Positions 1-64,000 of a stretch of DNA of 64,000 bases are shown in pieces. The notes under the pieces are model-generated. The model ran no database searches. It was not told the origin of the DNA and saw nothing but the letters and a program-made list of their open reading frames with translations. A program made the position numbers and the translations under genes. The first letter of the stretch is position 1. Every line of letters begins with the position of its first letter. Source of the DNA: Mycobacterium gallinarum (lineage in GTDB: Bacteria > Actinomycetota > Actinomycetes > Mycobacteriales > Mycobacteriaceae); assembly GCF_010726765.1 (NCBI RefSeq), contig NZ_AP022601.1:4154001-4218000 (forward strand). The letters are read 5' to 3'.

Positions 1-1826
1 AGCTGCTGTAGCACCGTGGCGTCGCCGACGAGCTCGAAACCTGGTGAGGTCAGGTCACCGGCAGCCAGCGCGAGCAACCGGATCTTGCTCGCCACCTTCA
101 CGGTGGCACCCGCGGTGGCCTCCTCGGCATTCACCTTGCGGTACACCAGAACTCCGTTGCGCAGCGTCAGCCGGTAGTTGGTGTCCGAATCCAGGAACGT
201 CACATCCAGTGCGAGGTCGAGGTCCCAAGCTCTCGGTCCGTTGACGCTGATCGCCAAGGCATCGAAGATCTGCTCCGGCGACAGCTGCGCCATCAATGTC
301 TCCGGAGCGACCTGGGTCGGAGTACCGAAGTTGCCGTCGGCCAACTCGGTGGCACCGGCCAAGAAAAAGTTGCGCCACGGACCGTTCTCGGACCCGTAGG
401 CCAGCTGCTGCAGCGTCTCAACGTACAGCTGGCGCGCGGCGGTGTGATTCTCGTCGGTGAACATCGCGTGATCCAATAGAGTTGCCGCCCAGCGGAAATC
501 CCCCTTGTCGAACGCCTGCTGCGCGATCTTCACGACGTTGTCCAAACCGCCCATGGCTTCGACGTAGCGTGGACCGATGGCCTCCGGTGGATGCGCCCAC
601 AGTCGACCCGGATTGCCGTCGAACCAACCCATGTAGCGCTGGTACACCGCCTTGACGTTGTGGCTGACCGACCCGTAGTAGCCGTGCGTATGCCAGGCCT
701 TCTGAAGCGCGGGAGGCATCTCGAAGGTTTCCGCGATCTCGATTCCGGTGTAACCCTGGTTCAGTTGCCGCAACGTCTGGTCATGCAGGTAGGCATACAT
801 ATCCCGCTGCAACGCAAGGAATTCGACAATCGCTTCGCGACCCCACGTCGGCCAGTGGTGCGAGGCGAACACGACGTCGGTGCGGTCGGCGAACGTATCG
901 ATCGCCTCGGTCAGGTACCCGGCCCATCCGTGCGGGTCACGCACCAGCGCACCACGCAACGTCAGCAGGTTGTGCAGGTTGTGGGTCGCATTCTCGGCCA
1001 TGCACAGCGCGCGGAATTTCGGGAAATAGAAGTGCATTTCGGCAGGCGCCTCGGTGCCAGGCGCCATCTGGAACTCGATTTCGACGCCGTCGATCGTATG
1101 GGCTTCGCCGGTGGTGGTGATGTCGATGGTGGGCACGATGATCGCGACCTCACCGGTCGAGGGCGTCTGCCCCAGGCCGCAGCCCACCTGCCCCTGCGGA
1201 CCGCGATCGAGTGCGGCCCCGTACATGTACCCGGCGCGGCGTGCCATCGCGGTGCCCGCGTACACATTTTCCTGCACGGCGTGCTCGGTGAAGCCCTCCG
1301 GCGCAAGCACCGCAACCTTGCTGGCGTCCACGTCGGCCTGCGACGTCACACCCAGCACGCCGCCGAAGTGGTCGACGTGGCTGTGGGTGTAGATCACCGC
1401 GACCACTTGGCGGTCCCCGCGATGCCGGCGATACAGCGCCAATGCCGCCGCTGCAGTCTCCGTGGACACCAGCGGGTCGATGACGATGATTCCGGTGTCG
1501 CCCTCGATGAAGCTGATGTTCGACAAGTCCAGCCCGCGGACCTGATAGATGCCCTCGACCACCTCGTAGAGGCCTTGTTTGGCGCACAGCTGGCTCTGCC
1601 GCCAGAGACTGGGATGCACCGTGGCCGGCGCATCACCGTTCAGGAACGCGTAGACGTCGTTGTCCCACACCGTTCTTCCGTCGGCGGCCTTGACGACGCA
1701 GGGTTCGAGGGCGCCGATGAATCCGCGGTCGGCGGCTTCGAAGTCGGCGGTGTCGTCGAAAGGCAGCTTGCCCAGGTGCTCGCGATGCGCGGACTCGATG
1801 ACGGCGGTGGGTGGCGTCTGCTCCAT
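1..1826 (-). CDS. Alkyl sulfatase of the SdsA1 type (metallo-beta-lactamase fold), 3' end cut by window edge
   Basis: Hydrolyses sulfate esters such as alkyl sulfates, releasing sulfate for assimilation; family members bind two zinc ions. The frame is open from ATG at 1826 to the window edge (608 codons), so only the last few residues are missing. The metal-binding motif THSHVDHFGG is at residues 147-156; MAENATHNLHNL and FASHHWPTWG further on are typical of SdsA-like enzymes. The C-terminal part looks like the SCP2-type lipid-binding domain these enzymes carry. AGGAG at 1833-1837 is the ribosome binding site and lies at the end of the IS110 element just upstream, which separates this gene from the dehydrogenase/imine reductase operon on the same strand. 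Family is confident; the natural substrate is unknown. Confidence 0.88.
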   Translation of the reverse strand, partial: MEQTPPTAVIESAHREHLGKLPFDDTADFEAADRGFIGALEPCVVKAADGRTVWDNDVYAFLNGDAPATVHPSLWRQSQLCAKQGLYEVVEGIYQVRGLDLSNISFIEGDTGIIVIDPLVSTETAAAALALYRRHRGDRQVVAVIYTHSHVDHFGGVLGVTSQADVDASKVAVLAPEGFTEHAVQENVYAGTAMARRAGYMYGAALDRGPQGQVGCGLGQTPSTGEVAIIVPTIDITTTGEAHTIDGVEIEFQMAPGTEAPAEMHFYFPKFRALCMAENATHNLHNLLTLRGALVRDPHGWAGYLTEAIDTFADRTDVVFASHHWPTWGREAIVEFLALQRDMYAYLHDQTLRQLNQGYTGIEIAETFEMPPALQKAWHTHGYYGSVSHNVKAVYQRYMGWFDGNPGRLWAHPPEAIGPRYVEAMGGLDNVVKIAQQAFDKGDFRWAATLLDHAMFTDENHTAARQLYVETLQQLAYGSENGPWRNFFLAGATELADGNFGTPTQVAPETLMAQLSPEQIFDALAISVNGPRAWDLDLALDVTFLDSDTNYRLTLRNGVLVYRKVNAEEATAGATVKVASKIRLLALAAGDLTSPGFELVGDATVLQQ

Positions 1827-1828
1827 GG

Positions 1829-3030
1829 GTTTCTCCTATGTCAAGCCGCTGCCAGTTGGCAAGGCTTTTGGCGGTTGTTGTGGTCGGTGTGCAGGTGGCC
1901 GAAGACGACACGGGCCAGACGGCGTTTGAGGCAGCGCAGGGCTTCGGGTGTGGAGTCACCCTCGGTGAGGCGGTGCCGGTAGTAGGTCTGTCCGAGTCCA
2001 TCGAGGCGGACCTGGGTGACCGCAATGCGGTGCAAGGCGGCGTTGAGTTGACGGTTGCCCGAGCGGGTCATTCGGACCCGGCTGCGGGTATTGCCCGACC
2101 ACACCGGAACCGGCGCCACCCCGGCGTGACGGGCGAAAGCCGCCTCACTCTTGAATCGGGTCACCCCGGCGGTCTCGCCGACGAGCTTGGCCGCGGTCAG
2201 TTCCCCGCAGCCGGGCATGGCCAGCAGGACCGGAGCCACGATCCGAACGCGGGCGCCGATGCGTTTGGCCAACGCGTTGATCGTCTCGGTGAGCCGGGTG
2301 ATGTCTGCCAACTCGTCACGCGCCAACTCCGCGACGATCCCGGTCTGGGTGTGCAGCCAGTCGCCGAGGATCCTGCGATGCTTAGTCAGACTCAACGACC
2401 GCGGCTTGGGGGCACGCTCGGGATCGAGTTCATGGACTCGCCACAACAACCGGTTGATTGTCGCTGTCCGTTGCGCCACAAGGACTTCCCGGCGATCCAC
2501 CAGGAGCTTCAACTCCCGCGACACCTCGTCATGAGAGGCGACCGGTAGATCCGGTTCGCGCAGGAATCCCCGCGCGACCGCCAGCGCGTCGATCGGATCG
2601 GACTTACCGCGGGTACGCGCCGAGGCCCTCGTCTGGGCCATCAACTTCGGCGGCACCCGCACCACCTTCTGCCCCAAACCCAACAGGTCGCCCCGGCCGT
2701 GACAGCCGCGACGGTCTTCTCCCCGACCTTGCGGCCCGCCTCGTCGACGGCCACGAAGGTGTGCGTGCGCTTGTGTACATCGGCTCCAACAACAACCATG
2801 ATGGTTGCCTCCATTCACTGTGAGGTGACGGTTGGGCCGGTCGGCGGACATACCTCAGTGGGGGCGGTGCCACGCTCCTATCAAGTCACGCCGGCCGGTC
2901 CTTCACACCTGATGCCGACAAAACGCATGCACGCCAACCCGAAGGCGGCAGCCACGATACGAGCCAGACACCAGGTGCAAAGGATCCAACCACCGCGTAG
3001 CGGCGACCTCACCCTGACACTGACGCCACG
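1829..3030 (-). mobile_element. Decayed IS110-family insertion sequence (copy 1)
   Basis: About 1.2 kb nearly identical to 13753-15050. Identity begins at 1829, two bases upstream of the alkylsulfatase start codon, and ends at 3030, just past the stop of the upstream dehydrogenase gene. No terminal inverted repeats and no target duplication are visible, as expected for IS110. Relative to copy 2 it lacks about 94 bp near 2687-2712, which frameshifts the transposase. The 2815-3030 part is the non-coding end corresponding to the candidate bridge RNA of copy 2. The transposase points the same way as the downstream gene. Confidence 0.85.
1841..2814 (-). pseudogene. IS110-family transposase, frameshifted by internal deletion
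   Basis: Remnant of the same DEDD/serine recombinase as the intact copy at 13765-14832. The original ATG is preserved at 2814. After roughly 34 codons the sequence jumps at 2713/2687, losing about 94 bp relative to copy 2. That number is not a multiple of three, so the N-terminal D-containing segment and the rest of the protein are in different frames. From 2687 down to the stop at 1841 the frame is clean and encodes the KSDPIDALAVARG segment and the whole C-terminal transposase_20 domain. No functional full-length protein is expected. The good state of the remainder suggests a recent deletion. Confidence 0.85.
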
Positions 3031-3041
3031 ATATTCATCCG

Positions 3042-3875
3042 TCAGGAGTGGCGGGCGCGATCTTCGTAGTCGCGACGTTCGGGTTTGTCGACGGCGTCCA
3101 TGAAGATCCGGTCGGCGTGCAGCGCGCGGCTGACCGCTTCGTTGACGCCGAGCGGTAGTCGCCGTGTCAGCCCGATCAAGACCGCCGTCGCCCGCGTAAC
3201 CGTCAGGTGTGGTTTCGGTTTTTCGATGAGCGCGACGATTCCTTTCGCGATGTCCTCGGGTTGGGCATTCTTCAAACCGGACGCGCTCGCGACGCCGTCG
3301 ATCATCGAGGTGTTCGTCAACGTCGGCATCACGACGGAGGCGGTCACCCCGGTGCCGCGCAACTCCTGCCGTGCGGTGTCGGTGTAGCCGAGTACCGCGA
3401 ACTTGGTGGCGCAATAGGTGGCGATGCCGGGCACGGGATTCACCGCACCGACCGACGCGATGTTGATGATGTGTCCCCTGCCGCGCTTTACCATTCGCTC
3501 GGCGGCAAGCTTGGTACCCAGGATCACGCCGAACAGGTTGATGTCGATGGTGCGCGCGGTGACCTCGTCGGGTTCGTCGAGGAACCTGCCCGCCGGGCAG
3601 ATCCCGGCGTTGTTCACGAGCACATCGACGGGACCGAGTTCACGCTCGACGTCGTCGAGGAACGTGGTGAACGACTGACGATCGGTGACATCCAGGCGAG
3701 CGTAGAAACCGAGGTCGACGTCAGCGCCGGCCTCCTTGACCGTCGCCTCGTCGACGTCGCCGATCGCCACCTTGGCGCCGAGTCCGTGCAGCATTTTCGC
3801 GGTGGCCAGACCGATACCGCGTGCGCCGCCGGTGACGACGATGACTTTCCCGTTGATTGCGGATGCCTGCGCCAT
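3042..3875 (-). CDS. Short-chain dehydrogenase/reductase (SDR)
   Basis: NAD(P)-dependent oxidoreductase of 277 residues with a classical SDR layout: cofactor motif TGGARGIG near residue 16, NNAG near residue 87, and active-site YCATK with an upstream serine (NIASVGA). The C-terminal extension of about 50 residues, rich in basic residues, is typical of mycobacterial SDRs acting on lipophilic alcohols or ketones. The start at 3875 has a strong purine-rich ribosome binding site (AGGAGAGGGG) upstream. It lies 37 bp after the imine-reductase-like gene on the same strand and is probably the last original gene of that operon before the IS110 insertion. An enzyme supplying ketones to, or removing them from, the two reductases is plausible but is inference. 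Confidence 0.85.
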   Translation of the reverse strand: MAQASAINGKVIVVTGGARGIGLATAKMLHGLGAKVAIGDVDEATVKEAGADVDLGFYARLDVTDRQSFTTFLDDVERELGPVDVLVNNAGICPAGRFLDEPDEVTARTIDINLFGVILGTKLAAERMVKRGRGHIINIASVGAVNPVPGIATYCATKFAVLGYTDTARQELRGTGVTASVVMPTLTNTSMIDGVASASGLKNAQPEDIAKGIVALIEKPKPHLTVTRATAVLIGLTRRLPLGVNEAVSRALHADRIFMDAVDKPERRDYEDRARHS

Positions 3876-3912
3876 GGCTGCCCCTCTCCTGCCGAGAAGC
3901 GCAGACTAACCC

Positions 3913-4770
3913 TCACCGCAGCATGGCCGAGGCGACTCTGCTGACCTCGTCAGCACTGTGCCCGGCAGCCACGGTGGCGTCCACGTAGCGCCGGAACACC
4001 TCGAGTACACCGGCATCGACACCGGCGTCGTGTGAGGCACCGATGAGGTGACGCAGGGACGCCGCTGTCGAAGCGACGGGGGCGCTGCTGTCGTCGTGCC
4101 GATCGTTGGCGATGCGTTCGGCGAACTCGTCGAAGATCGGGCCGAGAATGTCGACGATGCCCTTGGCGTGCGGCAAAAACTCCTCCGGTGTGATCCCGTT
4201 GGACCCTGCCACCGTCAACGCATGCAGGAACCCGCTGACCGACGTCCAGAACACGTCGAGCAAGGACATGTCGAACGCGGCCGCGCGCCCGTAGTCCTCC
4301 CCCAACCACGTCGGTGTGCCCAGCGCGGCGAAGACGTCCCGGTAGGTCTGGAATGTGCCCTTCGGTCCCGCGAAAAGGACACTGCCGCTTGGTGTTCCGA
4401 TGGTCTGAGTCGGCGTCATAATCGCTCCGTCGAGGTATCGTCCACCGAGATCCGCGACGCGTTTGGCGGTGTCGTGGGCCCGGTCCGGGGTGTCGGAGCT
4501 CAGGCCGACGAGGACTTGCCCGGCGACTGCGGCGCCCGCCTGGCTCACCAGGTCGTCGACGACGTCATGGTCGACGACGTTGATCAGCGTGATGTCGCTG
4601 GCGGCGACAGCCTCGGCGGGCGTGGTCTGCCACACCGCCCCATGGGCACGCGCCGCGTCGGCTTTCGACTCGGTGCGGTTCCACACCGTGGTGCGGTAGT
4701 TCGCGTCGAGCAGGGCGCCCGAAAGCGCTTGTCCCATAGGGCCGAGACCCAACACGGTCACCGACGTCAT
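3913..4770 (-). CDS. Imine reductase-like NAD(P)-dependent oxidoreductase (first of two paralogues)
   Basis: 285 residues with an N-terminal Rossmann domain (GLGPMG at 8-13, NRT phosphate-binding segment at 31-33) and a helical C-terminal domain of the 3-hydroxyisobutyrate dehydrogenase superfamily. The usual catalytic lysine of that family is replaced by Asp167 (AAAFDMSLLD), and the signature LDGAIMTP..IG is present; both are features of imine reductases/reductive aminases. These use NADPH to reduce cyclic imines or couple ketones with amines. The ATG at 4770 overlaps the stop of the upstream paralogue (ATGA), so the two are translationally coupled. Whether the physiological substrate is an imine cannot be told from sequence. 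Confidence 0.82.
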   Translation of the reverse strand: MTSVTVLGLGPMGQALSGALLDANYRTTVWNRTESKADAARAHGAVWQTTPAEAVAASDITLINVVDHDVVDDLVSQAGAAVAGQVLVGLSSDTPDRAHDTAKRVADLGGRYLDGAIMTPTQTIGTPSGSVLFAGPKGTFQTYRDVFAALGTPTWLGEDYGRAAAFDMSLLDVFWTSVSGFLHALTVAGSNGITPEEFLPHAKGIVDILGPIFDEFAERIANDRHDDSSAPVASTAASLRHLIGASHDAGVDAGVLEVFRRYVDATVAAGHSADEVSRVASAMLR

Positions 4771-5618
4771 GACTTGATGCTTTCGACGAAACGCGCAAGC
4801 CCGTCGCTGCCGTGGCCCGCATCGATCTGCCGGTGGATCATGCGCTGCACCACGTCGACGACTTCGGTGCTGATGCCCTGCGCACGGCTCGCTTCCACGA
4901 TGTCGCCGATATCGGAGAACTCGAGGCTCTGTTGGCCGGGCACCGAATAGTCACCGCCATCGATGACGTCGGCGTATTCAGTGATCGAGGGGACCACCGC
5001 GTGCAGCCAATCGACGGCGCGCGCCGCGAACTCCTTGGCCGGTACCCCCGACGCGCCGACCATCGCCGCTCCGTGGAAGAACCCGGCGAACATCACGTAC
5101 ATGGAGGACAGCAGGGCCAGGTCGTATAGCGACGCCATACCCGCATCATCTCCGAAATACTCAGCGGTTCCCCAGGATTGGAACAGAGCCCGGTGATCTT
5201 CGTAAAGCCTTTGTGACCCGCTGTAGAGCACTCCGGCCGCCGGTGTGCCGATCATCTCCGGTGTGGCCATGATGCCGCCGTCGAGGTAGTCGGCGCCGAT
5301 GCCGGCGGCCCAGCGGGCGAGTTCGCGGGCACCGTCGGGCGACGTGGTGGTCAGGTTGAGGATGCTCTTGCCGGCAAGTCGATCGGCAATCGGATCGAGT
5401 ACCTCGTGCACCGACGCGTGGTCGAACAGACACACCACGGTCAGGTCGGCGTCTACCGCGTCGCCCGGTGCGTTCGCGACGACGGCACCCGCGCCGGCAA
5501 GGTGCGCGGTCTTGGCAGCGGTACGGTTCCACACGATCGTCGGATGGCCCGAGCGGAGAACGGCTTCGGCCAGAGCTGAGCCCATCTCGCCGAGACCGAG
5601 AAAGCTCACGGTTGGCAT
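4767..5618 (-). CDS. Imine reductase-like NAD(P)-dependent oxidoreductase (second paralogue)
   Basis: 283 residues, paralogous to the downstream gene: GLGEMG at 8-13, WNRT at 30-33, LDGGIMATP..IG at about 112-124, and Asp166 in the ASLYDLALL helix where hydroxyacid dehydrogenases have lysine. The start at 5618 is chosen because the Rossmann fold begins at residue 3 there; the frame stays open upstream to 5813 but that part overlaps the regulatory region and regulator gene and encodes no conserved sequence. It is the first gene of the operon, reading away from the HxlR regulator at 5708. Keeping two linked paralogues suggests different substrate ranges or a heterodimer; the family is dimeric with swapped C-terminal domains. 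Confidence 0.83.
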   Translation of the reverse strand: MPTVSFLGLGEMGSALAEAVLRSGHPTIVWNRTAAKTAHLAGAGAVVANAPGDAVDADLTVVCLFDHASVHEVLDPIADRLAGKSILNLTTTSPDGARELARWAAGIGADYLDGGIMATPEMIGTPAAGVLYSGSQRLYEDHRALFQSWGTAEYFGDDAGMASLYDLALLSSMYVMFAGFFHGAAMVGASGVPAKEFAARAVDWLHAVVPSITEYADVIDGGDYSVPGQQSLEFSDIGDIVEASRAQGISTEVVDVVQRMIHRQIDAGHGSDGLARFVESIKS

Positions 5619-5707
5619 GGCACCATCGTTGAGGTGACGCGGAGTTTTCGACAAGTACCCACTAAAAAGTGGGATACTTACCTTTCGGTAAGCATTGGAG
5701 GTGACCT
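5619..5707. promoter_or_regulatory. Divergent promoter with two perfect inverted repeats (probable HxlR operators)
   Basis: The 89-bp gap between the imine reductase operon and the HxlR gene contains two 16-bp perfect palindromes: CCCACT-AAAA-AGTGGG at 5658-5673 and CTTACC-TTTC-GGTAAG at 5677-5692, only three bases apart. Both have 6-bp arms and a 4-bp centre, so they sit on nearly the same helix face about 19 bp apart. This fits dimeric winged-helix regulators of the HxlR type. GGAGGTG at 5697-5703 is the ribosome binding site of the regulator. Confidence 0.75.
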
Positions 5708-6046
5708 GTGGCTTCGCTAGGCAAATACACGTGCGGCCTGGACGCAGCGATGGCCGTGGTGGACGGAAAGTGGAAGCCACTGATCCTGTGGGAACTCCAG
5801 GCGGGGCCGACACGGTTCAACGCGTTGCACCGCAGCCTGCCCGGCATCTCACAGAAGATGCTGACCCAGCACCTCAAGGAGTTGCAGCGCCACGGCGTTG
5901 TTCACCGCGAGAGTTATCACGAGGTGCCGCCCCGAGTGGAGTACTCGATGACCCCGGCCGGCGTCGAATTGCTGGAAGCGCTTAACCCGCTTGGTGATTG
6001 GGCCACCAAGCACATCAAGCTGATCTGCGCCGCCGACGCCGGGTAA
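5708..6046 (+). CDS. HxlR-family transcriptional regulator
   Basis: 112-residue winged-helix protein. The N-terminal YTCGLDAAMAVVDGKWKPLIL segment contains the conserved cysteine and the GKWK motif typical of HxlR regulators, followed by the recognition helix region SQKMLTQHLKEL and the wing around RVEYSMTPAG. HxlR proteins often sense electrophiles or oxidants through the N-terminal cysteine (Cys9 here). The GTG start at 5708 is preceded by GGAGGTG. Its position, divergent from the imine reductase/SDR operon with paired palindromes between, indicates that it controls that operon and itself. Repressor or activator role cannot be decided from sequence. Confidence 0.88.
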   Translation: MASLGKYTCGLDAAMAVVDGKWKPLILWELQAGPTRFNALHRSLPGISQKMLTQHLKELQRHGVVHRESYHEVPPRVEYSMTPAGVELLEALNPLGDWATKHIKLICAADAG

Positions 6047-6460
6047 TCAGCCCTCCTGCTCGGCCAGCCACCGTTCAGCGCGACGCTTCGATGCCCGTGA
6101 CAGCCACGCATCCTGAATCAGCTCGGTCAGTTCGACCTTGCCGATCTCCGCTAACCGGCTGGCGCGCACCAGAACTGAGGGATGACCGTCGAAGCGGTCG
6201 GTGGTGAAGAACAGCGAGCGCGGGTCCTGGATGAGCGCCAGCTTGTCGACCTCCGACTCGACCCAGATCATGATGACGTCGGCGTAGCGCTCACCGGTCT
6301 CGGGATCTTCGGCATCGGGCTGAGGCGTGCGGAAGAACACGAACGACTTACCGCCCACCTGGTAGATCGAATTCCCCTTGGGCCCCTCGATGCGGGTCGT
6401 GTGCGGCATCGACGCGGCGATCTCGTGTACGTCGGCGACACGAGCCGGCCGGTCACGCAT
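6047..6460 (-). CDS. MmcQ/YjbR-family protein
   Basis: 137 residues. The family has a double-wing DNA-binding-like fold with a C-terminal segment involving LIQDAWLSRASKR; its biochemical role is not established. The frame extends to 6502, but ATG at 6460 is chosen because the conserved part (DVHEIAASMPHTTRIEG) begins shortly after and it gives only an 8-bp overlap with the upstream phosphodiesterase gene, suggesting coupling. It converges on the HxlR gene with no gap between stop codons. Related proteins in actinobacteria are often stand-alone housekeeping genes. Confidence 0.75.
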   Translation of the reverse strand: MRDRPARVADVHEIAASMPHTTRIEGPKGNSIYQVGGKSFVFFRTPQPDAEDPETGERYADVIMIWVESEVDKLALIQDPRSLFFTTDRFDGHPSVLVRASRLAEIGKVELTELIQDAWLSRASKRRAERWLAEQEG

Positions 6461-6956
6461 GACGTTCCAAGCGGTGCAGCACGACGTCGGACAACGCACC
6501 ATCGTGCACCGTCGCGGTCATGTACGTACAGAACTCCTGCCGACGGCGGTCGGTCGGCGAGCCCGGATTCAATAATCGCAGGCCTGTTTTCGCGGTGGTG
6601 TCCCATGGGATGTGGCTATGACCGAAGACCAGCACATCGGTGTCGGGGTACAGCTTGGCCATCCTTGCATCGCGGCCGCCCGACGCGCCGGTCTCGTGCG
6701 TGACGGTGAACCGCACCCCGGCGAGCGTGATGTCGGCGCGTTCCGGAAGCCGTCCGCGTAACTCCGCGCCGTCGTTGTTGCCCCAGCAGGCGATCAGCCG
6801 TTCGGCGCGGGCGTCGAGTGTGTCCAGCAGTTGCGGCTCGACCCAATCGCCCGCGTGAATCACCACGTCAGCTGCGTCGACCTCGTCCCACACCCGCGCC
6901 GGCAGGTCGCGGGCACGCTTCGGGACGTGGGTATCGGCGATGAGCAGAAGCCGCAT
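6453..6956 (-). CDS. MJ0936/YfcE-type metallophosphoesterase
   Basis: 167-residue calcineurin-like phosphodiesterase with all metal-site motifs: IADTH (7-11), HAGDW (about 34-38), GNND (about 59-62), THE, and GHSH followed by NPGS near the C-terminus. Members hydrolyse phosphodiesters such as bis-p-nitrophenyl phosphate; the cellular substrate is unknown. The start ATG at 6956 abuts the left copy of the 52-bp direct repeat that bounds the neighbouring islet, so the islet lies directly upstream of this gene and probably separates it from its original promoter or from the DinB-family gene that once preceded it. Confidence 0.85.
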   Translation of the reverse strand: MRLLLIADTHVPKRARDLPARVWDEVDAADVVIHAGDWVEPQLLDTLDARAERLIACWGNNDGAELRGRLPERADITLAGVRFTVTHETGASGGRDARMAKLYPDTDVLVFGHSHIPWDTTAKTGLRLLNPGSPTDRRRQEFCTYMTATVHDGALSDVVLHRLERHA

Positions 6957-7008
6957 CGCCCCAATCTAGCGGCCCGACCGCGGCTGCCATCCGGGCGGCG
7001 GATCTTCA
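6957..7008. repeat. Left 52-bp direct repeat of the islet
   Basis: Matches 8153-8204 with one mismatch (ATCCGGG versus ATCCCGG). Read on the minus strand it encodes PPGWQPRSGR and a TAG stop, the C-terminus of the DinB-family protein, but here it is detached from the gene. Its last three bases (7006-7008) form the stop codon of the islet membrane protein. Confidence 0.85.
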
Positions 7009-7524
7009 GGGCGTTGTAGTGAATGGCCAAAACGGTATCGGCCAAAGGGCATCGGCAGCGACGAGAAAGAACGCTAGTGCCAAGACCCAGAACAACGCAT
7101 AGGGGAGAGCACCCACGAAGCGCCTGAACTTTGGTGGCACGTATCGCGCCAGCGTGTGAAGGCTGTAGCTCGCGACCGCTCCGATGACCGCGGGTAACAC
7201 GGCCAAGCCAACACCAACTATCGCCTGCCGCTTCGTAGGTGATGCAATGTACCCAGCGCCAACCGCATAGAGATACGCGAACAGAGCGGCAATGCCAGTT
7301 CCGAGAGCACCCGCGAACGCGTCGCGATAAAAGTCCACCTGTTTCAACCAACCGAACGGCGTCTGCCAAAAGCGCCTCACTGGGTGGGGTTGGGGAGTCA
7401 ATGCGGATTCTTCTGGCGCAGGCTGAGGAGGTTCCACGATTCCTGCCGCGGGCTGAAGTACGGGTTTGATGGTTCGAACCCGGGCGAGCGACGGCTTGTT
7501 CTTCGGCTGCACGCGTGTAAGCAA
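7006..7524 (-). CDS. Islet membrane protein of unknown function, three predicted transmembrane segments
   Basis: 172 residues if translation begins at TTG 7524, chosen because AGAGAGGAACGAAA precedes it and this leaves a 94-bp divergent promoter region before the plus-strand partner at 7619; an ATG at 7620 in the same frame lacks a ribosome binding site. Residues 1-60 are proline-rich and basic. Three hydrophobic stretches follow: DAFAGALGTGIAALFAYLYA, AIVGVGLAVLPAVIGAVASY and ALPYALFWVLALAFFLVA. No known domain is recognised. The stop codon lies in the left 52-bp repeat, so the gene reaches exactly to the islet boundary. Codon usage is less GC-biased than in neighbouring genes, indicating transfer. 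Confidence 0.6.
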   Translation of the reverse strand: MLTRVQPKNKPSLARVRTIKPVLQPAAGIVEPPQPAPEESALTPQPHPVRRFWQTPFGWLKQVDFYRDAFAGALGTGIAALFAYLYAVGAGYIASPTKRQAIVGVGLAVLPAVIGAVASYSLHTLARYVPPKFRRFVGALPYALFWVLALAFFLVAADALWPIPFWPFTTTP

Positions 7525-7618
7525 TTTCGTTCCTCTCTCGCCATCGAATCTCGCATTCGGACGACACAGGCTACTTTGGCCATCATTCCGTGTCTGGCGG
7601 GTTCGATAGCGTGTTGCC

Positions 7619-8146
7619 ATGTGGGAGTTTTCAGTGGTCGCGACGACTTTGAGCGTCATCGCCATCGCGTTCACCGCGCGCAACTACTGGTGGACCCGGT
7701 ACGCGGCTGTGCGGGAGAACCAAGCAAAATTGCGAGCCGATCTAAAGGACCGTCTGCACCCGTTTGATTTTTGGCGCCTCGAGAAAACCTTGAATCAATT
7801 GCACAGCCGAAGTCCGTCTACTTCTATTGAAGAAGACCTGCGCAAGTTAGGTGAGTACATCAGCTTCCATAAGGACGAGTTCGTCGCTCCCACCCCCGAT
7901 CAACTCCAGATCTTGGCGGACACCATCGAAACGACGAGACGAATGTATGACGCTACGAGGCAACCGCCAACGAGCGACCGAGTCTTGGACGCCGCATACG
8001 AGGCAAACGAGCGCGAGGAGTTAACCAAGCAGTTCAAGCGACTTCGCGCCGAGGTGCGCGTTGTACTCCTGGGTCTCACCCAAATCCAGAAGAAGGTGCT
8101 TAGCACCCGGCAGCAGATCAGGTTGTTCAAGGAGCTGCGAAACTAG
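7619..8146 (+). CDS. Islet protein of unknown function: N-terminal membrane anchor and helical cytoplasmic domain
   Basis: 175 residues. A single hydrophobic stretch near the N-terminus (VVATTLSVIAIAFTARNYWW) should anchor the protein. The rest is charged and helical, with heptad-like leucines in DFWRLEKTLNQLHS and a likely coiled coil in EREELTKQFKRLRAEVRVV at the C-terminus. No family is recognised. It is divergent from the islet membrane protein gene and its AT-richer codons contrast with flanking genes. The pairing of an anchored helical protein with a multi-span protein inside a direct-repeat islet is compatible with a two-component membrane system, but no function can be inferred. The ribosome binding site is weak. 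Confidence 0.6.
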   Translation: MWEFSVVATTLSVIAIAFTARNYWWTRYAAVRENQAKLRADLKDRLHPFDFWRLEKTLNQLHSRSPSTSIEEDLRKLGEYISFHKDEFVAPTPDQLQILADTIETTRRMYDATRQPPTSDRVLDAAYEANEREELTKQFKRLRAEVRVVLLGLTQIQKKVLSTRQQIRLFKELRN

Positions 8147-8152
8147 CCGCAC

Positions 8153-8204
8153 CGCCCCAATCTAGCGGCCCGACCGCGGCTGCCATCCCGGCGGCGGATC
8201 TTCA
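8153..8204. repeat. Right 52-bp direct repeat of the islet
   Basis: The native copy: it contains the last codons and TAG stop (8162-8164) of the DinB-family gene plus nine bases beyond. It matches 6957-7008 with a single mismatch. It marks the presumed insertion site of the islet. Confidence 0.85.
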
Positions 8205-8722
8205 CCCACCCGACCGTCGACGGCCTCGCGGAGCAGGTCGGCGTGCCCGGTGTGCCTGGCGTACTCCTCGATGAAGTCGCATACCACCCGACGCAGGCTG
8301 GCATGGTTGCCGTCATCGTCGGAGACGTGGACCAGCTGATCGAGTCCGCCGCGGGCCAACGCCGCGTCGAGGCGGGTGCGCGAGCGCGCCACCGCGTCCT
8401 CCCACAGTGCGTACAACGTCTCCGGCGGGTCGGCGGCCGCCGACGTGAACTCCCAGTCGTCGGTGCCGTCCCACAGCGTCGCCCACGGCTCGCCGACCGG
8501 TTCGCCGGTGAGCTTCTGGGTGAAGATGTAGTCCTCGTTGATGGCCATGTGCTTGAGCAGACCGCCGAGGGTGATCGCCGAGGCCCCGATGCGCGTCTGC
8601 AGTCCGGCCGCGTCGAGCTCGTCGGTCTTCCAGCGAAACGTCGCCCGCTGCCGATCGAGTGCACCGATCAGTTGCTCGACGTCGGTGCCGGCCAGCGGCG
8701 GTTCCCACGGGGTGTCCGTCAT
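8162..8722 (-). CDS. DinB-superfamily protein (DUF664 type)
   Basis: 186-residue four-helix-bundle protein of the DinB/YfiT superfamily, which includes mycothiol- or bacillithiol-dependent metal enzymes. The metal-ligand histidines are probably those in LLKHMAINE and EEYARHTGHADLLRE. The start at 8722 is preferred: upstream codons in the same frame translate the tRNA-Arg gene (PVAQRIEHLTTD type artefact) and are not protein coding. The 3' end is duplicated at the other side of the islet (6957-7008). Substrate unknown; family assignment is good. Confidence 0.82.
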   Translation of the reverse strand: MTDTPWEPPLAGTDVEQLIGALDRQRATFRWKTDELDAAGLQTRIGASAITLGGLLKHMAINEDYIFTQKLTGEPVGEPWATLWDGTDDWEFTSAAADPPETLYALWEDAVARSRTRLDAALARGGLDQLVHVSDDDGNHASLRRVVCDFIEEYARHTGHADLLREAVDGRVGEDPPPGWQPRSGR

Positions 8723-8745
8723 ACCACCACGGTAAGCACCTTGAG

Positions 8746-8818
8746 TGCGCCCGAAGGGATTCGAACCCCTAACCTTCTGATCCGTAGTCAGATGCTCTAT
8801 CCGTTGAGCTACGGGCGC
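8746..8818 (-). tRNA. tRNA-Arg (anticodon ACG)
   Basis: 73-nt cloverleaf on the minus strand. Acceptor strand 5'-GCGCCCG pairs with CGGGCGC, the T-loop GGTTCGAATCC is present, and the anticodon loop CTACGGA gives ACG, read as inosine at position 34. Discriminator A; CCA is not encoded. Confidence 0.95.
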
Positions 8819-8837
8819 ATGCATATTCAGTTGTTGG

Positions 8838-8926
8838 CGGAGGCGAGAGGATTTGAACCTCCGGCCCGGTTTAAGCCGGGCAACTCATTAGCAGTGAGTC
8901 CCATTCGGCCGCTCTGGCACGCCTCC
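8838..8926 (-). tRNA. tRNA-Ser (anticodon GCT)
   Basis: 89-nt class II tRNA with the long variable arm of serine tRNAs (TTGCCCGGCTTAAACCGGGC). Acceptor GGAGGCG pairs with CGCCTCC, the anticodon loop CTGCTAA gives GCT, the T-loop is GGTTCAAATCC, and CCA follows the discriminator at 8835-8837. It lies 19 bp from tRNA-Arg on the same strand and may be cotranscribed with it. Confidence 0.95.
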
Positions 8927-9020
8927 CGACGTTTACCGCCGATCCGACAGAGTACACAGGCCCGACGGCACCAAGCAAAGCAGATCAAGGGCGCACTGGG
9001 CGTCCCCATAAACTGATCGC

Positions 9021-10085
9021 GTGACCGCCCGTCTGCGACCCGAGCTTGCCGATCTACCGGCCTATACCCCCGGTAAGACCGTGCCGGGCGCGATCAAGAT
9101 CGCGAGCAACGAGACGGTGCACGGGCCCCTGCCCAGCGTGCGGGCCGCGATCGAGAAGGCCACCGACAACATCAACCGGTACCCCGACAACGGCTACGTC
9201 GAACTCAAGGAGCGGTTGGCCAAGGCCATAGGTGATGGGGCCTTCTCGCCGGAACACATCTCCGTCGGCTGCGGATCCGTGAGCCTGTGCCAGCAGTTGA
9301 TCCAGATCACCTCCACCGTCGGTGACGAAGTGCTGTTCGGCTGGCGCAGCTTCGAGATCTACCCGCTACAGGTCCGCACGGCGGGCGCCACCCCCGTGCA
9401 GGTGCCGCTGACCGCCCACACCTACGACCTCGACGCGATGCTGGCCGCGGTCACCGACCGCACCCGGCTGATCTTCGTGTGCAACCCGAACAACCCCACC
9501 AGCACCGTCGTCGACCCCGAGAAACTGGCCAGGTTCGTCGAAGCCGTGCCGTCGGACATTCTCATCGCCATCGACGAGGCATACGTCGAATACATTCGCG
9601 ACGGTCTGCTGCCGGACAGCTTGGGGCTGGTGCGCGCCCACCGCAATGTCGTTGTGCTACGGACGTTCTCGAAGGCGTACGGACTGGCCGGGTTGCGCAT
9701 CGGCTACGCCGTCGCCGACCCCGACGTCATCACCGCGCTCGGCAAGGTCTACGTCCCTTTCACTGCGACCAGCGTCTCGCAGGCCGCGGCCATCGCCTGC
9801 CTGGACGCCGCCGACGAGTTGCTGGCCCGCACCGATGCCGTCGTCGCCGAACGCGCACGGGTGACGGCAGCGCTCCTCGACGCCGGCTACACCGTGCCGC
9901 CGTCGCAGGCCAACTTCGTCTGGCTGCCGCTGCCCGGCCGCGCACAGGAGTACGCCCGCGCCGCCGCCGACAGCCGGATCATCGTGCGGCCTTACGGTGA
10001 CGACGGCGTACGCGTCACCGTCGCCGCGCAGGACGAGAACGACATGTTCCTCGAGTTCGCCCGCCACTGGATCGGAGAAGCATGA
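9021..10085 (+). CDS. hisC2: Histidinol-phosphate/aromatic aminotransferase HisC2
   Basis: 354-residue class I/II PLP aminotransferase, orthologous in context and sequence to M. tuberculosis Rv3772. It transfers amino groups to aromatic 2-oxo acids (phenylalanine, tyrosine) and may overlap with HisC1 in histidine synthesis. Visible landmarks are SNETVHGPLP for substrate/cofactor binding, CNPNNPTS with the PLP-contacting Asn, DEAYVEY with the pyridine-N Asp, and FSKAYGLAGLRIGY with the Schiff-base lysine. The GTG at 9021 is the start. The stop overlaps the start of the next gene (ATGA), so the two are translationally coupled. Adjacent tRNA genes are divergent. Confidence 0.92.
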   Translation: MTARLRPELADLPAYTPGKTVPGAIKIASNETVHGPLPSVRAAIEKATDNINRYPDNGYVELKERLAKAIGDGAFSPEHISVGCGSVSLCQQLIQITSTVGDEVLFGWRSFEIYPLQVRTAGATPVQVPLTAHTYDLDAMLAAVTDRTRLIFVCNPNNPTSTVVDPEKLARFVEAVPSDILIAIDEAYVEYIRDGLLPDSLGLVRAHRNVVVLRTFSKAYGLAGLRIGYAVADPDVITALGKVYVPFTATSVSQAAAIACLDAADELLARTDAVVAERARVTAALLDAGYTVPPSQANFVWLPLPGRAQEYARAAADSRIIVRPYGDDGVRVTVAAQDENDMFLEFARHWIGEA

Positions 10086-10543
10086 GCGAGGCACGCAAGA
10101 AGTTCACCGAGTTCACCGAACGCACGGATCGGATCTCCGACGCCGAACTCGACGAGTTCTGGGCCACGCTGGCACCGGCGACCATCGACTTCATGATCGG
10201 CGAGTGGGCGGGCGGGGAGTTCGACACCGGTCACCGCGCCAACGGCTTCATGAAGCGCCTGAACTGGTTCGGCAAGACGTTCGTGTCGGCGACCGACGCC
10301 AAGCCACTGGTGTGCCTGGACGCCGACGGCAACAAGTTCTCCAACACCGAGGCGATGAACGGCGAGGCCAGCCTCTGGATGGAGGAGTTCCGCGGCGAGC
10401 TCGTCGCCTCGATGGTTTACGACGGCAGGCCGGTGCACGACCACTTCAAGGTCGTCGACGACAACGCCGTCATGGGGATCATGAACGGCAAGGGCGCCCT
10501 CGACGGAGACAAGTTTCTGTACTTCTACCTGGAACGCGTCTAA
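10082..10543 (+). CDS. GXWXG/DUF4334 domain protein
   Basis: 153 residues. The GXWXG motif appears as IGEWAGGEFDTGH, followed by a DUF4334 C-terminal half (HDHFKVVDDNAVMGIMNGKG). The family is a lipocalin-like small barrel seen alone or fused in actinobacteria; its function is not known. The start codon overlaps the hisC2 stop by four bases, indicating coupled translation, so a role linked to aromatic amino or keto acid metabolism is possible but unproven. No signal peptide; expected in the cytoplasm. It converges on the minus-strand gene at 10540 with a 4-bp overlap. Confidence 0.82.
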   Translation: MSEARKKFTEFTERTDRISDAELDEFWATLAPATIDFMIGEWAGGEFDTGHRANGFMKRLNWFGKTFVSATDAKPLVCLDADGNKFSNTEAMNGEASLWMEEFRGELVASMVYDGRPVHDHFKVVDDNAVMGIMNGKGALDGDKFLYFYLERV

Positions 10544-11121
10544 CCCGGCCGGCGGCCGGTGAACGCCAGCAGCCTGTCCAACGATCCGGCGTCGTCCGGA
10601 ATGTCGACCGGATCGTCGAAGCCCGCGCGGGTGCGACCCTGCGGGGTGATGACCTTGGTCGCCAGCCCCATGACGTAGTCGGTCAGCGAATCGGGCGTAT
10701 TCACCTCGCGGCCGACGGCCGCAGCGTAATCCCAAGCGTGGACCAGAAATTCGAGTGACAGGATGCCTGCCATCACCGTCGCGGGCGCCTCGCTATTCCC
10801 GAAGGGCACCGTGCCGTCGAGTCCGCGCCGTTTCCACGCGTCCAGCGCGGGCCGTCCGGCGAGGACCACCTGCCGCTCCACCGAGTCCGTCCGGTCCCGC
10901 TCGGGGAATTCCGCACCCGCCGCACCGCCGAGCACGGTGATCGAATTCATCAGGTGATCCGTTAGGCCTGCCACGTCGAACTCGCGGCACGGTGTCTGCT
11001 TTTCGAGGTCGTCGGCGGCGATGCCGTGCAGCACGTGCTGCAGCACGGCGAAGGTGGCTTCTGCACTCTCCAGTTCGTCCGCAGGCGGTGAATCCGGTCC
11101 GGCACGCAGATCGTCCGTCAT
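10540..11121 (-). CDS. TIGR03086-family metal-binding protein (maleylpyruvate isomerase-like N-terminal domain), Rv3773c orthologue
   Basis: 193 residues of the DinB-like, mycothiol-dependent maleylpyruvate isomerase superfamily. Conserved elements: TPCREFDVAGLTDHLMNS with a ligand histidine, SLEFLVHAWDYA with the second histidine, and the PDSLTDYVMGLATKVITP segment. The reaction is unknown; related proteins use mycothiol as cofactor. ATG 11121 is preferred over the in-frame upstream codon at 11130 because the family normally begins just before the ELESAEATF helix. The gene neighbour hisC2 is conserved in M. tuberculosis (Rv3772-Rv3773c). Confidence 0.85.
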   Translation of the reverse strand: MTDDLRAGPDSPPADELESAEATFAVLQHVLHGIAADDLEKQTPCREFDVAGLTDHLMNSITVLGGAAGAEFPERDRTDSVERQVVLAGRPALDAWKRRGLDGTVPFGNSEAPATVMAGILSLEFLVHAWDYAAAVGREVNTPDSLTDYVMGLATKVITPQGRTRAGFDDPVDIPDDAGSLDRLLAFTGRRPG

Positions 11122-11162
11122 GGCTCCCACGCTACGTCGCGCTTGCGCCTATCGTTGCCCAG

Positions 11163-11600
11163 ATGAAGACGTACGTGCGGGTGGGCGCATCGGCCCTGAT
11201 CGTGGTGGGCCTGGCCGCCGGGTGCTCACGCACCACCGAGGGCACCGTCGCCATGACGACCGAGCCTGGGCCCCCGATCTCGTCAGAAGACACCGAGACG
11301 GGTCAGCCGACGATTCCGGGCCTGCCGGACATCGAGCTTCCCGACATTCCGGGCTTGCCCGGGTTTCCGGGTAACGACGTCCCCGACGTGCCCGCCCCGG
11401 CGAACGCGCAGACGATGACGTGCGACGAGTACACCGGCCTCGACGAGGCCACCCAGAAGGCCGTCGTCAAGGCCATCCTCAATGAGGACGGCGTGACCGA
11501 CGAAGCCGCGGAGCTGACGGCGATGCTCATGGCCGGCGCCATGTGCCAGTTCATGCCCGACCTCACGGTCAGCGAGGTGGTGTCGGGCTCCCCACCGTGA
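11163..11600 (+). CDS. Secreted lipoprotein, possibly HdeA-like
   Basis: 145 residues starting at ATG 11163. A type II signal peptide ends in the lipobox LAAGC, so the mature protein starts at Cys21 and is lipidated outside the membrane. A low-complexity linker rich in Pro, Gly and Asp (GLPDIELPDIPGLPGF) leads to a helical domain with two cysteines (MTCDEYTGLD and GAMCQFMPD). The TCxEY..LD pattern with a paired cysteine resembles the acid-stress chaperone HdeA fold; this is a pattern-level impression only. Orientation is the same as echA21, which begins 17 bp after the stop, so cotranscription is likely. Confidence 0.75.
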   Translation: MKTYVRVGASALIVVGLAAGCSRTTEGTVAMTTEPGPPISSEDTETGQPTIPGLPDIELPDIPGLPGFPGNDVPDVPAPANAQTMTCDEYTGLDEATQKAVVKAILNEDGVTDEAAELTAMLMAGAMCQFMPDLTVSEVVSGSPP

Positions 11601-11617
11601 GTGGCTAGCCTGCACCC

Positions 11618-12442
11618 ATGGGCGACACCTACGAATCCGTCACCGTCGACATCAAGGATTACGTCGCGCAGGTGACGCTGATCGGCCCCGGCAAGGGCAA
11701 CGCCATGGGCCCGGCCTTCTGGGCCGAGATGCCCGAGGTGTTCGCCAAGCTCGACGCCGACCGCGACGTGCGCGCGATCGTCCTGACGGGTTCAGGCACG
11801 AATTTCAGCTACGGACTCGACCTGATGGCGATGGGCGGCATGCTGTCCGGCGTCATGTCCGACGGGGCGACGGCGCGTCCGCGCGCGGAACTGCACGCCA
11901 CGATCCTGCGCATGCAGGGCGCCATCAACGCCGTCGCCGACTGCCGCACCCCGACCATCGCGTCGGTGCACGGCTGGTGCATCGGCGGCGGCGTCGACCT
12001 GATCTCGGCCGTCGACATGCGCTACGCCAGCGCCGACGCCAAGTTCTCGGTGCGCGAGGTCAAGATCGCGATCGTCGCCGACGTGGGCAGCCTGGCCCGC
12101 CTGCCGCTGATCCTGTCCGACGGGCACCTGCGCGAGCTGGCGCTGACGGGTAAGGACATCAACGCGGCCCGTGCCGAGAAGATCGGTCTTGTCAACGACG
12201 TGTATGACGACGCCGAGGCGTCGCTGGCCGCTGCACATGCGACCGCCGCCGAGATCGCCGAGAATCCGCCGCTGGTCGTCAGCGGTGTCAAGGACGTGCT
12301 CGATCAGCAGCGCATCGCCAGGGTCTCGGAGAGCCTGCGCTATGTCGCGGTGTGGAACTCGGCGTTTCTGCCGTCGAAGGATCTGGGCGAAGGGATCACG
12401 GCGACGTTCGAGAAGCGGCCGCCCAACTTCACCGGGGAATAG
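11618..12442 (+). CDS. echA21: Enoyl-CoA hydratase/isomerase EchA21
   Basis: 274-residue crotonase-family protein, orthologue of Rv3774. The oxyanion-hole segments are GTNFSYGLDL near residue 63 and the HGWCIGGGVDLISAVDMRYA block. Residues aligning with the two catalytic glutamates fall in SVREVKIAIVADVG; the second position appears as Asp rather than Glu, as in isomerase-type members, so dienoyl-CoA isomerase activity is as likely as hydratase activity. It lies directly behind the lipoprotein gene. The 3' end overlaps the convergent epimerase gene by 14 bp. Confidence 0.88.
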   Translation: MGDTYESVTVDIKDYVAQVTLIGPGKGNAMGPAFWAEMPEVFAKLDADRDVRAIVLTGSGTNFSYGLDLMAMGGMLSGVMSDGATARPRAELHATILRMQGAINAVADCRTPTIASVHGWCIGGGVDLISAVDMRYASADAKFSVREVKIAIVADVGSLARLPLILSDGHLRELALTGKDINAARAEKIGLVNDVYDDAEASLAAAHATAAEIAENPPLVVSGVKDVLDQQRIARVSESLRYVAVWNSAFLPSKDLGEGITATFEKRPPNFTGE

Positions 12443-13337
12443 GGGTCCAGCCGAACTCCGCCTTCGCCTTCGCATTCGACAGCGGCAGCCACGTCGTGCC
12501 GAATGCCGTCGCCGGATACGACGCGACGAGGCCCACCAGCTTGTGCGAGATCGGCAGCGGCCGCGGCCGGCCCAGCTTCGCCGACAACTCCCGCACGTAG
12601 TCACCGAACGACTGCGGCCGGTCGTCGACGATGTTGTAGACCTCACCGCCTCGGCCCTTCGTGACGGCGTCTGCGGTGGTCTTCGCGACATCGTCGATGT
12701 GTATCCACGAGACCACGCCGTCGCCCGTCAGCGCCGGCATTGCCCACCACTTGGCCAGCTTGACGAAGAGTTCGTCATGCGGCACATCTGGCCCGTAAAA
12801 GATGCCGTAGCGCAACACAATTCCCTCTGTATCGCTGAGCTCGCCGGAGGTCAGCGCAGTCTGCTCCATACCGCGCAGCGCGGCCAGCATGGCGTCACCG
12901 CCCGGCGGCGGCGGACCCGGATAGAGATCGGTTTCGTCCACCACGCGAGGTCCGGACCTCGGATAGCCGTAGGCGAACACCACCGACTCCGCGACAACGC
13001 GGCGTACTCCCGCCCGCTGCGCGGCTCGTACGAGATTCGGCGCGCCGACACCCCAGAGTTCGCGTGCCGGTTCGAAGTCCTTGGGGCGCTTGGGGCCCCA
13101 CTTCGGCAGGGTCGTTAGCAGCGAGATCACCACCTCCGGTCCGACGTCCGCGACGACCTTGTCGATCTCGTCGGCGTCGAGCACGTCGGCAACCACCGGC
13201 TTGCCGCCCGTCGCTGCGATCTGCGACGTCTTCAACGACGTCCGGGTCACACCGATCACCTCGTGCCCGCGAGAGTTCAACTCCCGCAACAACGGAAGAC
13301 CGGGCACGCTCGTCGCACCGGCAACCAGTACCCGCAT
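12429..13337 (-). CDS. NAD-dependent epimerase/dehydratase family protein
   Basis: 302-residue extended SDR-type protein with an atypical GATSVPG cofactor loop (usual form GxxGxxG) and the downstream substrate-domain layout of nucleotide-sugar epimerases (RYGIFYGP, VSWIHIDDVAKTT, EVYNIVDDRP). The catalytic YxxxK is not evident, so activity is uncertain. Start ATG at 13337 overlaps the stop of the upstream membrane-protein gene by one base (TGATG). The pair forms an operon now immediately downstream of IS110 copy 2. Substrate unknown. Confidence 0.8.
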   Translation of the reverse strand: MRVLVAGATSVPGLPLLRELNSRGHEVIGVTRTSLKTSQIAATGGKPVVADVLDADEIDKVVADVGPEVVISLLTTLPKWGPKRPKDFEPARELWGVGAPNLVRAAQRAGVRRVVAESVVFAYGYPRSGPRVVDETDLYPGPPPPGGDAMLAALRGMEQTALTSGELSDTEGIVLRYGIFYGPDVPHDELFVKLAKWWAMPALTGDGVVSWIHIDDVAKTTADAVTKGRGGEVYNIVDDRPQSFGDYVRELSAKLGRPRPLPISHKLVGLVASYPATAFGTTWLPLSNAKAKAEFGWTPIPR

Positions 13338-13750
13338 CAGCGCACGCCCTTCTCCGTGCGGATGGCGGCGCGCAACGCGATGGCGAGTATCACCGTCGTG
13401 AACACCAGGCCCCCTGCCTCCATCCACCCGATCAGGTCACCGGCGCCGTGGTGGGGGTCGATGATGTGGCTCAGCGAGTGCAACGCCCAGTGCAGTGTCG
13501 CGAAGGCCAGGGCAGGAACCCGCCACGACACCCGGCGCACCGCGGCGAGCAGCAGCAGACCCTGGGGGATCTCGAACGTCGCGTTGTCGAAGATGTAGTG
13601 ATCGTTGCGCACGCCGAAGGTGCCGAGCGTGTCGAAGAACGGACCCGGGAAGAACAGCATGAACAGCCCGATACCCAGGGCATAGATCCCGAAGACGATC
13701 AGCGTCACCTCGACGAAGCCGCCTCTTGTGCGGGTGGGAGTCGTCGTCAT
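13337..13750 (-). CDS. Small membrane protein, four predicted transmembrane helices
   Basis: 137 residues with hydrophobic stretches at about 15-35 (TLIVFGIYALGIGLFMLFF), 60-75, 80-95 and 108-128 (AGGLVFTTVILAIALRAAI). HWALHSLSHIIDPHH is histidine-rich and could bind a metal or cofactor. No family name is recognised; similar small actinobacterial membrane proteins are annotated as hypothetical. The ATG at 13750 lies two bases from the terminus of IS110 copy 2, whose last bases (AGGAGAAAC) serve as ribosome binding site, so expression may depend on transcription through the element. Coupled to the epimerase gene downstream. Confidence 0.72.
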   Translation of the reverse strand: MTTTPTRTRGGFVEVTLIVFGIYALGIGLFMLFFPGPFFDTLGTFGVRNDHYIFDNATFEIPQGLLLLAAVRRVSWRVPALAFATLHWALHSLSHIIDPHHGAGDLIGWMEAGGLVFTTVILAIALRAAIRTEKGVR

Positions 13751-13764
13751 ACGTTTCTCCTATG

Positions 13765-14832
13765 TCAAGCCGCTGCCGGTTGGCAAGGCTTTTGCCGGTT
13801 GTTGTGGTCGGTGTGGAGATGGTTGAAAACGACGCGGGCCAGGCGGCGTTTGAGGCAGCGCAGGGCTTCGGGCGTGGAGTCACCCTCGGCGAGGCGGTGC
13901 CGGTAATAGGTCTGTCCGAGTCCATCGAGGCGGATCTGGGTGACCGCGATTCGGTGCAGTGCCGCGTTGAGTTGACGGTTGCCCGAGCGGGTCAGCCGGA
14001 CCCGTCCGCGGGTGTTACCCGACCACACTGGAACCGGCGCTACTCCGGCATGACGGGCGAAGGCCGCCTCGCTCTTGAATCGCGCCACCCCGGCGGTCTC
14101 ACCGACCAGTTTGGCCGCGGTCAGTTCCCCGCAGCCGGGCATGTCCAGCAAGACCGGGGCCACCACGCGGACACGTTCGCCGATTCGTTTGGCCAGCGCG
14201 TTGATCATCTGGGTGAGTCGGGTGATGTCGGCCAACTCGTCGCGGGCCAGCTCGGCCACGATCCCGGTTTGGAAGTTCAGCCAGTCGCTCAGGAGCCTTC
14301 GGTGCTTGGCCAGATCTAACGAGCGCGGTTTGGGTGCACGCTCGGGATCGAGTTCATGGATCCGCCACAACAGTCGATTGATGGTCGCCGTGCGTTGTGC
14401 CACAAGGACTTCGCGGCGATCCACCAACAGCTTCACCTCCCGCGACACCTCGTCATGAGAAGCGACCGGAAGGTCTGGTTCACGCAGAAACCCCCGCGCC
14501 ACCGCCAGTGCGTCGATCGGATCAGACTTGCCGCGGGTGCGCGCTGAGGCCCGAGTCTGGGCCATCAACTTCGGCGGCACCCGCACCACCTTCTGCCCCA
14601 AACCCAACAGGTCTCGTTCTAGGCGCGCCGACAGATGGCGGCAGTCCTCGATCGCCCAGACGACCTCGGCCCCGAACTGTTCACGGGCCCACATCACCGC
14701 CTCGGCATGCCCGGCGGTGATCGCTTTGACGGTCTTCTCGGCGAGCTTGCGACCCGCCTCATCGACCGCGACGAAGGTATGGGTGCGCTTGTGTACATCG
14801 GCTCCAACAACAACCATGGTGGTTGCCTCCAT
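13765..14832 (-). CDS. IS110-family transposase (bridge-RNA-guided recombinase type)
   Basis: 355 residues, the usual length for IS110. The N-terminal RuvC-like DEDD domain shows VGADVHKRTH (first Asp), AIEDCRHLS (acidic residue near 62) and KSDPIDALAVARG (two Asp near 103-106). A coiled-coil linker follows, then the transposase_20 domain with PGCGELTAAKLVGE and VPVWSGNTRGRVRLTRSGNRQLNAAL, which carries the catalytic serine region. These recombinases join element ends to a target using a bridge RNA from the element's non-coding end. The frame is complete and undamaged, so the copy may be active. An in-frame ATG five codons later is an alternative start. Confidence 0.93.
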   Translation of the reverse strand: MEATTMVVVGADVHKRTHTFVAVDEAGRKLAEKTVKAITAGHAEAVMWAREQFGAEVVWAIEDCRHLSARLERDLLGLGQKVVRVPPKLMAQTRASARTRGKSDPIDALAVARGFLREPDLPVASHDEVSREVKLLVDRREVLVAQRTATINRLLWRIHELDPERAPKPRSLDLAKHRRLLSDWLNFQTGIVAELARDELADITRLTQMINALAKRIGERVRVVAPVLLDMPGCGELTAAKLVGETAGVARFKSEAAFARHAGVAPVPVWSGNTRGRVRLTRSGNRQLNAALHRIAVTQIRLDGLGQTYYRHRLAEGDSTPEALRCLKRRLARVVFNHLHTDHNNRQKPCQPAAA

Positions 14833-15050
14833 TCACTGAGAGGTGACGGTTGGGCCGGTCGGCGGACATACCTCAGTGGGGGCGGTGCCACGCTCCTATC
14901 AAGTCACGCCGGCCGGTCCTTCACACCTGATGCCGGCAAAACGCATGCTCGCCAACCCGAAGGCGGCACCCACGCTATGAGCCAGACACCAGGTGTAAAG
15001 GATCCAACCACCGCAAGAAGCGGTGACCCCACCCTGACACTGACGTCACG
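14833..15050 (-). ncRNA. Candidate bridge RNA region of IS110 copy 2
   Basis: 218 bp of non-coding DNA between the transposase start and the left end of the element, conserved base for base in copy 1 (2815-3030) apart from scattered substitutions. IS110-group elements encode their bridge RNA here. Read on the minus strand it contains hairpins, for example ACCGC-TTCTT-GCGGT near the left end. It also contains CTCCTATCAAG (plus strand, from 14893), nearly the same as CTCCTATGTCAAG at the other end of the element, as expected for a guide loop that matches element or target DNA. Boundaries and expression are inferred. Confidence 0.55.
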
Positions 15051-15057
15051 CTAATAC

Positions 15058-16470
15058 GTGACTGGTCTCAAGATGGGTGCCACTTTGATGACTACTTCGG
15101 GTACCACTTCTGGTCCGGAGCTGCTGGTCGAAATCGACAGGACGGCGCCGACTTCACTGCATTACCAGCTCGCCAACGGCCTGCGCGACGCGATCCGCAC
15201 GGGCCGCCTGACGCCGCACACCCGGCTGCCCTCGAGCCGCGTGCTCGCCGCCGACCTCAACGTGTCGCGTCGGCTCGTCGTGGATGCCTATAGCCAACTG
15301 GTCGCAGAAGGCTTCCTGCTCAGCACGCGCGGCTCGGGGACCCGTGTCGCCACCGTCGACGTGGCGACCGCCCCCACCTACAGATCCGCGGAACCACCGC
15401 GCTTCGACGTCGATTTCTTTCCCGGATCGCCTGACCTGTCCAGCTTTCCACGGCACTCGTGGCTGCGGGCGCTGCGGCAGGGGCTGGCCGGTCTCGAGTC
15501 CGAAGCCTTTGGCTACGTCACGCCGCAGGGTCTGCTCGAGACACGCATTGCGATCGCGGACTATCTGCGTCGCACCCGCGGGGTGCTGGCCGATCCGCAA
15601 CACATCGTCATCTCCTCCGGCGTGACACAGGCCATCGCGCTGCTGGGCCAAACGCTGCGGACCACTCCGCTGGCGATGGAGGATCCCGGATTTTGGCAAC
15701 ATCGAATGATACTGCGGCACAACGGTGTCGAGCCGATTCCTGTCCCCATCGATGGCGAGGGACTCGATGTCGATGCCCTCGCGAGCAGCGGTGCGGAAGT
15801 GGTGCTGACCACTCCGGCGCACCAGTCACCGACGGGCGTCGTGCTATCGGCACCACGGCGGACCGCGCTGATGGAGTGGGCCCGTGCCGGTCATCTGGTA
15901 ATCGAGGACGACTACGACGCCGAGTACCGTTACGACCGTGCGCCCGTGGGGTCATTGCAGGGCATCGCGCCCGATCGCGTGGTGTACGTGGGGTCGACGA
16001 GTAAGACGCTGGCTCCCGGTCTGCGCATCGGCTGGATGGTGTTGCCGCCACACCTGGCCAAGGCGGTCATCTCGTCGAAATGGCTTGCCGACACTGGAGG
16101 TTCGGTGATGGATCAGGTCGCCTTCGCCCAGTTCCTGACATCGGGTGAGTACGACCGGCACCTGCGGCAGATGCGCAGGCGCTATCACACCCGCCGGACC
16201 GCGCTGCTAGACGCGCTGGCACGGCACCTGCCCGACGCGACAGTGCTGGGTGCCGCGGCCGGCGTCCATCTCACCGTCCGGTTTCCCGACGCCTTTCCCC
16301 TGGACGACCTGGTCGCGCACGCCAAGAAGGTCCGTGTCAGGGTCGAGCCGGTGGCACGCTGTTATGCCGAACCCGTTACGGCGCCACCGGGATTGCTGCT
16401 CGGCTACGCGAACCTCACGGAGTCACAGATCGAACGCGGCGTGCGCGAATTGGCTCGGGCGCTTCGTTAG
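15058..16470 (+). CDS. MocR/GabR-type regulator (GntR HTH fused to aminotransferase domain)
   Basis: 470 residues. An N-terminal winged helix (LHYQLANGLRDAIRTGRLTP...LPSSRVLAADLNVSRRLVVDAYSQL) is joined to a class I aminotransferase-like domain with EDDYDAEYRY and the PLP lysine segment STSKTLAPGLRIGW. Members such as PdxR and GabR sense PLP or PLP-linked metabolites. The GTG at 15058 lies eight bases from the IS110 end; ATG at 15073 or 15088 are alternatives and none has a good ribosome binding site. The insertion has removed or displaced the native promoter region, so expression may be altered. The target gene formerly divergent is probably the membrane-protein/epimerase operon. Confidence 0.87.
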   Translation: MTGLKMGATLMTTSGTTSGPELLVEIDRTAPTSLHYQLANGLRDAIRTGRLTPHTRLPSSRVLAADLNVSRRLVVDAYSQLVAEGFLLSTRGSGTRVATVDVATAPTYRSAEPPRFDVDFFPGSPDLSSFPRHSWLRALRQGLAGLESEAFGYVTPQGLLETRIAIADYLRRTRGVLADPQHIVISSGVTQAIALLGQTLRTTPLAMEDPGFWQHRMILRHNGVEPIPVPIDGEGLDVDALASSGAEVVLTTPAHQSPTGVVLSAPRRTALMEWARAGHLVIEDDYDAEYRYDRAPVGSLQGIAPDRVVYVGSTSKTLAPGLRIGWMVLPPHLAKAVISSKWLADTGGSVMDQVAFAQFLTSGEYDRHLRQMRRRYHTRRTALLDALARHLPDATVLGAAAGVHLTVRFPDAFPLDDLVAHAKKVRVRVEPVARCYAEPVTAPPGLLLGYANLTESQIERGVRELARALR

Positions 16471-16799
16471 CTGCCGCCACCACCGCAGCCACCACCACCG
16501 CCGCAGCCACCACCGCCACATCCGGCACCGCCACAACCGCCGTTGTCGAAGCCACCGGTGCCGATATAGCCCGTTCCGGCGGCGCCGGTCGACCCGGCCG
16601 CCCACATATTGCGGCGCTGCCTGGCTCTCATCGCCTTACGGTTACGCGGGCTGTGCAGTTCCATATAGCTTCGGCGATATTTGTCCTCGGCCGAACCGCG
16701 ATGGCTGATGCGGCTGCTCCACATCAGCCAACTCACCACCACAACAAATAACAAGGCCAGCACCGAGATTCCGATCACGGCCCCCACCGTTGCGCTCAT
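16467..16799 (-). CDS. Membrane-anchored protein with a glycine/cysteine-rich tail
   Basis: 110 residues. Residues 2-26 form one transmembrane helix (TVGAVIGISVLALLFVVVVS). A basic stretch follows (ELHSPRNRKAMRARQRRN), then from about residue 67 the protein is almost entirely Gly with regularly spaced single Cys (GGCGGAGCGGGGCGG), ending GGCGGGGS. Four cysteines in flexible glycine could bind a metal or form crosslinks. Family unknown. The stop codon overlaps the convergent MocR stop. The composition is not explained by a frameshift: the membrane helix and start are well formed. Confidence 0.65.
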   Translation of the reverse strand: MSATVGAVIGISVLALLFVVVVSWLMWSSRISHRGSAEDKYRRSYMELHSPRNRKAMRARQRRNMWAAGSTGAAGTGYIGTGGFDNGGCGGAGCGGGGCGGGGGCGGGGS

Positions 16800-16936
16800 G
16801 GACGAAGATTACTGCCGTGTTCGGCACTCGCCCAGTGTGGAAACGCTATGGGATTGTTAAGGTCTCGACTCGACTCGATACCACACATTTGTAACTTGCG
16901 ACGCGGCCGGTGGTGGAATGTTCGATTGCCAGATGG

Positions 16937-17023
16937 CGGTGGCGGAGGGATTTGAACCCCCGGACGGTTTTAGCCGTCTCTCGCTTTCAAGGCGAGTGCA
17001 TTAGGCCGCTCTGCCACGCCACC
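16937..17023 (-). tRNA. tRNA-Ser (anticodon TGA)
   Basis: 87-nt class II tRNA with acceptor GGTGGCG/CGCCACC, a long variable arm (GAGACGGCTAAAACCGTC), T-loop GGTTCAAATCC and anticodon loop CTTGAAA (TGA). CCA is encoded at 16934-16936. Confidence 0.95.
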
Positions 17024-17054
17024 GTCGACAAGCGTACTGGTGGACGGTTACGGC

Positions 17055-17567
17055 TCAGACGCGGCCGAGCTTCGCCGGCGGCGCCGCAGTCTTGAGCGCG
17101 ACGCTGATGCGCCTGCAGTTCTCCCCCATTGCCGCGATCTGCGGACGCGACAATCGGCCGAGGAAGTGCACTCGCACGCCCTCGCCGTACGTCGCCATTG
17201 CCTCGCGTACCGCGGATCGGCCCTCGTCGGTGATGGTGGCGAGCACGCCGCGACCGTCTTCGGGACTCGCACCGCGCCGCACCAGCCCCTGCAATTCCAG
17301 GCGGCGGATCTGTCGCGTGACGCGGCTGGGCAACGACATGAGAGCGTCTGCCAGATCTCCCATCCGTGATGACCCCGTCGCCGACTTGTCCAAGATGTCG
17401 AGTAACCGCACATCGTTGAGGGTCAGTTGATGTTCGTCCAAAAGCGACCTGTTGAGGGTCGCGTACATCCGTAGCGCCGAGTCGAGGAAGTGTTGCCACG
17501 ACCTCTGTTCGGCGATGTCCAATCCAGGCATATCACTGGCTGTACGCCCCCCTATGATGCTCTCCAT
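17055..17567 (-). CDS. MarR-family transcriptional regulator
   Basis: 170 residues with the MarR winged helix: LTLNDVRLLDIL, recognition helix LMSLPSRVTRQIRRLELQGLVRR, and wing GASPEDGRGVLATITDEGR. The start at 17567 (MESIIGG) is chosen over the longer frame to 17672, which would overlap the divergent oxidoreductase gene; an internal ATG at 17531 is also possible. It is divergent from the quinone-oxidoreductase gene with a 79-bp gap, the usual layout for a regulator and its target. Ligand unknown. Confidence 0.85.
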   Translation of the reverse strand: MESIIGGRTASDMPGLDIAEQRSWQHFLDSALRMYATLNRSLLDEHQLTLNDVRLLDILDKSATGSSRMGDLADALMSLPSRVTRQIRRLELQGLVRRGASPEDGRGVLATITDEGRSAVREAMATYGEGVRVHFLGRLSRPQIAAMGENCRRISVALKTAAPPAKLGRV

Positions 17568-17646
17568 CCGGCAATGGTAAATCCCCAATGCGTTGCTGGG
17601 GCAGGAACATACAGACGCGTTATCGCAGGCTAGTAGGCTTATTTGA

Positions 17647-18630
17647 ATGCATTCGATCGTGGTAGCCAGCAAAGGTCAGTTGACCTGGCAAGAAGTTACT
17701 GACATTGCACCCGGCGAAGACGAGATCTTGATCAAGATCAGCGCCGCGGGGGTCAACCGAGCCGACCTGTTGCAGGCCGCGGGCAAGTATCCGCCGCCAC
17801 CGGGAGCCAGCGAGACCCTCGGGCTGGAGGTGTCAGGGACCATCGCCGCGCTGGGTGATGGGGTCACCGGCTGGGACGTCGGACAGCCGGTCTGTGCCCT
17901 GCTGGCGGGCGGAGGGTACGCCGAGTACGTCGCGGTCCCCGCGCCGCAGGTGATGCCCATCCCGGAGTCGGTGCCACTGCAGCACGCGGCTGCGCTGCCC
18001 GAGGTCGCGTGCACGGTGTGGTCGAACCTCGTGATGACCGCGGGCCTGTCGGCGGGTCAGCTCGTACTCGTCCATGGCGGCGCCAGCGGCATCGGCACCC
18101 ACGCGATCCAGGTCGGCGTCGCACTCGGTTGCCGGGTTGCGGTGACGGCCGGAGCGAAGAACAAGCAGGATCTGTGCGCCGAGCTCGGCGCCGAGATTGT
18201 CATCGGATACCGCGACGAGGATTTCGTCGAACGTGTGCGCGCGGAAACCGACGGCGCCGGCGCCGACGTGATTCTCGACATCATGGGAGCCGCCTATCTC
18301 GACCGCAATGTCGACGCGCTCGCCCCCGACGGCCGCCTGGTGATCATCGGTATGCAGGGCGGAGTCAAAGGCGAATTGAACATCGGGAAACTCCTCGGCA
18401 AGCGTGCCGGGGTGATCGCGACCGCGCTACGGTCGCGTCCGGTGAGCGGTCCCGCCAGCAAGGGCGAGATCGTGACCGAGGTCGTCGCCAACGTGTGGCC
18501 GCTGATCGCCGCCGGCGAGGTACGTCCGATCATCGGCGCCGAGTTCGGAATCGAGCAGGCCGGCGAAGCGCACGAGTTGCTGGAGTCCGGCGATGTGTCG
18601 GGGAAAATCCTTCTGCGCGTGGCAGATTGA
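17647..18630 (+). CDS. NAD(P)H quinone oxidoreductase, PIG3/zeta-crystallin type (Rv3777 orthologue)
   Basis: 327-residue medium-chain dehydrogenase without zinc ligands. The GroES-like N-terminal domain contains AAGVNRADLLQAAGKYPPPPG, the signature of the TIGR02824/PIG3 group. The cofactor domain has VHGGASGIGTHAIQVGVALG with the AxxGxxG-like turn. Members reduce quinones with NADPH and are linked to redox stress. Orthologue of Rv3777 and conserved beside Rv3778c. Divergent from the MarR gene, which probably regulates it. Confidence 0.9.
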   Translation: MHSIVVASKGQLTWQEVTDIAPGEDEILIKISAAGVNRADLLQAAGKYPPPPGASETLGLEVSGTIAALGDGVTGWDVGQPVCALLAGGGYAEYVAVPAPQVMPIPESVPLQHAAALPEVACTVWSNLVMTAGLSAGQLVLVHGGASGIGTHAIQVGVALGCRVAVTAGAKNKQDLCAELGAEIVIGYRDEDFVERVRAETDGAGADVILDIMGAAYLDRNVDALAPDGRLVIIGMQGGVKGELNIGKLLGKRAGVIATALRSRPVSGPASKGEIVTEVVANVWPLIAAGEVRPIIGAEFGIEQAGEAHELLESGDVSGKILLRVAD

Positions 18631-18642
18631 CGTTGGTTACCG

Positions 18643-19839
18643 TCAACCCAGCGACGCCAGCGCGCGGACGAGCTGGTCCACTTCGGCGGTCGTCGTGTAA
18701 TGGGCCAGGCCGACGGTGACAGCACCGCCGATGTCGTTGACGCCGATCACGTCGAGCACCCGCGAGCCCGCGTTCGCGATAGCCAGGATGCCATTGTCGG
18801 CCAGCCGCTGCACCACCCGCTCGGCAGGCACGTCGCTGACCGCGAAACTGAGGACAGGGATCCGTATTTCGGGTTGCCCGATCACCATGACCGCGGGCAG
18901 CGACCGCAAGGACATTTGCAGGTAGTCGAACAGCCGGCTCATGTACGACGACGCCGATTGCATTGAGGTCGCTAGTCTTTCACGACGGGTACCCTGCGCC
19001 GACTCGTCGAGGGACGCCAGGTATTCGACGCTGGCGACGACGCCGGCGAGCAGGCCGAACTGATGCGACCCGACCTCCAGCCGGGCCGGACCACGGGCGT
19101 ACGGGTTCAGTGAGACCGAGGCGAACGAATCGATGATCGACGGATCGCGGAACACCAGTGCACCGATCGGGGGCCCACCCCAGGCGAGGGCGTTCACGGC
19201 GACCACGTCCGCATCGATCTCGTCGATGTCGATCAGGCGATAGGGCGCGGCGGCAGAGTGGTCGACCACCACCAGGCCACCGTTGTCGTGCACCAGCTTG
19301 GTGACCGGCCGCAAATCGGTGACGGTGCCCAACGTCGACGAGGCCGACGTGATGGCGACCAGCCGGGTGGGCGCAGTGATGAGGCCCTCCCACTGCCAGC
19401 TCGGCAGTTCGCCGGTCTCGATGTCGACCTCGCCCCACTTGACCTTGGCGCCATAGCGATTGGCGGCTCGCAGCCACGGGGCGATGTTGGCTTCGTCATC
19501 CAGCCGGGTGACCACCATCTCGTAGCCGAGACCCACGCGGGCGGCGGAGGCGTCAGCCAGGTTGGTGAGCAGTACGGCACGGTCCGAGCCGAGCACCACA
19601 CCGTCGGGGTCCGCGCCGACGAGATCGGCCACCGCCTGGCGGGCGGCCGTGAGCACCGCGGCGCTGCGTTGAGCCGACGGATGTGGTCCGGTCGACGTCG
19701 GCATCGAACCCCGGAAGGCGGTGGAGACCGCCCTCGCGACGGCATCGGGAATGAGCATGCCGTGCTGTGCGTCGAAGTGCACCCAACCGTCGCCCAGAGA
19801 CGGGTGCAGTCCGCGCACCCGGGCGACGTCGTATGCCAT
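18643..19839 (-). CDS. Class-V aminotransferase/cysteine desulfurase-like protein without the PLP lysine (Rv3778c orthologue)
   Basis: 398 residues with a NifS-like fold: the loop [23 protein letters not shown], the PLP-pyridine aspartate in [15 protein letters not shown], and a C-terminal domain ending SLG. At the position where the family has S-x-x-K (SAYKFFGPHxG), this protein reads [11 protein letters not shown] at 216-226, placing alanine 219 where the Schiff-base lysine belongs. It therefore probably cannot form the normal internal aldimine. ATG 19839 is the start because the family sequence begins AYDVARVRG. It converges on the quinone oxidoreductase gene. Catalytic role doubtful; a binding or regulatory role is possible. 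Confidence 0.85.
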
Positions 19840-20157
19840 GCCAGCCCACCTTAAGCGTCCTTGAATTGCACTACCGGACACGATCTCGCACGATGCCCGG
19901 CTTACCACCCGTTGCTACCCAGCCGGGCCCGAAACGGGTCACCTGGCGAGCCATACTAGTGCAGCGGCATCGGGGTTCGGAGTGCTCATAGCACTTTCGT
20001 GACCAAGGGTGCGGGAGCACGGAATGAATCCATTCACAGGGCCCGGACTGCGGGTTCGCCAAGACTGACGGGCTAGTGTCGCTACGTACGTCAGATCGTG
20101 GCGATAGGTCCGCGACGACGAGGCGAAACCGCAGCGACCACTGGCGCGGAGAGGAAC
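19840..20157. promoter_or_regulatory. Intergenic region before bpa, presumed promoter of the galactan export operon
   Basis: 318 bp without a credible gene. It should hold the promoters of the minus-strand Rv3778c-like gene and of the bpa-wzt-glfT1-wzm operon. GGAGAGGAAC just before 20158 is the bpa ribosome binding site. I recall Rv3779, a large membrane glycosyltransferase-like gene, at this place in M. tuberculosis; nothing comparable is present here. No clear operator or terminator was seen. Confidence 0.5.
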
Positions 20158-20658
20158 ATGACAGCCAACAACGACGACGACGGCATCGAGATCATCGGCG
20201 AGGATCCGCGCGCCGGCGCGCAGGACGATGACGGGAAATCGCTGACCGACCTGGTCGAGCAGCCCGCGAAGGTGATGCGGATCGGCACGATGATCAAGCA
20301 GCTGCTGGAGGAGGTGCGTGCGGCACCGCTGGACGATGCGAGCCGCACCCGGCTGCGCGAGATCCACCGGACCAGCATCGCTGAGCTCGAGGAAGGCCTG
20401 GCGCCCGAGCTGCGCGAAGAGCTGGAGCGCCTGACGCTGCCGTTCACCGAGGACGGGGTCCCGTCCGACGCCGAGCTTCGCATCGCGCAGGCACAGTTGG
20501 TGGGCTGGCTGGAAGGCCTGTTCCACGGCATCCAGACGGCGCTGTTCGCCCAGCAGATGGCGGCGCGCCAGCAGCTGGAGCAGATGCGGGGCCAGGGTGC
20601 GCTGCCACCAGGAATGGCTGGACCGCGCGGCGGCGCCGGGACCGGCCAGTACCTCTAG
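20158..20658 (+). CDS. bpa: Bacterial proteasome activator Bpa/PafE
   Basis: 166-residue orthologue of Rv3780. Bpa forms dodecameric rings that open the 20S proteasome gate without ATP, helping degrade unfolded proteins such as HspR. The four-helix core is visible (KVMRIGTMIKQLLEEVRAAP; RTRLREIHRTSIAELEEGLAPE; AELRIAQAQLVGWLEGLFHGIQTALFAQQM) and the extreme C-terminus is GQYL, the HbYX-like docking motif with penultimate Tyr used to insert into proteasome pockets. Residues 1-30 are acidic and disordered. Start 20158 has a strong ribosome binding site. wzt begins 11 bp downstream, so it is the first gene of the galactan export operon. Confidence 0.93.
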   Translation: MTANNDDDGIEIIGEDPRAGAQDDDGKSLTDLVEQPAKVMRIGTMIKQLLEEVRAAPLDDASRTRLREIHRTSIAELEEGLAPELREELERLTLPFTEDGVPSDAELRIAQAQLVGWLEGLFHGIQTALFAQQMAARQQLEQMRGQGALPPGMAGPRGGAGTGQYL

Positions 20659-20669
20659 GAGCCCTGCAC

Positions 20670-21518
20670 GTGGCCCCACACATCTCGACGCGCAACGCCT
20701 GGGTGGAGTTCCCGATCTTCGACGCCAAGTCGCGGTCCTTGAAGAAGGCGTTCCTCGGGAAGGCCGGCGGCGCGATCGGCCGCAACGAGTCCAACGTCGT
20801 CGTCATCGAGGCGCTGCGCGACATCACGATGTCGCTGGAACTCGGCGATCGCGTCGGGCTAGTCGGACACAACGGCGCGGGGAAGTCGACGCTGCTGCGG
20901 CTGCTGTCCGGGATCTATGAACCCACCCGCGGCGTCGCGACGGTGACCGGCCGGGTGGCGCCGGTGTTCGATCTCGGGGTCGGCATGGATCCCGAGATCA
21001 CCGGGTTCGAGAACATCATCATCCGCGGACTGTTCCTCGGGCAGACACGTAAGCAGATGCTGGCCAAGGTCGACGAGATCGCGGACTTCACCGAGCTGGG
21101 CGACTACCTGTCCATGCCGTTGCGTACCTACTCGACCGGTATGCGGGTACGCCTGGCGATGGGCGTGGTGACAAGCATCGACCCCGAGATCCTGTTGCTC
21201 GACGAGGGCATCGGAGCGGTGGACGCCGACTTCCTGAAGAAGGCGCAGTCGCGGCTGCAGAGCCTTGTCGAGCGCTCGGGCATCCTGGTGTTTGCGAGCC
21301 ACTCGAACGAATTCCTGGCCCGGCTGTGCAAGACCGCGATGTGGATCGACCACGGCACCATCAAGATGACCGGCGGGATCGAGGAGGTCGTGCGCGCGTA
21401 CGAGGGCGAGGACGCCGCCCGTCATGTGCGCGAAGTCCTCGACGAACACCGCGCGGATTGGCCGGCGACGGCGATGAGCGCCCCGCGCGAAGAGCAGACA
21501 ACAAAGTCCGATGAGTGA
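20670..21518 (+). CDS. wzt: Galactan ABC exporter ATP-binding protein Wzt (Rv3781/RfbE)
   Basis: 282-residue ATPase of the O-antigen/teichoic-acid exporter type. Walker A GHNGAGKST, the signature region with YSTGMRVRLAMG, and Walker B ILLLDEGIGAVD are intact. It pairs with the permease Wzm to flip lipid-linked galactan (decaprenyl-PP-GlcNAc-Rha-Galf chain) across the membrane for arabinogalactan assembly. GTG at 20670 is preceded by AGGAG overlapping the bpa stop. Its 3' end overlaps glfT1 by 8 bp. Essential in mycobacteria as far as known. Confidence 0.93.
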   Translation: MAPHISTRNAWVEFPIFDAKSRSLKKAFLGKAGGAIGRNESNVVVIEALRDITMSLELGDRVGLVGHNGAGKSTLLRLLSGIYEPTRGVATVTGRVAPVFDLGVGMDPEITGFENIIIRGLFLGQTRKQMLAKVDEIADFTELGDYLSMPLRTYSTGMRVRLAMGVVTSIDPEILLLDEGIGAVDADFLKKAQSRLQSLVERSGILVFASHSNEFLARLCKTAMWIDHGTIKMTGGIEEVVRAYEGEDAARHVREVLDEHRADWPATAMSAPREEQTTKSDE

Positions 21519-22413
21519 CACGGTGTGCGCCGTCGTGGTCACGCACCGGCGTCCCGACGAACTAGCCAAGTCGCTGGAAGCGGTGTCGACCCAGAGTCGC
21601 ACGCCGGACCACTTGATCGTCATCGACAACGACAACGATCCGCATGTCGGTGAACTCGTTGCCGGACAACCGCTTCCGACTACTTACATTGGGTCCCGGC
21701 GGAACCTCGGCGGCGCCGGAGGTTTCGCGCTGGGAATGCTGCACGCGCTGACGCTCGGTAGCGACTGGGTGTGGCTGGCCGACGACGACGGGCGGCCCGC
21801 CGACTCCGAAGTGCTCGGGACACTTCTGGCATGTGCCGAGAAGTACGGGCTGGCCCAGGTGTCACCGATGGTGTGCGACATGAATGACCCTGGGCGCCTG
21901 GCATTTCCATTGCGCCGCGGGTTGGTGTGGCGACGCCGGGTCTCAGAGCTGCGCACCGAGACATCTACCGATCTGCTTGAGGGCATTGCGTCGCTGTTCA
22001 ACGGCGCACTGTTCCGCGCGTCCACGCTGGAGGCCACCGGCGTACCGGATCTGCGGCTGTTCGTGCGCGGCGACGAGACAGAACTGCACCGTCGCCTGGT
22101 GCGGACGGGGCTCCCGTTCGGCACCTGTCTGGACGCGGTCTATCTGCACCCGCAGGGCGGTGACGAGTTCAAGCCGATCCTGGGCGGACGGATGCACACG
22201 CAGTACCCCGACGACAAAACCAAGCGGTTCTTCACCTATCGCAACCGTGGATACCTGCAGTCGCAGCCGGGCCTGCGGAAGCTGGTGTTCCAGGAGTGGG
22301 TTCGGTTCGGCTGGTACTTCCTGGTGTCCCGGCGCGACCCCGCAGGTTTGATGGAATGGATTCGGTTGCGGCGCATGGGTCGTAGGGAGAGGTTCGGGAG
22401 GCCTGCACAGTGA
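21511..22413 (+). CDS. glfT1: Galactofuranosyltransferase GlfT1 (Rv3782)
   Basis: 300-residue GT2-fold enzyme that adds the first one or two galactofuranose residues from UDP-Galf to the rhamnosyl-GlcNAc linker lipid, starting mycobacterial galactan. The N-terminal nucleotide-binding part CAVVVTHRRPDELAKSL, the metal-binding DDDGRPADSE and the RNLGGAGGFALGM loop are typical. WRRRVSELR and the aromatic C-terminal helices (WVRFGWYFLVSRRD) suggest membrane association. The start overlaps wzt and the stop overlaps wzm (GTGA), giving a tightly coupled export and initiation unit. GlfT2, which finishes the chain, is not in this window. Confidence 0.93.
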   Translation: MSDTVCAVVVTHRRPDELAKSLEAVSTQSRTPDHLIVIDNDNDPHVGELVAGQPLPTTYIGSRRNLGGAGGFALGMLHALTLGSDWVWLADDDGRPADSEVLGTLLACAEKYGLAQVSPMVCDMNDPGRLAFPLRRGLVWRRRVSELRTETSTDLLEGIASLFNGALFRASTLEATGVPDLRLFVRGDETELHRRLVRTGLPFGTCLDAVYLHPQGGDEFKPILGGRMHTQYPDDKTKRFFTYRNRGYLQSQPGLRKLVFQEWVRFGWYFLVSRRDPAGLMEWIRLRRMGRRERFGRPAQ

Positions 22414-23240
22414 CGTTCACCGACGCCGCCGCACAGTCGAAGACGTTTGGCCGCGCCTGGGGTGACCTGGTCGCGGGCTTCAGCAAGCGTGAGCTCTGGT
22501 TTCATCTGGGCTGGCAGGACATCAAACAGCGCTACCGCCGGTCGGTGCTCGGGCCGTTCTGGATCACGATTGCGACGGGTGCCACCGCGGTCGCGATGGG
22601 GCTGTTGTACTCCAAGTTGTTCAAGCTTCCGCTCGAAGAGCATCTGCCCTATGTGACTCTGGGCCTCATCGTCTGGAACCTCATCAACGCGTCGATTCTC
22701 GAAGGCGCGGAGGTCTTCATCGCGAACGAGGGCCTCATCAAACAGCTTCCGACGCCGCTGTCCGTTCACGTGTACCGATTGGTGTGGCGGCAGATCATCC
22801 TGTTCGGCCACAACATGATCATCTTCGTGATCATCGCGTTCATCTATCCCAAACCGTGGACTTGGCCCGACCTGGCGGTCATCCCGGCCTTGTTCCTGAT
22901 CATCTTGAACTGCGTGTGGGTATCGCTGTGCTTCGGCATTCTGGCGACCCGGTACCGCGATATCAGCCCGCTACTGGTCAGCCTGGTCCAGTTGTTGTTC
23001 TTCATGACGCCGATCATCTGGAACGAGTCGACGCTGCAACAGCAGGGGGCGGGTGACTACGCCCGGATCGTCGAGTTGAATCCGCTGCTGCACTATCTGG
23101 ACATTGTGCGGGCGCCACTGCTCGGCGCGGATCAAGAGGTGCACCACTGGGTCGTGGTCATTGTGCTGACCATCATCGGGTGGACGCTCGCCGCGTTTGC
23201 GATGCGTCAATATCGGTCGCGCGTCGCGTACTGGGTCTAG
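22410..23240 (+). CDS. wzm: Galactan ABC exporter permease Wzm (Rv3783/RfbD)
   Basis: 276-residue ABC-2 type permease with six predicted membrane helices (for example ITIATGATAVAMGLLYSKLF, ILFGHNMIIFVIIAFIYP, VVVIVLTIIGWTLAAFAM). The conserved cytoplasmic helix ELWFHLGWQDIKQRYRRSVLGPFW is the coupling segment of Wzm-type transporters. It forms the membrane channel for lipid-linked galactan with Wzt. GTG 22410 overlaps the glfT1 stop. It is the last gene of the operon; a GC-rich hairpin follows at 23254-23273. Confidence 0.93.
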   Translation: MTFTDAAAQSKTFGRAWGDLVAGFSKRELWFHLGWQDIKQRYRRSVLGPFWITIATGATAVAMGLLYSKLFKLPLEEHLPYVTLGLIVWNLINASILEGAEVFIANEGLIKQLPTPLSVHVYRLVWRQIILFGHNMIIFVIIAFIYPKPWTWPDLAVIPALFLIILNCVWVSLCFGILATRYRDISPLLVSLVQLLFFMTPIIWNESTLQQQGAGDYARIVELNPLLHYLDIVRAPLLGADQEVHHWVVVIVLTIIGWTLAAFAMRQYRSRVAYWV

Positions 23241-23253
23241 CTTTCGGGGGCGG

Positions 23254-23273
23254 GCCGAGCGGTCGTGCTCGGC
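23254..23273 (+). terminator. Hairpin after wzm, possible terminator
   Basis: GCCGAGC-GGTCGT-GCTCGGC, a perfect 7-bp stem located 13 bp after the wzm stop. It lacks a T tract, so it would be the I-shaped hairpin type proposed for mycobacteria. Weak evidence on its own. Confidence 0.35.
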
Positions 23274-23354
23274 AGTTATCCCCAATGGCGGTTTTGTCCA
23301 CAGGTTGGGTTGAGCTGGTGGTTCGGGGGCGTGGGCGCGGTTAGTGTCGAATGC

Positions 23355-24989
23355 ATGTTCGATCAACTCGTCGAGGCAGCCACCCGCAGCCGGGGTGTCG
23401 CGGCAGTGGGCGCATGGGCCCGGGTCGAGAACGCCGCCTGCGCGCGCCGGCTGTTCGCCTGCGCTGATGAACTCGAACGGATGCTGGCCGCCGACGGGTC
23501 CGACCATCGCGAGCAGTGGTGTCTGGACAACTGGGGCGCGGTCGCGGCGTCGATCGCCGCCGCCCAGAACGTGTCGTTGGGGGTGGCCTCGCATCAACTG
23601 CTGATCGCCGACGCGCTGCGCCAGCGCCTCCCGCGGGTGAGCGAGGTGTTCGCCGCCGGGGCGATCACCTACCGGCTGGTGTCGGCGATCGTGGCGCGGA
23701 CCCGGTTGATCTGTGATCCGGATGCGATGGCCAAAGTCGATACCGAGATCGCCGCCCAGGTCCAAGACTGGGGATCGTTGTCGGCGCACAAGACCGACAC
23801 TCAGATCGACTACTGGGTCGATCGCTATGACCCCGCGGCGGTGCGGCGCACCGAATACTCCGCGCGCGGCTGCGGTGTCGATATCCACGACCCCGGCGAC
23901 GGGTCAGGTGTGGCGTTCATCGAGGGCCGGCTCATCGTCACCGATGCCGAGGCGCTGGACCAACGCCTCGAGGCAATGGCGCGGGCGGTGTGCGAGAACG
24001 ATCCCCGCACGCTGGAGCAGCGCCGTTCCGCGGCCCTGGGCGCGTTGGGGCACAAAGCTGACCGGCTGGTGTGTGGATGCGAGAACCCCGACTGCGACGC
24101 CAGAAACGCTGTACCGAGTGCGGTCGTCGTGCACGTCATCGCGCACGAGGAGTCGCTCACTGATGACACCCCGGTGCAGTTGGACGGCGACGAACCCGTT
24201 GACCCCGACCAAAAACCGTGGCAGGAGATGACCTGGCGAGAACTGCTGGCCCCCCGCCCACCCGAACCCAAGGTCATCGCCCATACCCCACCGGCCGCCA
24301 TCATGGGTCGCGGGATGCTGCCCGCCCCCGTGTTGGCGGCCAAGATCGCCGGTTCGGCGAAGATCGTCCCGATCGTGCATCCCGGCAACAAACCCCCCGA
24401 GCCGCGCTACCTCCCGTCGGCGGTGTTGGCCACCTTTGTGCGGTGTCGGGATATGACGTGCCGCTTCCCGGGCTGTGATCACCCCGCCTATGGCTGCGAC
24501 ATCGACCACACCATCGCCTACCCGGTCGGCCCGACCCAGGCGTCCAACCTCAAATGCCTATGCCGAAAACACCACCTGCTCAAAACCTTCTGGGACTGGC
24601 AGGACCAGCAGTTCCCCGATGGCACCGTGCAGTGGACCTCACCGCAGGGCCAGACCTACACCACCTATCCCGGTAGTCGACTACTGTTCCCCACCCTGTG
24701 CCGACCCACCGCACCGGTCACCGTCACGCCCTCGACCGCCACCACCGACCCGGCCGCCCGTGGGCTGGCCATGCCCCGGCGCACCACCACCCGAGCCCAG
24801 AACCGCACCCAAGCCATCACCGACGAACGCCGACTCAATCAAATTCTGGTCGACGCTGAGACCGAAGAACGGATGCGCAATCGCCAACAAGGCGACGATC
24901 CAGACCGGAGTCCCGGAAGTGCTTGCGACGACGGCTACTTCCCCACCCGGCCACGACCGCCAAGAGACGACGACCCAGCGCCGTTCTGA
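23355..24989 (+). CDS. DUF222 and HNH endonuclease-domain protein (13E12 family), copy 1
   Basis: 544 residues. The long N-terminal DUF222 domain (QLVEAATRSRGVAAVGAW... RLVSAIVARTRLI) is followed by an HNH nuclease core near residues 370-415: CRFPGCDHPAYGCDIDHTIA with metal-binding His, then NLKCLCRKHHLLKTF. The last 100 residues are proline- and arginine-rich and disordered. Such proteins are multicopy in mycobacteria (REP13E12 in M. tuberculosis, where they serve as a prophage attachment site); their role is unclear, perhaps homing-type nucleases. ATG 23355 is preferred over the longer frame from 23265. A second, divergent member is at 53388. Confidence 0.85.
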   Translation: MFDQLVEAATRSRGVAAVGAWARVENAACARRLFACADELERMLAADGSDHREQWCLDNWGAVAASIAAAQNVSLGVASHQLLIADALRQRLPRVSEVFAAGAITYRLVSAIVARTRLICDPDAMAKVDTEIAAQVQDWGSLSAHKTDTQIDYWVDRYDPAAVRRTEYSARGCGVDIHDPGDGSGVAFIEGRLIVTDAEALDQRLEAMARAVCENDPRTLEQRRSAALGALGHKADRLVCGCENPDCDARNAVPSAVVVHVIAHEESLTDDTPVQLDGDEPVDPDQKPWQEMTWRELLAPRPPEPKVIAHTPPAAIMGRGMLPAPVLAAKIAGSAKIVPIVHPGNKPPEPRYLPSAVLATFVRCRDMTCRFPGCDHPAYGCDIDHTIAYPVGPTQASNLKCLCRKHHLLKTFWDWQDQQFPDGTVQWTSPQGQTYTTYPGSRLLFPTLCRPTAPVTVTPSTATTDPAARGLAMPRRTTTRAQNRTQAITDERRLNQILVDAETEERMRNRQQGDDPDRSPGSACDDGYFPTRPRPPRDDDPAPF

Positions 24990-25008
24990 GGGCGACCACG
25001 GGCCGCAG

Positions 25009-25485
25009 CTATTTCCGGAAGACCACCCAGCGCATCATGGTGTACATGTACACCGCCTCGCAGGCGCCCGCTCCGAGGCGTGCGATGCGGTAGTCCACAC
25101 CCAGCACGGTCAGCAGGCTGGACACGCCGAGGATGAACGCGAAGTAATTCACCGCCACCACGACGACGTAGATGGCGAACTGCGGCCCGACGGGCGCGTG
25201 CGAGGAGAAGTTGAAGATTCGGTTGAGGACGTAACTCAATGCGAACGCGCACGTGTACGCCACTGTCACCGCGATCGGCACCGGCACCGCCAACACCCCG
25301 TGCAGCAGGTACAGCAGCACCAGATCGACGCCGAACGTGAAGCTGTTGATCAGACAGAACCCGAGAAACGTCGGCGCAACAAGGGAACTCAGCCCGAACG
25401 GCAGGAGGGCGACCACCTTGTCACAGAACCGGTGGAACCGTTCGACCACTCCCGTTCTGGCAGGAGTCGCCGACTCGACCGTCAC
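25009..25485 (-). CDS. GtrA-family membrane protein
   Basis: 158 residues with four transmembrane helices in the GtrA layout: FCLINSFTFGVDLVLLYLLH, AVTVAYTCAFALSYVLNRIFNF, FAIYVVVVAVNYFAFILGVSSLL, and a last short helix followed by MMRWVVFRK. The FLINR(I/V)FNF-like segment between helices 2 and 3 and the terminal VFRK are GtrA hallmarks. Family members help move polyprenyl-linked sugars or assist glycosyltransferases in cell-envelope polysaccharide synthesis. Location near the galactan operon is suggestive, but it is on the opposite strand and beyond the HNH gene. The ATG at 25485 is the longest start. Confidence 0.83.
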   Translation of the reverse strand: MTVESATPARTGVVERFHRFCDKVVALLPFGLSSLVAPTFLGFCLINSFTFGVDLVLLYLLHGVLAVPVPIAVTVAYTCAFALSYVLNRIFNFSSHAPVGPQFAIYVVVVAVNYFAFILGVSSLLTVLGVDYRIARLGAGACEAVYMYTMMRWVVFRK

Positions 25486-25558
25486 ATGTCCACGCTGACA
25501 TGCACGAGTGTCCAGCGGTTGAGCAGCGGGCGAATTCCCGAGGTCGTGTAGCGACCCG

Positions 25559-26392
25559 TCAGGCTACGCCGAACGGCGACAGCAGACTTGCTGTTCGCCA
25601 CCAGATCAACACCAAGAACAACAGCAGCAGTCCCACCAAGGCGCCGCCCTGCACAGCGGTGCGGTTCGTCCGCGGCGCGTACGCGTACGCCGTTGCGATA
25701 GCCGCACCTGTGACGAGCCCGCCGAGATGGCCCTGCCAGCTGATGTTGGGCACCACGAACGTGATGACCAAGTTGATCGCGATGAGCCCGATAACCCATC
25801 GAGTGTCCATGTTCAGCTTTTTGCCGATCACGAATGTCGCGCCGAAGAGGCCGAACACCGCACCAGAAGCGCCAGCGGTCTGGCCGTTGAGCGTCGACAG
25901 CAGATACACCACGACCGACCCACCGAGCGCGCTCATCAGGTAGAGCGAAGTGAACCGTAACCGGCCCAGCGCGACCTCCAGCGGTGGTCCGATCACATAC
26001 AACGCCCACATGTTGAAGGCGATGTGCATCGGGCCGTAATGCAGGAATGCCGATGTCAACAGTCGATACCACTCCCCGTCGGCCACCGCCGGGGAGAACA
26101 GCACCAGCGCGCGCTCCAGTTCGGACGACATCGTCTGCAGCACGAACATCACGACGTTGATGCCGATCAACACATAGGTGACCAGCGGCGTGGCCGCCGG
26201 CACACCGCCGAACTGTGTGCGGGCCTGCCGGACCGTCTTGGCGCCCTCGCCAACACATTCGGCGCACTGGTGCCCGACGGCTGCGTCGCGCATGCACTCG
26301 GGGCAGATGTAGCGGTTGCAGCGGTTGCACCGCACATACGTCGCGCGGTCAGGATGCCGATAGCAGGTCGGCGCCTGCGGCGGGGTGGTCAT
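25559..26392 (-). CDS. Rhomboid-family intramembrane serine protease with N-terminal zinc-binding region
   Basis: 277 residues. The first 50 residues contain a Cys/His array of B-box type (CYRHPDRATYVRCNRCNRYICPECM...HQCAEC written in part) that should bind zinc. Six membrane helices follow. Rhomboid signatures are HYGPMHIAFNMWALY (HxxxN), the catalytic serine in GASGAVFGLFGA, and the catalytic histidine in WQGHLGGLVTGAAIA. It cleaves transmembrane helices of unknown substrates. The layout is common to mycobacterial rhomboids such as Rv0110. The gene is followed by a VOC-domain gene on the same strand just upstream (2-bp gap). Confidence 0.9.
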   Translation of the reverse strand: MTTPPQAPTCYRHPDRATYVRCNRCNRYICPECMRDAAVGHQCAECVGEGAKTVRQARTQFGGVPAATPLVTYVLIGINVVMFVLQTMSSELERALVLFSPAVADGEWYRLLTSAFLHYGPMHIAFNMWALYVIGPPLEVALGRLRFTSLYLMSALGGSVVVYLLSTLNGQTAGASGAVFGLFGATFVIGKKLNMDTRWVIGLIAINLVITFVVPNISWQGHLGGLVTGAAIATAYAYAPRTNRTAVQGGALVGLLLLFLVLIWWRTASLLSPFGVA

Positions 26393-26394
26393 GC

Positions 26395-26802
26395 CTACAG
26401 CGTGCCGAACAATTCGATCCAGTTGCCATCGGGATCGGCGACGAACATCCAGCCCATGCCCGGGACCGGCTCGAACTCGGTGAGCGGCTCCACCACCTCA
26501 TACGGCGACTCGGCGAACGTCTTCGACAACCCGGTCAGATCCTTGACCCCGATCGTGAAGTAACGGACCCCGGCCGCCGCGCGCCCACCACCGGGCGTCG
26601 CGGGTAACGGCGGCGGCGTCGTGAACGTCACCAGCTTCAAGACGCTGCCACCCAGCGAGTAGCGGCGCTGCGAACCGCCGGGAAACTCGATCTCACCCTG
26701 GAATTCGAGCTCGAGGAAACCCTCATAAAAGGCGACCATCGCCTCGAGATTCGTCGTCACCAGACCGACCTCGATGCCCGGCGAGAGCAGATCCAGTTTC
26801 AC
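26395..26802 (-). CDS. VOC (glyoxalase/bleomycin resistance) domain protein
   Basis: 135-residue single VOC protein with two beta-alpha-beta-beta-beta units: EVGLVTTNLEAMVAFYEGFLEL and FTIGVKDLTGLSKTF...FVADPDGNWIELFG. The terminal DPDGNWIEL carries a conserved glutamate metal ligand. The reaction is unknown; such proteins act on small electrophiles or aromatic substrates. The GTG at 26802 overlaps the stop of the nitroreductase gene (GTGA), so both are made together. The rhomboid gene follows after 2 bp, probably in the same transcript. Confidence 0.82.
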   Translation of the reverse strand: MKLDLLSPGIEVGLVTTNLEAMVAFYEGFLELEFQGEIEFPGGSQRRYSLGGSVLKLVTFTTPPPLPATPGGGRAAAGVRYFTIGVKDLTGLSKTFAESPYEVVEPLTEFEPVPGMGWMFVADPDGNWIELFGTL

Positions 26803-27473
26803 GTGCGCCTCGCTTCTCGAGAAGTGTTGTCCACCAGCAGGTCTGCTGGAGACTGGTCCCAATGATCCAGGTTGACGACCACTTCGAGCGATCGCCGCCG
26901 GACCGGACCGTGGCGGCCTTTGGGCCAACCGACGACCACATGTCCGGCCATCATCCAATCCTCCGGCACACCGACGGCATCTCGCAGCAGCTGCTCACCG
27001 CCATAGGAGGCCCAGCTCGTCAGGCACGCACCCAGCCCCTGGGCGCGTGCGGCCAACAGGAAGTTCTGCATCGCAGGAAAGATCGAACCACCCAGCAGCA
27101 GTTCGGACGCCGTCGGGAAGCGCTTCTGGGTGAACAGCACCGAGGTGAACTCCCCCGCCCGGTCGTGGAGCTCGTAGGTCGCACGGTTGTCGCGTGCACG
27201 CCTGCTGTCGTCGTCAGGGGCGGGCCTGCTCATCCCGTAGACCGGCTCGATCACCTCGAGCGCCCGCGCCGCCGCCGTCGCCACCGCCGAACGCTGCTGC
27301 GGCGACCGCAGCACTATGAACCGCCACGCCTGGGCATTGGCGCCCGACGGCGCCCAGGTCGCCGCCTGCAGGCATCGGACGAGGGTGACGTCGTCTACGG
27401 GTTCGTCGGTGAAGCGCCGGATCGTCCTGGCTGTGGCCATCACTTCCCACACGTCGTCACTCGCATCCGGCAT
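26799..27473 (-). CDS. Nitroreductase-family FMN oxidoreductase
   Basis: 224 residues. TARTIRRFTDEPVDD is the FMN-phosphate binding start of nitroreductases, followed by CLQAATWAPSGANAQAWRFIV and the C-terminal GLGACLTSW...GVPEDWMMAGHVVVGWPKG. Enzymes of this family reduce nitroaromatics, quinones or enones with NAD(P)H. The start at 27473 is chosen because the family fold begins there; codons further upstream to 27581 lie in the AT-richer regulatory region. Coupled by GTGA overlap with the VOC protein, which may act on its product. Confidence 0.86.
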   Translation of the reverse strand: MPDASDDVWEVMATARTIRRFTDEPVDDVTLVRCLQAATWAPSGANAQAWRFIVLRSPQQRSAVATAAARALEVIEPVYGMSRPAPDDDSRRARDNRATYELHDRAGEFTSVLFTQKRFPTASELLLGGSIFPAMQNFLLAARAQGLGACLTSWASYGGEQLLRDAVGVPEDWMMAGHVVVGWPKGRHGPVRRRSLEVVVNLDHWDQSPADLLVDNTSREARRT

Positions 27474-27765
27474 GCGCACGAACCTACTGCCCCATCGCGT
27501 AACGATTAGGTCTCTATCGAAATCACGATCAATTAAGAATGTCCGCCTAAACATGAGGAATTTCAAGATCTGTGCGGCCATCTGGTCGCGGGCTTATCGA
27601 ATTTGGCCGAAATTGCGGCATAAATCACGTCCTCGATGTGTAACGCCGTCGGCGCAGGCAGAGGGCGCTATCGATCCATCAGATGACGCGTCATTTGTTT
27701 CGCTACCGTGGAATTCGGGAACGGGGGCAACAGCGACAATTCGCAATTCAAAGGGAAGAAGACAT
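27474..27765. promoter_or_regulatory. AT-richer divergent intergenic region with palindrome ATGACGCGTCAT
   Basis: 292 bp between the nitroreductase and hemophore genes, visibly less GC-rich than the coding DNA. A perfect 12-bp palindrome ATGACGCGTCAT lies at 27683-27694, about 70 bp before the hemophore start, a good position for an operator. AAGGGAAG at 27751-27758 is the ribosome binding site. I could not recognise an IdeR-type iron box. It presumably holds promoters for both divergent genes. Confidence 0.5.
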
Positions 27766-28164
27766 ATGAAGTTCACTAATATCTCAGCTCGTCTCGTCGG
27801 CGCGTGCGCAGCAGGATCGCTGCTCGGTGGTCTGGCCGTTGCGACCATCGCCGCACCGTCAGCCATGGCAACTCCTGCCGGCTGCAGCGCCAGCGAGCTG
27901 TCGGGCACCGTCAGCTCGGCGACCGGTTCGGCACAGGCGTACCTCGCCAGCCATCCGGGCGCCAACGCGGCGGTGACAACCGCGTTCAGCCAGCCCCGCG
28001 ACCAGGCGGCCGCAACCCTGCGCGGGTACTTCACCGCCAACCCGGGTGAGTACAACGACCTGCGCGGAATCCTGTCGCCGATCGGCGACAAGCAGAGCCA
28101 GTGCAACGTCGCGGTACTTCCGCCGGACCTCGCATCGGCATACAGCCAGTTCATGGCCGGCTGA
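27766..28164 (+). CDS. Secreted hemophore-related protein (MHB/TIGR04529 family)
   Basis: 132 residues with a Sec signal peptide (ARLVGACAAGSLLGGLAVAT...APSAMA, cleavage after about residue 36). The mature domain, GCSASELSGTVSSATGSAQAYLASHPGAN...CNVAVLPPDL, is a small all-helical protein with two cysteines, like Rv0203-type mycobacterial haemophores that bind heme outside the cell. The start is ATG 27766 with ribosome binding site AAGGGAAG. A strong terminator follows at 28189. Heme binding itself cannot be shown from sequence. Confidence 0.87.
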   Translation: MKFTNISARLVGACAAGSLLGGLAVATIAAPSAMATPAGCSASELSGTVSSATGSAQAYLASHPGANAAVTTAFSQPRDQAAATLRGYFTANPGEYNDLRGILSPIGDKQSQCNVAVLPPDLASAYSQFMAG

Positions 28165-28188
28165 GCCGACCACATCACGAAGCGGAAG

Positions 28189-28223
28189 CCCGTCGTCACA
28201 GCCCTGCTGTGACGGCGGGTTTT
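28189..28223 (+). terminator. Rho-independent terminator after the hemophore gene
   Basis: 13-bp stem CCCGTCGTCACAG / CTGTGACGGCGGG with one G-T mismatch and a 5-nt loop, followed directly by TTTT. It lies 25 bp after the stop codon. One of the clearest classical terminators in the window. Confidence 0.85.
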
Positions 28224-28268
28224 CGGCCCGGAAGTAACACTTTCCGTCGACGCTTAGACTCACTTGTT

Positions 28269-28892
28269 ATGAGGCCGACGAGAACTTCAGCGCTCGCGGC
28301 GGCGCTGCTGGTCACCGCCGGCGTTTCCGCTGCTTACGCCAATGCGCAACCCAGCACGGAGCCGGCTCCGGTGCCCGCCCCGTCCGAAACGCCCGCACCG
28401 GACGGGCAGCCTTCCGCGGAGGCGGCCCCGCCCGGCCCGAAGACGACCATCGACGCCGACGGCACCTACGCGATCGGGAAAGACATCGTCCCGGGCGTGT
28501 ACTCGTCCGCGGGCCCCATTCCCGACGGCGCAGCGTGCTACTGGAAGCGGACCGCCGGCGATGAACTACTCGACAACGCGCTCACCAAGAAGCCGGCGGT
28601 GGTGCAGATCCTCGCGAACGACTCGACGTTCACGACCAACGACTGCCAGACCTGGGCGCTGACCCCCAATGCCCCACTGCCGCGACAGGCCGGCCCCGCG
28701 GACGTACTGAGTCAACTCGCCCCGCTCATCGGAACCGGCATCTTGAACGGCGGTACGTCGGGTCCGCCCGCGGCGAGGTCGGCACCGGCCGCAGAGGCAC
28801 CGGCTGCAGAAGCACCGGCCGCAGAAGTGCCCATCACAGAGGCTCCGACCGAGCACATGCCCGCGACGGGCGCAGCACCCGGACCGGGGTGA
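28269..28892 (+). CDS. Secreted Pro/Ala-rich protein with a C-terminal AEAPA repeat
   Basis: 207 residues. Signal peptide ALAAALLVTAGVSAAYANAQ, then a proline-rich linker (PAPVPAPSETPAPDG). The folded part begins at DADGTYAIGKDIVPGVY and includes two cysteines (ACYWKR, NDCQTW); this GTY..GKDI.PG.Y pattern is frequent in actinobacterial secreted proteins and lipoproteins of unknown function. The C-terminus has tandem (P)AAEAPAAEAP units and ends acidic/proline-rich. ATG 28269 is the start; its stop overlaps lipE (GTGA), so both are cotranslated. Confidence 0.75.
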   Translation: MRPTRTSALAAALLVTAGVSAAYANAQPSTEPAPVPAPSETPAPDGQPSAEAAPPGPKTTIDADGTYAIGKDIVPGVYSSAGPIPDGAACYWKRTAGDELLDNALTKKPAVVQILANDSTFTTNDCQTWALTPNAPLPRQAGPADVLSQLAPLIGTGILNGGTSGPPAARSAPAAEAPAAEAPAAEVPITEAPTEHMPATGAAPGPG

Positions 28893-30124
28893 CCGCCGAC
28901 GGCCGAATCCGCGTACCGGCGGACCTCGACGCCGTCACCGCGATAGGCGACGAAGACCACTCGGACGTCGACCCGGCATCGATCGAACGGATCTGGGCGG
29001 CGGCGCGGTACTGGTATCAGGCGGGCATGCACCCCGCGATCCAGCTGTGTCTGCGGCACAACGGCAAAGTCGTCCTGAACCGCGCCATCGGCCACGGCTG
29101 GCGAAACGGGCCGTCGGACCCGCCCGACGCCGAAAAGGTTCCCGTCACAACGGATACACCGTTCTGCGCGTACTCGGCGGCGAAGGCCATGACGACGACC
29201 GTCGTGCACATGTTGGTGGAGCGAGGCGAATTCGCGCTCGACGACCGCGTCTGCGACTACCTGCCCACCTACACCAGCCATGGCAAGGACCGCACCACCA
29301 TCCGGCACGTGATGACGCACAGCGCGGGTGTGCCGATCTACCGCGGCCCACGCGTGGACCTCAAGCGCATCGACGACAGCGAGTACACCCGCGAACAGCT
29401 CGGCGCGCTGAAACCGCTGCACCGGCCCGGGCTCGTGCACATCTACCACGGGCTCACGTGGGGTCCGCTGGTGCGCGAGATCGTCTCGGCTGCCACCGGC
29501 AGGAACATCCGCGAGATCCTCGCCACCGAGATCCTCGACCCACTCGGGTTCCGCTGGACCAATTACGGCGTTGCGCCCCAGGATGTTCCGCTGGTGGCAC
29601 CCAGCCACGCCACCGGGAAACCCATGCCCGCCCCGATGGAAAAGGTGTTCAAGCTTGCCGTCGGCGGATCGATGCACAAGATCATCCCGTTCTCTAACTC
29701 GGAGCGGTATCTCACCAGCGTGCTGCCGTCCTCCAATACCGTGTCGACGGCCAACGAGCTATCGCGGTTCGCCGAGATCTTGCGCCGCGGCGGCGAACTC
29801 GACGGAGTGCGGGTGCTGTGGCCGGAGACCCTCAAAGCCGCAACAACCGAGTGCAGGCGGCTACGCCCGGATGTCGCCACCGGTCTGGTGCCCGCACGCT
29901 GGGGAACGGGATACCTGTTGGGCTCCAACAGGTTCGGTCCGTTCGGCCGCAACGCGCCCGCCGCCTTCGGCAATCTCGGCCTGAGCAACATCGCGGTATG
30001 GGCCGACCCCGAACGCCGGCTGGCAGCGGGTCTCATCAGCAGCGGCAAACCCGGTGCGCATCGGGAGGCCAACCGCTACCCGGCGCTGATGGACCTCATC
30101 GCCTCCGAGATGCCGCGCGGCTGA
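28889..30124 (+). CDS. lipE: Serine hydrolase of the beta-lactamase/esterase class, LipE (Rv3775 orthologue)
   Basis: 411 residues. The class C beta-lactamase-like fold has SAAK at the SxxK position (CAYSAAKAMTTT) with nucleophilic Ser and general-base Lys, and IYHGLTWG at the second motif. Such proteins act as carboxylesterases or D-amino-acid peptidases. In M. tuberculosis lipE sits beside echA21; here it is 16 kb away, so the block has been rearranged. GTG 28889 overlaps the stop of the secreted protein gene. No signal peptide is seen. The stop lies directly against the convergent FAD-dependent gene. Confidence 0.85.
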   Translation: MTADGRIRVPADLDAVTAIGDEDHSDVDPASIERIWAAARYWYQAGMHPAIQLCLRHNGKVVLNRAIGHGWRNGPSDPPDAEKVPVTTDTPFCAYSAAKAMTTTVVHMLVERGEFALDDRVCDYLPTYTSHGKDRTTIRHVMTHSAGVPIYRGPRVDLKRIDDSEYTREQLGALKPLHRPGLVHIYHGLTWGPLVREIVSAATGRNIREILATEILDPLGFRWTNYGVAPQDVPLVAPSHATGKPMPAPMEKVFKLAVGGSMHKIIPFSNSERYLTSVLPSSNTVSTANELSRFAEILRRGGELDGVRVLWPETLKAATTECRRLRPDVATGLVPARWGTGYLLGSNRFGPFGRNAPAAFGNLGLSNIAVWADPERRLAAGLISSGKPGAHREANRYPALMDLIASEMPRG

Positions 30125-31243
30125 TCAGACGGTGGGCTGGTTGTCCCGCACCCCGCGGTAGATTCCGCGCCGCACGATCAACGACATCAGGATCCGCTCG
30201 AACGACCATGCGGGGAACCGAAACGGTTTTCCGTTCGGCGCAAACACCTCGAGGCCGTCGGACTGGATACCGAGGATCGAACCCCAGCGTCTGCTCGCCG
30301 GACGGAAGGAGCGCAGCGGCCGATCGGCAAACTCGGCCATGATGTTTCGCGCGAGCAGACCGTCGGCGCGGTTGCGCGCCGAACTCCGCAGGGGATCAGT
30401 GGCGGCGACGTCGCCGATGGCGAAAACACCACGGTGACCGGGCACCCGGAGCTCAGGGGTGACGCGCACGAACCCGTGCTCGTCGAGCAACTCCGCGGGC
30501 AGCCAGTCGGTGTTGGGCCGAACCCGGCCGATCGCCCACAGCACGGCGTCCGCGGATGCGGCCGATTGTCCGGTGCTGAATTCGACTGGCCCACTTGTGA
30601 TGTCGTCGAACTCGAAGCCTTCGGGAATGACCGCGCGGTGGCCGGAATGCAACTGCACCCCGGCCTCGACCAGTCTCTTGCGCACCTGCTCCCAAGCCCG
30701 GTCGTGATGGTGTTCCAGCGCCCGCTCGCCGGGGAAGTACAACGCGACCGATTTTCCCGGCCACGTTCTGGCCACGTTGTACGCACTGCTCACCGCGGCC
30801 GCACCGCCACCGATGACGATCACCGATTCGGCAGCGGCCATGCGGTCGTGTGCGGAGCGCAGCCCGCTGACGATCTCATCGGCTGTCTGCAGATCGGGCC
30901 TACGCCAGAAGCCGTTCGTGACTCCCGTCGAGATCACCAGCGCGTCATACGGTTCGGCGGCGGCGATGCCGTCGGGACTGTTCAGGAAGACCTTGCCGGC
31001 TTCGAGGTCCACGCCGGTGAGCGTCCCCTGTACGGTGCGCACCCGGTCGAGACCGCGGAACCTGTCGAACGGGATCCAGTTATGCCGTGCCCACTCTGCG
31101 GGCCGGGACAGCCGCCAACCCAGCTCCTGCCCGCTGACCAGGCCCGGCTTGGACGAGATGCCGATGACCTCGGCGTGCTTGGCAAGTTTGATCGCGGTCA
31201 GCACACCGCTGTCGCCGAGCCCGGCGATGACCACGCGTCGCAT
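30125..31243 (-). CDS. FAD-dependent NAD(P)H oxidoreductase (NDH-2/AIF-like)
   Basis: 372 residues with two dinucleotide-binding folds: VVIAGLGDSGVLTAIKLAK at the N-terminus for FAD and VIVIGGGAAAVSSAYNVART near residue 142 for NAD(P)H, plus the second FAD motif HRGVFAIGDVAATDP. The first motif is a variant (GLGDSG) of GxGxxG. Members oxidise NAD(P)H and pass electrons to quinones or iron-sulfur proteins. The C-terminus ends with positively charged residues that could touch the membrane. ATG 31243 is the start. Monocistronic; substrate unknown. Confidence 0.84.
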   Translation of the reverse strand: MRRVVIAGLGDSGVLTAIKLAKHAEVIGISSKPGLVSGQELGWRLSRPAEWARHNWIPFDRFRGLDRVRTVQGTLTGVDLEAGKVFLNSPDGIAAAEPYDALVISTGVTNGFWRRPDLQTADEIVSGLRSAHDRMAAAESVIVIGGGAAAVSSAYNVARTWPGKSVALYFPGERALEHHHDRAWEQVRKRLVEAGVQLHSGHRAVIPEGFEFDDITSGPVEFSTGQSAASADAVLWAIGRVRPNTDWLPAELLDEHGFVRVTPELRVPGHRGVFAIGDVAATDPLRSSARNRADGLLARNIMAEFADRPLRSFRPASRRWGSILGIQSDGLEVFAPNGKPFRFPAWSFERILMSLIVRRGIYRGVRDNQPTV

Positions 31244-31286
31244 CCGGTCACCATAGCCGGGCTAGGTATTTTCGTGCGACAGGGCG

Positions 31287-31709
31287 TCAGCGGAGCTTTT
31301 CGCCGTAGACGCGCTCAACGGTCATCGTCATCAGCACCCGGCGGTCGGACACCATCACCGACCGGTACTCCTCCCAGTCCGGATGCTCACCAGCTGCCTT
31401 GCGGTAGTAGTCGACGAGCGCCTGCACCTCGGGGCCGTTCTCGTCGGCGCCGGGCCCGGTCAGCGTCACCGATCCCTCGGCGGTGGCCCAGGCCCATCCG
31501 TCGGAACTCGTGACCTCGATCGCGGCGCGCGGATCCCGGCGCAGATTGGCGGTCTTGGCGCGACCCTCGGTCATCGACACGTAGATGACGTCGGCGTCGC
31601 GGTCGTAGAACGGTGTCACCGGGGACAGCTGCGGAAGGCCGTTGGCCTTGATCGTGGCCAGTACTCCGAGTCGGCTGTCGGCGAGCAGCGTGCGGGGGTC
31701 AAAGGTCAT
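31287..31709 (-). CDS. Pyridoxamine 5'-phosphate oxidase-fold (PPOX class) F420-dependent protein
   Basis: 140 residues. The split-barrel flavin/F420-binding fold is visible in SRLGVLATIKANGLPQLSPVTPFYD...IYVSMTEGRAKTANLRRDPRAAIEV. This TMTEGR..K..NL pattern is typical of the mycobacterial F420-binding TIGR03618 subgroup, which uses reduced F420 to reduce small molecules. The start at 31709 is chosen by the MTFDPRTLLADSRLG N-terminus. The cyclase lipoprotein gene is just upstream, 29 bp away on the same strand, so one transcript is likely. Confidence 0.85.
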   Translation of the reverse strand: MTFDPRTLLADSRLGVLATIKANGLPQLSPVTPFYDRDADVIYVSMTEGRAKTANLRRDPRAAIEVTSSDGWAWATAEGSVTLTGPGADENGPEVQALVDYYRKAAGEHPDWEEYRSVMVSDRRVLMTMTVERVYGEKLR

Positions 31710-31738
31710 GTGTGGGGCAACCCGATCCGGCGCGGCGA

Positions 31739-32566
31739 CTATTCCGATGGGGCGTCGATGCGGACCCGGTACATCTTGGGCCAGTACTTGCCGGTGATCA
31801 GGTACTCGTCGCCGTCGATGTGGGCAATGCCGTTCAGCACCTTCTGACGGTCGCGGCCGGCGTTTGTAGCCAGCTCGCTGGCATCCACGACGGTGTTCAC
31901 CTCGCCGGTCCCGGGGTCGATCCGCACGATCGTGTCGGACGTCCAGACGTTGGCCCACACCTGGCCGTCGACGCATTCCAGCTCATTGAGGTTTCTCAGC
32001 GGGTCGCCGTCGCGCGTGACCGCAACCGAACCCGTCTCGGCGAACGTCTCCGGATCGTGGAAGAACAGCCGGTCGGACCCGTCGCTGCGGACCAGCCGAT
32101 CCCCGTCGGCGCACAGCCCCCAGCCCTCGCCGTTGACCGGGACCTCGCGCAGCGGGGTCATGGTGTTCTTGTCCCACTCGACGGCCACCTTGTTCTGCCA
32201 GGTGAGTTCCCAGATCCGGTCGCCGACGACTGTGATGCCCTCGCCGTAGTAGTTTTTTGGCGCTGCGGCAGCGCGCAGGACCGCGCCCGTTTCCGGGTCG
32301 AGTTCGCGCACCTGTGAGGCGCCCGCGACACCCGTGCCCTCGTAAAGCTTGGGACCGTCGAACTCCAAGCCCTGAGTCCAGGCCGTCGTATCGTGTGGCA
32401 TCTCGGCGAGCACCTCGGGCTTGATCGTCGGCACCGGGCCCTTCGCCGTGGTGGTCTCGCTGGGTGTCGATTCGCTTCCGCAGCCGGCGACCAGCACGCT
32501 CACCGCGGCTGCCCAGATGACCGCGCGCCGGCCCCGCCATCGGTCACTGTTTCCCATAGCTCCCAT
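31739..32566 (-). CDS. Glutaminyl-peptide cyclotransferase (plant type), lipoprotein
   Basis: 275 residues. Signal peptide with lipobox VLVAGC, giving a membrane-anchored exported protein. The mature part matches the plant/bacterial glutaminyl cyclase family, a five-bladed beta-propeller: AWTQGLEFDG, LYEGTGVAG, GEGWGLCADG, LNELECVDG and VLNGIAHI are repeat-like segments of it. It converts N-terminal glutamine to pyroglutamate on exported proteins. An ATG nine bases further in is an alternative start. HrpA lies 12 bp upstream on the same strand. Confidence 0.85.
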   Translation of the reverse strand: MGAMGNSDRWRGRRAVIWAAAVSVLVAGCGSESTPSETTTAKGPVPTIKPEVLAEMPHDTTAWTQGLEFDGPKLYEGTGVAGASQVRELDPETGAVLRAAAAPKNYYGEGITVVGDRIWELTWQNKVAVEWDKNTMTPLREVPVNGEGWGLCADGDRLVRSDGSDRLFFHDPETFAETGSVAVTRDGDPLRNLNELECVDGQVWANVWTSDTIVRIDPGTGEVNTVVDASELATNAGRDRQKVLNGIAHIDGDEYLITGKYWPKMYRVRIDAPSE

Positions 32567-32578
32567 AGATACCCGTCC

Positions 32579-35500
32579 TCACGGTGTGACGGCGTCGATC
32601 GCCCGGTAGATCCGCTTCTCGCTGACCGGCCGTGGGGTGCCGAGCTGCTGTGCCCACAGGCTGACCCGCAGCTCCTCGATCTGCCGGGCGATGTCGCGGA
32701 TGTCGTCGGCGCCCGCGCGGGTGGGCGACAGCGCACCGATCAGGTCGTCGAGCGCGTCCTGGACATCGTGCACGCGCTGCATCCGTTCGCGGTCCGCGCC
32801 GACGGCGTGCGGCAGCCGCTCGAGTCGACGGTTGATGGCGGTGAGGTAGCGGGTGAGGTCGACCAGCCGGCCGGCCCCGGTCGCGGTGACGAAGCCCTTC
32901 GGCATGAGCCTGGCGAGCTGGTCGCGTATGTCGGCGATCGCGTCGGCCTGCGTCGGCGGCGGCGCGGCGGGCAGCGCGAGGTCGACGTCGTGGGCCGCGG
33001 CGAGCACCTTCTCGACCTGGCCGAGGATCGCCTGCGTGGTGGGTACGAGTTGTTCGGCGACGCGGTCACGCAGCGCATTGAATTCGGCGCGGGTCCACAC
33101 GGGTACCGGCGCAAGCCAGCCGGTCGCCGCGTCGGCGCAGTCGTCGAGCAGCGCCGCGAGCAACCCGTCGGGGTTTGCGCCCAGTACCAGCCGGGCACGT
33201 GGATCCAGTTGGCGCTCAAGGCTCTTCACCGGCGAGGGGGTGGCCAGTCGCAGCAGCCTTCGGATACCAGGCACCATCGCGGCCGCCTGCTCGGCTTCGG
33301 TCGGGAACACGCGGATGTCGACCGCGGCTCCCGCGTCGACCAGTGCGGGGAAGCCACGCACGGCGTGCGCGCCGCTGGCGCGTTCGACGGTGCGGGGTAG
33401 CTCGTCGAGATCGTCGGGCCACGTCCGCAGTCCGGTCCGTTCCAGCTCTCCTGCAACCGCTTCGGCGACGGCACGGCGAATCGGCGCGGCCAACTGGGTC
33501 TGCAGGGCCTCGAGATCCTTTCCGCGCGCGACCTCCTTGCCGTCGGACTCGACGGCGAAGGTGACCCGAAGGTGCGGCGGCAGCTTGTCGAGGTCGAATG
33601 CGTCGATCGGCACGAGCACTCGGGTCAGCCGGTGCAGTTCACGCTGCAGGGCCTGCAGAATCGGTTCGCCGTCCGGCGCGATCGAGGCGAGCACGGCGCG
33701 CGCGGTATCCGGTGCGGGAACAAAGTTGCGGCGCAGGTCCTTTGGCAGTGACTTGATCAGTGCGGTGATGAGTTCCTCGCGCAGCGCCGGTACCTGCCAG
33801 CTGAATTCGTCACCGCCGAGCCGGGCCAGTACCTCGACGGGCACGTGCACGGTCACCCCGTCGTCCTCGGCGCCCGGTTCGAAGCGATACGTCAGCGGCA
33901 GTGACAGCTCGTCGGCCTGCCAGGTGTCCGGCCCCTCGGCGGCCGGGTCGTCCTTGCGCAGCAGATCGTCACGGGTCAGCGTGAGCAGGTCGGGGGTTTG
34001 GTGCCGCTGCTTCTTCCACCACGCGTCGAAGTGCTTCGCCGACACGGCGTCTGCGGGCACACGCGCGTCGTAGAACGCATAGATCTCGTCGTCACCGACC
34101 AGCAGGTCGCGCCTGCGCGCCTTGTCCTCGAGTTCCTCCAGTTTGTCGCGCAGCCGCGCATTGTCGCGGAAGAAGTGGTGGCGTGTCTGCCAGTCGCCCT
34201 CGACCAGCGCGTGCCGGATGAACAGTTCGCGTGCGACCTCAGGCTCCACCGTCGCGTAGCCGACCCGGCGTCGTGGCACCAGCGGCAGTCCGAACAGCGT
34301 CACGCGTTCGTAGGCCATCACGGCGCCGCGCTGTGCGTCCCAGTGCGGCTCACTGTAGGTGCGTATGAGGAGATCCGACCCGAGCCTTTCGATGTCCTCC
34401 GGCTGGATCCGTGCTGCGATTCTGCCGTACAGCCGGCTGGTCTCGACGAGGTCGGCGACGACGATCCACCGTGGCGGACGCTTCGTCAGCACCGAACCGG
34501 GAGCGAGGACGAACTTGACGTTGCGCGCACCCTGAAAATCGCGAGACTCGCCCTCGCGCAATCCGATATGTGACAGCAGACCGGCAAGCAGCGCCGCGTG
34601 CACCCGGGACGGATCAGCAGGTTCGGGATCGTCGGACTCCCTGATGCCGAGATCCCGGGCAATGCTGCGCAGCTGCCCCCTCAGGTCCTGCCATTCGCGG
34701 ATGCGCAGATAGTGCAGGAACTCTTCGCGGCACATCCGGCGAAACGCGTTGCCCGAACGTTCCTTTCGTTGCTCACCGAGATAGCGCCACAGATTCAGGT
34801 AGGACACGAAATCCGAGTGCTCATCGGCGAACCGGGCGTGCTTCTGACGTGCGGTCTCCTCGCGGTCGGCCGGGCGCTCACGCGGATCGGGGATCGACAG
34901 CGCGGCGGCGAGCACGAGAATCTCGCGCACGCAGCCCTCTTCGTCGGCCTGCAGGATCATTCGCCCGAGGCGCGGGTCGACGGGCAGCTGTGCCAGGCGA
35001 CTGCCGATATCGGTGATAGCGCCGTTGGCATCGAAGGCGCCGAGCTCCTGCAGCAACGCGATGCCGTCGCGGATGCTGCGCCGGTCGGGCGGGTCGAGGA
35101 AGGGAAACGTCTCGATATCACCGAGATTCAGCGCCGCCATCTGCAGAATGACCGCGGCCAAGTTGGTCCGCAGAATCTCCGGATCCGTGTATCGCGGACG
35201 CGACTCGAAATCTTCCTCGGAGTAGAGGCGAATGCACACACCGGGTGCGGTGCGGCCCGATCGGCCGGCGCGCTGGGCGGCCGACGCCTGCGAGATCGGC
35301 TCGATCGGCAACCGCTGCACCTTGGTCCTTCGGCTGTACCGCGAGATCCGGGCGGTGCCGGGATCGACGACATAGCGGATGCCCGGCACCGTCAGCGAGG
35401 TCTCGGCGACGTTGGTGGCCAACACGATTCGCCGCGCGCTCTGACTGGGCTGAAAGACCCGCTGCTGTTCGGCGGTGGGCAGCCTGGCGTAGAGCGGCAG

Positions 35501-36475
35501 CACCTCGGTGTTCTTCAGAGGACGTAAAGCCTCTGCGGTGTCGCGGATCTCACGCTCACCCGATAGAAACACCAGGACGTCACCCGGTGGTTCGGCGGAT
35601 AGTTCGTCGACGGCGTCGACGATCGCCTCGGTCTGGTCGCGTAATTCGGTACGCACGACCTCGTGGTCGGGATCGTCTGGGTCGTCGCTGTCGTCGGCAA
35701 CCGCCGGCACTTCCAAAGGCCGATAACGGATCTCGACCGGATATGTCCGCCCCGACACCTCCACGATGGGAGCACCCGAGAAGTGCGCCGCGAACCGTTG
35801 GGGCTCGATCGTCGCGGAGGTGACGATCACCTTGAGGTCGGGCCGTCGCGGCAGCAGCTCACGGAGATAGCCGAGCAGAAAGTCGATGTTGAGGCTGCGC
35901 TCGTGCGCCTCGTCAAGGATGAGCGTGTCGTAGCGCAGCAGTCGGCGGTCGCGCTGGATCTCGGCGAGCAGGATGCCGTCGGTCATCAGCTTCACCAGGG
36001 TGCGGTCACTGGCCTGATCGGTGAACCGCACGGTGTAGCCGACAGCGTCGCCCAGTGGTGTGCCCAATTCGTCGGCGATGCGTTGTCCGACCGTGCGTGC
36101 GGCGAGGCGGCGCGGTTGCGTGTGGCCGATCGTGCCGCGGATACCGCGGCCGAGTTCGAGGCAGATCTTCGGCAGCTGCGTCGTCTTCCCCGAACCCGTC
36201 TCCCCGGCGACGATGACGACCTGGTGGTCGGTGATCGCCTTGGCGATCTCGTCGCGGCGCTCGCTGACCGGAAGGTCGGGATAGGTGATCGCCGGCACCG
36301 CGGCCAGCCGGGTCGCGATCAGGCCTTCGCCGGCGGTGATCTGATCGGCGATCCCGCGCAGTTTGTCGGGCCCGGCGCCGCGAAGGTTCTTGAGACGCCG
36401 GCCAAGGCGTGCCGCGTCGCGGATCGTCAGGCCATCGAGGCGCTGGCGGAGCTCAGCGGCTGACAGCTCGGGCAC
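32579..36475 (-). CDS. hrpA: ATP-dependent RNA helicase HrpA (DEAH-box)
   Basis: 1298 residues, the full length of bacterial HrpA. P-loop GETGSGKTT at 91-99, DEAHERSLN (motif II), SAT (motif III), and motif VI QRAGRSGRTAPG are intact. HA2/OB-fold regions follow, then the long C-terminal DUF3418 domain that is specific to bacterial HrpA. It unwinds RNA and has been linked to resolving stalled ribosomes and to fimbrial mRNA processing in other bacteria. The start at 36475 is 15 bp behind the stop of the HTH/SCP2 gene, so both are probably cotranscribed. Confidence 0.94.
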   Translation of the reverse strand: MPELSAAELRQRLDGLTIRDAARLGRRLKNLRGAGPDKLRGIADQITAGEGLIATRLAAVPAITYPDLPVSERRDEIAKAITDHQVVIVAGETGSGKTTQLPKICLELGRGIRGTIGHTQPRRLAARTVGQRIADELGTPLGDAVGYTVRFTDQASDRTLVKLMTDGILLAEIQRDRRLLRYDTLILDEAHERSLNIDFLLGYLRELLPRRPDLKVIVTSATIEPQRFAAHFSGAPIVEVSGRTYPVEIRYRPLEVPAVADDSDDPDDPDHEVVRTELRDQTEAIVDAVDELSAEPPGDVLVFLSGEREIRDTAEALRPLKNTEVLPLYARLPTAEQQRVFQPSQSARRIVLATNVAETSLTVPGIRYVVDPGTARISRYSRRTKVQRLPIEPISQASAAQRAGRSGRTAPGVCIRLYSEEDFESRPRYTDPEILRTNLAAVILQMAALNLGDIETFPFLDPPDRRSIRDGIALLQELGAFDANGAITDIGSRLAQLPVDPRLGRMILQADEEGCVREILVLAAALSIPDPRERPADREETARQKHARFADEHSDFVSYLNLWRYLGEQRKERSGNAFRRMCREEFLHYLRIREWQDLRGQLRSIARDLGIRESDDPEPADPSRVHAALLAGLLSHIGLREGESRDFQGARNVKFVLAPGSVLTKRPPRWIVVADLVETSRLYGRIAARIQPEDIERLGSDLLIRTYSEPHWDAQRGAVMAYERVTLFGLPLVPRRRVGYATVEPEVARELFIRHALVEGDWQTRHHFFRDNARLRDKLEELEDKARRRDLLVGDDEIYAFYDARVPADAVSAKHFDAWWKKQRHQTPDLLTLTRDDLLRKDDPAAEGPDTWQADELSLPLTYRFEPGAEDDGVTVHVPVEVLARLGGDEFSWQVPALREELITALIKSLPKDLRRNFVPAPDTARAVLASIAPDGEPILQALQRELHRLTRVLVPIDAFDLDKLPPHLRVTFAVESDGKEVARGKDLEALQTQLAAPIRRAVAEAVAGELERTGLRTWPDDLDELPRTVERASGAHAVRGFPALVDAGAAVDIRVFPTEAEQAAAMVPGIRRLLRLATPSPVKSLERQLDPRARLVLGANPDGLLAALLDDCADAATGWLAPVPVWTRAEFNALRDRVAEQLVPTTQAILGQVEKVLAAAHDVDLALPAAPPPTQADAIADIRDQLARLMPKGFVTATGAGRLVDLTRYLTAINRRLERLPHAVGADRERMQRVHDVQDALDDLIGALSPTRAGADDIRDIARQIEELRVSLWAQQLGTPRPVSEKRIYRAIDAVTP

Positions 36476-36490
36476 TCGCGCCAGGATAAG

Positions 36491-37165
36491 TCAGGCCGGT
36501 CGCGGCACTGCAGCTAGTGTCGATTGACCGATCCACATCGGCACCGCACGGCGCGCATCGGAAGTGCCGTCGATCGACACCGATCCGTCCAGTACGGCCC
36601 GCTGCCACGACTGGTCGCCGCGCCAGATCTGCGTCAGCGCCCGCAGGCTTGTCGACACCGTCGCCGCGACGTCACATCCCGGATCGAAGTCGCAGACCTC
36701 CGCCTCACCGTCCGCGACCATCAGCCACCACGACGAGGACTTGGGCGGCGCACCCGACAGCCGGAACGCGACCACGGTCCGCGCTCTCGGCCATTCATCG
36801 AGCGGAATCGTGCGGCGGATGTCCCACATCAGCACACTCGGGTCGAGATCCTTTTCGACGAGATCGCTGAACCAGCGCACGCTCCACATCCCGAGGGCTT
36901 CGACAACGGCGACGAGTTCGCGGCCGCATTCGGTCAACGTATACACCGTGCGGTTGCCAACCTCGGACCGCTGCACGACGCCGGCGCGGGTCAAGGTTTG
37001 CAGTCGCTTGGACAGCAGCGACGGCGACATTTTCGGCACGCCGCGACGCAGATCATTGAAATGCGTGCTGCCCGCAAGCAGCTCGCGGACCACCAACATC
37101 GTCCATCGCTCGTCGAGTAGCTCCATGGCTTTCGCTACGGGACAAAACTGACCGTATCCAGACAT
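36491..37165 (-). CDS. HxlR-type regulator with C-terminal SCP2-like domain
   Basis: 224 residues. Residues 1-100 form an HxlR winged helix: CPVAKAMELLDERWTMLVVREL with the conserved cysteine, PSLLSKRLQTLTRAGVVQR and the wing RTVYTLTECGREL. Residues 110-224 resemble an SCP2-like sterol-binding domain (SSWWLMVADGEAEVCDFDPGCDVAATVSTSLRALTQIWRGD), suggesting sensing of a lipophilic ligand. ATG 37165 is chosen over GTG 37171 since GGGGAGGG is then well spaced. Divergent from the secreted protein at 37335 across a 169-bp gap. Such fusions are common in actinobacteria. Confidence 0.82.
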   Translation of the reverse strand: MSGYGQFCPVAKAMELLDERWTMLVVRELLAGSTHFNDLRRGVPKMSPSLLSKRLQTLTRAGVVQRSEVGNRTVYTLTECGRELVAVVEALGMWSVRWFSDLVEKDLDPSVLMWDIRRTIPLDEWPRARTVVAFRLSGAPPKSSSWWLMVADGEAEVCDFDPGCDVAATVSTSLRALTQIWRGDQSWQRAVLDGSVSIDGTSDARRAVPMWIGQSTLAAVPRPA

Positions 37166-37334
37166 GCGCACCCTCCCCGTGACGGTCCAGCAAACGTATT
37201 ACCAGTAGACCGCTGATCGATGCCGCTGGCTACTACAGATTCGGGACCACCATCGGTACAGATCCGTGACTAGAGCGCGCGTGCCCGTTTGGCCGAGCAT
37301 TTCCTCAACCGCAACTTCAGCGAAAGGAAATGAC

Positions 37335-37679
37335 ATGAACAGCTCAGCCCGCCTCCTCGCGGTCCCAACACTCGCGGTGGGACTGGTGCTCGGATCGGCC
37401 GCAGTCGCCACGGCCCTACCGGCGTGGGACATCGGAATATACGACCGCTGCATACAGAACATTCCGGACGATGTGCTGCTCGACAACAGAGGCACCGACG
37501 CAGTTCATGAATGCTGCTGGAAGTCGGGTGGCAGCTGGGACAGCAAGACCAACAAGTGCGTGGCCCCTCCGGCGGAGGGGCAGAGCGGCCGGGCGCCATT
37601 ATCGCAGGTGCCAACGCATGTCCTGACACCGTCGCAGCCGGAGCAGGTGCCGGGTGGAGTGTTGACTCCGGAGGCTTAA
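37335..37679 (+). CDS. Small secreted cysteine-containing protein
   Basis: 114 residues. Sec signal peptide LLAVPTLAVGLVLGSAAVATA. The mature chain DIGIYDRCIQNIPDDVLLDN...HECCWKSGGSW...NKCVAPP contains four cysteines with a CC pair and ends in a disordered proline-rich tail. Similar short exported proteins are found in many mycobacteria and are annotated as hypothetical. Start ATG 37335 with AAAGGAAA as ribosome binding site. It converges with the MTHFR gene, the stops overlapping by 4 bp, and is divergent from the HxlR/SCP2 regulator, which may control it. Confidence 0.75.
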   Translation: MNSSARLLAVPTLAVGLVLGSAAVATALPAWDIGIYDRCIQNIPDDVLLDNRGTDAVHECCWKSGGSWDSKTNKCVAPPAEGQSGRAPLSQVPTHVLTPSQPEQVPGGVLTPEA

Positions 37680-38569
37680 GGCTTGTCGGGTGACCAGTAG
37701 GCAAGCATCTCCGCGAACGTCTGGAACGCCGGGACGGACACCCCGTACGTCGCCTCGAGATGGATGCTGATCGGGAACCCCAGCTCGCCGACCCCGTCGA
37801 CCACCCGCTTGTACAAATCGACCATCAGCAGCCGCTTCTCCGACGGCTCGGTGGCGGCCAACTGTTTGACGAACTCCTGCTCGGCGGCGACGGCAGCGTT
37901 GCCCTGGTCCTGGATCAACCAGTTGATGAGGCCGATGTTGGACTCGACCTTCGGCACGAAGCCGAACGAGAGCAGGATCTCGGGCCGATGGTCGGTCTCC
38001 CTCGCGAAGTGGCGCAGGAACCCGACGATCGCGTCGGAGTACAGCAGCTGGGTCATGCCGTACGTCGCGCCCTGGTCGCACTTGAAGTTGAAGCGACCGT
38101 GTTCGCCCTCGCGGGTCGGGATCAGGATGACTCCGCGGTTGGGCACCAGGTCGTCGTAGATCGACAGGGCGTCCGTCGGCGCGACCCCGGACCCTTCGCC
38201 GTCGTTCATGGTGCGCGGCACACCGACGAAGGCGATGCCGTCGAATCCCGCCGAGCTCAGCTTGGTCAGCCGCTGACGCAGCGCCGCCTTGTCCAGGAAC
38301 GCCGTCACCTGGGTGCACAGGCCGTTCATCGCGCTCAGCTCGGGCCTGATCTCGTTCCAGAAGTCGAGGACGTCCATCTTCGGCTTCATCTCGATCGGCC
38401 GGTCGTCGTCCTCTTCGATCATTCCGGGAATCATCACGTGCCGGATCCGGCCGTGCAGGCCGGTCTCCGCGGCGCACCTCAGCACCTTCTGCGCTTCCTC
38501 GAGCGCCCGCTCATGCCCGTTTTCGACGTTCGGCGGGACGAGCTCGAGCGCGATGGTATTCAGCGTCAC
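37676..38569 (-). CDS. Methylenetetrahydrofolate reductase, mycobacterial non-canonical type
   Basis: 297 residues if translation starts at GTG 38569, which follows GGGAGCA; the frame continues to an ATG at 38635 with no conserved sequence. TIALELVPPN has the conserved ELVPP with the catalytic glutamate position of MetF (ExFPP type), and the TIM-barrel pattern continues with FDGIAFVGVPRTMN and PILISFGFVPKVES-like segments. It differs strongly from E. coli MetF. I recall that the mycobacterial enzymes of this type are reported as NADH-dependent and lacking flavin, but this cannot be seen here. It would reduce 5,10-methylene-THF to 5-methyl-THF for methionine synthesis. Confidence 0.78.
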   Translation of the reverse strand: MTLNTIALELVPPNVENGHERALEEAQKVLRCAAETGLHGRIRHVMIPGMIEEDDDRPIEMKPKMDVLDFWNEIRPELSAMNGLCTQVTAFLDKAALRQRLTKLSSAGFDGIAFVGVPRTMNDGEGSGVAPTDALSIYDDLVPNRGVILIPTREGEHGRFNFKCDQGATYGMTQLLYSDAIVGFLRHFARETDHRPEILLSFGFVPKVESNIGLINWLIQDQGNAAVAAEQEFVKQLAATEPSEKRLLMVDLYKRVVDGVGELGFPISIHLEATYGVSVPAFQTFAEMLAYWSPDKP

Positions 38570-38691
38570 CGAACTGCTCCCTGATCGAATCTCCAACGTC
38601 CCGCGGCGCGGCGGGTCCCCGATGACCGCACGCATTTGCCGGGGACCTCACCCTACAGACCGGGCCTGTCACCGTCCGTAGGCTGGGTGGC

Positions 38692-40167
38692 GTGAGCGTT
38701 GCACCCGACACAGGCTCCGATACGCCGATCGCCCTGGCCGACCGCTTCGCGCGCGAGTTGCCCGAGCTGGCCGTCCGCTGGCAGGCCGAAGCCGCCCCCG
38801 AGCCTCGTCTCCTTGTTCTCAACGATCCGTTGGCCACCCAGCTCGGCCTCGACGCCCGCTGGCTGCGTGGGCCCGAGGGGGTGCGGTTTCTCACCGGCAA
38901 CCTGGTCCCCGACGGCGCCGCGCCGGTGGCCCAGGCCTACTCCGGACATCAGTTCGGCGGCTATGTTCCCCGCCTCGGCGACGGCCGGGCACTACTGCTG
39001 GGCGAACTCGCCGCCGTCGACGGCGGCTACCGCGACCTCCACCTCAAAGGTTCGGGCAGAACGCCGTTCGCCCGTGGTGGAGACGGTCTCGCGGCGGTCG
39101 GACCCATGCTGCGCGAATACCTCATCAGCGAGGGGATGCACGCCCTCGGTATCCCGACGACCCGTTCGCTGGCTGTGGTCGCGACGGGTCGCGCGGTACA
39201 ACGCGAAACTCCGCTGCCCGGCGCGGTGCTGGCCCGCGTCGCAAGCAGCCATCTGCGCGTCGGCACCTTCCAATACGTGGCGGCCGGCGGTGACGAGGTC
39301 CTGCTGCGGCGACTGGCCGACTACGCCATTGCCCGTCACTATCCGGATGCGGCCAACGCCGACAATCCCTACCTCGCGCTGTTCGGCGGCGTGGGTGCGG
39401 CCCAGGCGGCCCTGATCGCGCAATGGATGCTCGTCGGTTTCGTGCACGGCGTGATGAACACGGACAACATGACGATCTCCGGCGAAACCATCGACTACGG
39501 GCCGTGCGCGTTTATGGAGGCCTACGACCCAGAGGCGGTGTTCAGCTCGATCGACTCCTGGGGCCGCTACGCCTACGGAAATCAGCCGTCGATCGCGGGC
39601 TGGAACCTTGCCCGGTTCGCCGAGACGTTGCTGCCGCTGATCGATGGCGATCAGGACCGCGCGGTGCAGCTCGCCCAGGAGAGCCTCACCGGTTTCGGGG
39701 TGGAGCTCCAGGCGGCGCTGGCGACGGGGATGCGCGCCAAGGTCGGGCTGGCCAAAGACATCCCTGAGGACGTGGCGACTCCGCTGATCAACGACGTACT
39801 CGCGCTGCTCGCGGAAAGCCACGTCGACTTCACCTCGTTCTTCCGCAACCTCGGCCGAGCGGCCCGCGGCGACACCGAGCCGGCGCGCGGCATGTTCATG
39901 AACCTCGCCGGGTTCGACGAATGGCTCTCGCGGTGGCGGGCGCTGAACCCGGACGCTGAGCTGATGGATCGGGTCAATCCGATATACATTCCGCGCAATC
40001 ACCTCGTCGAGGAGGCGCTGGCTGCGGCGACCGACGGCGACCTGACTGCGCTGGAGCGCCTCCTGGAGGCGGTGAGCGCACCGTACGACGAACGTGCCGG
40101 CCTGGAGCGCTACGCCGAACCCGCGCCTGAGGACTTCGGTAAGTACCGAACCTTCTGCGGGACGTGA
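38692..40167 (+). CDS. selO: Protein adenylyltransferase SelO (YdiU family)
   Basis: 491 residues of the pseudokinase SelO, which transfers AMP from ATP to Ser/Thr/Tyr of target proteins and influences redox proteins in E. coli. Motifs: [19 protein letters not shown], the ATP loop [34 protein letters not shown], and the metal-binding [13 protein letters not shown] and IDYGPCAFM. The C-terminus ends FCGT; a terminal cysteine is typical (selenocysteine in animals). The GTG 38692 start is adopted; divergent from the MTHFR gene with a 122-bp gap. A housekeeping stress-related role is likely. Confidence 0.93.
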
Positions 40168-40218
40168 CCTACGCGATGTCGGGTTCCAGCGCTGCGACGT
40201 CGCCCCGTAGTGCGGGCC

Positions 40219-40671
40219 CTACCCCGCCGCACCGGCGGGCACGTTGCGGAAGCTGATCGCCAGCCGGTTATAGGCGTTCATCAGACTGATCGCGATCGTC
40301 AAGTCCACCAGTTCCTTGTCGCCGAAGTGCGCCGACACGGCTTTGTAGTCGCTGTCGGGGACACCCGTGGTCGACACGCGGGTAACGGTCTCCGCCCATG
40401 CCAGGGCGGCCTTTTCGCGTTCGTCGAACAGCTGTTCCGCCTCGTGCCACACCGGCACCAGCGCGATCTTCTCGTTGGACACCCCGAGTTCGCGCAACTC
40501 GCGGGAATGCATATCGATGCAGTAGGCGCAGCCGTTGATCAGCGAGACCCTCAGGTTCACCGCGGCCAACAGCTCCGGGGCAAGACCCGATTGACTGACG
40601 TAGGCATTTGTGCCGGCAAGCACTTTCACGCCGCGGGGAGCAACTTCTGCGTAATTGATTCGTTGACTCAT
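40219..40671 (-). CDS. Carboxymuconolactone decarboxylase/AhpD-like protein
   Basis: 150 residues. The AhpD-like helical fold carries the redox motif CAYCIDMHSRELRELG (CxxC followed by His), used by alkylhydroperoxidase-type proteins to transfer electrons or reduce peroxides. VNLRVSLINGCAYC and SLMNAYNRLAISF are typical of the YurZ/CMD group. The start ATG 40671 is the first and only sensible one. It stands alone between selO (convergent) and the NmrA-like gene, with a 112-bp upstream gap. The genuine peroxidase activity and partner reductant are unknown. Confidence 0.87.
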   Translation of the reverse strand: MSQRINYAEVAPRGVKVLAGTNAYVSQSGLAPELLAAVNLRVSLINGCAYCIDMHSRELRELGVSNEKIALVPVWHEAEQLFDEREKAALAWAETVTRVSTTGVPDSDYKAVSAHFGDKELVDLTIAISLMNAYNRLAISFRNVPAGAAG

Positions 40672-40783
40672 GACACCCAGCCTGGCAACCGGAGCGCGAA
40701 AGCGGACCCTGGAAAACCCGTAGTCTTCGACCAGCCGGCTTTACGTAGCCTTGCGCCTAACCCTCGATGAACGTCGTCCACCG

Positions 40784-41539
40784 CTAGGCCTTTGCGGCCG
40801 CTTCGAGAATCCACTCCTCTAACCTGGTGTCGAAGAGCGTGGCCCCGTCAGTGGGGACCAGGGTGCGTTCCTCGAGGGCGATGCCCCAATAGCGCGCCTC
40901 GGGGTCGGCGATGACCGTGCGGGTGTCGCCGCGTGCAGTCAGCGAGGTGCTGATGGCGCCGGCAAGCGTGAATGCCTCCGGCCCAGCGATTTCGACGATG
41001 CCGTTCACCGGCTCGTTGACCGCGGTGATCGCAACGCCCTCGGCGACGTCGACGCCGGCCATCGGCTGGAACAGCGCGGTGGGCGTCCGCACCACGTCAC
41101 CTTCGGTCGCTGAGTCGGCGAGCGTCTTGATGAACTCGAAGAACTGCGTCGCGCGGACGATCGAGAACGGGGTGGGCCCCTCGCTGATGAGCTTCTCCTG
41201 CAACAGCTTTGCCTGGAAGTAGCCGCTCTGCGGGGCGAGCCGATCGGTGCCGACCACCGACAGCGCGACGTGATGCCGCACCCCGGCGGCCTTCTCTGCG
41301 GTGAGCAGGTTGGTGGTCGCCGTGCGGAAGAAGTCCAGGGCCGCGTCATCGAGCGTCGGTGAGTTCGATACGTCGACGACGACGTCGGCGCCTGTGAGGA
41401 CCGCTGCCAGACCCTCACCGGTGAGCGTGTTCACTCCGGTTGACGGGGCGGCGGCCACGGCGTCGTGACCGTGCTCCTCCAGTGTGTGCACCAGCTTGGA
41501 GCCCACGAATCCAGTGCCTCCGATGACGACGATTCTCAT
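40784..41539 (-). CDS. NmrA-like/atypical SDR NAD(P)-binding protein
   Basis: 251 residues. The GGTGFVGSKLV motif at 8-18 is the NmrA/NAD(P)-binding Rossmann loop; no YxxxK catalytic pair is evident where classical SDRs have it (YFQAKLLQEK could serve). Family members include redox sensors and azoreductase-like enzymes. Start 41539 has GGAAGGCG just upstream. The 90-bp region before it holds two CTGTGACAG-containing repeats, and the TetR gene follows upstream on the same strand, so regulation by that TetR is likely. Substrate unknown. Confidence 0.82.
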   Translation of the reverse strand: MRIVVIGGTGFVGSKLVHTLEEHGHDAVAAAPSTGVNTLTGEGLAAVLTGADVVVDVSNSPTLDDAALDFFRTATTNLLTAEKAAGVRHHVALSVVGTDRLAPQSGYFQAKLLQEKLISEGPTPFSIVRATQFFEFIKTLADSATEGDVVRTPTALFQPMAGVDVAEGVAITAVNEPVNGIVEIAGPEAFTLAGAISTSLTARGDTRTVIADPEARYWGIALEERTLVPTDGATLFDTRLEEWILEAAAKA

Positions 41540-41593
41540 GATTCGCCTTCCTGTTGGGTCGTTCCTGTCGCCAGGTATGACCGCCCAGGCATG

Positions 41594-41623
41594 GCTTCTG
41601 TGACAGGCGGGCTTCTGTGACAG
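41594..41623. promoter_or_regulatory. Tandem direct repeat with palindromic CTGTGACAG cores
   Basis: GCTTCTGTGACAG occurs twice, at 41594-41606 and 41611-41623, separated by 4 bp. Each contains CTGT-G-ACAG, a near-palindrome. Centre spacing is 17 bp. It lies between the TetR stop (41630) and the NmrA-like start (41539), where the promoter of the latter should be. Binding protein unknown. Confidence 0.55.
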
Positions 41624-41629
41624 CCCGGT

Positions 41630-42211
41630 TCAGCGCACGAGCGGCGCCAGGTGGGTTCTGGCGTAGGTGGCGACCGCATCGTCGTCGGTCACGTCGAGCA
41701 CGCCGGTGCTGACCTGAACCAGCGAGACGGCCAACCGGATGTGCAGTTCGGAAACGGCGAGCAGGTCGTCGTCCGGCATCGTCGCGCCCGCCGCGCGCAG
41801 CGCCTTGGCCATCGAGGTGGCCGCACTGCTCAGGAAGGCTCTCGCCTCGTCGAACATTCCCGTCACCGCGGTGAAGTCGCCGTCCAACTGCAGGAACCGG
41901 CGCATCACCGGTTCACCGGTGAGTAGCCGGACCCCTTCGCGGAATGTCGCAACCGCGGCGTCGGCGGGTCCGCTGTCGATCGCCACGGTCTGCAGCCGCG
42001 CCATCGCGAAATCGAAAGTCTGCCTGCCCAGTTCGGTGACCAATGCCTCCCGGCTGGGGAAGCGCCGGTACAGGGTGCTGCGGCTGACACCCGCTTGCCG
42101 CGCGATGACTTCCATGCTCAGCCGGCCCACGCCGACGAGCGCCACCTCCTCGGCGGCGGCCTTCAGAATCGCAGCCTCCTGCTCGGTGGGGCTGGCGTTG
42201 GTGCGGCGCAT
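41630..42211 (-). CDS. TetR-family transcriptional regulator
   Basis: 193 residues. The N-terminal helix-turn-helix RLSMEVIARQAGVSRSTLYRRFPSREALV is a textbook TetR domain, and the C-terminal half is an all-helical ligand-binding domain ending ATYARTHLAPLVR. It sits 13 bp after the MpaB-type oxygenase gene on the same strand, in one transcript whose promoter carries a 29-bp palindrome (43202-43230). It is therefore probably autoregulated together with that oxygenase. Ligand not predictable. Confidence 0.87.
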   Translation of the reverse strand: MRRTNASPTEQEAAILKAAAEEVALVGVGRLSMEVIARQAGVSRSTLYRRFPSREALVTELGRQTFDFAMARLQTVAIDSGPADAAVATFREGVRLLTGEPVMRRFLQLDGDFTAVTGMFDEARAFLSSAATSMAKALRAAGATMPDDDLLAVSELHIRLAVSLVQVSTGVLDVTDDDAVATYARTHLAPLVR

Positions 42212-42224
42212 CCAGTCAGCCTAA

Positions 42225-43181
42225 TCAGCGAACGGGGCAGCCAGTCGGCGGCGCGAACGAATCCAGCGCAACCGACCGATGCACATGGACCAGTTTCTCG
42301 TATTCGATTCGATTGCGCGCCAACGGGATCAGCAACAGCTTGTCGGGAAGTACCCGCCACGCCAGCTGCAGTACACGGGTGTACAACGCGAACTCGAGGT
42401 CGTGGCGCGACTCCCACCGGAAGCCGGTCAGCTCGCGGATCCCTGGATGCAGGATGCCGAAGGAACACACCTTGAGCACGTGGCCCGCGACCGGTCGCAA
42501 CACCAGCCACGGCGGCGTCAGCAGCCGGCGCAACGGCGCGGGGAGCACCAGGGTCGGCAGGGGCAGCCGGGTCAGATCGAGAGTGACCCTCTGCAGGAAT
42601 GCGTTGGCCTGCAGTTCATCCCGGACCATCGATTCGTAGTAGTCCTCGGCTTCGGCATAGGTCGCAGGCAACTTCGAGTTCTTGCCCGGCAACTCGAGCG
42701 CCGAGAAGGCGTCGAGCAGTTGGGCGTAGGCGAGTTCACGTTCGGCGTCGGACAGCACGATTCCGGTACACGGCGTGAAGGAGTTGAGCACCACGAACAT
42801 TCCGCTGACCGCAATCCAGTTCCACAGTTTGGGGTCGAGCGCGCTGTAGCGCACGTCGGCGAAGTCGCCGGTGCCCTTACCTCGCACCTCGCGGTGCATC
42901 GTTTTGAGTCGGTCGGCCTCGGCGACCTTGTCGGTGGCGTCGCCCCAGATGGCGAGTAGGGCCGAAAACCCGCTGCGCACACCACGATCAGCGAAGTTGG
43001 CGGCAAAACGCCCGGTCTTGTCGACCGCCGCCGCCACCGGCACCAGGGCAACCTCGTCGAATGCGGCAGCGCCGAAGAAGCCCCCGAGGGTGCTCCCGCT
43101 GTGTTTACGGAACTCGACCAGAACCTTCGGCCGTACCGATCCGGTGTCGTGCGTCGCGGAAGTCTCGGCAGCTGCGGTCAT
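42225..43181 (-). CDS. Oxygenase MpaB family protein (DUF2236)
   Basis: 318 residues. DUF2236/MpaB-type proteins are heme-containing oxygenases such as latex-clearing protein. STLGGFFGAAAFDEVALVPVAAAV near residue 30 and the central FADVRYSALDPKLWNWIAVSGMFVVLNSF block are typical. The start is ATG 43181 with GGAGGG well spaced; the frame extends to 43208 but those codons lie in the palindromic promoter. Cotranscribed with the TetR gene. It probably oxidises a hydrophobic substrate, which the TetR might sense. Confidence 0.83.
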   Translation of the reverse strand: MTAAAETSATHDTGSVRPKVLVEFRKHSGSTLGGFFGAAAFDEVALVPVAAAVDKTGRFAANFADRGVRSGFSALLAIWGDATDKVAEADRLKTMHREVRGKGTGDFADVRYSALDPKLWNWIAVSGMFVVLNSFTPCTGIVLSDAERELAYAQLLDAFSALELPGKNSKLPATYAEAEDYYESMVRDELQANAFLQRVTLDLTRLPLPTLVLPAPLRRLLTPPWLVLRPVAGHVLKVCSFGILHPGIRELTGFRWESRHDLEFALYTRVLQLAWRVLPDKLLLIPLARNRIEYEKLVHVHRSVALDSFAPPTGCPVR

Positions 43182-43201
43182 GGCGCCCTCCGAAGTATCG
43201 G

Positions 43202-43238
43202 TTGACACAAAGACTAGCTATTTGTGTCAACATGTCAA
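43202..43238 (-). promoter_or_regulatory. Promoter with 10-bp-arm palindrome for the MpaB/TetR operon
   Basis: Perfect inverted repeat TTGACACAAA (43202-43211) / TTTGTGTCAA (43221-43230) with a 9-bp spacer. Minus-strand promoter elements fit around it: -35 TTGACA at 43238-43233 and -10 TAGTCT at 43216-43211, spacer 16 bp. The palindrome overlaps the -10 and the spacer, so bound protein would block RNA polymerase. TetR-family regulators bind such sites; the operon contains a TetR gene. Confidence 0.75.
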
Positions 43239-43247
43239 TGACCGCCG

Positions 43248-44432
43248 CTAAGACTCGCCTTCCAGCGTCAGCACCGCGATGTCGGGCGGTGCGCCGATCC
43301 GGACGGGCGGCCCCCAGAACCCCGCCCCGCGGGTGACGTACAACTGGGTGTCGTCAACGATCGACAGGCCCGCCAGTGACGGCTGCACCATTTCGACCAC
43401 GTAGTGAAAGGGCCACATCTGCCCGCCGTGGGTGTGCCCGGACAGCTGCAGGTCGACTCCGCGGGCGGCGGCCTCGGACACCATGACCGGTTGGTGCGCG
43501 AGCAGGATCGTCGGTCGTGAGTCGTCGACGCCCGCAAGGGCGCTGTCGAAGTCGGGCGGGTCGTCGCGTTGCTCGCCCGCGATGTCGTTGATGCCCGCGA
43601 GGTCGAAGGCGGCGCCGCCGCGGCGGATCGCGGTGTTCTCGTTGCGCAGCGTCTGGACCCCGAACCGCTCCAGCTCGTTCAGCCATTCGGCGGTGTCCTC
43701 AATGAAGTACTCGTGGTTGCCGGTGACGAAGAATGTGCCCTCCGGTGCGGCCAGATCCTGAAACGGTGCGGCCGCGGGCCCGAGTTCGGCCACGGTGCCG
43801 TCCACCAGATCCCCGACGATCGCGACCAGGTCGACCTGCGCGGCGTTGATGGTGTCGACGATGCGCTCGGTGTGCGCCCGCCCCACCAGCGGCCCGAGAT
43901 GGATATCGGACACCAACGCGATGCGGAACCCGCCGAACGCGGGATCCAACCGCCGCAGTCGCACCGGAACCTGCAGCAGGTCAGGCGGTCCCAGCGCGGT
44001 GGCCGTGCCGACGCCGACGAGGCCGACCGACGCCGCCCCGGCGGCGACCGCACTCGCTCGCGCGAGGAACATCCGGCGATTCAGCGCATGGCGATCGGGC
44101 TCGGCAGGCTCTTCGGGTGGTTTTGGTGCTTGCGGTTGTCGCTTGGCCCAGCCGCGCAACGCCAGCCGCACCGGCTCGAGGGCGAGCAATGTGAGGAACA
44201 AATAGACGAGCACCCCGAACCACAGGTAGCCCGGCCACGCGTACCAGCCGGCCTTGGAGACGTCGGTGAACCGCGGCACGACGAGCGCCGCCAGCAGCAG
44301 CACCCCCAGCCCGACGAGCACCGCCGTCAGGGTCCGTCGGGTGCGGCCCGGCCGGGTGGTGTCCTTGACGGACCGCTTCCACACATAGACGTTCATGAGC
44401 GCCAGGACCGCGCTGAGCACCACGATGAACAT
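43248..44432 (-). CDS. Membrane-anchored metallophosphoesterase (YkuE-like)
   Basis: 394 residues. N-terminal membrane helices FIVVLSAVLALMNVYVW and LTAVLVGLGVLLLAALVV, a further pair around GYLWFGVLVYLFLTLLALE, and a Tat-like RRMFLARASAVAAGAASVG segment at about 145. The calcineurin-like catalytic domain follows: VSDIHLG, VGDLVDG, TGNHE, HQPVM, and SGHTHGGQ, all metal-ligand motifs. The active site thus faces outside. It may hydrolyse phospholipid or nucleotide diesters. ATG 44432 is used; upstream codons are antisense to helD. Divergent from helD across a palindrome. Confidence 0.87.
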   Translation of the reverse strand: MFIVVLSAVLALMNVYVWKRSVKDTTRPGRTRRTLTAVLVGLGVLLLAALVVPRFTDVSKAGWYAWPGYLWFGVLVYLFLTLLALEPVRLALRGWAKRQPQAPKPPEEPAEPDRHALNRRMFLARASAVAAGAASVGLVGVGTATALGPPDLLQVPVRLRRLDPAFGGFRIALVSDIHLGPLVGRAHTERIVDTINAAQVDLVAIVGDLVDGTVAELGPAAAPFQDLAAPEGTFFVTGNHEYFIEDTAEWLNELERFGVQTLRNENTAIRRGGAAFDLAGINDIAGEQRDDPPDFDSALAGVDDSRPTILLAHQPVMVSEAAARGVDLQLSGHTHGGQMWPFHYVVEMVQPSLAGLSIVDDTQLYVTRGAGFWGPPVRIGAPPDIAVLTLEGES

Positions 44433-44439
44433 CGGCCGC

Positions 44440-44457
44440 CAGCTTATGCATAAGCTG
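44440..44457. promoter_or_regulatory. 18-bp perfect palindrome between divergent genes
   Basis: CAGCTTATG/CATAAGCTG is fully self-complementary. It lies 8 bp from the phosphoesterase start and 75 bp before the helD start, so one bound dimer could control both divergent genes. No factor is assigned. Confidence 0.6.
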
Positions 44458-44531
44458 CATTGCGCCTGCTCAGAGCGGACCGTGTAGGAAGCGACAATGG
44501 AGCGACCGACCAGCTGACGATTTGGGGGCAT

Positions 44532-46700
44532 GTGTCTAAGCAGGACTACGACGACGAGCTGCGCTCCGAGCAGACCTACGTCGACGGGTTGTACACACGG
44601 CTGGACGCCGAACGCGCGCGGGTGAAGGGCAAGTACAGCGACGCGCTCGGAGCCCCGGTGGACCGCATGGACGGCGGCACGCTCGTGGCACGCGACGTCG
44701 AGGTGCGAGCATTGGCCAAACAGGCCGCTCGCCTCGAGGTTGCCGACGGCGGGCTGTGCTTCGGCCGGCTCGACAGCGTCACCGGCGAGCGGTCGTACAT
44801 CGGCCGCATCGGCATTCTCGACGAAGACAAGGAGCCGCTGCTGCTCGATTGGCGCGCGCCCGCGGCTCGCGCGTTCTACATCGCGACCGCCGCGACGCCG
44901 GAGGACATGCGCCTGCGCCGCCAGTTCCACACCCGCGGGCGACGGATCGTCGACTTCACCGACGAAGTGCTCGGCCGTCCCACCGGCGACGAACGTGGGG
45001 ATGCGGCACTGTTGGCCGCGATCAACGCGCCGCGCGGCGAGGGCATGCGCGACATCGTCGCGACGATCCAGGCCGAGCAGGACGAGATCATTCGCAGCGA
45101 TCATCTCGGCGTGATGGTGATCGAGGGCGGACCCGGCACCGGCAAGACTGTGGTGGCGCTGCACCGCGTGGCCTATCTGCTGTACACCCAGCGCAAGCGC
45201 ATGGAACGCCACGGTGTCCTCGTGATCGGCCCCAACCCGGCGTTTCTCGACCACATCGGCCGGGTGCTCCCGTCGCTGGGCGAGTCCGATGTCGTGTTCA
45301 TGACGGTCGGTGACCTCGTACCCGGTCTGCGCACCACCGCCGAGGAGGCCGACGAGGTCGCGCGGCTCAAAGGCTCTTTGAAGATGCTCGACGTGCTGGC
45401 CGCCGCCGTCGCGGATCGGCAACGGCTGCCTAAGGATCCGCTCCCGATCGAGCTGTCGGACGTCACGGTGCGCATCGACGCCGAGACCGCGGAGTGGGCC
45501 CGCGAGGAGGCACGGACGAGCGACCGGCCGCACAACGAAGCTCGCGAGGTGTTCACCGAGATCGTCACGTACGTCCTCACCGAGCGCGCGATCGCGCGGA
45601 TCGGCAAGGGCTGGCTCACCCGCGACGACCGCGATGCGTGGGAACAGCTGCGCACCAACCTGATCGACGAGCTCGCCGACAACGCCGCGTTCACCGCCGC
45701 GCTCGACGAACTCTGGCCGAAGCTCACGCCGCAGACTCTGCTGTCCGAGCTGTACTCGTCGCGCGAACGTCTACGCGCCGCGAAGGCGGACGAGGTGCTG
45801 TACCGCGCCGACGGCGACGCCTGGACCATCGCCGATGTGCCACTGCTCGACGAACTCGTCGACCTGCTTGGCCGCGACAAGACCGCCGACGACACCGCCG
45901 CGCGGGAACGCAACGCCGAAGCCGCGTACGCCGCCGGCGTGCTCGACCTGCTCGTCAGCCGCGAGGATCTGATGGACGACGAGGACCATCTGCTCGCCCA
46001 GGACCTGCTCTACGCCGAGGATCTGGCCGAACGCTTCATCGAGCGCGATACCCGGGAACTCACCGAACGCGCTGCCGCAGAACGGGATTGGACCTACGGG
46101 CACGTCGTGGTCGACGAGGCGCAGGAACTGTCCGAGATGGACTGGCGGGTGCTGATGCGCCGCTGTCCGAACCGTTCGTTCACCGTGGTCGGCGATCTGG
46201 CCCAGCGCCGGTCGGCGGCCGGCGCGACGACCTGGGACACGATGCTCGAACCGTATGTGCCAGGCCGGTGGGTCTACCGTTCCCTTTCGGTGAACTACCG
46301 CACGCCCGCAGAGATCATGGCCGTCGCCGCCGCGCTGCTCGCGGAGTTCGCACCCGACATCCGACCTCCGGACTCGGTGCGCGCGTGCGGGGTCATGCCG
46401 TGGTCACGGCAGGTCACCGATGACGAGATGGCCTCGGCCATCGACGAATTCGTTGACGTGGAGGCGCAGCGGGAGGGCACCAGTGTGGTGATCGGGCCAC
46501 CGGATGTGCCCGGTGCGGTGCCGCCGTCGGAGACCAAGGGTCTGGAGTTCGACGCCGTGTTGGTGGTCGACCCGGACCGGATCCTGACCATGGGACCGCG
46601 GGGCGCGGCCGAGCTGTATGTCGCGCTGACCCGAGCCACCCAGCGTCTCGGTGTGCTGCACCGTGCGCCGCTGCCGACGGCGCTGAGCGGACTCGCCTGA
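44532..46700 (+). CDS. helD: HelD-type RNA polymerase-associated helicase-like ATPase
   Basis: 722 residues, SF1 UvrD-like. N-terminal helical arm SKQDYDDELRSEQTYVDGLYTRLDAERARVK, long and charged, would insert into the RNA polymerase secondary channel. The WRAPAARAFYIATAATPEDMRLRR block is typical of actinobacterial HelD. Walker A GGPGTGKT at about 199-206, Walker B VVVDEAQELSEMDW, and TKGLEF near the C-terminus are intact. HelD removes stalled RNA polymerase from DNA or RNA; related HelR proteins counter rifamycins. The GTG 44532 has GGGGG upstream. M. tuberculosis lacks HelD as far as I recall. Confidence 0.85.
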   Translation: MSKQDYDDELRSEQTYVDGLYTRLDAERARVKGKYSDALGAPVDRMDGGTLVARDVEVRALAKQAARLEVADGGLCFGRLDSVTGERSYIGRIGILDEDKEPLLLDWRAPAARAFYIATAATPEDMRLRRQFHTRGRRIVDFTDEVLGRPTGDERGDAALLAAINAPRGEGMRDIVATIQAEQDEIIRSDHLGVMVIEGGPGTGKTVVALHRVAYLLYTQRKRMERHGVLVIGPNPAFLDHIGRVLPSLGESDVVFMTVGDLVPGLRTTAEEADEVARLKGSLKMLDVLAAAVADRQRLPKDPLPIELSDVTVRIDAETAEWAREEARTSDRPHNEAREVFTEIVTYVLTERAIARIGKGWLTRDDRDAWEQLRTNLIDELADNAAFTAALDELWPKLTPQTLLSELYSSRERLRAAKADEVLYRADGDAWTIADVPLLDELVDLLGRDKTADDTAARERNAEAAYAAGVLDLLVSREDLMDDEDHLLAQDLLYAEDLAERFIERDTRELTERAAAERDWTYGHVVVDEAQELSEMDWRVLMRRCPNRSFTVVGDLAQRRSAAGATTWDTMLEPYVPGRWVYRSLSVNYRTPAEIMAVAAALLAEFAPDIRPPDSVRACGVMPWSRQVTDDEMASAIDEFVDVEAQREGTSVVIGPPDVPGAVPPSETKGLEFDAVLVVDPDRILTMGPRGAAELYVALTRATQRLGVLHRAPLPTALSGLA

Positions 46701-46702
46701 AT

Positions 46703-47422
46703 CTATTTCCAGGCGAACACGGGTTGTTCGAGCTCGTCGACCGGATCGGTGCGGCCCTCGAGGCAGAGCCAGCGCAGCTGCAGCAGGACCGCGCCGGTGG
46801 GTGCGTGGATCAGGTCGTTGCCCAACGGGATCTGCACGACGGGGCGCGGGCTCTCGGGGATGGTGATGAACCGCGGCGAATCGTCGCGCTGCAATTGATG
46901 CAGCCCGACACGGTAGACCGCCACCACCTCGTCGGGTGCGGGACGCAGGTCCAGCCGGCCGCCGCCCCAGATGACCACCGGCGTGATCACGTAGCCGGAC
47001 CGCGTCGGGTAGTCGTCGAGCAGACCCAGCACCGACGAGTGCGGCAGCGTGACACCGACCTCCTCGTCCAGCTCGCGTAACGCCGCGTCGACGGCATCCT
47101 CGCCCGGGTCCAGCCGGCCACCGGGCAGCGCCCACTGCGCGGGGTGCGACGTCAGCCGCGACGTCCTTCGGCAGAGCAGAAACGCGGCGCCGCCAGAGAC
47201 GTCGACCATGCGGCCATCGAGGCCCTCCTCCGGCATCAGCCGACCGTCAATCCAGTCGTCGACGTTCGCGGGATCGACCCGATCCTCCCCGAGTTCGGAC
47301 TCGACCAGGACCACCGCGACGGCGGCGTGCCGCTTCGTCGGATCGGTCACGGCGCGGCGCCGGTGCCCGGCGAGTTGGGCACGCACCTGTTCGCGGAGTG
47401 CGTCGTCGTAGGTCACGGTCAC
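46703..47422 (-). CDS. NUDIX hydrolase
   Basis: 239 residues. The Nudix box is complete at WALPGGRLDPGEDAVDAA followed by RELDEEVG, with the catalytic glutamates; LPHSSVLGLLDDYPTRSGYVITPVV is the substrate-loop region. NUDIX enzymes hydrolyse nucleoside diphosphates linked to other groups, often coenzyme A, NADH or damaged nucleotides. The start is GTG 47422; the frame extends to 47548, which overlaps the divergent MarR gene. It converges on helD with a 2-bp gap. Specificity not evident. Confidence 0.87.
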   Translation of the reverse strand: MTVTYDDALREQVRAQLAGHRRRAVTDPTKRHAAVAVVLVESELGEDRVDPANVDDWIDGRLMPEEGLDGRMVDVSGGAAFLLCRRTSRLTSHPAQWALPGGRLDPGEDAVDAALRELDEEVGVTLPHSSVLGLLDDYPTRSGYVITPVVIWGGGRLDLRPAPDEVVAVYRVGLHQLQRDDSPRFITIPESPRPVVQIPLGNDLIHAPTGAVLLQLRWLCLEGRTDPVDELEQPVFAWK

Positions 47423-47485
47423 CGCTCGACCATATGCAGGCGCATGCCGGCGAAAACGATTGGTCCCGGTAAATATGTATGTGCT

Positions 47486-47950
47486 ATGCATATATGCGTG
47501 CCGCATTCGCGATACGACCATCTCGACGAGCTGCTGACGCGCCTTCATGTCGTACGTCAGCGGCCGAGTTGGCGTCGGCGGCTCCTCGAGGGAGACCCGG
47601 TCGCGAACGTGTCAACGCTGCGCGTGCTGCGGGCCGTCGAGAACTCCGGCGACGGGGCCTCGGTCAGCGACGTCGCCGAGTACATGGCCGTCGAGCATTC
47701 GACCGCCAGCCGCACGGTTGGCGCCGTCGTCGCCGCCGGGCTGCTGACAAAGGCGTTCGCCACCGACGACCAACGCCGTTGCGTGCTGGTGCTGACCGAT
47801 CTCGGCCGCAGCGCACTCGCGACTGTGACGGAGCGGCGACGCGAGTTGGTCGCCAAGACGATCGCGGACTGGCCCGACTCCGACGTCGATACCCTCGTCG
47901 CCCTGTTGGAGCGACTGACCGACCGTTTCGAGAACTCGGTGAGCCGATGA
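47486..47950 (+). CDS. MarR-family regulator coupled to an MFS efflux gene
   Basis: 154 residues, winged helix with ANVSTLRVLRAVENSGDGASVSDVAEYMAVEHSTASRTVGAVVAAGLLTKAFATDDQRR in the standard MarR order (recognition helix around HSTASRTVGAVVAAG). The ATG at 47486 sits in an AT-rich palindromic stretch with TATGCATA; the GTG at 47498 is an alternative start, and no ribosome binding site is present, so leaderless translation is possible. Its stop overlaps the start of the MFS gene (ATGA), a typical repressor/efflux unit responding to the effluxed compound. Confidence 0.82.
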   Translation: MHICVPHSRYDHLDELLTRLHVVRQRPSWRRRLLEGDPVANVSTLRVLRAVENSGDGASVSDVAEYMAVEHSTASRTVGAVVAAGLLTKAFATDDQRRCVLVLTDLGRSALATVTERRRELVAKTIADWPDSDVDTLVALLERLTDRFENSVSR

Positions 47951-49197
47951 CCGCTGAAGTCACCGCCCCGACCGGGCCCCGCAGCGCGCTGCGGCTGATG
48001 TTCGACCCGGTCTTCGGCGCGCTCTTCTGGGGAAAGATGATCTCGGTCGTCGCCGTGTGGACGCACGGCATCGTCGCGGCGATCGTGATGTACGACGCGA
48101 CGCGATCCGCACTCATGGTGGGTCTCGTCGGCGTCGTCCAGTTCGCGCCGCAGCTGATCCTCAGTCCGACCAGCGGTAAATGGGCCGACACCGGAAACCC
48201 TGCTCGGCAGATCCTGCTCGGCCGGGTGCTGTGTGTCGCCGGCTCCGGTTTCACCGCAGCATGGCTGTTCGTCGAGCCCTCGCAGCAGGGCGTGTCCGTG
48301 GCCGCGCCCGTGCTCCTCGGGACGCTGCTCGTCGGCTTCGGGTTCGTCGTCGGTGGTCCGGCGATGCAGTCCATCGTGCCGGATCTGATTCGCGACGGTG
48401 AGCTCTCAACGGCCATGGCGCTCAACAGCATTCCCATGACGATCGGACGCATCGTCGGTCCCGCGTCCGGCGCCTATCTCGCTGCCCATCTGGGGGCGGC
48501 GGCCGGCTTCGGTGTCAGCGCCGCGTTACACCTGGTGTTTGCGGTCTGCCTTCTCATCGTGCGTTTTCCGGCGCCGCCAGTACGGTTGGACGGCACGGAC
48601 TACCGCGTCCGGGTCGCCCTGAAATACGTGTGGCGCGACCGCCCACTGCTGCTGGCGTTGATCGCGGTGGGGGCGGTCGGATTCGCCTCCGACTCATCGA
48701 TCACGTTGGCCCCATCGATGGCCGATGAACTGGGCGGCGACGCACGTCTGATCGGGGTGCTGTCGGCGAGCTTCGGCATCGGCGCGGCACTGGGGATGGC
48801 GGCGCTGGCGATCATGGGCGGCCGGATGGCGTCGGCGAACGTGTCGGCGATCGGATTGGCGGGGCTGGGTGCGGGCTGCGGCGTGCTCGTGGCCGCGCCG
48901 GAACCTGCGCTCGCGATCGGCGGGTTCGCGCTGGCGGGCCTGGGCTTCGGCTGGGCGATGACCGGGCTGAGCACCGTCGTGCAGGAGCGCGCCCCCGAGG
49001 AGTTGCGGGGCCGGATCATGGCGCTCTGGCTCGTGGGCTTCCTCGGGTCACGACCGCTCGCCGCCGCGCTGCTCGGCGGAACCGCCGACGCGTTCAGCGT
49101 GCACGCGGCCTTCGCCGTGGCCGCCGTGCTGTGCCTCCTGGTTGCGCTGTGGTGCCGACCGTCGAACATCACCGGCCCGCTGCCCGTCCGGGCTTGA
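47947..49197 (+). CDS. MFS transporter (efflux type)
   Basis: 416 residues with 12 hydrophobic helices. It begins with the GKMISVVAVWTHGIVAAIVMYDATRSALMVGLVGVVQFAPQLI region of the DHA/MFS_3 family and has PTSGKWADTGNPARQ between helices 2 and 3 and a typical large central loop. It probably exports drugs or toxic metabolites by proton antiport. The start ATG 47947 overlaps the MarR stop, so both are coordinately made. GTG methyltransferase gene follows 6 bp later, possibly cotranscribed. Confidence 0.86.
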   Translation: MTAEVTAPTGPRSALRLMFDPVFGALFWGKMISVVAVWTHGIVAAIVMYDATRSALMVGLVGVVQFAPQLILSPTSGKWADTGNPARQILLGRVLCVAGSGFTAAWLFVEPSQQGVSVAAPVLLGTLLVGFGFVVGGPAMQSIVPDLIRDGELSTAMALNSIPMTIGRIVGPASGAYLAAHLGAAAGFGVSAALHLVFAVCLLIVRFPAPPVRLDGTDYRVRVALKYVWRDRPLLLALIAVGAVGFASDSSITLAPSMADELGGDARLIGVLSASFGIGAALGMAALAIMGGRMASANVSAIGLAGLGAGCGVLVAAPEPALAIGGFALAGLGFGWAMTGLSTVVQERAPEELRGRIMALWLVGFLGSRPLAAALLGGTADAFSVHAAFAVAAVLCLLVALWCRPSNITGPLPVRA

Positions 49198-49203
49198 TGC
49201 CGC

Positions 49204-50043
49204 GTGGCATACACATCCGGCGACCGCGCCGACGCCAGCATGCTCACCGGAGTCTCGGAAACGGCACTGCTGACGCTGAACGGCAGGGCATATCAAGCCC
49301 GCCACCCGGACGCCATCATCGACGACCCGATGGCGATCCGGCTCGTCGATGCGATCGACTTCGACTTCGACAAGTTCGGCCGCCGCAAGGGTCAGGAGAT
49401 GGCCCTGCGGTCACTCGCCTTCGATCGAGCCGCGACGCGCTACCTTTCTCGGCATCCGAACGCCACCGTGGTCGCCCTCGCCGAAGGCCTGCAGACGAGT
49501 TTCTGGCGCCTCAGTAGTGCGTTACCCGATTACGGATTCCGTTGGATCACGGTCGATTTCCAGCCGATCATCGACCTTCGCCAGCGGCTGCTGCCGGCGT
49601 CTGAGCGCATCACCACCCTCGCGCAGTCCGCGCTGGACTACTCCTGGATGGACACCGTCGACTCGAGCGACGGTGTCTTCATCACCGCGGAGGGCTTGCT
49701 GATGTATCTGCAACCGGCCGAGGCGATGTCCCTGATCACCGAGTGTGCTCGGCGGTTTCCCGGCGGTCAGATGATCTTCGACCTCCCGCCAGTCATGGTG
49801 AAGCGCTTGGCGCCGAAGGGCATGCGCTCCTCACGGCGCTACCGCGTCCCCCCGATGCCGTTCAGCCTGTCCCCCAAGCAACTGGCCGATCTGGCCAACA
49901 CGGTGCCGGGTATCCGAGCCGTCCACGACCTGCCGATGCCCAAGGGGCGAGGCTTTGTGTTCGAGAAGTTGTTCCCGGCCTTCTGGCAGTGGAAGCCGAC
50001 GAAACAACACCGCGGCGCCTACACGCTGCTCGAATTCGGCTGA
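49204..50043 (+). CDS. SAM-dependent methyltransferase, LCMT (leucine carboxyl methyltransferase-like) family
   Basis: 279 residues of the mycobacterial PPM/LCMT-like family. SETALLTLNGRAYQARHPDAIIDDPMAIRLVDAI is the typical N-terminus, VVALAEGLQTSFWRL replaces the usual GLDTR SAM-binding core (LAEGLQTSF), and FITAEGLLMYL with its acid residue follows. In polyketide-rich mycobacteria such enzymes methylate lipid or small-molecule substrates. The GTG at 49204 immediately follows the MFS gene on the same strand, suggesting one transcript. Target unknown. Confidence 0.85.
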   Translation: MAYTSGDRADASMLTGVSETALLTLNGRAYQARHPDAIIDDPMAIRLVDAIDFDFDKFGRRKGQEMALRSLAFDRAATRYLSRHPNATVVALAEGLQTSFWRLSSALPDYGFRWITVDFQPIIDLRQRLLPASERITTLAQSALDYSWMDTVDSSDGVFITAEGLLMYLQPAEAMSLITECARRFPGGQMIFDLPPVMVKRLAPKGMRSSRRYRVPPMPFSLSPKQLADLANTVPGIRAVHDLPMPKGRGFVFEKLFPAFWQWKPTKQHRGAYTLLEFG

Positions 50044-50074
50044 CCGACGGCCGTAGGGCAGGCTGGTCCTCGAG

Positions 50075-52576
50075 ATGATCCTGACTGCCCCGCGCCTCGA
50101 CGACCCCGACGAGCTGTTCACCACGTTCGCGGCGTGGGCCGAGGCGCAGGGCACCGTGCTCTACCCCGCACAGGAGGAAGCGCTGATCGAATTGGTCAGC
50201 GGCGCGAACGTGGTGCTGGCGACGCCGACCGGTTCGGGCAAGTCATTGGTGGCGACGGGCGCGCTGTACGCGGCGCTGGCGGCGACGCGGCGCAGCTACT
50301 ACACCGCGCCGATCAAGGCGTTGGTGAGCGAGAAGTTCTTCGCGCTGTGCGACGTGTTCGGTGCGGAGAACGTCGGCATGCTCACCGGCGATGCCGCCGT
50401 CAACGCGGGCGCACCGATCATCACCTGCACCGCGGAAGTGCTGGCCAACATCTCCTTGCGCGAAGGCGCTTCTGCCGACATCGGCTTGGTGGTGATGGAC
50501 GAGTTCCACTTCTACGGCGACCCCGACCGGGGGTGGGCCTGGCAGGTTCCGCTGCTGGAGTTGCCGAAGGCCCAATTCCTGCTGATGTCAGCCACACTCG
50601 GCGATGTCACGTTCCTGCGCGAGGATCTGACCCGGCGCACCGGCAGGCCGACGGCGCTGGTGGCCAACGCGGTCCGGCCGGTCCCGCTGCACCACTACTA
50701 CGCCACCACGCCGATGCACGAGACGATCGGCGACCTACTGCAAACGAAGCAGGCGCCGATCTACGTGGTGCATTTCACCCAGGCATCGGCGCTGGAGCGC
50801 GCGCAGGCACTGATGAGCGTCAATGTGTGCACCAAGGAGGAGAAGAAGGCGATCGCCGAATTGATCGGTGGCTTTCGGTTCTCCTCCGCGTTCGGGACGA
50901 CGTTGTCGCGGTTGGTCCGGCACGGAATCGGTGTACACCACGCCGGGATGCTGCCCAAGTACCGACGCCTTGTCGAGCAGTTGGCACAGGCCGGCTTGCT
51001 CAAAGTCATTTGCGGCACGGACACTCTCGGCGTCGGCATCAACGTCCCGATCCGGACCGTCGTGTTCTCCGCGTTGTCGAAGTACGACGGGACGCGCACC
51101 CGGCTGCTCAACGCCCGCGAGTTTCATCAGATCGCGGGACGGGCCGGACGGGCGGGCTACGACACTGCGGGCACCGTCGTCGTCCAGGCGCCCGACCACG
51201 AGGTGGAGAACCTCAAACAGTTCGCGAAGGTGGCCGACGACCCGAAGAAGCGGCGAAAGCTGGTGCGCCGCAAGGTGCCCGAGGGCATGGTGCCGTGGAG
51301 CGAGAAGACGATGACGAAGTTGGTGGACGCCACCCCGGAACCGCTCACCAGCAACATGCGGGTGTCGACGGCGATGATCCTCGATGTCGTCGACCGCCCA
51401 GGTGACCCGTTCGCCGCGATGCGCAGGCTATTGACTGAGAACCACGAGCCACGCAAGCGCCAGCTGCGGCACATCCGCGAGGCGGTGGGTATCGCCCGGT
51501 CGCTGCTGCAGGCGGGTGTCGTGGAGCGGCTTGCCGAACCCGAGCCCGATGGGCGCCGTTACCGGCTGACCGTGGATCTGCCCCCGGACTTCGCGTTGAA
51601 CCAACCGTTGTCGACGTTCGCGCTGGCGGCGGTCGAGGTGCTCGATGCGGAGTCGGAAACATACGCACTGGATGTGGTTTCGGTCATCGAGGCGACGCTG
51701 GAGGACCCGCGCCAGATCATGGCCGCCCAGTTGAAGAAGGCTCGGGGTGAGGCGATCGCGGCGATGAAGGCCGAGGGCATCGAGTACGACGAGCGGATGG
51801 AACTGCTCGACGACGTCACCTATCCGCGGCCGCTGGAGGAACTGCTCGGGTACACGTTCGAGGTGTATCTGCGGACCAACCCGTGGGCCGCCGATGGTCA
51901 GCTGTCGCCCAAGGCGGTCGTGCGCGAGATGTGGGAGCGGGCGTTCACGTTCCGTGAGTACGTCAGCGTGTACGGGTTGACCCGCGCGGAGGGCGCGGTG
52001 CTGCGCTACCTGTCGGATGCGTTCAAGGCGCTGCGGTCGGGTGTGCCTGCCTCGGCGCGGACCGAAGAGCTCACCGACATCGTCGAGTGGCTCGGCGAGC
52101 TTGTACGCCAAGTCGATTCGAGTCTGCTGGACGAATGGGAGGAGCTCACCAACCCCGACCAGCCGTTGGAGGCGCCGGTCGCGGTGCCGGCCCGGCCGCG
52201 CCCGTTGACGGGGAACGAGCGGGCGTTCACCGCGATGGTGCGCAATGCGCTGTTCCGCCGGGTCGAGTTGTTCGCGCGGCGGCGGTGGGATGAACTCGGC
52301 GAGTTGGACTCCGGCTCGGGATGGACGTCGGACCGCTGGCAGGACGTGGGCGACGAGTACTTCGCCGAGCACGACGAGATCTTTACGAGAGCCGACGCGC
52401 GCGGTCCCACGCTGTTGATCATCGACCGTGAGCCCGGCGTGTGGCGGGTGCGTCAGATCCTCGACGACCCTGCAGGCGACCACGATTGGGGCTTTTCAGC
52501 GGAGGTGGACCTGGAGGCGTCCGACGAGGAGGGCGCGGCCGTCCTTCGCGTGATCGACGCGGGGCGGATGGACTAG
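50075..52576 (+). CDS. Ski2-like DEAD/DEAH helicase with DUF3516
   Basis: 833 residues. Superfamily 2 core: LYPAQEEALIELVSG (Q-like motif), ATPTGSGKSLVATGA (Walker A), MDEFHFYGD (motif II, DEFH), SATLGD (motif III), CGTDTLGVGINVPIRTVV and QIAGRAGRAGYD (motif VI). The C-terminal DUF3516 is seen only with such actinobacterial helicases, often annotated as RNA helicase. DEFH in place of DEVH distinguishes it. It probably unwinds structured RNA or RNA-DNA hybrids. Starts at ATG 50075, 31 bp after the methyltransferase gene. Confidence 0.9.
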   Translation: MILTAPRLDDPDELFTTFAAWAEAQGTVLYPAQEEALIELVSGANVVLATPTGSGKSLVATGALYAALAATRRSYYTAPIKALVSEKFFALCDVFGAENVGMLTGDAAVNAGAPIITCTAEVLANISLREGASADIGLVVMDEFHFYGDPDRGWAWQVPLLELPKAQFLLMSATLGDVTFLREDLTRRTGRPTALVANAVRPVPLHHYYATTPMHETIGDLLQTKQAPIYVVHFTQASALERAQALMSVNVCTKEEKKAIAELIGGFRFSSAFGTTLSRLVRHGIGVHHAGMLPKYRRLVEQLAQAGLLKVICGTDTLGVGINVPIRTVVFSALSKYDGTRTRLLNAREFHQIAGRAGRAGYDTAGTVVVQAPDHEVENLKQFAKVADDPKKRRKLVRRKVPEGMVPWSEKTMTKLVDATPEPLTSNMRVSTAMILDVVDRPGDPFAAMRRLLTENHEPRKRQLRHIREAVGIARSLLQAGVVERLAEPEPDGRRYRLTVDLPPDFALNQPLSTFALAAVEVLDAESETYALDVVSVIEATLEDPRQIMAAQLKKARGEAIAAMKAEGIEYDERMELLDDVTYPRPLEELLGYTFEVYLRTNPWAADGQLSPKAVVREMWERAFTFREYVSVYGLTRAEGAVLRYLSDAFKALRSGVPASARTEELTDIVEWLGELVRQVDSSLLDEWEELTNPDQPLEAPVAVPARPRPLTGNERAFTAMVRNALFRRVELFARRRWDELGELDSGSGWTSDRWQDVGDEYFAEHDEIFTRADARGPTLLIIDREPGVWRVRQILDDPAGDHDWGFSAEVDLEASDEEGAAVLRVIDAGRMD

Positions 52577-52591
52577 GGATACGCTCGGCGC

Positions 52592-53299
52592 GTGACGACG
52601 TTCGCGCTGGTCCACGGCGCATGGCATGACGCGTGGTGCTGGGAACGCGTGGCGCCGCTCTTGGAGCGGGCCGGGCATGAGGTACTTGCGCCACAGCTGC
52701 CGAGTGATGACGGGACTGCGGACTTCGATGCGTACGCCGATCTCGTGTGCGACGCCCTTGGCGGGTGCGACGACGACGTCGTGGTGGTCGCTCATTCGTT
52801 GGCCGGCGCCACGGGAGCGTTGATTCCGGACCGCCGCCCGGTGCGGCATTTGGTGTATCTGTGCGCGGCCGTTCCGGCGGCCGGACTCAGTCTCCTCGAT
52901 CAGTGGCAGGCGGAACCCGACATGGTCAGCCCGGAGTTCGGCAGCGGATGGCTGCAGGGGTTGACCGAGCCCGACGACCAATTGCGCACGACGTGGGTCG
53001 ATCTCGAGTTCGCCCGCAACGTGTTCTACGCGGACTGCGACGACGCGACCGCAACTGCGGCGATCGATCATCTTCGGCCCCAATCGGGATACCCGTGGAC
53101 GTTGCCGTGCTCGCTGTCGGAGCACCCGTCGGTGGGTTGTACGTCAGTGGTGTGCAACGAGGACCTGGTCGTCAACCCCTCCTGGTCCAAGCGGGTGGCT
53201 CGCAGAATCGATGCCGACATCGTCGAGCTGCCCGGCAGTCATTCGCCGTTTCTGTCCCAGCCGTCGGCGGTCGCAGACGTGCTGTTGCGGGTCGGTTGA
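52592..53299 (+). CDS. Alpha/beta hydrolase
   Basis: 235 residues. The HGAW oxyanion element near residue 8, catalytic Ser in AHSLAGATG, acid in CNEDLVVNP and His in GSHSPFLSQP are in the right order for an alpha/beta hydrolase of the salicylate esterase/hydroxynitrile lyase type (HGAWHDAWCWERV is characteristic). It hydrolyses esters of small molecules. The GTG 52592 start lies 15 bp after the helicase, so it may share the transcript. Specific substrate unknown. No signal peptide is present. Confidence 0.86.
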   Translation: MTTFALVHGAWHDAWCWERVAPLLERAGHEVLAPQLPSDDGTADFDAYADLVCDALGGCDDDVVVVAHSLAGATGALIPDRRPVRHLVYLCAAVPAAGLSLLDQWQAEPDMVSPEFGSGWLQGLTEPDDQLRTTWVDLEFARNVFYADCDDATATAAIDHLRPQSGYPWTLPCSLSEHPSVGCTSVVCNEDLVVNPSWSKRVARRIDADIVELPGSHSPFLSQPSAVADVLLRVG

Positions 53300-53387
53300 G
53301 CGACATCGGCGACGAGTAGGCGGTATCCGAGGTCGAGGTGCCAGGAGCCGTCGGCCAGATCAGCGCGAAGGCGCGAAAGGCCCTCCC

Positions 53388-54674
53388 CTAGTTGGCGGTT
53401 GGTGGTGTGGGTTGGAAGGGGGTGTAGCACCACCATTGGGCGCGTTCGCCGGTGGGTCCGCGGTAGGGCGCGGCGTCGGGTGGGGGTCGGGTGGGTGGGC
53501 GGGCGAGTGATCCCGGGCTGAGGGTTCGGCCATGGCTGTCGGTGACGGTGATGTTGGGGGCGGGTCCGGTGATGGTGATGACGCCGCGGTGGTGGGCGCG
53601 GTGGTGGTAGGGGCACAGTAGGACGAGGTTGTCCAGGTCGGTGGGGCCGCCGTCTTCCCAGTGCTGGATGTGGTGGGCGTGCAGTCCGCGGGTGGCTCCG
53701 CAGCCGGGCACCGCACACGTGGGGTGGCGGTGTTCTAGGGCGCGGCGTAGCCGGCGGCCGATGGTGCGGGTGGAACGTCCGGCACCGAGGGGTTGTCCGT
53801 CGCGGTGGAACCACACCTCACAGGTGGCGTCACAGGTGAGGTATCGGCGGTCGGCGTCGGTGAGCAACGGCCCCAGGTGCAGGGCAGCCACCTGTTCTTT
53901 GATGTCGAGGTGCACCACGACGGTGGTGTGCTGGCCGTGGGGGCGGCGGGTAGCGTCGGCGTCCCAGCCGGCTTCGACCAGGCTCATGAACGCCTCACCC
54001 TTGGTGGGAAACGGCGACGCTACCGCGGCGGGCAGGGTGTCGGTGTCGTGGTCGCGTTTCCACGCGGCGACCGCAGCATCCAGATGGGACTGCACGGCCG
54101 CGTCGAAGGTTGCGGCGTCCAGGTGCGACAGGGTGAATGTCCAGGTGGTGGTCTGCTCGTCGCTGTGGATGGTGGTGATCGTGGGCCGCGGCGGCGGCTC
54201 GGGTTCCCGTTCTGGTGGGGTGTCGCGCCAGGGGTCGGGTTCAGATGGCAGGGGTGGTTCGGCCTTGAGGGCGGTGTTGAGTTGGCTGACGGTGGCGACC
54301 TCGGCCAACGTCACGTAGTGCCCATCAGAACCCTCGCCGGCTTTCTCGGCGATGATGCCGACTTGATCCAGCGACAACCGGCCTTCGCGCAGGCCCGCCA
54401 TGCACAGCGGAAACTGTCGGGCCCGGTGCGCAATCGCGGCGATCTTCCCGGCGTTTCTGGTCGAGGAGCCGGTCTTCCACGCCACCAAAGCCGACAGCGA
54501 GCGACACCCGGTCATGCCGACCAGGTTGTCGTGGTCCATCTCGGCCACGATGTCCACGATGCGCGCGTCGATGGCGTTGCGCTGACCCATCAACTCACCC
54601 AGCTCGCCGAACAACACCTCCAGCCGGTCCTTCGGACGCACGACCGCCGCGTCGGAGGCGGCGATCGAGGACAT
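53388..54674 (-). CDS. DUF222 and HNH endonuclease-domain protein (13E12 family), copy 2
   Basis: 428 residues. DUF222 domain in the first 300 residues and an HNH core near 345-390: CAVPGCGATRGLHAHHIQHWEDGG followed by NLVLLCPYHHRAHHRG, with the metal-binding histidines intact. Strongly divergent from copy 1 at 23355 in the N-terminal half (only the HNH core is obviously alike), so this is not a recent duplication. ATG 54674 begins MSSIAASDAAVV; the longer frame to 54731 has no conserved content. As for copy 1, a role as homing-type nuclease is only a family guess. The tail is Pro-rich. Confidence 0.84.
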   Translation of the reverse strand: MSSIAASDAAVVRPKDRLEVLFGELGELMGQRNAIDARIVDIVAEMDHDNLVGMTGCRSLSALVAWKTGSSTRNAGKIAAIAHRARQFPLCMAGLREGRLSLDQVGIIAEKAGEGSDGHYVTLAEVATVSQLNTALKAEPPLPSEPDPWRDTPPEREPEPPPRPTITTIHSDEQTTTWTFTLSHLDAATFDAAVQSHLDAAVAAWKRDHDTDTLPAAVASPFPTKGEAFMSLVEAGWDADATRRPHGQHTTVVVHLDIKEQVAALHLGPLLTDADRRYLTCDATCEVWFHRDGQPLGAGRSTRTIGRRLRRALEHRHPTCAVPGCGATRGLHAHHIQHWEDGGPTDLDNLVLLCPYHHRAHHRGVITITGPAPNITVTDSHGRTLSPGSLARPPTRPPPDAAPYRGPTGERAQWWCYTPFQPTPPTAN

Positions 54675-54746
54675 GACCCCATCAAAACAGAGGGGTCCGA
54701 CAAGTCCTGGGCCGCAACAAATTAACGACAACGCCGCTTAGTGGAC

Positions 54747-55343
54747 CTAGTGATCGATACCTTTGTGGCCCGAGCGGATCAATGCGTTGCGAGGACGTAA
54801 GAACCCGGGCTGCTGCAGCTTACGGATTGCACGCACAGCCCCAGAAGGCACTACTCGGTTGAAGAACTCGTCGGCGTCGAACGCCGCCCGCACGTCGTCG
54901 ACGTAGGAACGCGGGAGACCGAACTTGATCCTGCCCTGGCTGACCTCGACGAGGTCTGCCCGGCGGACCGCCTCCACCAGTGCCGCGTGGGGGCGGTTGG
55001 ATCCATAACCGAAAAGTCGATGATGCTCGGCGACGATGAGCGCCAACTCATCTGACCAACTTTCGCGGCCGGTCTCCTTCAGCCAGGCGTCCTGCGCCTC
55101 GATGGATGGCACGAGATAGTCGATCGTGTCGAATGCCGCCAGATCGTGGAATGCGGACGCGATGGCCAGCTTGTCATCGCGGTTGCCTTCGTCAGGCGTG
55201 AGCGCCCGCGCGAAGTTGATGACGCGGTACACGTGCGCCTTGTAACTATCGAAGCCGGCGTCATCACCATGCGCGAAGTGGCGATGCGACTCGAGGATCT
55301 CCTCAGCCAGGGCTGAGCTGTGGAGAATCTCCGGCGTCGTCAC
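54747..55343 (-). CDS. HD-like metal-dependent hydrolase coupled to an MHS transporter
   Basis: 198 residues with an HD-superfamily pattern: KAHVYRVINFARAL, AIASAFHDLAAFDT (the HD pair), AEHHRLFGYG and RRADLVEVS, the spacing of H...HD...H...D ligands. Such enzymes hydrolyse phosphodiesters or nucleotides, or have other metal-catalysed roles. The GTG at 55343 overlaps the stop of the MFS transporter (GTGA), so it is translated with the transporter; the frame continues to 55373 inside that gene. A connection between a transported metabolite and its hydrolysis is plausible. Confidence 0.78.
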   Translation of the reverse strand: MTTPEILHSSALAEEILESHRHFAHGDDAGFDSYKAHVYRVINFARALTPDEGNRDDKLAIASAFHDLAAFDTIDYLVPSIEAQDAWLKETGRESWSDELALIVAEHHRLFGYGSNRPHAALVEAVRRADLVEVSQGRIKFGLPRSYVDDVRAAFDADEFFNRVVPSGAVRAIRKLQQPGFLRPRNALIRSGHKGIDH

Positions 55344-56707
55344 TTGCGAGTCACCGCTGACGGCACCGCCCACGCGCTGCCCTGCTCGCGATCCAGCACC
55401 GTCTCGCTCTTGTTCTTCAGCGCGAAGATGTAGACCAGCAGGCTCACGCCGATTATCACCGTCACATAGATGATGAACAAGGTGATGTGATCGGGCTTGG
55501 CGGCCTGATACAGCATGGGGGCCGTGCCGCCGAACGCCGAATTCGCCAGCGCGTAGCCCAAACCCACTCCGAGCGCCCGGATCTCGGCGGGGAACAGTTC
55601 CGCTTTCACGATCGCGTTCACCGACGTGTAGCCGGTGATGATGATGTAGCCGACGGCCAGGATGAGGAACGCCGTGATCGCCGATGTCGTCTCCGGCAGG
55701 AACGTCAGCAGAAAGTAGGTGTAGATCACGCCGGACACCCCGAAGAAGACCAGCAGGGGTTTACGTCCGACCCGGTCGCTGAGCAGTCCACCCAGCGGCT
55801 GCAAGAGCATCAGGAAGATCAGGCCCAGCAGGTTGACCCACGTCGCCGTCATCGCACGGTCAGATCCGAAGGTGGACTTGACGATTGCGGGTGCGTTGAC
55901 GCTGTAGGTATAGAACGCGACCGTGCCGCCCGCGGTGATGAGGAAGACGAGCAGCAGCGGCCGCCAGTGCGTGGTGAACAACGTCTTCAGCGAGCCGGCG
56001 TCGCGGTCCTTGCCCTCGCGGATGGCCTCCAGATGCGTCTCGCTCAGCGACTCGTCCATCGAGCGGCGGATCCACAGCACCACCAGCGCTGCGATGCCGC
56101 CGATGAAGAAGCCGATGCGCCAACCCCAGTCGTGCATCGCGTCGTCGTCGAGGAACTGCAACGCGATCAGCAAGGTGAACTGCGCCAGCACGTGCCCACC
56201 GACGAGGGTCACGTATTGGAACGACGACAGGAAACCGCGCCGGTTGGCAGTCGCCGCCTCCGACATGTAGGTCGCCGACGTCCCGTACTCACCGCCGGTG
56301 GCGAACCCCTGCACCAGCCGGGCCAGCACCAGGATCACCGCCGCCCAGTACCCGATGGTCTCGCGCGTTGGCATGATCGCCACGACGAACGAGCACGTCG
56401 ACATCACCGTGATGCTGAACATCAGTGCCGCCTTACGGCCGCGACGGTCGGCGAACCGACCGAAGAACCACGATCCCACCGGGCGCATCACGAACGTCAC
56501 CGCAAAGATGGCGTAGATGTACACCGTCGAGTTGGTGTCGGCCTTGTCGAAGAACTGGGCCTCGAAATAAGACGCGAACACCGTGTAGACGTAAACGTCA
56601 TACCATTCGACGAGGTTGCCCGCCGAGCCCTTGACGGTGTTGAGAACTGCCCTTCGAGTGCTGGTGGGGGCGCGTGTCGGGCCGGTTTGGGTGGACGCCG
56701 TACTCAT
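55340..56707 (-). CDS. MHS-family MFS transporter (proline/betaine/organic acid type)
   Basis: 455 residues, 12 helices. GNLVEWYDVYVYTVFASYFEAQFF is the N-terminal signature of metabolite:H+ symporters (ShiA/ProP/KgtP group), RPVGSWFFGRFADRRGRKAAL the conserved loop after helix 2, and LVQGFATGGEYGTSATYMSE the central signature. It takes up an organic acid or zwitterion with protons. Ends with a lysine-rich tail. Divergent from the GH16 gene across a 77-bp gap and coupled to the HD-like gene. Transported substrate unknown. Confidence 0.88.
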   Translation of the reverse strand: MSTASTQTGPTRAPTSTRRAVLNTVKGSAGNLVEWYDVYVYTVFASYFEAQFFDKADTNSTVYIYAIFAVTFVMRPVGSWFFGRFADRRGRKAALMFSITVMSTCSFVVAIMPTRETIGYWAAVILVLARLVQGFATGGEYGTSATYMSEAATANRRGFLSSFQYVTLVGGHVLAQFTLLIALQFLDDDAMHDWGWRIGFFIGGIAALVVLWIRRSMDESLSETHLEAIREGKDRDAGSLKTLFTTHWRPLLLVFLITAGGTVAFYTYSVNAPAIVKSTFGSDRAMTATWVNLLGLIFLMLLQPLGGLLSDRVGRKPLLVFFGVSGVIYTYFLLTFLPETTSAITAFLILAVGYIIITGYTSVNAIVKAELFPAEIRALGVGLGYALANSAFGGTAPMLYQAAKPDHITLFIIYVTVIIGVSLLVYIFALKNKSETVLDREQGSAWAVPSAVTRK

Positions 56708-56784
56708 GCCGGGGACGCTAGCCCTACGGCCGCCAAGATCGGAAGGGGTTTGCGCTTCGCGGACATAAGCGCTTACCTAGTCCT

Positions 56785-57591
56785 GTGGTTCCTGAACTGA
56801 ATCGTCGCCGCGTCATGCAGATCGCCGGCATCGGCGCGCTCGCGGCCACCGTGTCCGTGCCCGCCGCGCACGCTGACCCGCCAGCCGCCAAGTACCTCTT
56901 CGAGGACAACTTCGACGGTGAGGCGGGTTCGGCCCCGGACTTCTCGAAATGGGAGCCCGCGTACGAACGCGAGACCATGGAGGACCCCACCTTCTGGGAG
57001 TTGCCTGAGAACGTCGGCCAGTACCGCGACGACCGGCGCAACCTCTTTGTCGACGGCAACTCCAACCTCGTCCTCCGTGCGGCCAAGGACGGCGACACGT
57101 ACTACAGCGGCAAACTGTTCGGCAGGTACCGCGGGCCCATCAACACCACCTGGGAGGCCCGGGTCAAGTTCGACTGCCTGACCCCCGGGTGCTGGCCGGC
57201 CTGGTACCTGGCCAACAACAGTCCGACCAACGGCGGCGAAGTCGACATCATCGAGTGGTACGGCAACGGCAGCTGGGCCCCCGGAACCACCGTCCACGCC
57301 AACCTCAACGGCGGTGAGCACGTCAGCCACACCATCGCACCCGACAGCGCGTGGCACCGGTGGCGCGCACAGTGGACGGAGTCAGGCATCAGCTTCTGGC
57401 TGGACCACACACCCGGTGCGGCACCGTACTTCACCGTCACGCCCGACAGCTTGCCCAATTACCAGTTCAACACGCCCGGCTACACGCTGTTCCCGATCTT
57501 GGGGCTTGCGGTCGCCGGTTCCGGCGGCGGGGATCCCAGTGGCGGCACCTACCCCGCTGAGATGCTCGTCGACTGGGTTCGCGTCTGGTAA
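56785..57591 (+). CDS. Secreted glycoside hydrolase family 16 (beta-glucanase type), Tat exported
   Basis: 268 residues. The N-terminus ELNRRRVMQIAGIGALAATVS has the twin-arginine motif followed by a hydrophobic stretch, so it is a Tat substrate; mature start near the AHADP site at 30. Family 16 catalytic motif GEVDIIEWYG (ExDxxE) gives the nucleophile and acid/base glutamates. Upstream acidic FEDNFDG and later HTIAPDSAWHRWRAQWTESGI are typical. It should cleave beta-1,3 or beta-1,3-1,4 glucans, possibly of fungi or plants, an environmental trait. GTG 56785 is the start. An AraC regulator follows 16 bp on. Confidence 0.9.
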   Translation: MVPELNRRRVMQIAGIGALAATVSVPAAHADPPAAKYLFEDNFDGEAGSAPDFSKWEPAYERETMEDPTFWELPENVGQYRDDRRNLFVDGNSNLVLRAAKDGDTYYSGKLFGRYRGPINTTWEARVKFDCLTPGCWPAWYLANNSPTNGGEVDIIEWYGNGSWAPGTTVHANLNGGEHVSHTIAPDSAWHRWRAQWTESGISFWLDHTPGAAPYFTVTPDSLPNYQFNTPGYTLFPILGLAVAGSGGGDPSGGTYPAEMLVDWVRVW

Positions 57592-57607
57592 CACGTTGGG
57601 CGCCAGC

Positions 57608-58276
57608 GTGATTCCTCGCTTCGCTGTCGGCGAGGGTTACGCGGTGTACCGAGGACCGACGACCGCGGGAACCCTGCATCGTCACGCCGCATTCCAGATC
57701 ATGATCGGGATGAGCGACGACGTCGGCGTCGTGGACGGAGGCGACGTCACCCATCGTGGTGCCGCGCTCGTGGTGTCGCCCATGCAGCGGCACTGTCTGC
57801 TCGCGACAGCGGACGTACTCACCTACTTCGTTGAACCGCACTGCGCGTTCGCCGATGGGCTGCGTGGGCGCTACGGCAACGGGATCTGCGCGGCACCCGA
57901 ACTGCAGAACCTGGGCGAGGACGACGTCCGCCCGGCGGGTCATCGTGGGTCCGACGACCTGGACCCACGCCTAGTCGCAGCACTGAACACGTTGGCGGGC
58001 AGCGACATTGCGCTCTCCGATCTGGCCGCCGAAGTCGGGCTCTCACCCCAGCGTCTTCGCGCGCTGGCCCGTCAACAGTTGGGGATGCCGTTGGCCCGCT
58101 GGCGGGTGTGGACGCGGCTCCGACGTGCCGCCGAGGCGCTGCAACGGGGTCTGTCATTGGCTGACGCGGCCACCGAGGCGGGCTTCGCGGACCAGGCCCA
58201 CCTCACGCGGCAGATGCGCGAAATGATGGGACTCACGCCGGCAGCACTGCTTCCGATCGGCGCAGTCACTCCTTGA
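57608..58276 (+). CDS. AraC-family transcriptional regulator
   Basis: 222 residues from GTG 57608 (TTG 57596 is possible). The N-terminal half is cupin-like (GTLHRHAAFQIMIG, DGGDVTHRGAALVVSPMQRHC), a sugar-sensing domain. The C-terminal double HTH contains IALSDLAAEVGLSPQRLRALARQ and LSLADAATEAGFADQAHLTRQMRE with the usual PAALLP-like ending. It lies directly behind the GH16 gene on the same strand and probably regulates glucan use. The stop overlaps the convergent methyltransferase gene by 11 bp. Confidence 0.84.
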   Translation: MIPRFAVGEGYAVYRGPTTAGTLHRHAAFQIMIGMSDDVGVVDGGDVTHRGAALVVSPMQRHCLLATADVLTYFVEPHCAFADGLRGRYGNGICAAPELQNLGEDDVRPAGHRGSDDLDPRLVAALNTLAGSDIALSDLAAEVGLSPQRLRALARQQLGMPLARWRVWTRLRRAAEALQRGLSLADAATEAGFADQAHLTRQMREMMGLTPAALLPIGAVTP

Positions 58277-58919
58277 GCGCGACATAGACGGAGATCGAAC
58301 CGCTCACCGTCGGTACGACCTCCGCCTCGCGGACGTCTTTGAATCCGCACTCGGACAACAGCTTCGGCACCACGCCGTCGGCATTCGGCTGGGTGTCCTC
58401 CTTACCGTCGGCCAGCTGCACGATGCGGAATGCCGTGCGCATCAGCGTCGTACGCTGCAGCCCGAAGTCGGCGATCACCACTTTCCCGCCGGGCTTCAAC
58501 ACCTCGTATATCGACGCCAGCACGGCTCGCTTCATCCGGAGCGGGCATTGGTGGAGCACCAAGCTGGATACCACCGTATCCACCGAGTTAGCGCCCACCG
58601 CGTCCACCAACGCGTCGCCCATGCTCACGCGCCAGTCCACCGCGACGCCGGCCGCGTCCGCCTTGTCACGCGCCAGCGCAAGCACTTCGCGGTCAGGGTC
58701 CAGCCCGATGATCTGTGCACGCGGTTCCACGCGGCCCAGCAACACGGCCAACGATCCGGTGCCGCAACCGACATCGGCGATCACGTCGCCGGGCCGGGGC
58801 GCGACGTACATGGCGGCCAGCGACCGCCACAGTCGTTCACGTGTCAATGCGACGACGGGGTCGTAGAACCGCGTCGCCCCGAACCGTCCGGTAGCCGGGG
58901 TGAAGGCCTGCTCGCTCAT
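58266..58919 (-). CDS. SAM-dependent class I methyltransferase
   Basis: 217 residues. DVIADVGCGTGSLAVLLGR is SAM-binding motif I, GLDPDREVLALARDKA motif II, VSMGDALVDAV and VVSSLVLHQCPLRM the acceptor side, and LKPGGKVVIADFG the post-III segment. No partner identifies the substrate; the ubiE/Coq5-like order suggests a small molecule or lipid. ATG 58919 is chosen since the conserved SEQAFTPATGRFG begins there. It is divergent from the LLM oxidoreductase. Confidence 0.86.
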   Translation of the reverse strand: MSEQAFTPATGRFGATRFYDPVVALTRERLWRSLAAMYVAPRPGDVIADVGCGTGSLAVLLGRVEPRAQIIGLDPDREVLALARDKADAAGVAVDWRVSMGDALVDAVGANSVDTVVSSLVLHQCPLRMKRAVLASIYEVLKPGGKVVIADFGLQRTTLMRTAFRIVQLADGKEDTQPNADGVVPKLLSECGFKDVREAEVVPTVSGSISVYVALKE

Positions 58920-59036
58920 AGGCCCCAGTTTCAACGGCCGCCCCGAACTGGTCTTGAACAAAACGCTTGTCCTGCTGCGGGCGGGGAATACAACGCCCCG
59001 ACGGGGCCTTGAGCACTGAGACGACGGGAGTGGTTC

Positions 59037-59867
59037 ATGAAGTTCGGAATCTCCACATTCGTGACCGACGACGGCATTGACCCCGTATCGCTCGCACAGG
59101 TGGTCGAGGAGCGGGGTTTCGAGTCGCTCGTAATCGCCGAGCACACCCACATTCCGGCGAGCCGGGAGTCCGCGTACCCGATGGGCGGCGAGTTGCCGTC
59201 GATCTACTACCGGACGCTCGACCCGTTCGTCACGCTGGCCGCTGCCGCGGCCGTCACCTCGAGAATCGAGCTGTTCACCGGGATTGCGCTGCTCATTCAG
59301 CGCGATCCGATCGTGACTGCGAAGGAAGCCGCGAGCATCGACCTGATCTCCGGCGGTCGGTTCGTGTTCGGCGTCGGCGCGGGGTGGAACATCGAGGAGT
59401 TACGCCACCACGGCACGGACCCCAAGACGCGTGGGGCGCTGCTCGACGAACGCATCGAGGCCATCAAGGCGCTGTGGACCACCGAGCCCGCGGAGTATCA
59501 CGGCAAGTACGTCGACTTCGATTCGTCGTACCTGCGGCCCAAGCCGGTCCAGAAGCCCTATCCGCCCATCTACATCGGCGGCGACTCCGATGCGACCGTC
59601 AAGCGCATCATCCGGCACGACGCCGGCTGGATCTCCAATCCGCTTCCCGTCGACCACCTGGCCAGACGCATCGAGCAGATCCGGGCCGGTGGGGGCCGCG
59701 ATGCGCCCCTGGCTCAATTCGGCACACCCGCCGATCCCGAATACTGGCGCGCGATGGAAGACCTCGGATATGGACAGGTGGCGCTGCTCCTGCCCACCAA
59801 ACCGCGCGAGGAGTCGCTGCGGATACTCGACGAGTTCGCCGAGAAAGTCGCCCAGTACCGCGGCTGA
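59037..59867 (+). CDS. LLM-class F420-dependent oxidoreductase (TIGR03619 type)
   Basis: 276 residues of the luciferase-like TIM barrel. GISTFVTDDGIDPVSLAQVVEERGFESLVIAEHTHIP is the N-terminal F420 and substrate region, RDPIVTAKEAASIDLISGGRFVFGVGAGWNIEE is the typical central motif, and PPIYIGGDSDATVKRIIRHDAGWI follows. Mycobacteria have many of these enzymes, often using F420 for redox chemistry. Starts ATG 59037, with GGGAG upstream. It converges on the SDR gene at 59880 (12-bp gap). Substrate unknown. Confidence 0.9.
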   Translation: MKFGISTFVTDDGIDPVSLAQVVEERGFESLVIAEHTHIPASRESAYPMGGELPSIYYRTLDPFVTLAAAAAVTSRIELFTGIALLIQRDPIVTAKEAASIDLISGGRFVFGVGAGWNIEELRHHGTDPKTRGALLDERIEAIKALWTTEPAEYHGKYVDFDSSYLRPKPVQKPYPPIYIGGDSDATVKRIIRHDAGWISNPLPVDHLARRIEQIRAGGGRDAPLAQFGTPADPEYWRAMEDLGYGQVALLLPTKPREESLRILDEFAEKVAQYRG

Positions 59868-59879
59868 CGCCGTTGCGGC

Positions 59880-60719
59880 TCAACCGTTTTGGGCGGCGAC
59901 CCTGGCACGTTCCTTCATCGAGGCGACCACACCGCCGTCGTTTAGGATGTCGGTGCCGGTGAGATAGCCGGCTTTGTCGCTGACGCAGAACGCCAGCAGG
60001 TCGGCCATCTCCTCGGCCTTGCCCCAGCGCGGGACCGCGGCGTCGGCGACCATCGCTCCGGCGCCTGCCTGCTCCTCGAGCCTGCCCATCTCGGTGTCGA
60101 CGGACCCCGGAGAGACCGAGACGATGCGCAGACCCTTGCCGTTGAACCGCTCGCACTGCGATGCGCTGTACCACCGGACGAAGCTCTTGCTGATCGCATA
60201 GGCGATACCGGATCGCGCCTCGTCGCCGGCGATGTCGCAGGCAGGCAGTACCGCCGCCATGAAGGCTGCTTCGTCGGTCAGGGCTTTCGGAAACTCCGCG
60301 ACCGGAATGAGCTCGTCGGGCAGGATGTGGGCCGCCATCGATGCGACGTTGACGATCGCCGCGCCCTCGGGCGCCGTCTCGTAGAAGACCTCGTCGACGT
60401 TGACCGTCCCCACCGCGTTGGTCCGCATGACGTAGTCGGCGTCGCCCATGCTGGGGCTGACTCCCGCCGTGTGGATGACGGAGGCGAGGGTCCCGAGGCT
60501 GGTTGCCGTTTCAAACAGCCGGGTGACCGCCGACCGGTCGGTGACGTCGCAGTTGACGGCGGTAACGGTGATTCCGAGACCCTTCAGCGTCTCGGCGGCG
60601 GCGTCCAGACGTTCCTGCCTGACGTCGCAGAGCACCAAGGTGTGGTCTGGGCCGACGATTTTTGCCGTGGCCAGGCCCATGCCGCCCGCGCCGCCCGTGA
60701 TTACCGCCACTCGAGTCAT
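59880..60719 (-). CDS. Short-chain dehydrogenase/reductase
   Basis: 279 residues. Classical SDR with TGGAGGMGLATA as cofactor loop, NCDVTDR, HTAGVSP (variant of NNAG), NVASMAAH and active site YAISKSF (YxxxK). SPGSVDTEMGRLEEQ and the C-terminal GTDILNDGGVVAS are also typical. The start is ATG 60719 (MTRVAVITGG); the longer frame to 60797 is not conserved. Divergent from the small secreted protein gene across 132 bp. Substrate unknown. Confidence 0.86.
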   Translation of the reverse strand: MTRVAVITGGAGGMGLATAKIVGPDHTLVLCDVRQERLDAAAETLKGLGITVTAVNCDVTDRSAVTRLFETATSLGTLASVIHTAGVSPSMGDADYVMRTNAVGTVNVDEVFYETAPEGAAIVNVASMAAHILPDELIPVAEFPKALTDEAAFMAAVLPACDIAGDEARSGIAYAISKSFVRWYSASQCERFNGKGLRIVSVSPGSVDTEMGRLEEQAGAGAMVADAAVPRWGKAEEMADLLAFCVSDKAGYLTGTDILNDGGVVASMKERARVAAQNG

Positions 60720-60851
60720 ATCTGGACCGTATACGGATCGCGTCGACGTTACATATCCCGGGTCGGATGTCACAGTGCCGTCAGAGCGTTTAGCCATCCC
60801 GTAAGGTGGTTACGTCTACTAATTAGCCGGACGAGTCGCGATGCTGGAGTG

Positions 60852-61133
60852 ATGCAGATGCCTTCGATCAAGACCACTGTCGCCGCGATTTCCTTCGCAG
60901 GCGGGCTTGCTGCGGCGAGCCTCGGCTTTGGTGCCGGGCTCGCTATTGCCCAGCCGCCTCCGTGCTCGATCCCCCAGGGCGAGATACCGCCACCCCATGC
61001 CCCGCCGAAGCCGACCCAGGTCTGGCTTGGCGAACCCGTGGTGTGGACGTCCGGCTGGGGCGGTCGCTGGGGCGTGTGCAAGAACGGCCAGATGCTCACG
61101 CTGTCGTCGAACATCGTCACCGGCGGCGGATAA
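60852..61133 (+). CDS. Small secreted protein, proline-rich
   Basis: 93 residues. Sec signal peptide KTTVAAISFAGGLAAASLGF...IAQ; mature chain PPPCSIPQGEIPPPHAPPKP, then QVWLGEPVVWTSGWGGRWGVCKNGQML. Two cysteines could form one disulfide. ATG 60858, six bases on, is an equally good start (GGAG at 60845). No family is recognised; comparable small exported proteins with a W-rich tail are common in mycobacteria. The stop lies 5 bp from the convergent TPR-like gene. Confidence 0.68.
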   Translation: MQMPSIKTTVAAISFAGGLAAASLGFGAGLAIAQPPPCSIPQGEIPPPHAPPKPTQVWLGEPVVWTSGWGGRWGVCKNGQMLTLSSNIVTGGG

Positions 61134-61138
61134 ACCGA

Positions 61139-61861
61139 TCAAGTCCCGTCGCGCTCCGCGGCGTCGCGAAGTATCTGCTGCAAGCGCTCCATCGGGGTGC
61201 CGGGCTCGAGGCGCAACTGTGAACCGTCCTCCGTTGTCGTGCCACCGGCCTGCGCTGGCGGCGGTGATGCGGCCGGGACCTCAGGCGCTGGCGGAGGCGG
61301 CGGTGGTGCGACCTGCGCGGCGCCGATCTTCTGATTCAGACGGGGCAGTGCCTCGTTGCGTAGTGCCTGCCGTTGCGGATCCGGATCGGTGTTGCCCGCA
61401 AAGCACCCCTGCGGAGCTTCCTCAACCACGGTTCGCGCACCGATGAAGTACGCGACCGCGGTGCGGCCGTCGAGCACGGCAGCCGCCCGGTCGCCTAACG
61501 TCTCGCGGACGAGTTCGAGATTGACCCGCACCGAACAGGATTCACCGGTCGGGCTGCGCGACAGACTTTCGCTGAACTGGCGGTCCGCCTCCTCCAGCCT
61601 GTTGTCGAGCACCGCGAGACTGCCTGCGGCGAAATACGCTTTGGCCGGTTCGATGACATTGAGCACGGTCAGCGAGTCGACGGCCCGGCGTAACCCTGCG
61701 TTGTCCCGCTCGGTGAACGCCGTGACGGCCGACTCCCCCGCGATCACCACCGAGAGCGACTTGACGATCACCATGACGAGAAGCAGCGCGATCGGCGCGG
61801 AGAACACCAGCAATCGCCGTCGCAGCCGCAGCCGCGCGGAACCGCTCCGCCACCAGGTCAC
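61139..61861 (-). CDS. TPR-like membrane protein of a Bat-type operon
   Basis: 240 residues. An N-terminal membrane helix (LLVFSAPIALLLVMVIVKSLSVVI) anchors the protein. A helical repeat region follows (NVIEPAKAYFAAGSLAVLDNRLEEADRQFSESLSR), similar to the TPR-like BatC/BatE type in Bat operons. The C-terminal part is proline-rich then LEPGTPMERLQQILRDAAE. The ATG at 61861 overlaps the vWA gene stop (ATGA). Probably the distal member of a membrane complex with the two vWA proteins. Confidence 0.74.
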   Translation of the reverse strand: MTWWRSGSARLRLRRRLLVFSAPIALLLVMVIVKSLSVVIAGESAVTAFTERDNAGLRRAVDSLTVLNVIEPAKAYFAAGSLAVLDNRLEEADRQFSESLSRSPTGESCSVRVNLELVRETLGDRAAAVLDGRTAVAYFIGARTVVEEAPQGCFAGNTDPDPQRQALRNEALPRLNQKIGAAQVAPPPPPPAPEVPAASPPPAQAGGTTTEDGSQLRLEPGTPMERLQQILRDAAERDGT

Positions 61862-62790
61862 GTGGCCACCTCCGCGCTGACGACTCGGTTGCGCCGGAGG
61901 TCGCGCAGCACGAGGTAGAGCTCGATCAGGATGAGGATCGCGGCGCCGACGGCCGGTAACCAGTACGTCTCGGTGCCTGTTTCGGTTGAGGTGAGTGCGG
62001 TGGTCGGCGCATCCGTTGCGCCGTCCGGCAGCTCCGCGGACAGAGGTGCGGCGTCGGGCCGCGCGACGTAGGGGACACCGAGTTGATCGGCGACACCTCG
62101 TAGCGCGGCCTCGTCGACGGAAGTGCCGTAACCGAGCACAGCGCCACCGTCGACCGATCCGGCAGGCGGTGCGAATTCCCTTGGCGGGAGCTCGGACTCA
62201 GGTGCGCCTGCGCCCAGATAGAAGACGAGCGTCGTGGCCCGTGGATATTGCTGGACCGCGCTGATCAATTGGTACCTCAACACGGTGCCCGCCGCGCCGG
62301 CGTTGGTCTGGGTGGCGGTGTCGGGCCCGTTCGCATAGGGGACCAAGGTGTCCAGGACCGGACGTAGGCTCCATGTGTCAGCCGACAGCGGCCAGTCCAG
62401 CGACGGAGCCGACGCGAATCCGATGACCGCGAAGCGTCCGCGCGGATAGCGGTCGACCAATACCTCGAGGTCGTCGCGCGCGACGTCCATCCGGGTGCGG
62501 CCGTCGAGGTCGCGAACCGCCATGTCCGGTGATCGGTCGACGACGAGGAACACGTTCGGTTCCAGGTCGCCCGCGCTGCGTGTCGTGCTCTCGTCGTCGA
62601 CCGGGATCACCACACGAGTCGCTGCCACGACGAGCAGCAGAGCCGCGGCGCTGATGAGGAGCCACCGCCATAGCGCCGTCCGGTTGCGCCCGGAGGCTCG
62701 CCACCGCCGCAACGCGAGAATCTGCGCGACGATCAGCAGCACCGCCATGGCGACCAAGAGCAGTGTCGGCAGGACCGGATGCAGCGTCAT
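61858..62790 (-). CDS. Von Willebrand factor A-domain membrane protein with altered MIDAS
   Basis: 310 residues, two membrane helices at the start and one near the C-terminus (YWLPAVGAAILILIELYLVL), with an external vWA domain between. FLVVDRSPDMAVRDLDGRTRMDVARDDL corresponds to the MIDAS region; the expected DxSxS reads DRSPD (residues 85-89), so the last metal-ligand serine is aspartate. Such proteins in MoxR/vWA operons act as membrane chaperones or scaffolds. ATGA overlaps on both sides give strict coupling. Confidence 0.82.
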   Translation of the reverse strand: MTLHPVLPTLLLVAMAVLLIVAQILALRRWRASGRNRTALWRWLLISAAALLLVVAATRVVIPVDDESTTRSAGDLEPNVFLVVDRSPDMAVRDLDGRTRMDVARDDLEVLVDRYPRGRFAVIGFASAPSLDWPLSADTWSLRPVLDTLVPYANGPDTATQTNAGAAGTVLRYQLISAVQQYPRATTLVFYLGAGAPESELPPREFAPPAGSVDGGAVLGYGTSVDEAALRGVADQLGVPYVARPDAAPLSAELPDGATDAPTTALTSTETGTETYWLPAVGAAILILIELYLVLRDLRRNRVVSAEVAT

Positions 62791-63752
62791 GGTCGCACCA
62801 CCAGCGGCCACAGCACCAATGCGGTGAGCGCTAACAGCGCCAATACCAGTGGTATATCGGGCGTTTCGACAGCGCTGACGGCGGCATTCTGAGACTCAGT
62901 CGACGGTGGGGGGTGATCCCTGATCTCGGCGAGGTCGGCGTTCGTATCCGAGTTAACCGGGAACGAGCGGCCGCCGCTCTCACGCGCCAGTGCGTCCAGT
63001 GCTCCGTTGTCCATCTCGGTGAACATAAGGTTGACCTGCACACCGGCTTCCTGCGCCAGATCGCGGACCCCGTCGGGGGTGAACAGCGCGGGGCGGGGGT
63101 CGCCGGGGGAGCGTAGCGACCCGGGTCCGACGTAGATGAGCGAACGCCGCGGTGCGTTCGACTGGTCAACCGACGGAAAGCCCGTCAGGCACATCGCCAG
63201 CACATCTTCGACACCGCCGGCGTAGTTCGTGTAGTCCAGAGCGGGAGCCCACGCAGCGGCATCGCCCGACCCACCGGCGTAGGCATTGAATCGACCTGCC
63301 GCGTATTGATAGTCGCGCGTCATCGGCACGATTCGCCGGTCGGCGGTGGTCAACCCGATGCGCTGCGTGCTGAAGTTCGCGACTTCGGTCGCGAAGCGTC
63401 GCAGCGTTGCCCGGACATCGGAGTCGGTTGGCGGACCGCCCATGCACAGCATGATGTCCTCGGGCTGGGCCTCCTGGGATTGCCTTGCGGCCGAGGGCAA
63501 TCCAATCGGTCGGGCGGCAGCGACCACGGCCGCTCCGAAGATCACCGTCAGCAACGTGATGGCGACGAAGGCCGACAGCGTGCGCAGCCGCGCTGCGCGT
63601 CGGTACTCCGGCAGGCGGGTCAGCCGGTCGACGTTCGCCAGTAGACGCAGCCGCCGCCGCTCGGTACGCGTCGGCCTCAACAGCACCGCCGAGATACAGC
63701 TCGCCAATCCGAGACATCCGGCGATCGCCACGACCCACCACGTCAGTTCCAT
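62787..63752 (-). CDS. vWA-like membrane protein without MIDAS
   Basis: 321 residues. Two N-terminal membrane helices (WVVAIAGCLGLASCISAVLL, LSAFVAITLLTVIFGAAVVAAAR) and a final C-terminal one, enclosing a vWA-like domain. At the MIDAS strand the sequence reads EDIMLCMGGPPTDSD, so the metal-binding residues are absent. Residues SLIYVGPGSLRS and VQVNLMFTEM fit the vWA core strands. It is the middle of the overlapping operon; a paired arrangement of one vWA with and one without MIDAS occurs in Bat-type operons. Confidence 0.78.
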   Translation of the reverse strand: MELTWWVVAIAGCLGLASCISAVLLRPTRTERRRLRLLANVDRLTRLPEYRRAARLRTLSAFVAITLLTVIFGAAVVAAARPIGLPSAARQSQEAQPEDIMLCMGGPPTDSDVRATLRRFATEVANFSTQRIGLTTADRRIVPMTRDYQYAAGRFNAYAGGSGDAAAWAPALDYTNYAGGVEDVLAMCLTGFPSVDQSNAPRRSLIYVGPGSLRSPGDPRPALFTPDGVRDLAQEAGVQVNLMFTEMDNGALDALARESGGRSFPVNSDTNADLAEIRDHPPPSTESQNAAVSAVETPDIPLVLALLALTALVLWPLVVRP

Positions 63753-64000
63753 GTGCGGATCAACTCCTCGGCGGAGTCACTCACGAATGCGACGTCGACG
63801 TTCGAATCGGCGTTGAACTGAGCGTCGATCAGGTCCGCCAAAACCGGTGCCGCCACGGCCAACTCGCCAATAGCGATGGCGTGGACTTGCATGTATTCAG
63901 CACGCACACCGGTGGCAGCGTGCAGAAACGCCCGCAGCTCGCGGCTGACCGCCGCAGCGGCGGGAGCCGACGCCAGTTCACCCGCGCGATAGCGCTCACC
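63743..64000 (-). CDS. Distal part of an operon gene running off the window
   Basis: The last 85 codons and stop of a minus-strand gene; the start is beyond 64000. The visible sequence ends SAEELIRTWN and contains AAAVSRELRAFLHAATGVRAEYMQVHAI, helical and hydrophobic-charged. Its stop overlaps the vWA-like gene start by ten bases. In MoxR/vWA operons this position often holds a DUF58 or membrane-associated protein; the fragment is too short to identify. Confidence 0.6.
   Translation of the reverse strand, partial: GERYRAGELASAPAAAAVSRELRAFLHAATGVRAEYMQVHAIAIGELAVAAPVLADLIDAQFNADSNVDVAFVSDSAEELIRTWN

Follow-up and report, generated by a model that had tools for sequence, protein, structure and literature searches.

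Foreign DNA bounded by repeats and lacking an integrase is familiar from prophage and island remnants at tRNA genes. A more formally named kind of element is the CIME, which the available portion of PMC5704250 defines as an element that has lost its integration and transfer genes yet keeps attL and attR. Integrase-less islands at ssrA are described in the excerpted text of PMC3146451, and candidate PICIs of mycobacteria are characterized, in the accessible part of PMC10654092, by an integrase together with a major capsid gene. No islet of the kind reported here, or at the site reported here, is described for mycobacteria in the titles and abstract openings of the literature searched.

The islet lies in the 64-kb stretch of mycobacterial DNA that was analysed as a whole (the window; Table 1), and it consists of DNA of foreign composition between two copies of a duplicated site. 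A preliminary description of this DNA had reported 52-bp repeats with one mismatch (6957-7008 and 8153-8204). That span is correct, but 8 further bases had been missed: the full repeat is 60 bp long, direct and 58/60 identical, with mismatches at 6956 and 6993. The observation of a repeat-bounded islet is thereby confirmed, as is the claim that the repeat duplicates the end and the stop of a DinB-family gene. The best family match of the host gene is MST (PF04978), a member of the DinB superfamily, at 1.1e-27, as against a marginal 0.059 for DinB_2. At its other end the repeat reaches the first 8 bases of the phosphodiesterase gene, the start codon of which (6954-6956) is ATG; GTG is found in the right repeat copy and in all six aligned relatives. 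The identity of the two copies extends through the spacer, where several relatives differ in the alignment. Such long identity, spacer included, would fit a recent event in this lineage; it would equally fit a duplication made without an integrase.

Table 1. Features of the islet and its host genes, in positions of the window
Feature	Position	Strand	Content or basis
Host YfcE-type phosphodiesterase gene	6453-6956	-	Family match
Left direct repeat, putative attachment copy	6949-7008		DinB/MST gene end, its stop, spacer, phosphodiesterase start codon
Gene A, 172 aa, three hydrophobic segments	7006-7524	-	Start as in homologues P0010 and P0011; hydropathy
Divergent region between the start codons of A and B, 94 bp	7525-7618		Coordinates; presumed to hold both promoters
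Gene B, 175 aa, one N-terminal membrane helix and predicted helical bundle	7619-8146	+	Hydropathy; model
Right direct repeat, putative attachment copy	8145-8204		59/60 to the single copy in G125, the nearest relative
Host DinB-superfamily gene (MST, PF04978), 3' end duplicated	8162-8719	-	Pfam, 1.1e-27

The repeat is rare. A search of the 6.3-Mb genome for wider dispersal found the 60-bp sequence nowhere else at E up to 0.001, and exact shared words of at least 30 bases occur at only three offsets in the 64 kb, one given by the islet repeat and two by a pair of IS copies. The IS copies of the window (1829-3033 and 13753-15053) are 88-91% identical and have the islet between them; the frame of the first differs at its start, and their transposase is, as we presume from resemblance, IS110-like.

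The insert between the two repeats (7009-8144, 1136 bp) has a GC content of 57.4%, as against a window mean of 66.2% (SD 2.0) for stretches of equal size, and the lowest-GC stretches of this length within the 64 kb are those lying on it. The shift in base composition that had been claimed is thus real. The insert is almost wholly coding: genes A and B are divergent and transcribed outward. A has its stop codon (7006-7008) within the left repeat, and that of B (8144-8146) shares two bases with the start of the right one. Gene A appears best read with the boundaries given in Table 1, at the start where its homologues P0010 and P0011 begin. The proposed division into a three-helix membrane protein and an anchored helical protein agrees with the hydropathy profiles (three hydrophobic segments versus one) and with the helical model of B. 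As had also been stated, the islet brings no recombinase of its own; no recombinase family is encoded in the insert according to Pfam, PHROGs and NCBIfam, its genes being A and B only, and searches of Pfam and PHROGs left no phage gene recognisable in it. Nor is it an insertion sequence or transposon, as it has neither terminal inverted repeats nor a transposase: none of the 18 listed inverted-repeat pairs has arms at both ends of the islet, and neither A nor B has a transposase match.

Relatives of the host locus provide a second line of evidence. The DinB-type gene was sought in 377 of the 396 genomes of the genus (297, then 80), and 28 loci besides our own were taken as orthologous, 22 with matches at E up to 2.6e-40 and six at up to 1e-40; weaker loci, 34-41% identical (L026-L032 and others), were regarded as paralogues and excluded. 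The examined flanks of the 28 contain neither A nor B. In nine of the 28 the DinB-type and phosphodiesterase genes adjoin directly, with no insert; counted from the last aligned codon, the gap measures 12-48 bp, being 12-16 bp in seven loci and 35 and 48 bp in the remaining two. The phosphodiesterase gene lies about 450 bp away in two loci, with a RidA-like frame between as judged by eye, and 1.4 kb away in one; in 16 it is outside the examined flank. Three of the nine direct-junction genomes have one match each to the 60-bp sequence (59/60 in G125, 88% in G169 and 77% in G201), and the other six are too diverged to match it at E 0.001. These uninterrupted junctions support the claim of insertion at a gene end, and the single copy in G125 is the closest example of such a junction. 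The empty sites that the preliminary description proposed to look for thus exist, in relatives other than conspecific strains. With one genome of its own species in the comparison, insertion relative to these relatives appears well supported.

The third line of evidence is the distribution of gene B. Its family is present in 15 of the 396 genomes, our own included. The other 14 carry it at other loci with 23-49% identity, the exception being G263, where a 35-residue fragment is 68% identical. The protein database holds seven further relatives, 65-76% identical, besides one copy of the window protein, and of the 298 genomes of the order that were scanned with a profile of B, our own and G053 were recovered. 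B stands last before the repeat in the four elements whose ends are clear (those of the window, G053, G084 and G023), and perhaps in that of G260; three of the four have no integrase match, and the fourth, the capsid-encoding element of G053, has one. That element is 12.1 kb long and sits at tRNA-Leu(taa), with a repeat of 46 bp (40/46) and B as the final gene before it. It encodes a tyrosine integrase, a resolvase-like recombinase, a D5-type primase and a major capsid protein (L060 with L116), and its GC content is 59.0%, versus 67% in the flanks. Having an integrase and a capsid gene, it is a candidate phage satellite in the sense of PMC10654092, as far as the accessible part of that source goes. 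The B gene of G010 shares a contig with a capsid gene assigned to the same PHROG and with an integrase whose identity to the G053 enzyme is 62-64%.

In G084 (L062 with L117), three copies of the 3' half of tRNA-Leu(taa) form a tandem. The first stretch (2.97 kb) carries B, adjoining the repeat, and gave no integrase match; the second (5.2 kb) has an integrase split over two frames and a NOV_C-domain gene. The third copy matches the distal copy of G053 at 43/43, and two copies match the intact tRNA at just 36/50 and 34/50. The element has a GC content of 56.5%, versus 66.7% in its flanks. In G023, 2.37 kb between 19-bp copies of the 3' end of tRNA-Leu(gag) hold B and a Phd/PIN toxin-antitoxin-like pair; this stretch has no integrase match and no GC shift (63.1% vs 62.3%). 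G260 has 7.7 kb at tRNA-Met with a 55-bp repeat, a CAP12-type TIR gene inside and no integrase match; its ends are the less certain for an IS-related repeat beside both tRNA-Met copies. Its B gene is in two pieces, and the frame between them is one that we take to be transposase-like. Elsewhere, a Gabija pair is found at a distance of about 1 kb from B in G236, and B appears internal in the islands of G203 and G140.

Several genes that accompany B should also be recorded. A gene of about 490 codons adjoins B in G010 (L061 8679-10157; no Pfam match), and B of G323 has similar frames in its vicinity that an insertion seems to have split (L066 4231-6682). In G203 and G225, the gene after B is a conserved one that encodes about 300 aa and has no Pfam match (L057 7081-7974 and L059 8531-9451), and the island of G203 also carries UvrD-type helicase and PDC-S60-like genes.

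It should be noted that B adjoins a repeat in at most 5 of the 15 loci, the other 10 having no repeat found or no defined ends. As a control, stretches of 525 bp were placed at random, and we scored those that had the copies of a direct repeat on both sides with the repeat no more than 320 bp away. This was so for 1630 of 24347 random placements (6.7%), versus B in 4 of 15 loci; the rate was 82% in the repetitive stretch of G023 and 0-8% in the other 14, so that the pooled rate is driven by G023. The automatic test missed G084 because its copies have diverged, and that element was recognised by the likeness to the G053 repeat; in G260 the test picked the IS-related repeat adjoining the tRNA copies. 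The enrichment of B next to spanning repeats is therefore suggestive, not strong. Judged by sequence comparison, B recurs as a cargo gene in integrative elements of mycobacteria and is, in several of these, the final gene before an attachment-type repeat.

In our opinion, the locus is probably, though by no means certainly, a very small cis-mobilizable (CIME-like) islet that an integrase belonging to larger mycobacterial elements left behind or moved in trans. It would have been placed by site-specific recombination, most likely through a tyrosine integrase that it no longer encodes. Either the middle of a larger island or satellite would have been lost, with two outward-facing genes at its ends remaining, or the element would already have been small when the integrase of another moved it in trans. 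The outward genes, each ending at a repeat, would fit internal deletion of a larger element and, equally, a minimal cassette. The repeats and their rarity, the empty junctions, the outlying GC content and the presence of B in other elements speak for this explanation; against it stand the lack of any integrase element found at the DinB site, the lack of a match to the repeat core in viral contigs and of more than weak ones in phages, the length of the repeat and its agreement with the lineage, the limited share of B loci that adjoin a repeat, the divergence of the G084 copies, the unshifted GC content in G023 and the IS-related repeat in G260.

It is unlikely, in our judgement, that the islet is instead a genuinely minimal non-autonomous element, a two-gene, repeat-bounded cassette that moves as a unit with an integrase supplied in trans, as MITEs relate to transposases. 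Its economy would suit such an element, almost all of the insert being coding, with both stops at the repeats and a divergent region of 94 bp, and small B islets with no integrase match occur twice elsewhere (G023 and G084); these two, however, differ in cargo and target site. Moreover, the database A and B proteins are identical to those of the window save for the first residue, and the largest contig of each is 1220 bp. If this is one shared contig, as it appears to be, its ends would therefore lie in or near the repeats; but the contig may come from the very genome or strain analysed here, and assembly may have determined where it ends. The 396 genomes gave no further insertion carrying A together with B, and the proposed search for the same two genes at other loci gave a divided answer: relatives of B occur in other islands, whereas A together with B occurs in our own genome only.

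A and B as a fixed pair are consequently ruled out, ours being the sole genome of the 396 with both. Relatives of A were found in seven genomes besides our own among the 396, as weak matches (best E 1.8e-12), and these seven share no member with the other B-bearing genomes. A profile of A recovered only our own genome among 18 tested; it was negative in the 17 others, 14 of which are the B carriers. The two are best regarded as independent cargo. In the protein database A has two relatives about 60% identical to it, besides the window's own protein. The weak A relatives in L071 (G258), L073, L075 and L076 adjoin transposases or other variable genes, as judged by eye.

Quite improbable, as we see it, is a duplication made with no site-specific recombinase, such as one due to replication slippage or to illegitimate, homology-assisted recombination of the incoming DNA. 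The repeat includes bases from the coding parts and the spacer of the two host genes on either side, and it agrees with the lineage (58/60 between the copies, 59/60 to G125), as a target duplication would; the core of a phage-type site need not match the host lineage along its whole length, spacer included. The search for an integrase that uses the end of the DinB gene, which the preliminary description had suggested, also leans this way: 15 integrase queries gave no match in the roughly 1.5 kb examined on each side of the 28 orthologous loci. On the other hand, B elsewhere adjoins tRNA-end repeats of the integrase type (G053, G084 and G023), and we know of no transposon that makes target duplications of 60 bp.

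Our own genome has 12 tyrosine-integrase matches, none of them inside the window. The 60-bp sequence was matched in 20 of 148 relatives at E 0.001; our own genome has its two copies, and the other 19 have partial matches only, of 23-52 bases. A 22-base core pattern of the repeat had no match in viral contigs, and two weak partial matches of the repeat to Pseudomonas phages (E 0.06) were dismissed. Neither A nor B was found in the phage records or viral contigs searched, and a plasmid search matched the islet region at its DinB end only, in 7 Streptomyces records.

The remaining reading, that an ancestral two-gene insert or an ordinary gene gain was lost in relatives and the repeats are incidental, is disfavoured and very improbable, since against the single genome of this species in the comparison and the absence of a direct junction from 19 of the 28 loci stand the precision of the repeat, the GC shift and the gaps of 12-16 bp in seven of the nine adjacent loci.

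Returning to the CIME-like islet that we prefer, the products of its genes are largely without recognisable kin. Structure prediction, another of the checks proposed, was informative for B, whose AlphaFold model (14 sequences) has an N-terminal helix followed by a helical bundle with a mean pLDDT of 86; it was not so for A, the model of which is poor (pLDDT 60), and a structure search with the model of B returned no convincing match. B has no match above cut-off in Pfam or NCBIfam and none in PHROGs at E 1. Its similarities to DUF5937 (E 0.0022), DUF1687 (0.079) and EPS_EpsF (0.00046) all fall below the curated cut-offs and are distrusted. For A, too, no Pfam or NCBIfam family scored above its curated cut-off, and its sub-threshold similarity to a PHROGs tail family (E 0.65) is not believed. 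Neither protein matched a known defence family in PADLOC at E 0.01. With low confidence, the likeliest role for B would be that of a membrane-anchored cytoplasmic helical bundle of benefit to the resident element or the host, for example through phage exclusion. It is only from the genes neighbouring B elsewhere that a defence function for the islet might be proposed.

It is a speculation of ours, and a doubtful one, that B marks a class of miniature integrase-less islets moved in trans by satellite or island integrases, in which it would be a common end-proximal passenger aiding persistence, for instance by membrane-based phage exclusion. In mycobacteria the B family is encountered at the end of a capsid-encoding satellite, in small integrase-less islets and in the neighbourhood of defence genes. 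Should the islet excise, it would show that single cargo genes can spread with no mobility enzyme of their own. The islet is very small, and its trans-mobilisation would be easy to test. Overall, the earlier interpretation of this islet is partly supported.

Compared with the systems introduced above, the islet shares with the remnants at tRNA genes the character of repeat-bounded foreign DNA with no integrase. It differs from them in that its target is a junction of protein genes, both of its open reading frames are intact up to the repeats, and no phage gene is recognisable. From the mycobacterial PICIs, as they are characterized in the accessible part of PMC10654092, it is set apart by the lack of both integrase and capsid gene, and it cannot be called a PICI, although one such element (that of G053) ends with B, and in G010 a similar capsid gene and integrase are found close to B.

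The CIME appears to be the nearest named kind. Like the CIMEs of the available portion of PMC5704250, the islet lacks integration and transfer genes and has direct repeats at the 3' end of a gene; attL and attR would correspond in form only, as the 58/60 repeats and the empty junctions. Moreover, the B islet of G084 forms a tandem with a stretch in which the integrase is broken, an arrangement described for CIMEs. The islet differs in being far smaller (1.2 kb), in that no ICE or IME is seen at the DinB site, and in that its related elements are partly phage-satellite-like, not conjugative. As to parentage, B occurs in the integrase-bearing G053 and G010, and no full-length parent was found at the DinB site among the 28 loci. 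Thus, the kind of element, CIME-like, is known; what is new is a very small member of it, with a recurring cargo family that lacks a name.
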